Source: Acidimicrobiia bacterium (GTDB lineage Bacteria > Actinomycetota > Acidimicrobiia > Spongiisociales > Spongiisociaceae). From it: a stretch of DNA of 32,011 bases. The translations under genes were made by a program, and so were the position numbers. Position 1 is the first letter of the stretch. Each line of letters begins with the position of its first letter. Where the stretch lies: the NCBI GenBank assembly GCA_009841075.1, contig VXMP01000047.1, forward strand, positions 1-32,011, given 5' to 3'. Below are positions 1 to 32,011 of the stretch, in pieces. The notes below the pieces were generated by a model, which ran no database searches, was not told where the DNA came from, and saw only the letters and a program-made list of their open reading frames with translations.

Positions 1-18
1 TCCAAATCAGGTGGTGTG

Positions 19-65
19 CGGCGGGGGTGGGGACCCGGCGTAGCCGGGTGAGGTGTGCCGTTTTT
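19..65 (+). terminator. Possible intrinsic terminator of the gene left of the window
   Basis: A 7-bp stem with a 3-nt loop (ACCCGGC-GTA-GCCGGGT, 33-49) sits inside an outer CGGC (19-22)/GCCG (57-60) pairing that is followed at once by TTTTT (61-65). This is the layout of a branched Rho-independent terminator reading rightward. The upstream gene is outside the window, so its role cannot be confirmed. The remaining leader up to 270 holds no convincing gene. Confidence 0.4.
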
Positions 66-270
66 GAGATTCCGTGAGGGTTTTCCCAGTTTATAGGTGC
101 TTTCACTCCGAATCTTAGGCATCTGACCTATTTGTGATCTGTGAATCTTGAGGTAGGGGGACGTGGTTGGTGACGTTGTGAACCTTGGGTTCGGGAGGTG
201 AGCAGGTGAAGGTGAAAATTGACCGGCTTGGTAGTCTGGGTGTCCCCACCGAATTTGGAGGCTCCCCACC

Positions 271-987
271 ATGGCTACCCCGCACATTTCCGCTCAGGAT
301 GACGCCTTCGCCGAGTCGATCCTGCTCCCGGGCGACCCGCTCCGGGCCCGTTACATTGCCGAGGGGTTTCTCGAAGACGTAACCGAGGTGACCGCGGTAC
401 GCAACATGCTGGGGTTCACCGGAACCTATAAGGGGATTCCCGTTTCGACCATGGGAACCGGAATGGGGATTCCTTCGGCCTCGATCTACGTCACCGAGCT
501 GCTTCGTTTCTACGGGGTGAGAAGGCTGATAAGGGTAGGGAGCTGCGGCGGCATTTCGACCGACGTGAAGATGCGGGATGTCATCCTGGCGATCGGGGCC
601 GGAACCGATTCGCTCACCAACCGCACCCGTTACAACGGCTGGGACTACGCCCCCACCGCCAACTTCGAGCTGCTCCGGGCGGCGGCGGATGCGGCTTCCG
701 ACCTGAATATCCAGACCCACGTGGGGAACCTCCATTCCTCCGATCTGTTCTACAACACCTACACCGACTCACTCAAGTTTTGGCAGAGGATGGGGGTGCT
801 GGCGGTGGAGATGGAAACCGCGGCCATCTACTCCCTGGCCGCCGAGGCGGGGGCTCAGGCACTCAGCATCGTCACCGTGTCCGATCACCTGGTTACCGAG
901 GAGCAGACCTCTTCGGAGGAACGGGAACGTACCTTCGATCAGATGGCGAGGATCGCTCTGGAGGCGATCCACAAGCTGGAGCAGTAG
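271..987 (+). CDS. deoD: Purine nucleoside phosphorylase, DeoD type
   Basis: Cytosolic enzyme of purine salvage that phosphorolyses purine (deoxy)nucleosides to free base and (deoxy)ribose-1-phosphate. The 238-residue product has the usual length of the hexameric DeoD family. Visible family features are the N-terminal phosphate loop around LLPGDPLRAR, the GMGIPSASIY segment, the RVGSCGGI strand, the VEMETAAIY purine/ribose site and a late VTVSDHL motif carrying the catalytic-type Asp. The ATG follows a GGAGG-like ribosome site about 9 nt upstream. The gene ends 3 nt from the convergent membrane protein gene. DeoD-type enzymes are well known from enterobacteria and bacilli; the match here is strong across the whole protein and no residue appears missing. 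Confidence 0.95.
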   Translation: MATPHISAQDDAFAESILLPGDPLRARYIAEGFLEDVTEVTAVRNMLGFTGTYKGIPVSTMGTGMGIPSASIYVTELLRFYGVRRLIRVGSCGGISTDVKMRDVILAIGAGTDSLTNRTRYNGWDYAPTANFELLRAAADAASDLNIQTHVGNLHSSDLFYNTYTDSLKFWQRMGVLAVEMETAAIYSLAAEAGAQALSIVTVSDHLVTEEQTSSEERERTFDQMARIALEAIHKLEQ

Positions 988-990
988 CGG

Positions 991-1458
991 TCAGACCCCC
1001 CAGCGGGTAACCATCACGAAGAAGGCGAACACCACCAGGAGGGTGTCCACCCATCCCACCACACTCGACCGACGGGATAGTCGGGCGACCTGCTTGGGTT
1101 CGCCCCGTTCGAAGGCGGCGGCGATGACCTTCCCGTTGGGACCGATGATCGTCATCGCCAGCACCGCACCCACAATCACCACCAGGATGCCGACCACCAC
1201 AAAGGGGTCGGTCATCTCGTAGACATCGTCCGACAGTCCGACCAGCCCGAAGCCGGTTACGAAAACCACAATCGCCGCCGGGGTGTGCACCGCCCGACCG
1301 ATCCAAACGGTGGCCCGGTGCCAGGCGGCGGAGGTGTTGTTACCTGCCCGGGTCAGGTAAGGGCCGACCAAAGCCCTGGTCAGGTTGGCACCCAGCCAGG
1401 CACCCGCACCCAAAATATGCAGGAACAACATCAACTCGAACATTGTCAACTCGAACAT
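991..1458 (-). CDS. Small integral membrane protein, DUF2269/CopD-like
   Basis: A protein of about 155 residues with four predicted membrane helices. The first helix carries HILGAGAWLGANL, typical of DUF2269-like and CopD-like membrane proteins. The second includes AAIVVFVTGFGLVGL, the third VVVGILVVIVGAVLAM, and the fourth lies near the C-terminus before a final RWGV. I chose the ATG at 1458 because AAGGAG lies 11 nt upstream and the first helix begins there; a frame extension to 1596 adds a hydrophilic leader without family features. The biochemical function is unknown. It is transcribed divergently from the signalling operon and converges on deoD with a 3-nt gap. Confidence 0.8.
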   Translation of the reverse strand: MFELTMFELMLFLHILGAGAWLGANLTRALVGPYLTRAGNNTSAAWHRATVWIGRAVHTPAAIVVFVTGFGLVGLSDDVYEMTDPFVVVGILVVIVGAVLAMTIIGPNGKVIAAAFERGEPKQVARLSRRSSVVGWVDTLLVVFAFFVMVTRWGV

Positions 1459-1771
1459 TTTGATCCAGGCTCCTTCGCAGAATTGTCGTTCCAGATTAGC
1501 GAGGGGCTTGGCCATTCCTGCGCCGGTAGTGGTAGCGTTAATCGGGAACCTGATGGCGCACCCGTGAGGCCGGTTGCCGTCAAGTTCCTGGGCCATCCGA
1601 GGCGTTTTAGAGTTTTTGCTCCAAATCGGTTACAAACCGGTAGTACAATCACTAAAAATTATTCTCGGATAAACCGGGGCAGCAGATCATGCGCCGACCA
1701 GGTTGCACGACACAATGGCGCTGGTCTCTCCGACCTTGCCGAAATTTCATAAGACAATCAGGAAGGGAACC
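1459..1771. other. Divergent intergenic region
   Basis: About 310 nt between the membrane protein gene (leftward) and the STAS gene (rightward). No convincing gene is present. The stretch from about 1605 to 1665 is clearly richer in A+T than its surroundings, as expected for a promoter region. It contains a short inverted repeat CGGTT-ACA-AACCG near 1627-1639. Regulatory signals for both directions probably lie here. Confidence 0.5.
1630..1658 (+). promoter_or_regulatory. Candidate promoter of the signalling operon
   Basis: TTACAA (1630-1635) and TAAAAA (1653-1658) are separated by 17 nt, a sigma70-like arrangement about 115 nt before the STAS start codon. It lies in the AT-rich part of the intergenic region. 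The match to consensus is modest, so this is only a candidate. Confidence 0.3.
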
Positions 1772-2107
1772 ATGGACATCAACACTGTAAGGACAGGCGG
1801 GGTGCTGGTGATAAAAGCGGAGGGCCGGATCGACGGCTCCAACTCGGCCGATTTCCTGGGTTCTATACAGGCGGTTATCGACGACGACGACACCGGCGTG
1901 GTTTTGGATTTCGGCGGGATCGACTACATAAGCAGCGCCGGCCTACGGGTGATCCTTTTGCTCGCCAAGGAACTCCGCGGAACCAACACCGGTTTCGGGA
2001 TATGTTCGCTCTCCAGCGCCGTGCAGGAGATCTTCAGCATCAGCGGGTTTGACCAGATCATCACGGTATCGGACACCGAAGAGCAGGCCGTCAAGTCATT
2101 GCAGTAG
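1772..2107 (+). CDS. STAS-domain anti-sigma factor antagonist (RsbV/SpoIIAA-like)
   Basis: A single-domain STAS protein of 111 residues. In this family the unphosphorylated form binds an RsbW-like kinase and frees its target; phosphorylation of a conserved serine blocks binding. The motif DYISSAGLRVIL aligns with the family's D-S-T/S-G-L site, placing the phospho-acceptor at about Ser55. The ATG at 1772 was chosen because GGAAGGGA lies just upstream and the STAS fold begins at once; an earlier frame start at 1703 adds 23 unrelated residues. It is the first gene of a five-gene run that also encodes the matching phosphatase and kinase, so its partners are probably local. No sigma factor gene is visible in the window. 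Confidence 0.88.
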   Translation: MDINTVRTGGVLVIKAEGRIDGSNSADFLGSIQAVIDDDDTGVVLDFGGIDYISSAGLRVILLLAKELRGTNTGFGICSLSSAVQEIFSISGFDQIITVSDTEEQAVKSLQ

Positions 2108-2167
2108 AGCACGGAACCCAAATCCATCACCCGGCGATAAAGATGTGTGTGAGGTTCTGAGCAAGAC

Positions 2168-3379
2168 ATGACATTCCCAGCCCCGCCCCCCCAGCCCGAG
2201 ATGGTCCGAGGCCCTAACACCACCGGACCGTACAAGATTCTGGTAGTCGACGACGAGCCCGATCTTCAGCCTCTGATACTCCAGCGGATGCGCCGTCCCA
2301 TCCGCAACGGCCAGTACCGGTTCGTCTTTGCCCAGAACGGTATCGAAGCCCTCCGCACCTTGGCCTCCGAGCCCGATATCGACCTGGTGGTGTCGGATAT
2401 AAACATGCCCCAGATGGATGGGCTGACCCTCTTGGAACAGATCCCGAGCGTCAACCCCAACATTCGTTCGATCATCATCTCCGCCTACGGGGATATGCAG
2501 AACATCCGAACCGCCATGAACCGTGGGGCATTCGACTTTGTAACCAAGCCGCTCGACTTCAAAGATCTGCGCCACACCATCGACAGAACCCTTCGTAACC
2601 TGGTGGAATGGCGTGAAGCCTTGGCTTCCCGTGACCAGTTGGTGATGCTGCAGAACGAGCTTGATCTGGCCTCCAAGATCCAGCTGTCGATCCTGCCTAC
2701 CGAGTTTCCCACCCACGAGCTTTATCAGGTCCACGCCCACATGGAACCGGCCCGAAACGTAGGTGGAGACTTCTACGACGTCATCATGTTGGAGAGAGAC
2801 CATATCGGGGTGGCGGTAGCCGACGTTTCCGACAAAGGTGTTCCGGCTTCCCTGTTCATGATGTCGAGCCGGACCCTGCTGAAGGGAACCGCCATCGGCG
2901 GATACGGCCCGGGTCAACTGTTGGCGGACGTCAACGATCTGCTGTATGCCGATAACGAGACCACCATGTTCGTCACCATCTTCTATGCGGTTTACTCCCC
3001 GGTAACCGGGGAGATGAACTACGCCAACGGCGGACATAATCCCCCCTTGATTATCCACAGTGACGGGAGCTCGGACTTCCTGCCACAGATCGGCGGGGTA
3101 GCACTGGGAATAGCGGACGGCCTGACCTACCGCCAAAGCTCCATATTCCTACAACCCGGCGACACCGCCCTCCTTTATACGGATGGGGTAACCGAGGCCA
3201 TGAATGCCGATAGTGAAGAGTTCGGTACCGACCGCCTCCAGGCCATCTTCCGAGAAAGGCCCCCCCGGTCGGCTCAAGAAACCAACGACCTCGTTTTCGA
3301 GGCGGTTCACGCCTTCGCCGGGGACGTTGCCCAATCGGACGATATTACATGCCTGGCCATCTCCAGAGCCCAGAAGTAG
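2168..3379 (+). CDS. Response regulator with PP2C-type (SpoIIE/RsbU) phosphatase domain
   Basis: A 403-residue two-domain protein. Residues about 22-145 form a receiver domain with the acidic pair DDE at 28-30, phospho-acceptor Asp77 in VVSDINMPQMDG, and Lys127 in FVTKPLD. A short helical linker (about 146-175) leads to a PP2C/SpoIIE phosphatase domain with metal-binding motifs NVGGDFYDV (Asp201), VAVADVSDKGVPASL (Asp219/222), GGHNPP and LLYTDGVTEA. By family knowledge such proteins dephosphorylate STAS antagonists when the receiver is phosphorylated. The likely substrate is the STAS protein 60 nt upstream and the likely phosphodonor is the kinase at the end of the operon. Both assignments are inferences from gene order. 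Confidence 0.93.
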   Translation: MTFPAPPPQPEMVRGPNTTGPYKILVVDDEPDLQPLILQRMRRPIRNGQYRFVFAQNGIEALRTLASEPDIDLVVSDINMPQMDGLTLLEQIPSVNPNIRSIIISAYGDMQNIRTAMNRGAFDFVTKPLDFKDLRHTIDRTLRNLVEWREALASRDQLVMLQNELDLASKIQLSILPTEFPTHELYQVHAHMEPARNVGGDFYDVIMLERDHIGVAVADVSDKGVPASLFMMSSRTLLKGTAIGGYGPGQLLADVNDLLYADNETTMFVTIFYAVYSPVTGEMNYANGGHNPPLIIHSDGSSDFLPQIGGVALGIADGLTYRQSSIFLQPGDTALLYTDGVTEAMNADSEEFGTDRLQAIFRERPPRSAQETNDLVFEAVHAFAGDVAQSDDITCLAISRAQK

Positions 3380-3816
3380 CGGCAGATCGCCGCTTGATCT
3401 TCGATTTCGAGGAGGTGGAGGGGGAGACCGCCCTGGAGATGCTGAAGACCATGTTGGCACGGGTCGATCAGGTCGGCCAGGAAGAAGGGTGGCCGCATAG
3501 GCTGCTCAATCGGGTTTTGCTGTGCGTGGAGGAGCTTTCGCTTAATACCCTGACCTATGGCCGACAGAACGGCATGACCGGGTTTCAGGTGATATTAACT
3601 CCCGGTTCGGAAGTCGTTCTTCTGGAGATGCTAGACAACGGTGCCCCCTTCGATCCGACTAAAGACGCTCCGATTCCCGACCTTCAGTCCGGGATAGAAG
3701 ACCGACCAGTCGGAGGCTTAGGCGTTTATCTGGTAAAAGAGATGGTCGATAGCTTTGATTATCGAAGGGAAGATGGTTGGAATCATCTCCAGATCACCAT
3801 CAGGTGGCACCGGTAG
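3349..3816 (+). CDS. HATPase-domain serine kinase / anti-sigma factor (RsbW-like)
   Basis: A single GHKL ATPase domain of 155 residues without a histidine phosphotransfer region, as in RsbW/SpoIIAB anti-sigma kinases. The N box is EELSLNTLTYG (Asn66), the G1 box DNGAPFDP (96-103) and the G2 box GGLGVYLVKEM (about 122-132). The start overlaps the end of the PP2C gene by 31 nt, indicating translational coupling. It probably phosphorylates the STAS protein of the same operon and holds a sigma factor or another target in check. The target is not encoded nearby, so it could control an unlinked sigma factor or a non-sigma partner. Confidence 0.88.
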   Translation: MPGHLQSPEVAADRRLIFDFEEVEGETALEMLKTMLARVDQVGQEEGWPHRLLNRVLLCVEELSLNTLTYGRQNGMTGFQVILTPGSEVVLLEMLDNGAPFDPTKDAPIPDLQSGIEDRPVGGLGVYLVKEMVDSFDYRREDGWNHLQITIRWHR

Positions 3817-3845
3817 TCGACGAGCCCCCGAGCCAGGTATCAGGT

Positions 3846-5093
3846 TTGAGAGCTGTTCACCGCCGGATACTGGGGTTCGCCCTGTTCGCGCTGGTTTTGA
3901 TGAGCTGCTCTACCTCTTCCGATCCGGCGGACCAGAACGGCGACAACCCGGTCCCCGAGCCGGTCACCACTACCGCCCCGTCACCAGAGGGCACCCCCGG
4001 GGTAACCGACCAGACGGTACTCTTCGGGCAGTCGGCTGCCCTGACAGGACCCGCCGAGGAGCTGGGTTTGGAAATGAGCCTGGGTATCAACACCGCCTTC
4101 CACGAAGCCAACTCCGCCGGAGGGGTTAACGGCCGTCTCCTGGAGTTGGTAACCCTTGACGACACCTACGAACCGGAGCTGGCCATCGACAACACCCTTC
4201 GTCTTATCGAGGTAGAGCAGGTGTTCGCCCTGATCGGTGAGGTCGGGACCCCCACCTCCCGTTCCGCCACCCCGATCGCAGAACGGTACGATGTCCCGTT
4301 CATCGCCCCTTTTACCGGCGCGGCCTTTCTGCGGTCTGATGCCCGGACCAACGTGGTGAACCTTCGGGCCTCCTACGCCCAGGAGACCGAGGAGATGGTG
4401 GCCCGGATGACCGAGGATCTGGGTATAGAACGAATCGCCATTATGTACCAGGACGACTCTTTCGGACGTACCGGACTTCAGGGGGCACAGGCCGCCCTGG
4501 AGCGCCGCGATATGGTACCGGTTTCGGTCGGGATCTATCCCCGCAACACGGTTGCCATCAAAACCGGACTGATGGATTTGACGATGGGCGACCCCGAAGG
4601 GGTGATCGTGGTGGGGGCCTACCGTCCGGTGGCGGCCCTTATCTCCTGGGCCCGACACACCGGCTTCGACCCGATCTTCATCACTATTTCCTTCGTGGGG
4701 AGCAACGCCCTGGCCAGGGAACTCGGTTCTGAGGGCGAAGGTGTGTATGTGACCCAGGTGGTTCCCTTCCCGACCGACGATTCCATCCCGGTGATCGCCG
4801 CCTATCAGCAGGCGTTGGCTTCCTATTCACCGGAGTCGGCCCCGAGCTTCGTGTCGCTGGAGGGCTATCTGGCCGGCCGACTGGCCATTCTTGGGCTGGA
4901 AAGCTGCGGCCCGTACCCAACCCGCAGCTGTTTCATGGAGGCTTTACTCAACGACTCCCCCAAAGATATAGACGGATTTCCGCTTACCTTCGGTACAGGC
5001 GATAACCAGGGTTCCGACCAGGTTTTCCTTACCTACATCGACAGTGAAGGGCGTTATCAACCCGCCGAACGATTGACGAGGCGGTCGCCGTGA
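3846..5093 (+). CDS. LivK-like periplasmic binding lipoprotein (sensor accessory)
   Basis: A type I periplasmic binding protein of the branched-chain amino acid (LivK/LivJ) family, about 415 residues. It starts with a lipoprotein signal: a basic n-region RAVHRR, a hydrophobic stretch and the lipobox LMSC. A Pro/Thr-rich tether follows and then the ligand-binding fold (VLFGQSAALTGPAEELG, NSAGGVNGR, FALIGEVGTPTS). No ATG fits; the TTG at 3846 gives a clean signal peptide, while an upstream TTG at 3777 would overlap the kinase gene. No permease or ATPase genes accompany it. The next gene, overlapping by 4 nt, encodes a kinase with a TorS-like sensor domain, so a TorT-like ligand-presenting role is more likely than transport. 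The ligand is unknown. Confidence 0.85.
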   Translation: MRAVHRRILGFALFALVLMSCSTSSDPADQNGDNPVPEPVTTTAPSPEGTPGVTDQTVLFGQSAALTGPAEELGLEMSLGINTAFHEANSAGGVNGRLLELVTLDDTYEPELAIDNTLRLIEVEQVFALIGEVGTPTSRSATPIAERYDVPFIAPFTGAAFLRSDARTNVVNLRASYAQETEEMVARMTEDLGIERIAIMYQDDSFGRTGLQGAQAALERRDMVPVSVGIYPRNTVAIKTGLMDLTMGDPEGVIVVGAYRPVAALISWARHTGFDPIFITISFVGSNALARELGSEGEGVYVTQVVPFPTDDSIPVIAAYQQALASYSPESAPSFVSLEGYLAGRLAILGLESCGPYPTRSCFMEALLNDSPKDIDGFPLTFGTGDNQGSDQVFLTYIDSEGRYQPAERLTRRSP

Positions 5094-7306
5094 AGGAATT
5101 GGTCCGGCGAATCTGGGGGCTGCGCACCCTGATATCGACCCAGATGTACATCGGGATCGGCGGGGTGGTGTTCTTCACCCTGGCCGCCAGTTTGGTGGGC
5201 TGGCTTTCTTTCAACCGGGTCGACAGCGCCCAGAGCCGAGTAGCGGAGGTGAGCCTCCCCGAGATGGAAGCAGCCTTCCGTATCGCCGAGTTCAGTCGTA
5301 CCCTGGCAACGGCCGCGCCTCGTCTGGTAGCCAGCCAGCCCGAAGAGGTGGCTGCGCTAGAAGAGGAAATCGCCACCGCCCAGAGGGGCTTTGAGGAACA
5401 GATTCTGGCTCTGCGAGGTTTAGGAGAGGCCGGAGCCGAAAACCAGGAGTATATTTCCAGTTCGCAGGCGGTTTTCTTCCAGCTGTTGTTCAACATCGAC
5501 CGGATACAAAGCCAGAACAGCGTTTATAAGGAACTGGTCAGACGCTCCGAGGAGTTGAGGCAGGAGGTGATCGACCTTCGCACCAACCTCAACGATCTGA
5601 TCGTGCCTGCCATCGACGATCAGCTGTTCTATCAGCTGACCGGCTACCGGGAGTTGGGCGAACCCCCGGTGGACCGAAGCGTCTACCTCTCCGAGGCAGA
5701 GTTCAACCGCTATCGCCATCTGGCCTCGCTCCAGTCGGAGGCGACCGTGGCCATCCAGCTGATTTCCAGCGGTTTGAGTGTTTCCGACTCGGCCTTCATC
5801 GAGCCCTTGCAGGAAAGCTTCGAGTCGACCACCGGCCGCCTGCGGATCAGCCTGGGCGCTATCGAAGGAACCGAGCTGCATGGTCTTTTGACCCCGATTT
5901 TTAGTCGACTGTTCGAGATGGACACGGTCGAAGACGACGGATTCGATCTTCTGATCTCCAAGCTGGAAGTAGAAAGAGAGCAGAGTGATCTGTTAGACCA
6001 GACCGCTCGTCTTGCCGATGAGTTGATTGTCGAGGTCGATGCGCTGGTTACCGCCGCCAGTCAGGGTGCCGAGGTAGCCAACGAGACCTCCGATCGAACC
6101 ATCAACACCGGACGAACCCTGCTCCTGGCGATCAGCATCCTGGGTGTTTTGGCGGCCCTGGCCATCAGCTACGGCTTTGTCGGCCGGGTTTTGTTGCGCC
6201 GGATCCACATCCTGTCTGCGCGGATGAGGGAGATGGCCGAGGGAGACCTGGAAGGCGAGGTCGATATCGGCGGACGGGACGAGGTGGCCGACATGGCGGC
6301 TGCCCTAGAGGTTTTCCGCCGCCACGCCCTGGAGGTTCAGCGTCTTAACCTGGTGGAGAAGATGGCCGCCGAGCTGGTGCAGAAGAACAGCCAGCTGGAA
6401 GAGGTACTGTCGGAGCTGGAAAAAGCCCAGGATCAGATCATCGTCCAGGAGAAGCTGGCCGCTCTCGGCGAGGTCACTGCCGGGGTGGCCCATGAGATAC
6501 GTAACCCTTTGAACTTCGTGAAAAACTTCTCCGAGGCCTCGGAGGAGCTCCTGGAGGAGCTGCAGGAAATACTGGAAGAAGACGAGGTAGACGAAGAAGA
6601 GGTCGAGGAATTAGTTTCTGACCTGAACGACAATCTGGAACGGATCCGCAACCACAGCGAACGGGCCAACCGCATCGTCCAGGACATGCTAATGATGGGT
6701 AGAGGGGGAGGGGAGTGGCAGTCAGTCGATCTGAACACCACCTTCAACGAGCACGCTCTGCTGGCCTTCCACAGCGCCCGGGCCGCCGACCCCGACTTTC
6801 AGCTCCACATCGAACGGGATTTCGATCCCGAAGTGGGCGAAATCGACGCCATCCCCCAAGACCTGGGGCGGGTGTTTCTCAACATGGTGGGTAACTCCTG
6901 CCAGGCTACCGACTCGAAGCGGGCCAGACTCAAGGATCGGCCAAAAAGCGAGCCCCGTTACAACCCGACGGTCTGGCTGAAGACCCGGCGGGAAGGCGAC
7001 CGGGTGCATCTGAGTATCCGAGACAACGGGGAAGGTATTCCGCCGGAGGTGATGGACAAGATCTTCAACCCCTTCTTCACCACCAAACCCACCGACAAAG
7101 GCACCGGCCTGGGCTTGGCCATCTCCACCGACATTGTCCGAACCCACGGCGGAACTATTGCGGTGGAATCCGAACCGGGCTCCTACACCGAGATGAAGAT
7201 CGACCTACCTATCAGGCGGTCCGAAGATCGTGTGGACGAGGTTGACGAAGAAGCCGACGAGCTGGTGGAGATGAGCAACGTTTCGTCAATGCTCCATCGC
7301 CCGTAA
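5090..7306 (+). CDS. Membrane sensor histidine kinase with TorS-like sensor domain
   Basis: A 738-residue kinase starting at GTG and overlapping the upstream stop by 4 nt. A membrane helix (about 18-40) and a second one (about 340-362) bracket a roughly 300-residue extracytoplasmic, mostly helical domain; its first part (SLPEMEAAFRIAEFSRTL) resembles the TorS sensor bundle. Then come HAMP (about 363-415), a coiled coil, the H box AGVAHEIRNPLNF (His468), an unusually acidic stretch around 490-515, and an ATPase domain with the N box NMVGNSCQATD, G1 DNGEGIPP, the FFTTK motif and G2 GTGLGLAIS. The C-terminus is acidic. It lacks its own receiver; the probable phospho-acceptor is Asp77 of the PP2C response regulator in this operon. 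Confidence 0.92.
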   Translation: MKELVRRIWGLRTLISTQMYIGIGGVVFFTLAASLVGWLSFNRVDSAQSRVAEVSLPEMEAAFRIAEFSRTLATAAPRLVASQPEEVAALEEEIATAQRGFEEQILALRGLGEAGAENQEYISSSQAVFFQLLFNIDRIQSQNSVYKELVRRSEELRQEVIDLRTNLNDLIVPAIDDQLFYQLTGYRELGEPPVDRSVYLSEAEFNRYRHLASLQSEATVAIQLISSGLSVSDSAFIEPLQESFESTTGRLRISLGAIEGTELHGLLTPIFSRLFEMDTVEDDGFDLLISKLEVEREQSDLLDQTARLADELIVEVDALVTAASQGAEVANETSDRTINTGRTLLLAISILGVLAALAISYGFVGRVLLRRIHILSARMREMAEGDLEGEVDIGGRDEVADMAAALEVFRRHALEVQRLNLVEKMAAELVQKNSQLEEVLSELEKAQDQIIVQEKLAALGEVTAGVAHEIRNPLNFVKNFSEASEELLEELQEILEEDEVDEEEVEELVSDLNDNLERIRNHSERANRIVQDMLMMGRGGGEWQSVDLNTTFNEHALLAFHSARAADPDFQLHIERDFDPEVGEIDAIPQDLGRVFLNMVGNSCQATDSKRARLKDRPKSEPRYNPTVWLKTRREGDRVHLSIRDNGEGIPPEVMDKIFNPFFTTKPTDKGTGLGLAISTDIVRTHGGTIAVESEPGSYTEMKIDLPIRRSEDRVDEVDEEADELVEMSNVSSMLHRP

Positions 7307-7537
7307 CATTCCCACAAACCCACCTCCGAATACCCCGAACAGCACCCCCGGCAGCAGGGCGGTGGCTATGGCGGTCCCCCAGTCCAGGTCGGCGATGAAC
7401 CACAGGCCGACCGTCAGAAAACCCACCATCACCGGCAGCCCGATCACCGACAATCTCAGAATGGACTTCCCGAATGCAAGGTCGAAGTTCTGATCGCCGT
7501 CATGATCTTCTATGCCTTCAAGATCAACTTGCTCCAC
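7286..7537 (-). CDS. Small two-helix membrane protein
   Basis: An 83-residue protein with an acidic N-terminus (about residues 1-20) and two hydrophobic helices: SVIGLPVMVGFLTVGLWFI and a Gly-rich second helix near LLPGVLFGVFGGGFVGML. The GTG start at 7537 is preceded by AAAGGGG about 8 nt upstream. It resembles small AtpI/AtpZ-like hairpin proteins in layout only; no ATP synthase genes are near and I do not assign that function. Its last 21 nt overlap the convergent 3' end of the histidine kinase gene. Confidence 0.6.
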   Translation of the reverse strand: MEQVDLEGIEDHDGDQNFDLAFGKSILRLSVIGLPVMVGFLTVGLWFIADLDWGTAIATALLPGVLFGVFGGGFVGMLRAMEH

Positions 7538-7648
7538 CTGGCCACCCCTTTCCGCCTACTCGGAATCAGCGCTCCCTCTTAGCCTAAACGAAAACCCACC
7601 GGGAGTTTCAAACCCTCCTAGGTCGGGCCGGAAGCGTAAGATATAGCC

Positions 7649-8699
7649 ATGCTCCATAGCGTTACGGTTCGAGGCTTCAAGTCGATTCAAGAACTTGACC
7701 ATTTCGAATTGCGGAACCTCAACGTCCTGGTCGGTGCCAACGGATCGGGCAAGAGCAACCTGCTCAGCCTTTTCGGCCTGATGGCCCACCTGATGGAGCA
7801 GCGGCTTCAAGCCTGGATTGATCAGGACGGTGGGGTGGATGGGGTACTGTTCGGCGGCCGCAATCGCACTACACGGGTGGACGTGGACCTGGGATTCGGC
7901 GACTTCGGATATGGTTTTACCCTGGTGCCTGCCGGGAGCTACCTGGCTTTCTCTCGTGAGGAGATCAATAATTGCGGGGACCCGTTAAACCTGGGTAGCG
8001 GCCATTATGAGGCCATCCTGCCAACCCGGCCGGACCATGAATTGGCAGGCTATACGGCGGAAGAAGTCGCCGGTTGGCGACCCTATTACTTCCAAGATGT
8101 CGGACGGTTTGCCCATACCCAAGAGTTACGAGACAACTCCGTCCTTAAACTTGATGGAAGTAATCTGGCCTCCTTTCTCCATCTTCCCCGAGAGAAGCAT
8201 CCGGATCATTTCAGCCTGATTCTTGACACGGTCCGACTGGCTAATCTCTTTCATGTCCGATTTGGTCAACGAGTCTCCTTTCAATGGGCGTATCAACCTG
8301 AAGTGGTCGGAAAGGACAGACCCAGGCACTCCCCGTAGCGCATCTCAGCTTTCTGATGGCACGCTGCGCTTTATCGCCCTAACAACCCTTTTGCTACAGC
8401 CACAATCCCTAAAGCCGTCTATAATCCTTATTGATGAGCCGAAAATTGGGCTTCACCCGTATGCAATCACCCTTTTGGCCGCCCTGCTGAGTAGAGCGGC
8501 TATGGAAAGTCAGGTAATTGTCTCAGCTCAATCCGTAAACCTGTTGTCCGAGTTGGAGCCGGAGGATGCCGTAGTGGTAGAACGAAAAGATTCGGCGTCG
8601 GTCTTCAAGCGACTAGACCCGATCCGACTACAAGACTGGCTCCAGGAGTACTCCCTGGGTGAGTTATGGACCATGAATATCTTGGGCGGACGACCCTAA
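7649..8699 (+). pseudogene. AAA/ABC-type ATPase (RecF-like, AAA_21), frameshifted
   Basis: A predicted ATPase of the SMC/RecF-like class used by many two-gene defence modules. The first frame (7649-8338) has Walker A GANGSGKSN (Lys35) after the typical start VRGFKSIQ. The second frame carries the signature-like region QLSDGTLRFIAL, Walker B IILIDEPKIGLHP and the SAQSVNLL segment. The two frames join at 8241-8246: removing one A from the AA at 8243-8244 gives the continuous reading VRLA-ISFMSDLV, which fits the family pattern. As written, the first frame stops at 8338. The gene is therefore broken or carries a sequencing error. It has no clear ribosome site; TAAGAT about 8 nt before the ATG suggests a leaderless transcript. 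The DUF4276 remnant follows after 3 nt. Confidence 0.85.
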
Positions 8700-8702
8700 C
8701 CA

Positions 8703-8868
8703 GTGATCGAGGTCATAGTGGTTTGCGAAGGGCAAACCGAAGAGCGTTTTGTTAAAGATGTCCTGGCTACCCATTTCGGACAACAAGGAGTATTCCTATC
8801 ACCCCGGGTGATTCATACTTCTCTACGGGGAAGAGGTGGGGATGTCGGACGGGCCCGGGACGGTGGCT
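8703..8868 (+). pseudogene. DUF4276-family (Toprim/RloB-like) effector, 3'-truncated remnant
   Basis: The first 45 or so residues after a GTG start match the N-terminus of DUF4276 proteins: a strand IEVIVVCEGQTEERFV with the conserved Glu-Gly-x-Thr-Glu, then VLATHFGQQGVFLSPRVI and RGRGGDV. Known members are about 200 residues and commonly pair with the type of ATPase encoded just upstream. From about 8850 the frame no longer resembles the family, although it stays open to 9017, antisense to the next gene. I read this as a remnant whose C-terminal half was lost. The endpoint given is approximate. Confidence 0.65.
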
Positions 8869-9195
8869 TTAGGAATTCAACCAATAATCACGGCCGCCTA
8901 TATCGTCTATTGAGTCGGCTAGGGGTGGGAAGTCGCAGAATAGTTGCCCGGACATGTTATGAATTTTTAGGACTCCTCCTCGACCTTCGCAAAAGCCTTG
9001 CTCAAACCCGTCAATAAATCCGGTTACCTCGGCTAATATGGTGACAAGAATTAGGGCGAGTAGGATTATCACTCCCCTTCTAAACCATTTTCCGACCCGT
9101 GCCGGTGGGGGTGCCACCTCGGACTCGGGTAGGGGCTTAAGCTCTCTCGCCGCTTTCTCAGCCCCTTCCTTCTCCGCCCATTCTTTTTCGCTCAT
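8869..9195 (-). CDS. Single-pass membrane protein of unknown function
   Basis: A 108-residue protein with a charged, Lys/Glu-rich N-terminus, a proline-rich linker, basic residues (GKWFRRG) and one membrane helix at about 43-60. A C-terminal part of about 45 residues contains two cysteines (GFCEGRGG and LFCDF) and probably lies outside. AAGGA 4-5 nt before the ATG supports the start. I do not recognise a family. Its stop codon coincides with the point where the DUF4276 remnant loses homology, so it may have arrived with the event that truncated that gene. Confidence 0.6.
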   Translation of the reverse strand: MSEKEWAEKEGAEKAARELKPLPESEVAPPPARVGKWFRRGVIILLALILVTILAEVTGFIDGFEQGFCEGRGGVLKIHNMSGQLFCDFPPLADSIDDIGGRDYWLNS

Positions 9196-9258
9196 AATTC
9201 CTTCCCGCGCATAATCCCGTCCAGGGCAATTGTTGGCCCGACCATTCCAGCGAATATG

Positions 9259-9495
9259 TTACTTCCTGTCGGCGTCGCGGGCTTCCAAGATTTCGGAGGC
9301 CGGTATAACTTTCCCGGACGCTTTGCCGCGTTGTTCTATTTCTTTAGGCAAGACATGGGCAGGTGGCCGGTCGGCGATCCGTTCCAGTTCTACAGGTAGG
9401 TAATCCTGCAGGGACTGTCGGTTGAGCGCGGCTTGAGCGGCCAACTTATCGCGGACCTCCTCAGGTACATCTTTTATCGTGATCTTGACCTTCAT
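9259..9495 (-). CDS. FitA/VapB-like ribbon-helix-helix antitoxin, no toxin beside it
   Basis: A 78-residue protein whose N-terminus (MKVKITIKDVPEEVRDKLAA) followed by NRQSLQDYL has the pattern of Arc/MetJ ribbon-helix-helix antitoxins of the FitA/VapB type, with a longer disordered, toxin-wrapping C-terminus. In such pairs the PIN-domain toxin usually starts within a few bases of the antitoxin stop. Here the downstream 60 nt on the same strand hold only a very short open stretch, and the next gene encodes a membrane protein. It is therefore an orphan or a remnant. No strong ribosome site precedes the ATG. Confidence 0.75.
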   Translation of the reverse strand: MKVKITIKDVPEEVRDKLAAQAALNRQSLQDYLPVELERIADRPPAHVLPKEIEQRGKASGKVIPASEILEARDADRK

Positions 9496-9636
9496 AACAG
9501 CATTGTAATGGCCGAGATATTAATTTGAGTCGGGAGGGAGCGCGATATGTGAAGCTTGCGGGCCACAGGCACCGGCCACTCCGCCGGCCTTTGAGTTCTT
9601 GGGATGGGGTTAGGGCATCCAGCCCTTTCGACTGTA

Positions 9637-10353
9637 TTAAAAACCAGACAGATGACCTTGGAGGGAGCGCATCCAAGGTGTGATTCCTAGGCCATGCGCG
9701 GGCTCGGTAAGTGTAGCCCTTTCGTCGTTAGGCTTCGCCGATAATAGTAGAGTTGTTGCAGAGTACCGCCTTTCCCGAATCATGCGTCGAAGCAGAATTT
9801 CATATCTCTCGGTGTAGGAAGTATTACGGAATACCGGCAATACAGAGCGGATCGGTTCCTGTAGTTTTACCGGGTGTCTTGCCTTCGGATGGTCTTCAAG
9901 CAAGAAAAGGTATCCAAGCCACGGTGGTGGTTGCTCGCCGAAGGCACTCTCACGATAGGCAGTCCAAAAGTCGTCCGCGCTTCCTAGAGCTTCCTCAGCC
10001 CGATTGTTGAAGTTGTTACCAAAGGACGGTCCCACTTGTGCCTTCAATTCAATCGCAGCTGCTACCCGTGTATCTTTTAAGATCACAAGATCCCATGCCT
10101 TTTCTGGGCGAAAGAATCCGGGTAAAACAGGGACACGGTGCCCTCGTTTTATGTCTAGCAATGAGACCTCATCGGTCTCCATTACGATCGACTCGATCAC
10201 ATCTAGGAACCCATCGAGATGTCCCCCGCTGGTCACTGCTCGCCTTCCACCCCTGTCAACTGTAGGGCCTCGCTGTTGACGTAGAGATACCGCATCACGC
10301 CAATCCCAAAAGTATTGGGCAGCTGGTTGAAAGGCCTCCAAGAGATCGCTCAT
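9637..10353 (-). CDS. Type II restriction endonuclease, XhoI/PaeR7I family
   Basis: A 238-residue enzyme recognisable as the XhoI/PaeR7I family, whose characterised members cut CTCGAG. Diagnostic stretches are KAWDLVILKD, IELKAQVGPSFGNNFNNR and PPPWLGYLFLLED. The PD-(D/E)XK core is visible as Asp88 ... Glu102-Leu-Lys104. Length agrees with the family and nothing looks broken. It starts 10 nt after the stop of the methyltransferase gene on the same strand, a tight modification-then-restriction operon. CTCGAG specificity is inferred from the family, not read from the sequence. By eye I noted only two CTCGAG sites in the window (14594 and 15743). Confidence 0.9.
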   Translation of the reverse strand: MSDLLEAFQPAAQYFWDWRDAVSLRQQRGPTVDRGGRRAVTSGGHLDGFLDVIESIVMETDEVSLLDIKRGHRVPVLPGFFRPEKAWDLVILKDTRVAAAIELKAQVGPSFGNNFNNRAEEALGSADDFWTAYRESAFGEQPPPWLGYLFLLEDHPKARHPVKLQEPIRSVLPVFRNTSYTERYEILLRRMIRERRYSATTLLLSAKPNDERATLTEPAHGLGITPWMRSLQGHLSGF

Positions 10354-10363
10354 TGCGTCGTCT

Positions 10364-11335
10364 CTAACCGGCCATAAGCTGTAGTTGTCCTAATTCACTT
10401 GTGATTCGATCACAGGCATAGTTGAAGTAGGTGTCTTCTAGCTCTCCACCTATGCTGTTTCTTCCCCAGTTTCCGGCACCTACTGCGGTCGTACCGGATC
10501 CCAGAAACGGGTCCAGTACCGTGTCACCTACAAAACTAAACATGCGGATCAACCTCACGATCAGCCGTTCTGGATATGGCGCAGGATGGGCGGACGTACT
10601 GGCACCTCCCATATTCCATACCTGACGGAACCATTTGGAGTGTGACGTGGAAGGAATAACCGATAGAAGTCGTGCCGACAAAGAAGGACTTCGATAGCCG
10701 CCGGGTTTGCGCTGAAATAGAATAAACTCGATATCATTTTTAATGATACCATTCGGCTCGTAAGGTTTTCCCAGGAAGCGTCCACCATTCTCTACCTCAA
10801 GAGCGATGTTGCCGATCTTGTACCAGATGATCGGTGCCAAGTTGTCGAAGCCAAGTCGTCTTGTCCGCTCTTGAATGGCAGCATGGAGTGGGAAGACGAC
10901 GTGTCGACCGTATTTGCGGCGTGGCACCAGCACATCTCCTGTAATGATGATCAACCGGCCACCCGGAGTAAGGGCGCGAAGACAATGTGTCCATACGCGG
11001 TCGAGTTCATCTAGGAAGTCGTCAAAGTCCTCGATCAAGCCCAGTTGGCCCGCTCCCGACTCATAGGGCTTCAAGTTCCAATAGGGAGGTGAAGTAATTA
11101 CTAGGTGAACACTCTCATCGGGAAGATCGTCCCAAGTTCGACTGTCGCCAAGAAGGATGCGATGCTGGGAAGGAACCCGCCGCGCCGCGTCTTCGGCTAT
11201 TGAGGAGAGGGCCGGAGTCCTGGCTATCCGAGGCAAAGCCTTCTGATGGCCATGCTTCTTGACGACCTCCCAGAGTTCGCTCGGCACATAGTCCGCCAGC
11301 CCTCCCACCTGGCTACCGAGTACGAAGTCAACCAT
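10364..11335 (-). CDS. DNA methyltransferase partner of the XhoI-like enzyme
   Basis: A 323-residue SAM-dependent DNA amino-methyltransferase (N4-cytosine/N6-adenine class). Catalytic motif IV is TSPPYWNLKPY (Ser82-Trp86) and the SAM-binding motif I, DPFLGSGTT (about 275-283), lies near the C-terminus, giving the beta-type order IV before I. SPPYW is more typical of N4-cytosine enzymes than of N6-adenine ones, but this motif does not settle the base. It presumably protects the sequence cut by the restriction enzyme encoded immediately downstream. The start lies 11 nt after the aat stop on the same strand, so it may be read from the aat promoter. Its composition is less GC-rich than aat. Confidence 0.88.
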   Translation of the reverse strand: MVDFVLGSQVGGLADYVPSELWEVVKKHGHQKALPRIARTPALSSIAEDAARRVPSQHRILLGDSRTWDDLPDESVHLVITSPPYWNLKPYESGAGQLGLIEDFDDFLDELDRVWTHCLRALTPGGRLIIITGDVLVPRRKYGRHVVFPLHAAIQERTRRLGFDNLAPIIWYKIGNIALEVENGGRFLGKPYEPNGIIKNDIEFILFQRKPGGYRSPSLSARLLSVIPSTSHSKWFRQVWNMGGASTSAHPAPYPERLIVRLIRMFSFVGDTVLDPFLGSGTTAVGAGNWGRNSIGGELEDTYFNYACDRITSELGQLQLMAG

Positions 11336-11346
11336 CGAAGCCCAGA

Positions 11347-11997
11347 TTAGTCAGAATCGAACGGGCCGGGCTGGTCAAGCGCCTCTGCCAGCCGTTGCAG
11401 GTATTGGTCTCGGTCGATCTCCTCGGCACCGAGCGAGGCCAGGTGGGGGGTGATCCACTGGACGTCGACCAGCGCCCGGGTAAACGGTTGATACATTTCT
11501 ACCAGTCGGGCCAGAGCCACCTTGGAGGCGTCCGTAGCCCTATGAAACATCGACTCGCCGGCGAAGAAGGTGCCGATAGCCACTCCGTAGAGGCCTCCTA
11601 CCAGATCATCATCCGCCCAAACCTCCACCGAATGGGCATAGCCGAGGTCATGCAGCCGCCGGTAGGCCGAAGCCATCTCCTCGGTGATCCATCCGCTGGG
11701 TCGGGAAGGGTCGGCGCAACCCTCCAGCACCTGCTCGAAGGCCTGATCGACCGTGGTCATGTAACGCCTGATCGAACGCCGGAGGCTCCGAGAGGGTTGG
11801 AACCGATCCAGGGGTAGCACGGCTCGGGGGTCGGGTGACCACCACACCATGGGCACCACCTCGGGCACCGGCATCGGGAACAAACCCATCCGATAGGCCG
11901 CTACCAGGGTGGACGGCTCCAGGTCGCCCCCCAAAGCCACCATCCCTTCCCGAGGAACGGACATCTCGGGAGGCAGCCAGACCAGCCGCTCGATCAC
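11347..11997 (-). CDS. aat: Leucyl/phenylalanyl-tRNA-protein transferase
   Basis: Cytosolic N-end-rule enzyme that adds Leu or Phe from charged tRNA to proteins with N-terminal Lys/Arg, marking them for ClpS/ClpAP. Typical family stretches are GMVALGGDLEPSTLVAAYRMGLFPM, WWSPDPRAVLPL, GWITEEMASAY, GGLYGVAIGTFFAGESMFH and VDVQWITPHLASLGA. I chose the GTG at 11997, giving 216 residues, the usual length; a frame extension to 12225 runs into the regulator gene and adds a low-complexity leader. The start lies 14 nt after the upstream regulator stop. A restriction-modification pair is attached directly behind it. Confidence 0.93.
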   Translation of the reverse strand: MIERLVWLPPEMSVPREGMVALGGDLEPSTLVAAYRMGLFPMPVPEVVPMVWWSPDPRAVLPLDRFQPSRSLRRSIRRYMTTVDQAFEQVLEGCADPSRPSGWITEEMASAYRRLHDLGYAHSVEVWADDDLVGGLYGVAIGTFFAGESMFHRATDASKVALARLVEMYQPFTRALVDVQWITPHLASLGAEEIDRDQYLQRLAEALDQPGPFDSD

Positions 11998-12011
11998 CGG
12001 CCTATCCCCAC

Positions 12012-13499
12012 CTACCGGACCACCGCCGATGGGAGCAGGCGGGCCAGCTTCTCGACCCCCGGGCGGATCGCCTCCAGGTCGATGGCGGCGAAACCCAGCT
12101 GGAAGAAGCGGGCAGGACGGTTCGGCCCGATAAAGCAGAACCCGCCCGGTTCGATCACCACTCCCCGCCGAAGCGCCCGTTCCGCCAGCCGGCCGGCGTC
12201 CAAATCCGAAGGCCCGCCGATCCAAAGGCTCATCCCCCCGTCAGTAACCGGCACCTTCCAGGGAAAGGTGTCTTCGATAGCCCCGTTGATGGCCTGCCAT
12301 TTGGCGCTCAGCACCCTCCGATGCCTGCGGATGGCCCGCCCATAGTCACCGGCCTCCATCATCAGGGCGGTGGTGCGCTGGATCATCCCGGGAGGATGAC
12401 GCAGCATATGGTGACGCAGCCGGCGGAGATGGCCGATCAGCACCGGATCCGCCACCACAAAGCCCAGCCTCAGGCCGGGTGCCAAGAACTTGGAGAAGCT
12501 GCCCACATACACCACCAGGCCGGTTCGATCCAGCGACTTCAGGGCGGGGGGAGGGTGCCTTCCGTAGCAGTACTCCGAGTCGTAATCGTCCTCCACCACC
12601 AGAGTCCCCTCTCGGCCCGCCCGAGACAGCAGCCTTCTTCGCCGTCCGATGGTCATGGTGACGTTGGTGGGGAACTGGCGGCCAGGAGTAACGAAGATCA
12701 TGTCCAGGCCGGACAGGTCGCCGGAGACAGTCACACCCTGTTCGTCCACCGGTAACGCCCGGAGCCGAGCCCCTTTCTTGAGGAAAATCCGGCGGGCGTC
12801 CGGATAGCCCGGGTCTTCCACCCCGACCGTCCCTCCCGACCCCAGCAACGCCTCGGCCACCAGATGAAGGCCGTGCTGGGTACCCAGGGTCACCAGTATT
12901 TCATCCTGGCCTGCCTGTATACCTCGGAGGGGGAGAAGGTTGTGCTGGATCTGTTCCACCAGGAGAGGGTCGTCCTGGTCGTCCAGATTGTGCAGGCTGG
13001 TGCCCCGATGTTCCTTGCGCAGGGCGGTGCGCATCGCTCTGGTCCAGGAGGCGATCGGAAAGCTCTCCGGCCCCGGCCCCACCACAAAAGGATACGGATA
13101 CGACCGCCAATCAGCCGGACGGGTGGGCTGGTGTTCCTCGTCAGGCAGGTCGACCAAACGTTCCTCCCAGCGAACCGGAGAGGCAGACGAAGCCCGTCCT
13201 CCCGGGCCAACCTTTTTCAAGCCGCCGTTGACCATATATCCCACCCGTTCCATCGCCTGGACATAGCCCTCGGCCGCCAGCTCCCGATAGGCCCGGCTGA
13301 CAGTGTTGCGGGAGACACCCAGCTGTTCGGCCAGCCCCCTGGAAGCGGGCAGCATGTCGCCACCCCGCAGATCACCCTCCTCGATGGCCTGGGCCAGCCC
13401 GTCCCGCAGAAGCCGAAAACGAGGTGCTCCATCCCCGTTCTCTATCGCAGCCGCCAGGGAGTCCAACCTGGAAAGTTGCTGCTCGGATATCACCTGCAT
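12012..13499 (-). CDS. MocR/PdxR-like GntR-family regulator with aminotransferase domain
   Basis: A 495-residue fusion of a winged helix DNA-binding domain (about residues 20-90, including MLPASRGLAEQLGVSRNTVSRAYREL) to a fold-type I aminotransferase-like domain. Lys337 in GSFSKFLAPGLRLGF aligns with the PLP-binding lysine and the C-terminal IEPGGFCFIG segment is typical. Such proteins sense PLP or amino compounds; PdxR controls vitamin B6 synthesis, but no pdx genes lie here, so the regulon cannot be named. It is transcribed divergently from the Type III res gene across 77 nt and leftward into aat with a 14-nt gap. Composition is that of core genes. Confidence 0.92.
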   Translation of the reverse strand: MQVISEQQLSRLDSLAAAIENGDGAPRFRLLRDGLAQAIEEGDLRGGDMLPASRGLAEQLGVSRNTVSRAYRELAAEGYVQAMERVGYMVNGGLKKVGPGGRASSASPVRWEERLVDLPDEEHQPTRPADWRSYPYPFVVGPGPESFPIASWTRAMRTALRKEHRGTSLHNLDDQDDPLLVEQIQHNLLPLRGIQAGQDEILVTLGTQHGLHLVAEALLGSGGTVGVEDPGYPDARRIFLKKGARLRALPVDEQGVTVSGDLSGLDMIFVTPGRQFPTNVTMTIGRRRRLLSRAGREGTLVVEDDYDSEYCYGRHPPPALKSLDRTGLVVYVGSFSKFLAPGLRLGFVVADPVLIGHLRRLRHHMLRHPPGMIQRTTALMMEAGDYGRAIRRHRRVLSAKWQAINGAIEDTFPWKVPVTDGGMSLWIGGPSDLDAGRLAERALRRGVVIEPGGFCFIGPNRPARFFQLGFAAIDLEAIRPGVEKLARLLPSAVVR

Positions 13500-13576
13500 T
13501 CCCGCCTATAAGCCTGCTTGAACTCTACCCAAACTCAAATTAGTGTCCCTCTCGAAGGGTACGCTTTAGCCTCAAG

Positions 13577-16576
13577 ATGAATGCCTCGCCTTTGTTCGCT
13601 TCCAGGCCGCGCCACTCGGCGGTCGAATCGATGATGGATCCGCTCTCCAATCCGGTGATCAACACCCCATATGAGGAACCGCAGTGGCATTGGGAGCTTG
13701 ATATGCAAGGCCGGGCGCTGGAGGGGCGGGCACCCAAGGATGGAAGACGGCCTGCCCTGGGCATCCTGCCGGTTCCGCAAGCCGCCCTGAAGGGGGAACA
13801 GGCTCAAGGGGTGCTGGAGTTCACCCCGGACGACCTGAACCCAACGGTGCAGGACATCCGGATCCAGGTGCGCCGCTGGAGAGGCCAGCATTGGCCAGAG
13901 TCCACTCCCACGACCAAAAAGCTGCTTCGATACTGGACCAGAGAAAATCGGCATATCCGGCCTTTTTTCGCCCAGCTGGAGGCGATCGAAACCATCATCT
14001 GGCTCACCGAAACCAAAGAGGGCCGCCGGTTCGCCCGCGACCGGATCGCTCCGGTCTCCGAGAATATGAATGAGGGCCTGATCCGTTGGGCGACCAAGAT
14101 GGCCACCGGCACCGGCAAGACCATGGTGATGGGGATGCTGATCGTCTGGCACACCCTCAACCATGTGCATAGCCCCACCAAAGGCCCCTACACCAGGGCT
14201 TTCCTGGCCATCACCCCGGGCCATACCGTGCGGGAGCGCCTGGGCGAGCTGATGCCGTCCCATCCCGACAACATCTACGACCAGATGGACCTGGTACCAC
14301 CCGACCTGCGCAGCAGCCTCAACAGCGCGGCGGTGGCCATCCACAACTTCCAGGCCTTCCAGCGCCGTGACCTGTTCTCGGGGGTCACCGGAGACGGTCG
14401 CAAGGTGCTCGACCCGCACGGCACCGCCGGAGTGGAGGACGCCGCGGTGATGCTGGATCGGGTGCTGCGCCACCTGAAAGGCCGCAACCGGATCGTGGTG
14501 CTCAACGACGAAGCCCATCACTGCTACAACCCGTCTCAGGCCAAGGGAACCTCCAACGATCAGAAGGTGGCCGGAATCTGGTTCAACGCCATCCTCGAGC
14601 TGGCCCGACAGAAGCGGCTGCTTTCGGTGCACGACTTTTCCGCCACCCCCATGTTCATCAGCACCGCCGCCAAAGCCAAGGGAGCGGAAATGTTCCCCTG
14701 GGTGGTGTCGGACTATCCGCTTCTGGAGGCGATCGAATCGGGGCTGGTGAAGATCCCCCGCCTTCCGATGGAGGACGACGCCGAGAGTTTCGACCTGAAA
14801 TGGCGGGCGCTTTATGCCAACGCCAACCCCAAGAAGGTGACCAAAACCGAGCCGCCCGGCCTGCTGGATGATGCCCTCCATGCGCTCTATATAGATTGGA
14901 CCAAGGAGTGGGAGAGGTGGAGGAGGGCGGGTCGGCGCACACCTCCGGTCTTCATCGTGGTGGCCAACGAAATCCCCACAGCCCAGGCGCTCTATGAGTA
15001 CATAGGAGGCTACGAACGGGTCGATGAAGATTCGGGACGGATCGAGTACGTGGCGGGGGAGTTGGCTGAGTTCTCCAACGTTGAGCTTGAGGGCCGGGGT
15101 TGGAAAGAGACGCCGGTGACCCTGCTGATGCATTCCAAGCTGGACAGCGAAGACAACATCACGGGTGCCCTTGCCAAGCTGGTGAAAGCCCAGGCCGCCC
15201 GTCTGGGAGGTGCTACAGGCCGTAGCAACCGAGGGGCGACCGATGACGTGACCCTGCTCCGCAACGTGCTAAACACGGTTGGCCGGGAGGGGGAACCGGG
15301 CGAACACATCCGCTGCGTGATTTCGGTTTCCATGCTCACCGAAGGCTGGGACACCCGCACCGTCACCCATGTGCTGGGCTATCGACGTTTCAGCACCCAG
15401 CTGCTCTGCGAGCAGGTAACCGGACGAGCCCTGCGCCGGGCCGACTACGAAAGCTTCGACTCGGAAGGAAGGCTCACCCCTGAATATTCGCAGGTGCTGG
15501 GGATTCCCTTCGACTTCATGCCCACCGGCGAGCCGGTGAAGATCAACCCTCCCAATCCGGTCTACACGGTCAAAACCATGCCCGACCGCTCCCACCTCCG
15601 CATCCCGCTGCCTAGGCTGACCGGCTACAGCTGGCAACCGGCCTCGGCTCGGCTCCGGCTCGATCCCGACCGGGTGCAACCCTATAAGGTGGTGACGGCG
15701 GACCGTCCCACCCTGGTGGAGCTGGGCGGGGTGAGCGGCGACCTCGAGCTGGTCGGCCTCGCCGAGGTGCGCCCTGCCCAGGCCGCCTGGCAGATAGCCG
15801 CCGCCTGCTTGAGACGGGTGATCGAACCCTCGAACGGCCATCATCCGACACACAACGGGCTCTCGCAGGCCAAGGGCAGGCTGTTTTCCGATCTGCAGAC
15901 GGCGGTTCAGGACTGGCTGGTCCATCCCGCGGTGTCCTGCGCCGACCACAGAGTGCTCCTGCAGAGCCACCAAAAGGAGGAAGTGGTGGGCCGGGTGTTG
16001 GCGGCCTGTCTGGACGAGGAGGACTCTCCCCGGCTGGTGGGGCGGTTCGATGCGGATGCGCCGGTCCTGCTGGACACCTCAGCGGTCTGGTATGAAACCA
16101 CCCTGCCCGACCGCTATCCGGCCTATGAGGAAGGGGGGCCGTCCGACTCCGACCAACGCTCGGAAGTCAACATCGCCGCCTGCCACAGTGGGCTGGAGGC
16201 CGGGGTGGCCAAGCATCTGGATCGGGATATTCCGGCGGTGGAGGCCTGGGTGCGCAACTTCCGGCTGGGCTGGGAAATCCCCTATCTGTATGACGGGGTG
16301 TGGCACAGCTACGAACCCGACTTCGTGGCCCGGGTGCGGGATCAGGAGGGGCGGCCCTGGCATCTGATCGTGGAGTGCAAGGGGCAGCCCGATGAGAAGT
16401 CGGACACCAAGGCTCGATATGTGAAAGACTGGTGGATACCGGCCGTGGCGGGCTCCCCGCAGATACCGGAGGATTCCAGCCGGTGGGGGTTTGTGGAGAT
16501 CAACTCGGTCTCGGCGGCGGCCCAGGAGCTGCAGAGGGCGATAAACGCTCTGATCAGATCAAAAGCAAGACGTTAG
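13577..16576 (+). CDS. Type III-like restriction subunit (Res): helicase plus nuclease
   Basis: A 999-residue superfamily 2 helicase/nuclease. Walker A is MATGTGKTMVMG (Lys181), motif II is NDEAHHC (Asp311-His314), and motif VI is in the region LCEQVTGRALRR. Near the C-terminus EPDFVAR (Asp915) and LIVECKG (Glu933-Cys-Lys935) form a PD-(D/E)XK nuclease. This is the composition of the Res subunit of Type III restriction systems, which cut after ATP-driven communication between sites. The mod-like methyltransferase follows 31 nt downstream. Canonical Type III operons place mod first; here res is first. No strong ribosome site marks the ATG at 13577; Met codons at 13631/13634 are alternatives. 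Confidence 0.9.
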   Translation: MNASPLFASRPRHSAVESMMDPLSNPVINTPYEEPQWHWELDMQGRALEGRAPKDGRRPALGILPVPQAALKGEQAQGVLEFTPDDLNPTVQDIRIQVRRWRGQHWPESTPTTKKLLRYWTRENRHIRPFFAQLEAIETIIWLTETKEGRRFARDRIAPVSENMNEGLIRWATKMATGTGKTMVMGMLIVWHTLNHVHSPTKGPYTRAFLAITPGHTVRERLGELMPSHPDNIYDQMDLVPPDLRSSLNSAAVAIHNFQAFQRRDLFSGVTGDGRKVLDPHGTAGVEDAAVMLDRVLRHLKGRNRIVVLNDEAHHCYNPSQAKGTSNDQKVAGIWFNAILELARQKRLLSVHDFSATPMFISTAAKAKGAEMFPWVVSDYPLLEAIESGLVKIPRLPMEDDAESFDLKWRALYANANPKKVTKTEPPGLLDDALHALYIDWTKEWERWRRAGRRTPPVFIVVANEIPTAQALYEYIGGYERVDEDSGRIEYVAGELAEFSNVELEGRGWKETPVTLLMHSKLDSEDNITGALAKLVKAQAARLGGATGRSNRGATDDVTLLRNVLNTVGREGEPGEHIRCVISVSMLTEGWDTRTVTHVLGYRRFSTQLLCEQVTGRALRRADYESFDSEGRLTPEYSQVLGIPFDFMPTGEPVKINPPNPVYTVKTMPDRSHLRIPLPRLTGYSWQPASARLRLDPDRVQPYKVVTADRPTLVELGGVSGDLELVGLAEVRPAQAAWQIAAACLRRVIEPSNGHHPTHNGLSQAKGRLFSDLQTAVQDWLVHPAVSCADHRVLLQSHQKEEVVGRVLAACLDEEDSPRLVGRFDADAPVLLDTSAVWYETTLPDRYPAYEEGGPSDSDQRSEVNIAACHSGLEAGVAKHLDRDIPAVEAWVRNFRLGWEIPYLYDGVWHSYEPDFVARVRDQEGRPWHLIVECKGQPDEKSDTKARYVKDWWIPAVAGSPQIPEDSSRWGFVEINSVSAAAQELQRAINALIRSKARR

Positions 16577-16607
16577 AAAGACACCCGAATTAGGGAAGGG
16601 ATATCAC

Positions 16608-19148
16608 ATGGCACGCAAAGGTAAGAAACCGCCTTCTACCGCCCACTACACCCACGACAGTGCCGGGCGTCCCAACCTTCCTACCACCGAAACCCAGGAT
16701 ATGATGCCGGACGAGGAACAGCAGCCCCAAACATTTGCGGTAGAACGCCGCCGCGGGGAGGAACCCACTCTGAACTGGGCGCGGGCGGGGGGTCCCCGGG
16801 AATCTCAGTATGAGGCCTACCCGCTCTACATCCGGGAGAAGGTCCATCCCGGGGCGTTCGTCCAGTCCCTGCAGACGGCGGGTAGCGATCAGTTAGGTCT
16901 GTTCGAGGACTTCAACGGCCTACCTCCCGAAGCCTCCTACGAGTGGTATCGGCACACCGGCAACTGGCAGAACCGGCTTATCCACGGTGAATCCGCCCGG
17001 GTGATGGCGTCTCTGGCGGGTCGGGAAGGCCTGGCCGGGCAGGTGCAGATGATCTTTTTCGACCCGCCCTACGGGATCGGCTTCAAATCCAATTTCCAGG
17101 TGGCGGTGCGACAGCGCGAAACCAAGGAAAACCGCCAGGGTCTGCCGGCCGACCCCAAGATGATCCGGGCCTTCCGCGACACCTACGAGCGGGGGATCGA
17201 CAGCTACCTCGACCAGATGCTGGAAAAGCTCACCCTGGCCCGACAGCTGCTCACCGAGTCGGGTTCGATCTTCGTGCAGATCGGAGACGAAAATGTCCAT
17301 CGCATGGCGATAGTGCTGGACGAGGTGTTCGGACACGAAAACCGGGTAGCCACCATCCCGTTTGCTACCTCGGGTTCAGCCTCGTCCCGAACCCTTCCCA
17401 GCGTGGCCGATTTCTTGTTGTGGTATGCCAAAGACGTTGCCCAGGTTAAGTATCGACAGATATATGAGCATCTGAGCAGACGTGAAAAAATCAAGCATAT
17501 GTCATCTTATGTAATGGTAGAAAAGGCCGACGGTACCGCCCGTAAATTGACTAAGGAAGAGAAGTTAAATACGGACATCCTCCCAGATGGAGCCAGGCTG
17601 TTCAGGCGAACGCCTTTGACGTCACAAGGGCGATCCACAACTGGCAGAAGTGAACCCTACTTCTGGGATGGGGTTCGTTACGACTGTCCGGAGACAGCCC
17701 AATGGGCTGTCTCGATGGAAGGCTTAGATCGGCTGTCCGAACTTAATAGATTGGATAGTGCTGGTCCTGGCAAAGCACTGCATTGGCGGTGGTATGAAGA
17801 AGAGGTGCCAGGCCGGAAAATCAACAACATCTGGCACCGTCCCATGTCCACCTCCGACAAGGTCTATGTAGTCCAAACGGCCAACAGCGTCATCGAGCGT
17901 TGCCTTCTCATGTCCACCGATCCTGGTGATCTGGTGTTTGATCCCACCTGCGGGTCGGGTACCACTGCTCAGGCGGCGGAGAAGTGGGGGCGGCGCTGGA
18001 TTACCTGCGACACCTCCAACGTGGCGGTGGCGGTTGCCCGGCAGCGCTTCACCACCTCCACCCACCCCTACTGGACCATCGACGATCAGTCCAATGGGTC
18101 AAGTCAACTAGACCGAGGTTCATCCGACCCGGCGGCCGGTTTCATCTACGAGAAGGTACGCCACGTTTCGGCCAGGCGGCTGGCCGATGACAACCCGCCC
18201 GAATATCACGAGCTGTTCGACCGGCCCCAAAAAACCAGGGGAGTGGTGCGGGTTTGCTCGCCCTTCACGGTGGAATCCGAAACCCCCTACGCCTACCTTC
18301 CGGTTTCAGGCCTGGCCGAAGACCGCTCCGATCACGCCCGGGCCGCCCTCGCCCAGGGAGAGTTCGAGAAAAGGGTGATCGACACACTTCAGGCCACCGG
18401 CATCTCCAACAGCGCCGCCTCAGAAACCATCCAAATCATCGAGGTGGAGCCCTGGCCGGGGCAGGAAGGCAGCCTGGTCACCCACAAGGCCCGCTACCGG
18501 TCGGGTGCTTCTCAAGAGCGGGAGGCCGCTGTGATGATCGCCGCCGAAGATGTCACTATCACCCCCGCCCTGCTCAGCGCCGCGGTCAACGAATCCGCCA
18601 AACAGGTATATGGCACCGAGCTGCTGATCGCCGCCGCCTTCGCCTTCGACCCCGCCACCTCAGACCTGACCAAGGTGGGAAGGGTGGACATCTCCCGAGT
18701 CCAGATGAACCGCGACCTACAGATCGGCGAGCTCAACCCCGACCAGGCCTCGGAAGCGTTCGTGATGCTCGGCGAACCCGACCTGGCTATCAACCAAGAC
18801 GAAGACGGTCAATGGCAGGTAGAGGTGCGTGGCTTCGACACCTTCAACCCCCGCACCGGAGGAGTAGACGGCGGCAAAGATTCCGACATAGCCTGCTGGA
18901 TGATCGACACCGACCACGACGAACGCAGTTTCTTCGCCCGCCGCATCCACTTCCCCAACGCCCAATCCGACCGTCAGGTAAAACGCCTCCGCAGAGCCCT
19001 AGGCCAAGGCCTTGACCAACTCAAATGGGAAGCCGCCTTCTCCAACAAATCCGCCCTCTTCCCCACCCCCCAAACCGGCAAAATCGCCGTAAAGATAATC
19101 ACCGAAACCGGAATAGAAATGACCGTAACCCGCCCCATCTACCCCTAG
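16608..19148 (+). CDS. Type III-like DNA methyltransferase (Mod)
   Basis: An 846-residue adenine-type methyltransferase. Motif IV is FFDPPYG (Asp152-Gly156) and motif I is FDPTCGSGTT (Asp445 onward), the beta-class order of Type III Mod proteins. The target recognition region lies between them, about residues 240-400. The C-terminal 350 residues are an extension not needed for catalysis. The start follows AGGGA and lies 31 nt after res, so the two are one transcript. The DNA from about 17440 to 17780 is clearly richer in A+T than the flanks and coincides with the recognition region, suggesting exchange of the specificity segment. The modified sequence cannot be predicted. Confidence 0.9.
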   Translation: MARKGKKPPSTAHYTHDSAGRPNLPTTETQDMMPDEEQQPQTFAVERRRGEEPTLNWARAGGPRESQYEAYPLYIREKVHPGAFVQSLQTAGSDQLGLFEDFNGLPPEASYEWYRHTGNWQNRLIHGESARVMASLAGREGLAGQVQMIFFDPPYGIGFKSNFQVAVRQRETKENRQGLPADPKMIRAFRDTYERGIDSYLDQMLEKLTLARQLLTESGSIFVQIGDENVHRMAIVLDEVFGHENRVATIPFATSGSASSRTLPSVADFLLWYAKDVAQVKYRQIYEHLSRREKIKHMSSYVMVEKADGTARKLTKEEKLNTDILPDGARLFRRTPLTSQGRSTTGRSEPYFWDGVRYDCPETAQWAVSMEGLDRLSELNRLDSAGPGKALHWRWYEEEVPGRKINNIWHRPMSTSDKVYVVQTANSVIERCLLMSTDPGDLVFDPTCGSGTTAQAAEKWGRRWITCDTSNVAVAVARQRFTTSTHPYWTIDDQSNGSSQLDRGSSDPAAGFIYEKVRHVSARRLADDNPPEYHELFDRPQKTRGVVRVCSPFTVESETPYAYLPVSGLAEDRSDHARAALAQGEFEKRVIDTLQATGISNSAASETIQIIEVEPWPGQEGSLVTHKARYRSGASQEREAAVMIAAEDVTITPALLSAAVNESAKQVYGTELLIAAAFAFDPATSDLTKVGRVDISRVQMNRDLQIGELNPDQASEAFVMLGEPDLAINQDEDGQWQVEVRGFDTFNPRTGGVDGGKDSDIACWMIDTDHDERSFFARRIHFPNAQSDRQVKRLRRALGQGLDQLKWEAAFSNKSALFPTPQTGKIAVKIITETGIEMTVTRPIYP

Positions 19149-19182
19149 AAGCCCGGAGAACCTGCCCGAATCCGATAGCTAT

Positions 19183-20307
19183 CTATCTGATTCCCACGAT
19201 CTGAGCAATCTCGTCTACCTCGGTGGTGTCGAGTCTGAGATAGTCGCTCAGGTCATGCAGGTTGAGAAGTCCTTGGTCAGCCGCCCGTATCAGCTCATCC
19301 ACCACGACGTTTCCATACTCCTGTATGCGCCGCTGCGTCCGGTAGGTTGGGCGACCCCGAGCGAAGCCTTTGTCACGATCCCAGAGCTGCGCCTTCTGGT
19401 CTACCAGGGTATAGAGGGACTGCTCGGCAATTTCGAGACGAATCAGGCGGACGGCAGCGGCCCGAATGCTCACCTTGAACCTGGAAGCGGTTTTCTTGGC
19501 GAGAGCGAAGCCGTCCTCATCTGGAGAGGCCTCTTCCACGAACTGCAGCACGGCATCTCTCGGAAGCAAAACCGAAGCGGCGAACTCCTCGCACCAACGT
19601 TCCTCCTCGGTAGCTTCGCCGGATAGATCAACACACACCGACTCGTTCTGTAGGGCGAGGTGACCGAGTTCGTGGAAGGCGGTAAAAACCCGGGCCTCCC
19701 GGTTGTAGGCCGTGTTCACCGAAATTACCGGCGCGACCTCATCCGAGAACGAAAACCCACGGACACCGTCTTTACCCAGTTGGAGCGCAAACACCAGTAT
19801 TCCGCGCCCTTCGAGCTTCTCCCGCCACCAGAGCCAAGGATCGACAGTCGAGCCCCAATACATCTGACGATCCACTCCCAGCCACCGGCGCACCCGCTCA
19901 CCCGCTGTTTCAGGCACCTCCTCCCGACCGACTCGCGGCAGATCGGCCTTTCTGCCCTGCTTTTGCAACAAGAAGGACACCAGCTGCTGAAGACGGCGTG
20001 CGCGTCTTATCCAAAGGCGCTCCTGTTCCGACAGGTTACGGCCTGCCCTTCTGGGCGACTCTCTCAATGCGGGAATCCGCAGAGGCTCGGGAGCCTGGGG
20101 AGCAAAGAACAAGGCGCTAGGCCGCTTCAGTGTCTTGAACAGCTTGGTGAACTCGCCCCGTGAAGGTTTGGCGATACCCTCCATCCATTCCTTGAGCACA
20201 ACGACATCCACACCCACCTTACGAGAGACATCAACCGGTGATAGGCCGCTCTCTTCGACAGCCCAGCGCACCACCTCGTTGTTCACAGGTACCAATGACT
20301 TAGGCAT
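19183..20307 (-). CDS. XRE-family regulator with ImmA/IrrE metallopeptidase domain
   Basis: A 374-residue protein with an N-terminal helix-turn-helix (about residues 10-60) and an ImmA/IrrE (COG2856) zinc peptidase domain. The HEXXH motif is FHELGHLAL (His212, Glu213, His216) and a downstream acidic residue in CEEFAASVLLP (about Glu240/241) would complete the site. In characterised systems ImmA-type proteases cleave a repressor to release stress or mobile-element genes. AAGGAGGA is just upstream of the ATG. A perfect palindrome about 110 nt upstream may be an operator. It converges on the mod gene and shares the direction of the broken restriction-modification operon upstream. Confidence 0.9.
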   Translation of the reverse strand: MPKSLVPVNNEVVRWAVEESGLSPVDVSRKVGVDVVVLKEWMEGIAKPSRGEFTKLFKTLKRPSALFFAPQAPEPLRIPALRESPRRAGRNLSEQERLWIRRARRLQQLVSFLLQKQGRKADLPRVGREEVPETAGERVRRWLGVDRQMYWGSTVDPWLWWREKLEGRGILVFALQLGKDGVRGFSFSDEVAPVISVNTAYNREARVFTAFHELGHLALQNESVCVDLSGEATEEERWCEEFAASVLLPRDAVLQFVEEASPDEDGFALAKKTASRFKVSIRAAAVRLIRLEIAEQSLYTLVDQKAQLWDRDKGFARGRPTYRTQRRIQEYGNVVVDELIRAADQGLLNLHDLSDYLRLDTTEVDEIAQIVGIR

Positions 20308-20415
20308 CTGCCTTCCTCCTTGCCCTCACGATAGCCACCGGAGGTTTGCAGATCGAACAAGTAAGTATCTGACAAATCTACCTTAATAGGCCGGATCACT
20401 GCAAAAATAATTACC

Positions 20416-20445
20416 CACTTTAGATTATCATGATAATCTAAAGTG
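20416..20445. promoter_or_regulatory. Perfect 30-bp palindrome, probable operator
   Basis: The half CACTTTAGATTATCA is followed directly by its exact reverse complement, with no spacer. The core AGATTATCA occurs again in direct orientation at 20453-20461, 8 nt past the right arm. The element is AT-rich in GC-rich surroundings and lies between the ImmA-type regulator gene and a small ORF. On the minus strand a weak -35 (TTGCAG) and -10 (GTAGAT) follow it on the side of the regulator gene. There is no T-run, so it is not a terminator. Autoregulation by the XRE protein is an inference. Confidence 0.7.
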
Positions 20446-20480
20446 TAGCTTCAGATTATCACCAGGGTTCGATCAGCGCC

Positions 20481-20639
20481 CTATATTGTGCTTCTTGTAG
20501 AGTCGGAGGATTCACGGGCGTATATGACGTTCAACCGGGCCGTGACCTCATCCGTATCGGCTTCGACAAGCAACCGTTCCTGAGTAGGGACGGCCGGCGG
20601 TGCGGTGTCCTCGTTATTTGATTCAATTATCCGTTCCAT
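20481..20639 (-). CDS. Small 52-residue ORF, possible antitoxin-like remnant
   Basis: An ORF starting at ATG 20639, 13 nt after the broken endonuclease stop, preceded by AAAGGCG. The product is acidic, and its C-terminal half (DEVTARLNVIYARESS) has the look of the toxin-binding tail of some MazE/VapB-type antitoxins, which often end in a similar RLNxVYA pattern. The family assignment is weak and no toxin follows. The next element in the reading direction is the palindrome. Confidence 0.4.
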   Translation of the reverse strand: MERIIESNNEDTAPPAVPTQERLLVEADTDEVTARLNVIYARESSDSTRSTI

Positions 20640-20651
20640 CGCCTTTCTAAA

Positions 20652-21486
20652 TCAGGTTGTTAATAAGGCGGACTTGCGATAGTCACGAAGTTCGGCATCC
20701 GTAAGCTGATCGGGTGGAACCAATTCGTAGTGCCCTTCATTACCGATGGTAATCTCGTCATCGTTTTGAGCGAACTCGAATAAGGCAATTTCATCGTCCG
20801 TCACGAACTGGGCGGCGATGGGCCGAGCGATCAGATCGGGAAACTTCTGTTCGGCAACCCTGAAGTCCTGCCAGATTTGGATCACGCTAAGGGCATCAGC
20901 TCCTCCCTTGGCCTGAAGAGGCAGAATATAGTGAGCGCCGTGTTGATCCAGACCCACATAAAGGTCATCGGTCTCGACTTGGGACCTGCTTTTCCCCCGT
21001 CGATGGCGCTGTTAATAGTGATGGTTGTGCGTAGATGGCTTTGTAGGTGGTAGGTGGCTAAGCCGGTGAACACGTCCAGCAGGCGGTTACATCGCAACTT
21101 CGCCAATAGAGCCTGCTCATCGCTCATGACATACTTGGCGATTACACCGGGAGTGGAGTCGGGGAGTCTGATGGTACGCATTCCCATGCGGGGTTCAATG
21201 AGATTGAAGGGAACGGGTCGCAAGATATAGATAGCGCTACCTCCAGGGAAGATAGCCATTCTCGATTTGGAGGTGCCGCTTTCTGCACATTTTCGGGTAG
21301 AGCCGTCCGGTAGCGGAGAGAGTAGATTATGTCTCCTAGATTTTTCGGTCGTGCTTCGCCCAGTTCCTCTGCCGCTTTTATCAAATCGTCTCGCTTGAAG
21401 ACCACTTCCTGATCGCCAGGCCGAAAACGGTCTGCGAATATCTTGCCGATAATTCGTTGGGCCAGGCTCTCCTGGGCAGACTTCAT
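20652..21486 (-). pseudogene. Restriction endonuclease-like gene with two -1 frameshifts
   Basis: Three overlapping frames on one strand join into a single protein of about 278 residues. The first join is near 21258: adding one G restores REW-AIFPGGSAIYIL. The second is in a run of four A after five G (plus strand 20990-20998): adding one base restores DGGK-SRSQVETDDLYVG. The C-terminal part (HYILPLQAKGG, FPDLIARPIAAQF) has the shape of endonucleases found beside DNA methyltransferases, with QAKGG a likely nuclease strand. It begins 4 nt after the methyltransferase stop. Either both deletions are real, and the enzyme is dead, or they are base-call errors. The exact family is uncertain. Confidence 0.75.
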
Positions 21487-21490
21487 TTGG

Positions 21491-22875
21491 TTAGGAACGG
21501 GACGGTCCGGGCCACCTCAGAAGGAGAACCTCCTCGCGGAGTTGTTCTTTGGTGGCGGTGGCTTGACGGGTTCGAAATAGATCAATTCCTTCGACCTCAT
21601 ATCCCGTTTGTTCGGCGATTCCGGCGAGAATCCGTCCGGTTCGGATCATGATTCTCAAGTAGGAGGCTTGGTCGCCGACAACATAGGCCAGACGGGCACC
21701 TGGGCGAAGTACCTTGCTCAAAGAGGAAAAATGTCGAGCCATCCCGCCGAAGTAAAGCCTGGTCACCCTGTGGTAGGTCCTCTCGAAACCGGACTGCTTG
21801 CCAAGAGCTAAACGCCTGGATTCGATGGCGGCGGCTATTCGCTCCACCTCTTCGTTTTCTCCTACCCAGGCGTCGTCGTCATCGTTGCTATACACGCCTC
21901 GGGTGTTTGATCTCACCAGGGTCTTCTTGGCGGTTTGAAGGTCGGCCCGATCGTTTAGGTAGCCGAGCAAGACGGATTCCAGGCGGACCGTGCGGGAGTA
22001 GTCCTTTTCGTTCGGATAGGGCGGCGAGGTGATGACGGCGTCAATGCTCTGGGGTGCCAAGTGCCGATGAACGTCCCTTGCGTCGCCTTCCAGGGCTCGG
22101 GCCGGTGTGGTGTCAATGGACCGGAGATGGTGCAGGTCATCCGACATGGACATAACACTGTCCAGCCAGGGGCCAACCACGGCGGCATCTCGTTTGATCT
22201 TCCCGACACCCACTTCGGGGCCGAACCTGAGGTTCCCTCGGTCGGAAGGATCCGGGCCAGGGCGAGTATTTCATGGGCGGCGAATCTGGAGTCGTGTTCT
22301 TCCTCAAGCACTTCTTTGAGCATCAGAACCTTGTGCAGCGGTAACGGGCTGATCGAGTTTTTCAACAGGAGCTTGGCTGTCTCAGGGGGTAGGGATAGAA
22401 GCCGTCCGTTATGTAGGGGCGATGGGGTCGGGGCGTCACCTATGCCGTCGATGGCGAGCATTGCCAATGCCTTCTCGGCAACCAGCCGGGCATGAGCCTC
22501 CAACAGATCAGGGTCGGGTGACCAGTCAACCTTGGTATTGGCGGCCAGTCGCGAGACGGCCATCGCTTCCAATCCGACACTGGGGATACCCAACTTCTTG
22601 GCTTCAACCAAAGTTGTACCTGTACCACAGAACGGATCCAGAAGGGTTTGGTCTCCGCCGAGGTCGAACCTCTCCGCATAATCACGTACCAGATGAGGCG
22701 GGAACGAAAGGACAAATCGATACCAATCGTGTGCGGGGGTATCCTGAGCAAGCAGGGTGTTCATGGCATGGTTGGTTTGTGGCCGAAGCTGTTGATCTAT
22801 TCCGGTCTTGGCAGGCCGGCGATCAATCCCGGGAAGGGGAATCTGGCGAGGAGCGGTCACGGAGGGCTGGGTCAT
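21491..22875 (-). pseudogene. DNA methyltransferase with one -1 frameshift
   Basis: Two frames join into one protein of about 461 residues. The first holds the SAM motif DPFCGTGTTLVEAK (Asp80 onward); the second holds the catalytic motif VITSPPYPNEKDYSRT and a late VVGDQASYLR strand. Adding one G to the GGG at plus-strand 22235-22237 gives the continuous reading PTEG-NLRFGPEVGVGKIK. SPPYP suggests an N4-cytosine or N6-adenine amino-methyltransferase. The ATG at 22875 has GGAG 5 nt upstream and a TATAAT box about 70 nt upstream. As written the protein would lose its catalytic half, so the system would be inactive. Confidence 0.82.
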
Positions 22876-22946
22876 TGTTCTCCATTATGGCATTCGTGAG
22901 GGACACTCGAAGCCAAACCAGGCAGTTAATTTCGCTTAGTAATAAG

Positions 22947-22952
22947 ATTATA
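22947..22952 (-). promoter_or_regulatory. Candidate -10 box for the broken restriction-modification operon
   Basis: A perfect TATAAT on the minus strand in an AT-rich stretch, about 72 nt before the methyltransferase ATG. No convincing -35 hexamer sits at 16-18 nt (TTCAGC is at 19 nt). The same 165-nt divergent region must also hold the promoter of the channel gene, which I could not place. Confidence 0.4.
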
Positions 22953-23040
22953 ACATATTTTAGAAAGTTCAGCTGAAGGGCATTACTACCCGCCCCTAAC
23001 ATTATGGTCGGACGGATTTCGACCAAATAAGGAAGCATAG

Positions 23041-23784
23041 ATGCATACGGGTGAAAAAAATGTGTTAGGCACCATGCGGTCACAGCTGTTCAATTTTGAC
23101 ACTTCGGCCGGTCGAGCCACGGAACTCGGGTCGGCCTTCATCGTGGTCTTGTCTCTGATCACCCTGGTGATGGACACCGCGGTCGATGGGGGGAGTGTCG
23201 CGCATACCTGGCTGAGGCGGGCAGAGTTTGTCTTCTGGGTTACATTCTCGGTGGAATACGGGTTGCGGATTTATGCAGCTCCCAGGCGCTTCAAATACAT
23301 CCGGTCGTTCTACGGGATAGTTGACCTGTTGGCAGTGGTGGCAGGAATAACTTCCATCCTGACCCTGGGCGCGGCCAAGCCGTTACGCCTGTTGAGAGTG
23401 TTCCGGGTTTTGAAGATGGCGCGTTATAGCTCCGCAGTAGAACGGTTCTCCGATGCTTACGACGACATCAAAGACGAGCTGGCCCTTTTCTTGAGTATGA
23501 CGGCAATCCTGGCTTTTGTGGCGGCCTATGGAATCTGGGAGTTCGAACACGAAGTCAACGAGGCCTACGGAAACCTGTTCGAGGGTGTCTACTGGGCGGT
23601 CGCTTCCTTGACCATGGGTGCCGAGGGAATAGCGCCGGTCACTGTTCAGGGCAAGATTCTGGCGATGCTGATGGTGATGATAGGTCTGGGAATAGTGGCG
23701 GTACCGTCGGGATTGTTCGCCTCCGCCCTATCAAGAACCTACCCGCTACCTCCGGCTTCACCCGGCGACCAGGAGACAAGTTAA
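23041..23784 (+). CDS. Kv-type voltage-gated ion channel with atypical filter
   Basis: A 247-residue six-helix ion channel protein (ion transport family). S1 spans about 32-46, S2 about 61-78 and S3 about 90-108. S4 (about 114-128) carries Arg116, Arg119, Arg122, Lys125 and Arg128 at every third position, followed by S5 (about 147-166), a pore helix and S6 (about 205-230, ending VPSGLFASAL). The pore helix VYWAVASL leads into TMGAEGIAPVT where potassium channels have TVGYGD: Tyr becomes Ala and the second Gly becomes Glu. AAGGAAG precedes the ATG. It lies between defence genes, divergent from the broken methyltransferase and converging on the DUF262 gene with a 10-nt gap. Potassium selectivity is doubtful. 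Confidence 0.88.
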   Translation: MHTGEKNVLGTMRSQLFNFDTSAGRATELGSAFIVVLSLITLVMDTAVDGGSVAHTWLRRAEFVFWVTFSVEYGLRIYAAPRRFKYIRSFYGIVDLLAVVAGITSILTLGAAKPLRLLRVFRVLKMARYSSAVERFSDAYDDIKDELALFLSMTAILAFVAAYGIWEFEHEVNEAYGNLFEGVYWAVASLTMGAEGIAPVTVQGKILAMLMVMIGLGIVAVPSGLFASALSRTYPLPPASPGDQETS

Positions 23785-23794
23785 GCGACTCGAA

Positions 23795-26272
23795 CTATCT
23801 GCTTCCGTTCTCATCTGATGGATCGCTTAAGAGTGCCTGTACACGCTGGGTTTGGTCCGCTATCCATTGTGCAGCGTCGGGCCATTCTTCCTCGTTGTCG
23901 CGCTCCCATGTCATCTCAATCGAAATTGTCCGGCCTTCACGGGCCTTTTTGTCGGCACCGCGGTTGTTGATGGTTTGATCACCCATTGTTTCACGAATCA
24001 TCCTTGAGCACTCGTGCATCCGGGCGGTTCTTTGAGGCGAAGCGCTTTCTGTCGCACGAATGTAGATAACTATTCGTTCGGGGCCTATGTAAAACCTGAT
24101 AAGTTCGCCTTGAGAATTGAGAGCCTCGGTTTTCTGCCAAATCCCTCTCCATTCGTCGTGCTGGCCTGGAAGCCCTCCGGTTTGCCCCATCAGGAATCTC
24201 CAGAACCTTTGCGGAGTTCGGTTGTCGTCGCCTTCTATCTGTACCGTTACCCCGCAACGTTCACCCATCTTGCGACAACGGTCGGTGGTTTCTCTCCAGT
24301 TGCCATAGGGGTGTAAGACGTACTCCTCATGGCCGGGAACAGCACGCATGGTCAGGCGGCCCGCTTTGGTTCCGGGTAGATAACGGGTAGCGGGATGGAG
24401 GTTTGAGCTTATAGCCTGGCCCGATAGCCTTTCGGCGTTTTTCGGGTCCAGGTCCAATAGCGCCGCTGTAACGTTTAGCAACATATGAACGGCGAAGGTT
24501 TCTTCATGCCAGGGCCCGTCTCCGATACGCCATCTAAGTTGATCCTGGGAGGCGGTGGACACAGACGGTGGTTCCGAAGTTCCTCCTTTATTATCTTGCC
24601 AAGGCCATAGTTCCAGCGCCTTTTCCGTCAGGTTTTCGGCACGGCGTTCGATAGCAGCTTCGTCCCACCGGTCTTCCTCGGCAATGCGCCGGGTAATCAA
24701 GATCCCACTTTTTCTGTATGACGCACGTTTTTCGCTGAAGGGCCTGGTACCCATGGTGGGATTGGCGATATAACCACTCAGGGTAAGGTTGCCGAGCCGG
24801 TCGCGATATTGTTCGTGGATTTCTTCTGCGCTATCGCCTAAATCTCTCTTCCATTGGTCGGTGAGCTTGCGAGGCATTACGTGCTCAATGGTTAGACCTT
24901 TTCGATTTGGTGCCTCGTCGGGCTGCTCTCTTTCCATCAACGCACACAGAATCGCATATGTTGACGCTGTGGTGGAGGCCCCATACGCTTTTCGTTTCCG
25001 AATCCCTTCCCCGATCTCTTCGTCATTCGGCATTCCGATGCGTGTGTTCCGTTGATTACTGAAAATTGTGATCCAATAGTCGGCATAATCGTCATCTAGG
25101 CCTGGGCCAGGACGGTAGGCAAAGCTGGCTGCTTCGGTATTCATGCCGGCTGTGGACCGGTTGGCCAACCAGAGTCGGGTGATCCAGGTAGCTATATATT
25201 TCAAGACGGTATTCAAGTCTTGGCCTGCCCCCGGATGGACATCTTGGGCTGCGTCATCCAGCAGACGCAGAGAAAGAGGGCGGTGGGTGTGGATTCCCAT
25301 AGCACGGAGGTGTAGGAGAGTTCGTTCAACCTTCTGATCAGGATGGCTTCCGGCGGTTCCGGTCAAGATTCCGTAAAGATGAGCCAGCCGAGACAATTCC
25401 TGGCAAAGGGATGGTCGATCCTTGTCCTTACTTTCCAGGACGGCCCACCGTCGAAACTCTTCATAAGAGTGTTTGGTTCCAATGTTCTTGCCGGTGAGCA
25501 TTCGGAGGACGTCTCGTAAGAAAGTGTCTATTAGTGGGCTGCTATGTTCGGCACCGAGGCTTCGCTCCATAGGCAACCAGTGATGGTCATGAAGGTACTG
25601 TTGCACATCGTCTTCCAAGCCCATCAAGAGCCAGTTTTTGACCTTCTCGCCCTCCGTTAGGGGCCGCCCGGTGGCGTTGAGGCTCTCAAATATCTGCTGA
25701 GGATCATCTTGAGAACTCAAGGCGATACTTACCACCTTGAACCGCTCCAGACCTTTGAGTAGGCCGGCGGCGTCGTTATCCCTTACCAGTCGTCGGGCGA
25801 TTCTCCAGGCCTGGGTTACAGCACCCGGACCGGAGGGGTTACCTGCCAGGCCTCGTTGATATTCTGTTTCATCTCCGTCTTGGAGCCTTAATTTGCGGCG
25901 CTTTTCCAACCCTACGCCGTCGTTCTCCAGCCGTTTCCTTAGGAGGTTGGCGTTCCATTCGCCGTAATGATTATCAGGCCCCAGCTTTTCGGCGATGCAG
26001 GCCAGAAGAATGCTCACGGTGGTCAATCTTTGTTGTCCGTCAACGACTCGATGGGTTTGAACGACCCCTCCCGGTGCGGGCTCAGGAAAGGTCAGCAGGG
26101 CACCCCCGTAGTGTGCGGCTTCTGATTGATCAGCCTTAGCTATAACCAAGAGATCATCGACCAGGCGTTCGATGTCAGACTGGCCCCAGCTGTAGCGCCG
26201 CTGCCAACGGGGCACGACGTATTGAACCGCCCCGTCCAAGAGATGAAGGAATGGTATATGACTGGCCTGCAT
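23795..26272 (-). CDS. DUF262/DUF1524 (GmrSD-like) nuclease with C-terminal extension
   Basis: A protein of about 825 residues. The N-terminal DUF262 domain shows QRRYSWG (24-30) and VVDGQQRLTTVS (77-88), the ParB/Srx-like nucleotide-binding motifs of GmrS. The middle DUF1524 domain shows IEHVMPRKL (His464) and RLGNLTLSGYIANP, the His-Me nuclease pattern of GmrD. About 250 more residues follow, ending in a region rich in Trp/Glu resembling DUF4268. GmrSD cuts modified (glucosylated hydroxymethylcytosine) DNA; related fusions act against phage. The start is uncertain: ATG 26272 begins the domain, GTG 26326 would add 18 residues, and neither has a clear ribosome site. Confidence 0.88.
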   Translation of the reverse strand: MQASHIPFLHLLDGAVQYVVPRWQRRYSWGQSDIERLVDDLLVIAKADQSEAAHYGGALLTFPEPAPGGVVQTHRVVDGQQRLTTVSILLACIAEKLGPDNHYGEWNANLLRKRLENDGVGLEKRRKLRLQDGDETEYQRGLAGNPSGPGAVTQAWRIARRLVRDNDAAGLLKGLERFKVVSIALSSQDDPQQIFESLNATGRPLTEGEKVKNWLLMGLEDDVQQYLHDHHWLPMERSLGAEHSSPLIDTFLRDVLRMLTGKNIGTKHSYEEFRRWAVLESKDKDRPSLCQELSRLAHLYGILTGTAGSHPDQKVERTLLHLRAMGIHTHRPLSLRLLDDAAQDVHPGAGQDLNTVLKYIATWITRLWLANRSTAGMNTEAASFAYRPGPGLDDDYADYWITIFSNQRNTRIGMPNDEEIGEGIRKRKAYGASTTASTYAILCALMEREQPDEAPNRKGLTIEHVMPRKLTDQWKRDLGDSAEEIHEQYRDRLGNLTLSGYIANPTMGTRPFSEKRASYRKSGILITRRIAEEDRWDEAAIERRAENLTEKALELWPWQDNKGGTSEPPSVSTASQDQLRWRIGDGPWHEETFAVHMLLNVTAALLDLDPKNAERLSGQAISSNLHPATRYLPGTKAGRLTMRAVPGHEEYVLHPYGNWRETTDRCRKMGERCGVTVQIEGDDNRTPQRFWRFLMGQTGGLPGQHDEWRGIWQKTEALNSQGELIRFYIGPERIVIYIRATESASPQRTARMHECSRMIRETMGDQTINNRGADKKAREGRTISIEMTWERDNEEEWPDAAQWIADQTQRVQALLSDPSDENGSR

Positions 26273-26326
26273 GAGGTGTATGACTCCGACTCGCTTTCTT
26301 CGGATAATAGAGCACCAAAGGGACAC

Positions 26327-26364
26327 AAAAAAAAGAGGTCGCCGAAAAGAGAGCCACCCTCTTT
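26327..26364 (-). terminator. Terminator-like hairpin upstream of the DUF262 gene
   Basis: On the minus strand AAAGAGG (26364-26358) pairs perfectly with CCTCTTT (26338-26332), and the second arm runs into further T residues (to 26327). The loop is long, 19 nt. It points toward the DUF262 gene, whose coding start is about 55 nt further on. It could stop antisense transcription from the aminotransferase side or act as a leader attenuator. The long loop weakens the call. Confidence 0.35.
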
Positions 26365-26405
26365 AGTGAGTGGTGTGAGGTTTCCGGGCAATTAGACTTC
26401 CGGCG

Positions 26406-27737
26406 ATGAAGACACGCCCCTATCTCGACCATCTTTTGCTTTCGTTTACCAGTGCCAAGAATTGGCGGGAGGGGAACATTCCGGTGATCGTCCGGGGGGA
26501 GGGTTGTTATCTCTGGGATGAGGCCGGGGAACGATATCTGGATACCTTGGCCGGGCTGTTTTGTTGTCAGATCGGGCACGGCCGGGCCGACATCGCGGCG
26601 GCGATGGCCAAACAGGCCGAGCAGCTGGCGTTTTTTCCTTCCTGGTCTTCTACCACGCCCGTAACCCTGGAGGCGGCCTCACTGATCGCCGAGTTGTCCC
26701 CCGAGGACATGGATGCGGTGTTCTTCGTTAGCTCCGGTTCGGAGGCCAACGAGGCGGCCTTCAAGTTCGTCCGACAGTATCACCGGGCTAAAGGGCAGCC
26801 CACCAAGACCGGTGTAATCGCCCGAAGGGACGCCTATCACGGCACTTCGTTGGGTGCCCTCTCCGCTACCGGACTGGAAAACATTCGGGAGCCCTTCTTC
26901 CCCCTATTGGAAGGGTTCAGCCACGTTGCCAACACCCGCGGATATACCGATGGAAAGGCTGCCGCCGGTGTGGTCGAGGAGGAGATCCTGCGGCGCGGGC
27001 CGGAGAATGTGGGGATGGTGATTGCCGAGCCGGTACAGAATGGGGGAGGGGCGCTGGTTCCTCCGGAGGGTTACTGGCAGGAGCTGCGCCGCATCTGCGA
27101 TAAATACGGGGTGCTGCTGACCGCCGACGAAGTGATCTGCGGGTTCGGGCGGCTGGGGGCGTGGTTCGGCTCGGAGCACCTGGATGCCGAACCCGACCTT
27201 ATAACCTTCGCCAAGGGTGCCACTTCGGGTTACGCCCCGATCGGCGGTCTTATAGCCCGGCGTGACCTGGTGGAAACCGTGCTCGACTCACCGTCTGCCA
27301 GCTTCCTGCACGGGGCCACCTGGGGAGGCCATCCGGTGGTGATGGCGGCTGCCCTGGCCAACCTGACCGCCCTGCGGGAAGAGAAGGTCATCAAAAACGT
27401 TGCCGATTGGGAAGGTCGGTTCGAAAAAAATCTCTGGGATTTGCGTGCCTCCCACGATGTGGTGATGGACGTGCGGGGAACCGGATTCATCTACGCCCTG
27501 GAGCTGGGTCACAGCCGGAAGGACGCCCGGGGATACTCAGAGGAGGAAGGCCTGCGGGTGATGAACGAGGTGTTGCCCCGGCTGGCCCTGGACGCCAACC
27601 TCTATCTTCGGATGGACAATCGGGGCGGTGAGGTCAAGATCATGCTGTCGCCGCCGCTGATCGCCGCCGACCAGGAGCTGTCTGATCTGGCAGAAGGCCT
27701 TTCGCAGGTGTTCGACCGGCTGGCCGCCGAGGCTTAG
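26406..27737 (+). CDS. Class III (omega-amino) aminotransferase, pyruvate-dependent type
   Basis: A 443-residue PLP enzyme of fold type I. The PLP-binding lysine is Lys270 in FAKGATSGYAPIGG; other family sites are SSGSEANEAAFK, DAYHGTSLGALS and TADEVICGFGRLG. It resembles taurine-pyruvate and other omega-amino acid:pyruvate aminotransferases in layout, but the amino donor cannot be fixed from motifs. Alanine dehydrogenase is encoded 12 nt downstream, which fits pyruvate as acceptor and alanine as product. The whole protein reads through without interruption. The ATG at 26406 has no strong ribosome site. Confidence 0.9.
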   Translation: MKTRPYLDHLLLSFTSAKNWREGNIPVIVRGEGCYLWDEAGERYLDTLAGLFCCQIGHGRADIAAAMAKQAEQLAFFPSWSSTTPVTLEAASLIAELSPEDMDAVFFVSSGSEANEAAFKFVRQYHRAKGQPTKTGVIARRDAYHGTSLGALSATGLENIREPFFPLLEGFSHVANTRGYTDGKAAAGVVEEEILRRGPENVGMVIAEPVQNGGGALVPPEGYWQELRRICDKYGVLLTADEVICGFGRLGAWFGSEHLDAEPDLITFAKGATSGYAPIGGLIARRDLVETVLDSPSASFLHGATWGGHPVVMAAALANLTALREEKVIKNVADWEGRFEKNLWDLRASHDVVMDVRGTGFIYALELGHSRKDARGYSEEEGLRVMNEVLPRLALDANLYLRMDNRGGEVKIMLSPPLIAADQELSDLAEGLSQVFDRLAAEA

Positions 27738-27749
27738 GACTTTAAGCGG

Positions 27750-28832
27750 ATGAGGATCGGGGTCCCCACCGAGCTCAAAACCGATGAGTATCGGGTCGCC
27801 CTGACCCCCACTGCGGTGGAATCGCTCACCTCGGGCGGGCATCAGGTGATGGTCGAAAACCGGGCCGGATGGGGTTCCTACTTCAGCAACCAGGATTATG
27901 AGGCGGCCGGTGCCACCATCCTGGACCAGGCTGCCGAGGTTTGGGCCGAATCCGACCTGATCGTCAAGGTCAAAGAACCCCAGGATTCGGAGTTGTCTCT
28001 TCTGAAGTCGGGGCAGATTTTGTTCACCTATCTGCATCTGGCCGCCTATCCCCAGGTGGCCGAGGCCCTGTGTCGCTCCGGTGCCATCGGGCTGGCCTAT
28101 GAGACCACTCGGCTTCCCAACGGTGCGCTTCCTCTACTGGCACCCATGTCGGAGGTGGCCGGACGCATGGCCGCCCAGGTGGGTGCGCGTTTTCTGGAGA
28201 AGTCCGGCGGAGGACGAGGAGTGTTGATGGGGGGAGTGCCTGGGGTTCCGCCCGCTCGGGTGGCGATCATCGGTGGCGGACTGGCCGGATCCAACGCCTT
28301 GCGGGTGGCGACCGGTATGGGTGCCGACGTGACCGTTTTCGACCTCAACCCGGCCCGACTACGCGAGCTGGACAGTATCTATGGCGGGGCTATTACCACG
28401 GCCATGGCTCATCGGGCCGACGTGAGGGCGGCGGTTCTGGAAGCCGACCTGGTGATCGGGGCGGTACTGCTTCCTGGTGCCCGTGCACCCCGGGTTCTGA
28501 CCGCCGCAGACGTGTCGGATATGAAGGCGGGAGCGGTGGTGGTTGACATCGCCATCGACCAGGGGGGATGCTTCGAGACCTCTCGGGAAACTACCCATTC
28601 CGACCCAACCTACATCCTCGACGAGGTGGTGCATTATGCCGTGGGCAACATCCCCGGTGCCGTCCCCCGCACCTCCACCTTTGCCCTGGTCAACGCCACC
28701 CTGCCCTATATCCGCCTGCTGGCCGACCAGGGACTTGATCAGGCGATGGTGCTGCGTCCCGAGCTCGCCGAAGGCCTTAATGTTCGGGACGGTCGGGTCA
28801 CCAACGATGCGGTAAGAAGCGCCCTCGAATAG
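27750..28832 (+). CDS. ald: Alanine dehydrogenase
   Basis: A 360-residue NAD-dependent enzyme converting L-alanine to pyruvate, ammonium and NADH. Conserved sites visible are Arg15 in EYRVALTP, Lys75 in VKVKEP, His96 in TYLHLAAYP, and the nucleotide-binding loop IIGGGLAGSNALRVA. The late region VVVDIAIDQGGC carries the conserved catalytic Asp, and length and numbering agree with characterised alanine dehydrogenases. Placed 12 nt behind the aminotransferase and 25 nt before the FAD oxidoreductase, it probably recycles the alanine made by transamination. Confidence 0.95.
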   Translation: MRIGVPTELKTDEYRVALTPTAVESLTSGGHQVMVENRAGWGSYFSNQDYEAAGATILDQAAEVWAESDLIVKVKEPQDSELSLLKSGQILFTYLHLAAYPQVAEALCRSGAIGLAYETTRLPNGALPLLAPMSEVAGRMAAQVGARFLEKSGGGRGVLMGGVPGVPPARVAIIGGGLAGSNALRVATGMGADVTVFDLNPARLRELDSIYGGAITTAMAHRADVRAAVLEADLVIGAVLLPGARAPRVLTAADVSDMKAGAVVVDIAIDQGGCFETSRETTHSDPTYILDEVVHYAVGNIPGAVPRTSTFALVNATLPYIRLLADQGLDQAMVLRPELAEGLNVRDGRVTNDAVRSALE

Positions 28833-28857
28833 TCGGATCCGGATCAAGATAAAACCG

Positions 28858-31314
28858 ATGCCCCCCAACTCTTCTTCATCTGCCAAGCAGCTTCCCGATC
28901 GGGTGCAGGTGGTGGTGGTCGGCGGCGGCATCGTGGGCTGTTCGATCGCCTATCACCTCACCAGACGGGGCGTAACCGATGTCCTGTTGCTGGAGCAGAA
29001 CGCCCTGACCGGCGGAACCACCTGGCATGCCGCCGGGTTGGTCAGCCAGCTCAAGTCGAACCACACCCTCACCAAACTGGCCACCTACACCGCCCGCCTC
29101 TTCGAGGAGCTGGAGGACGAAACCGACCAGGCTACCGGCTACCGCACCACCGGATCGGTCACGGTGGCGTCGGATCCCGAAAGATGGGAGGAGGTTTTGC
29201 GGGGGATGTCGATGGCCCGGGCCGCCGGAATCGAAGTTCAGATCCTCGAACCGGATCAGGCCGCCGAGAAGTGGCCGCTGATGAATATTGACGACCTGAT
29301 CGGGGCAATCTACCTCCCCGAGGACGGGCAGACCAGTCCGGTCGACACCACCATGGCGTTGGCGAAAGGTGCCAAGGATCGGGGGGCCCGACTGGTGGAA
29401 GGGGTGGCGGTCACCTCGATTCGGGTGGAGAACGAACGGGCGGTGGGGGTGGAGACCGAAGCCGGATATGTCGAGGCGGAAACGGTGGTGATCGCCGGAG
29501 GAATGTGGACCCGTCAGCTGGCCGCCACCGCCGGGGTGAACGTCCCCGCCCTGGCCTGCGAGCACTTCTATGTGGTGACCGAGCCGCTGGAGGGGGTAAC
29601 GCCCGATCTGCCCACCCTGAGAGATCCGACCAACTACACCTACTTCAAGGAAGAGACCGGCAAGATCATGGCCGGGTTCTTTGAGCCGCAGGCCAAGACC
29701 TGGAAGTACGAGGTGCCCCGTGATTTCACCTTCGGTACCCTGCCGGAGGACTGGGAACACATCGGCCCGATTCTGGAGCGTTCCATCCATCGGGTGCCGG
29801 CGCTGGGCGAATGCGGTATCCAGCTGTTCCTGAACGGGCCGGAGTCGTTTACCCCGGACGGAACCTACTACCTGGGGGAGTCGCCCGAGGTGGATCGGCT
29901 CTTTGTGGCGGCCGGTTTCAACTCGGTCGGAATCCAATCCGCAGGTGGGGCGGGATGGGTACTGGCCGACTGGATCGTGGAAGGTCATCCTCCGATGGAT
30001 CTGTCTTCGGTGGATATTCGGCGAGCCTTCCCTTTCCAGGGCGAAGAGTCCTACCTGGAGGATCGGATCGCCGAAAGCCTGGGCACCTTATATGCCATGC
30101 ACTGGCCGTTCCGTCAGTTCGAATCGGCCCGCGACGTCTACCGCTCGGTGCTGCATGACCGTCTGACCGAATTGGGGGCGGTGTTCGGGGAGGTGGCGGG
30201 CTGGGAACGGCCCAACTGGTTCGCCTTGGAGGGCATGGAGCGGGTCTACCGATATTCGTACGGGATGCAGAACTGGTATCCGGCCTCCGCTCTCGAATGC
30301 GAGGCCACCCGCCAGCGGGTAGCGGTCTACGATCACTCCTCTTTCGCCAAGTTCCGAGTGGTCGGGGCGGAGGCGGTTGAGGTGCTCAACCAGATCGGCG
30401 GGGCGGACGTGGACACCCCGATCGGCAAGGTGGTCTACACCCAATGGCTGAACGACCGGGGCGGGATAGAAGCCGACCTAACGGTGACCAGGGTCGGGCC
30501 GGAGGAGTTTCTGGTGGTAACCGGCGCGGCGGTCGCCAACCGTGACTTCCACACCCTGCGGCGGGCCTTGCGGGGTCACGACGCCGAGTTGGTCGATATC
30601 ACCATGGACCTGCCCGCTATCGGGGTGATGGGCCCTCGATCTCGTGACCTGCTTGGAGCCTTGACCGATACGCCGCTGGACAATCGGAGCTTCCCGTTCG
30701 GATGGTCGCAGGAGATGACCGTGGCCGGTATTCCGGTTCGGGCCATGCGGGTCAGTTATGTGGGTGAGCTGGGCTGGGAGCTGTATGTGAAGCCGGATCG
30801 GATGGGCGGGCTGTTCGACGCGGTCATGTCCGAAGGGGCCGGTCTCGGTGTGCATCCGGGCGGATATCACTCCATGAACACCCTCCGCCTGGAGTCGGGG
30901 TTCCGGCATTGGGGCCACGATATTTCCGACGAGGACACCCCCTTGGAAGCCGGTTTGGGTTTCGCCGTGGCCTGGGACAAGCCGGGTGGTTTCCTCGGTA
31001 GGAGGGTTCTTGAGGCGCAGCGGGCAGAGTCGGTTCGGGTGAAGCGTCTGGTGCAGCTCCGGATTACCGACTCATCTCAGATTGTCTACCACGACGAGCC
31101 CATCCGCCGGGAGGGTGTGGTGGTGGGCCGGGTTACCTCCGGCATGTATGGGCACACCTTCGGGGCCTGCCTGGCCATGGGCTACCTGTATAACCAGGAG
31201 GGGGTGACCAAGGAGTGGATCGAATCGGGTTCGTTCGACATTGAGGTGGCCAGCGTTCAGGTGCCGGCGGACGCCCAAATCCGGCCTTTCTATCAGGCCC
31301 AGACCCGATCCTGA
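28858..31314 (+). CDS. FAD oxidoreductase-GcvT fusion, dimethylglycine/sarcosine dehydrogenase-like
   Basis: An 818-residue protein. The N-terminal FAD-binding loop is VVVVGGGIVGCSIAYHL, and TTWHAAGLV contains His57, the position of covalent flavin attachment in dimethylglycine dehydrogenases. The oxidoreductase (DAO) part runs to about residue 400. A GcvT-type aminomethyltransferase domain follows (about 430-810; YDHSSFAKFRVVG, MGPRSRDLL, YVGELGWELY), which in relatives passes the oxidised methyl group to tetrahydrofolate. The substrate could be dimethylglycine, sarcosine or another N-methyl amine. It closes the operon with the aminotransferase and alanine dehydrogenase, suggesting catabolism of small amino or methylated compounds. 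Confidence 0.9.
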   Translation: MPPNSSSSAKQLPDRVQVVVVGGGIVGCSIAYHLTRRGVTDVLLLEQNALTGGTTWHAAGLVSQLKSNHTLTKLATYTARLFEELEDETDQATGYRTTGSVTVASDPERWEEVLRGMSMARAAGIEVQILEPDQAAEKWPLMNIDDLIGAIYLPEDGQTSPVDTTMALAKGAKDRGARLVEGVAVTSIRVENERAVGVETEAGYVEAETVVIAGGMWTRQLAATAGVNVPALACEHFYVVTEPLEGVTPDLPTLRDPTNYTYFKEETGKIMAGFFEPQAKTWKYEVPRDFTFGTLPEDWEHIGPILERSIHRVPALGECGIQLFLNGPESFTPDGTYYLGESPEVDRLFVAAGFNSVGIQSAGGAGWVLADWIVEGHPPMDLSSVDIRRAFPFQGEESYLEDRIAESLGTLYAMHWPFRQFESARDVYRSVLHDRLTELGAVFGEVAGWERPNWFALEGMERVYRYSYGMQNWYPASALECEATRQRVAVYDHSSFAKFRVVGAEAVEVLNQIGGADVDTPIGKVVYTQWLNDRGGIEADLTVTRVGPEEFLVVTGAAVANRDFHTLRRALRGHDAELVDITMDLPAIGVMGPRSRDLLGALTDTPLDNRSFPFGWSQEMTVAGIPVRAMRVSYVGELGWELYVKPDRMGGLFDAVMSEGAGLGVHPGGYHSMNTLRLESGFRHWGHDISDEDTPLEAGLGFAVAWDKPGGFLGRRVLEAQRAESVRVKRLVQLRITDSSQIVYHDEPIRREGVVVGRVTSGMYGHTFGACLAMGYLYNQEGVTKEWIESGSFDIEVASVQVPADAQIRPFYQAQTRS

Positions 31315-31336
31315 CCGGCTAGAGGGTTTGGTTAGG

Positions 31337-32011
31337 GTGAGTTCTCAGCGGCCCGTATTAAGGCATGAGCACCCTATCTCGATCGCGCATCGAGGGTCAG
31401 GGATTCTTTGGCCGGAGAACACCATGGCCGCCTTTCAAGGGGCGGTTGAACTGGGGTTCAGATATCTGGAGACCGATTTGCAGATCACCAAGGACGGGGT
31501 GTTGGTGACCATCCATGACCCCACGGTGGATCGCACCACCGACGGGAGCGGGCGGGTGTCAGACTTCACTTTGGCCGAGCTACAGAACCTTGACGCGGGC
31601 TACCGGTTCGAACAGAACGGGGAATATCCGTATCGAGGGCGGGATATACGGATACCCACCCTGGAGGAGCTGGCCACCACCTTTCTGCACTGCCTGTTCA
31701 CACTGGATTTGAAGAGCAACGGAATGGAGGAGCCGCTGGTCGCCCTGATCGATCGGCTGGACTTGTGGGAGCGGGTGATCGTGGGTTCGTTCAGCAGCGC
31801 CCGTTTGCGCAGGTTCCGTTCGCTGACCGATGGTCGGGCGGCTACCTCGGCCGGTCCGGCGGAAATCCTTCGGTTCGTCGGCGCGGTGCGGTCCCATCTT
31901 CCCTTCCGTCCTCGGGCCGATTCCTTTCAGGTGCCGGTCAAAGATCGGGGCGTAACCATCGTGAATCCGGCCACGGTTAAAAGAGCCCGTGAGCTTGGGA
32001 TACCTCTAATA
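31337..32011 (+). CDS. Glycerophosphodiester phosphodiesterase, 3' end outside the window
   Basis: A partial frame starting at GTG 31337, about 10 nt after GAGGG, and open to the last base. Visible motifs of the GDPD TIM barrel are IAHRG (His18-Arg19), PENT (26-29), ETD (Glu45, Asp47) and IHDPTVDRTT (His60). A further LDLKSN strand lies near residue 120. The enzyme hydrolyses glycerophosphodiesters to glycerol-3-phosphate and an alcohol. No signal peptide is visible, so it is probably cytosolic. At least 225 residues are present. Only 22 nt separate it from the preceding operon, so co-transcription is possible but the functional link is weak. Confidence 0.9.
   Translation, partial: MSSQRPVLRHEHPISIAHRGSGILWPENTMAAFQGAVELGFRYLETDLQITKDGVLVTIHDPTVDRTTDGSGRVSDFTLAELQNLDAGYRFEQNGEYPYRGRDIRIPTLEELATTFLHCLFTLDLKSNGMEEPLVALIDRLDLWERVIVGSFSSARLRRFRSLTDGRAATSAGPAEILRFVGAVRSHLPFRPRADSFQVPVKDRGVTIVNPATVKRARELGIPLI

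Follow-up and report, generated by a model that had tools for sequence, protein, structure and literature searches.

The question raised by this locus is which gene its long palindrome belongs to and what the palindrome does there. The window, which is the whole stretch of 32,011 nucleotides analyzed here and the entire contig C12 of its genome (2.3 Mb, 90 contigs), contains a perfect spacerless palindrome (CACTTTAGATTATCA/TGATAATCTAAAGTG) at 20416..20445, with no strand assigned. The two arms (20416-20430 and 20431-20445) are 15 nt each, 100% complementary and 0 nt apart, just as the original prediction of a perfect 30-bp element described them. From the composition of the window, palindromes of such length are expected 4.8e-5 times. 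The runner-up perfect palindrome has 8-nt arms, and the longest arms in 60 random Markov-1 windows were 12 nt. The low expectation and the single occurrence in the window rule out a chance origin. The 18-bp core (AGATTATCATGATAATCT) is found once in the window, so the earlier remark that there was no other copy is right, and the genome-wide search proposed with it also gives one copy in the own genome, even with 3 mismatches allowed. A terminator consensus scan scores the palindrome as terminator-like on the minus strand, but only 3 of the 13 pairs are G-C and the AT-rich tail is weak, and an intrinsic terminator was considered doubtful for these reasons. The scan gave 1 match against 0.5 expected in shuffles. 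The earlier statement that the element has no T-run holds in substance.

A third half-site (CTTCAGATTATCA) lies next to the palindrome at 20449..20461, again with no strand assigned, and is identical to CTTTAGATTATCA at 12 of 13 positions. A shorter delimitation gives AGATTATCA at 20453-20461. The half-site was correctly spotted in the original prediction, but the distance of 8 nt given there is better counted as 5 nt (20444-20448) from the 26-mer at 20418-20443, which is the portion common to other genomes. This 26-bp core of the window, CTTTAGAWTATCATGATAWTCTAAAG, matches the cores of several other loci exactly.

An exact scan of 84,980 genomes for the 24-bp core found 16 loci, mostly from Acidimicrobiia and including a Bacteroidia, a Prevotellaceae and an Acidobacteria record (phyla including Bacteroidota and Acidobacteriota). 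Four of the 16 are sites also seen in G004, G007, G009 and G013, and L099 was judged to be the site of G003. At up to 1 mismatch, the core is present in 8 of 99 genomes, with one site apiece: besides the own genome, these are 6 of the 9 congeners and a further member of the family. A 27-base query at 3 mismatches is positive in 9 of 15 family genomes, each with one site; no copy within 3 mismatches was found in the other 6 of the 15, some of which are incomplete. Searching 11 of the genomes behind the 16 loci in full (3 mismatches) also gave one site apiece, and the copy number is exactly one in 20 of 20 copy-bearing genomes checked. The viral contigs are without an exact copy of the core.

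The single copy per genome and a 28-bp layout of 11+6+11 are shared with dif, the chromosomal site at which XerC/XerD recombine, and there are 16 of 28 matches to the dif site of B. subtilis. The position and distribution are unlike dif, however. G145, whose genome is a single contig, has its site at 0.32 Mb, whereas the skew turn is at about 1.8-2.0 Mb (17 sampled stretches). The distribution is patchy, with the 6 family genomes that yielded no copy, and a separate dif-like 20-mer is present in G003, G009 and G013; G011 has a version that differs by one base, and none was found in G000 or G004. It is therefore extremely improbable that the palindrome is the Xer recombination site of the chromosome. 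The sequence CATAATGCACGTTATGTAAA, which occurs in L202 (G003:C69), L203 (G009:C57) and also G013:C205, is a plausible dif site for this genome family.

The palindrome does have a frequent companion. In 14 of the 16 exact loci, it lies directly before the start of a gene encoding one family of AAA_14+DUF4143 ATPases (PF13173, PF13635), which we take to correspond to COG1373; in the window, the palindrome is present but the gene is not. The ORF is about 384 aa in these 14 loci, with some truncated by contig ends and L086 shortened by an internal deletion. The P-loop motif is GPRQxGKS (GARQTGKS in L090), two of the ATPases match Pfam AAA_14 and DUF4143, and 13 members of the family align well. 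The start codon is exactly 3 nt past the 26-mer in 12 of the 16 loci; in L101 it is 17 nt from the 26-mer, and in L090 the start codon and a further half-site overlap. The 15th locus (L096) has the palindrome and the C-terminal 92 residues of the ATPase (E 1e-24). In the 16th (L099, the site of G003), the palindrome is between glyA and the atp genes, which were named by eye. The palindrome is almost certainly an element belonging to the ATPase gene. In the literature searched, no publication was found that links AAA_14+DUF4143 ATPases with a cognate palindrome, and one Rickettsia phylogenomics paper (PMC2635572) contains both COG1373 and "palindrom"; the association appears to be undescribed in that literature.

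The glyA site shows what can become of the pair. G004 has the palindrome and the ATPase at this site, and G007 and G009 have both after glyA, up to the contig end. G008 has a palindrome with 3 mismatches followed by the C-terminus of the ATPase (E 3e-12), and the palindrome of G005 is decayed (21/26). A 17-residue ATPase remnant is found just after glyA in G003 and G006 (E 6e-4 and 0.008, respectively), and no remnant was found at E 0.1 in G001 and G005. Since several lone or deleted copies still carry ATPase remnants, solitary palindromes in this genus are most readily explained as what remained after the ATPase gene was lost.

In the orientation of the intact copies, the ATPase in the window would begin near 20415, within 20308..20415 on the minus strand, an interval that is now the leader of the ImmA-type gene and has no ATPase remnant. 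There is no ATPase ORF and no ATG at +3 after the palindrome, and a blastx comparison of 20100-20700 with 13 family proteins found no remnant (best E 1.9). Since none is detectable there, the loss of the ATPase from the window is deduced from the relatives. Elsewhere in the own genome, the nearest ATPase shares 42% identity and has no such palindrome site upstream, and going by this best match the genome lacks the palindrome-bearing family. The window copy is probably an orphan left by gene loss. Because no cognate ATPase was found in the genome, the copy is best regarded as a relic, most likely with no role in controlling the ImmA-type gene.

The original prediction suggested that the palindrome is bound by the product of this neighbor or by a restriction-modification controller. 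The neighbor is a 374-aa XRE/ImmA-type gene (19183..20307, minus strand) with a Peptidase_M78 match (IrrE N-terminal-like), and it is probably not the owner. The palindrome is 108 bp upstream of its ATG and has restriction-modification genes on both sides, which would suit an operator of either kind. However, the motif is missing upstream of five XRE-ImmA homologues (L003, which is 60% identical, L004, L005, L205 and L206), where the best matches to the core are 8-12 of 18, the range of 300 random 400-nt sequences. Since these upstream regions match only at a random level, the palindrome is conserved in 0 of 5 homologues as far as sequence goes, which at the sequence level is the outcome that the original prediction named as speaking against it, and elsewhere the palindrome accompanies the ATPase gene instead. 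No restriction-modification controller gene was recognized among ten neighboring proteins scanned (ORFs of at least 100 aa), and a scan of the genome contigs with the ImmA-type protein found no relative. It is very unlikely that the palindrome would serve as the operator of either proposed owner, although the ImmA-type gene may have secondarily taken over the old palindrome site. Cooperative binding to an array of three half-sites, as predicted, is still a good reading, in that the half-site CTTTAGAWTATCA and the third half at 5 nt recur in other phyla; the owners proposed for it are not supported.

A 52-aa ORF (20481..20639, minus strand) adjoins the palindrome and appears to be the C-terminal remnant of an antitoxin-like protein, matching an ORF of G001 (L168) at 66.7% over 21 aa (E 2e-5). 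The antitoxin-like protein is also present in G004, where it is followed by a MazF-like ORF identified by eye. A type II restriction enzyme split over three frames and its methyltransferase, split over two (20652-22875, minus strand), are either decayed or contain sequencing errors; the methyltransferase ORF of this pair looks intact in G009 (L141). A type III-like Res and Mod pair is found at 13577-19148 on the plus strand, with Res scoring 775.6 bits against a cut-off of 800 for the BPTD_3080 family. A GmrSD-type (type IV restriction) protein of 843 aa is encoded at 23795-26326 on the minus strand, for which the best PADLOC hits are also to models named Orf5. With the antitoxin-like remnant and the frameshifted type II pair on the side of the palindrome away from the ImmA-type gene, the island gives an impression of decay, provided that the frameshifts do not stem from sequencing errors.

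The third half-site is not peculiar to the window. Scored at a spacing of 5 nt, the half-site has a mean of 6.25 of 13 matches over the 16 other loci, compared with flank means of 2.5-3.6; because the loci are mutually related, these averages do not amount to 16 independent tests. The score is 12/13 in L101, which has the layout of the window, and 10/13 in L094, but it is 5/13 or less (range 2-5) in 7 of the 16 loci. L090 has a 12/13 third half-site on the opposite side of the palindrome. The half-site thus recurs across loci in mostly decayed form, and the window (12/13) keeps the layout unusually well.

These features suggest how the element may work. In intact copies, read along the minus strand of the window, the order is the third half-site, 5 nt, the palindrome with its abutting halves, usually 3 nt, and the start codon of the ATPase. 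A dimer of the ATPase would bind the half-sites CTTTAGAWTATCA, with cooperativity contributed by the third half-site, and the bound ATPase would repress its own promoter or start site, resulting in autoregulation. The ATPase is proposed as the binder because it is the sole gene that accompanies the palindrome across phyla. Whether the palindrome is an operator bound by the ATPase itself is about evenly balanced on this comparative evidence. The self-regulated operators of toxin-antitoxin and controller genes consist of inverted half-sites that overlap or abut the gene start, with an extra half-site for cooperativity. The palindrome element is likewise located at the gene start with an extra half-site, but its presumed regulator is a P-loop ATPase, a predicted binder, and not a small antitoxin or C protein. 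The ATPase stretch VNYSNIARDCGVSAPTVKAYFGILEDTLL, read by eye from the alignment, resembles a winged helix, and the motif EVDF...EAK resembles a PD-(D/E)XK core. A PDB profile search with the ATPase gave weak matches, with the best to AAA+ chains (E 0.057) and one to a MarR-type chain (E 0.98), which is the sole computed result in favor of these two readings. The structure model built from a 13-row alignment was poor (pLDDT 54.5), and its Foldseek result was used only for AAA+.

The element could instead act in the mRNA, where the left arm would pair with either the third half or the right arm, and these alternative hairpins would hide or free the start of the ATPase. The 3-nt distance to the start codon that is fixed in 12 of 16 loci is consistent with this, as is the folding of the minus strand of the window, which is better than that of shuffles (z -2.48) and pairs the third half with the left arm. 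In L196 and L197, which belong to another subfamily, the outer arms differ and yet stay complementary. However, several loci have a poorly matching third half, and in 5 of the 16 cores the halves differ at one uncompensated position, where about 7 would be expected from the half-site frequencies if the halves varied independently. Because of these uncompensated bases, half-sites that are read individually by a protein would suit the data better than a strict hairpin, although the number is small. Hairpin control of the ATPase start is accordingly considered improbable. The reading preferred overall, with somewhat more confidence than doubt, is that the window holds an operator-like palindrome from the 5' end of an AAA_14+DUF4143 ATPase gene that has spread horizontally, left here without the gene.

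Alternatively, the palindrome could mark an end of a minimal mobile unit with a single gene, consisting of the palindrome and the ATPase ORF (about 1.2 kb). This is unlikely, as is the related proposal that the ATPase would recognize the palindrome during mobilization, with the lone palindromes being scars or internally deleted derivatives. When units at different sites are compared, the palindrome edge is where homology sets in for L098/L094, L089/L095 and L093/L092; for L094/L088 it sets in within 10 nt of that edge. The homology ends near the stop codon in three of these four pairs; in L093/L092, the contig of L092 ends first. Deleted copies retain the palindrome and the 3' end, and the palindrome with the ATPase is found in three phyla. 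COG1373 is listed among HGT-shared genes of gut bacteria in PMC10782964. On the other side, the similarity of L086 and L088 extends upstream of the palindrome by about 70 bp, the flanks are shared entirely in L087/L095 and L094/L097, and no conserved second end was seen by eye at the 3' side. There is no clean empty site, as the sole site compared (G013) proved to be a hotspot where congeners carry different cargo, and one copy in 20 of 20 genomes shows no multiplication. The same borders would be expected from old transfer followed by selection on the gene and its operator, so the border pattern fits either explanation. At the ATPase insertion site of G013 (L032 7885-9870, compared with L168, L169 and L170), the flanking genes are shared with congeners, but the cargo that they enclose there is unrelated.

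Solo ends of mobile elements are known, for example from internally deleted insertion sequences. The lone palindromes and the deleted copies with palindrome and 3' end resemble them. Unlike internally deleted insertion sequences, the present element has no transposase, no second conserved end and one copy per genome. A broader version, in which ATPases of several subfamilies are minimal one-gene mobile units that each recognize their own 5' palindrome, are limited by it to one copy per genome and leave lone palindromes as scars, is similarly doubtful.

Other DUF4143 genes were compared for palindromes of their own, leaving out the loci that had been found via the palindrome. A strong palindrome (score of at least 10) precedes 5 of 42 DUF4143 genes and 4 of 167 control genes (Fisher p 0.018). 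Since 3 of the 4 scoring controls are the same palindromes seen from a neighboring gene (L080, L060) or the one in the window, only 1 of the 167 controls is independent. Different long palindromes are found at fixed distances from the P-loop in other subfamilies (L080/L189, L196/L197, L193/L194 and L081), and none was found at the same threshold in the relatives L190, L192, L056/L195 and L059. An upstream palindrome is therefore general only for a minority of DUF4143 genes, which weighs against the operator reading. In L196 (G013:C92) and L197 (G010:C1), the palindrome is 90 nt before the P-loop and has varying but complementary arms around an ATTGAA...TTCAAT-like center. In L080 (G007:C3) and L189 (G001:C41), the gene is preceded by a pair of 17-bp palindromes that does not differ between the two genomes; the 5 nt separating the pair is the same spacing as that in the window. 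Among plasmid ATPases (four regions viewed of 283 matched records), a different palindrome precedes the gene of Simkania, L157 has a weak one, and none is present in L155 or L156. A viral scan for further relatives found one.

DUF4143 is present in 15 of 15 family genomes and has 22 matches in the own genome. No pair among the 17 DUF4143-type proteins recovered from G000 exceeds 60% identity, so these genes are diverse and not recently multiplied. The ATPases are abundant yet little studied, and a single paper in the literature searched names the domain. The locus illustrates that a palindrome before a gene can mislead, since its true owner may have left. For the family, a 26-bp cognate DNA site that occurs with the gene in three phyla provides a concrete ligand for probing the role of DUF4143 ATPases.
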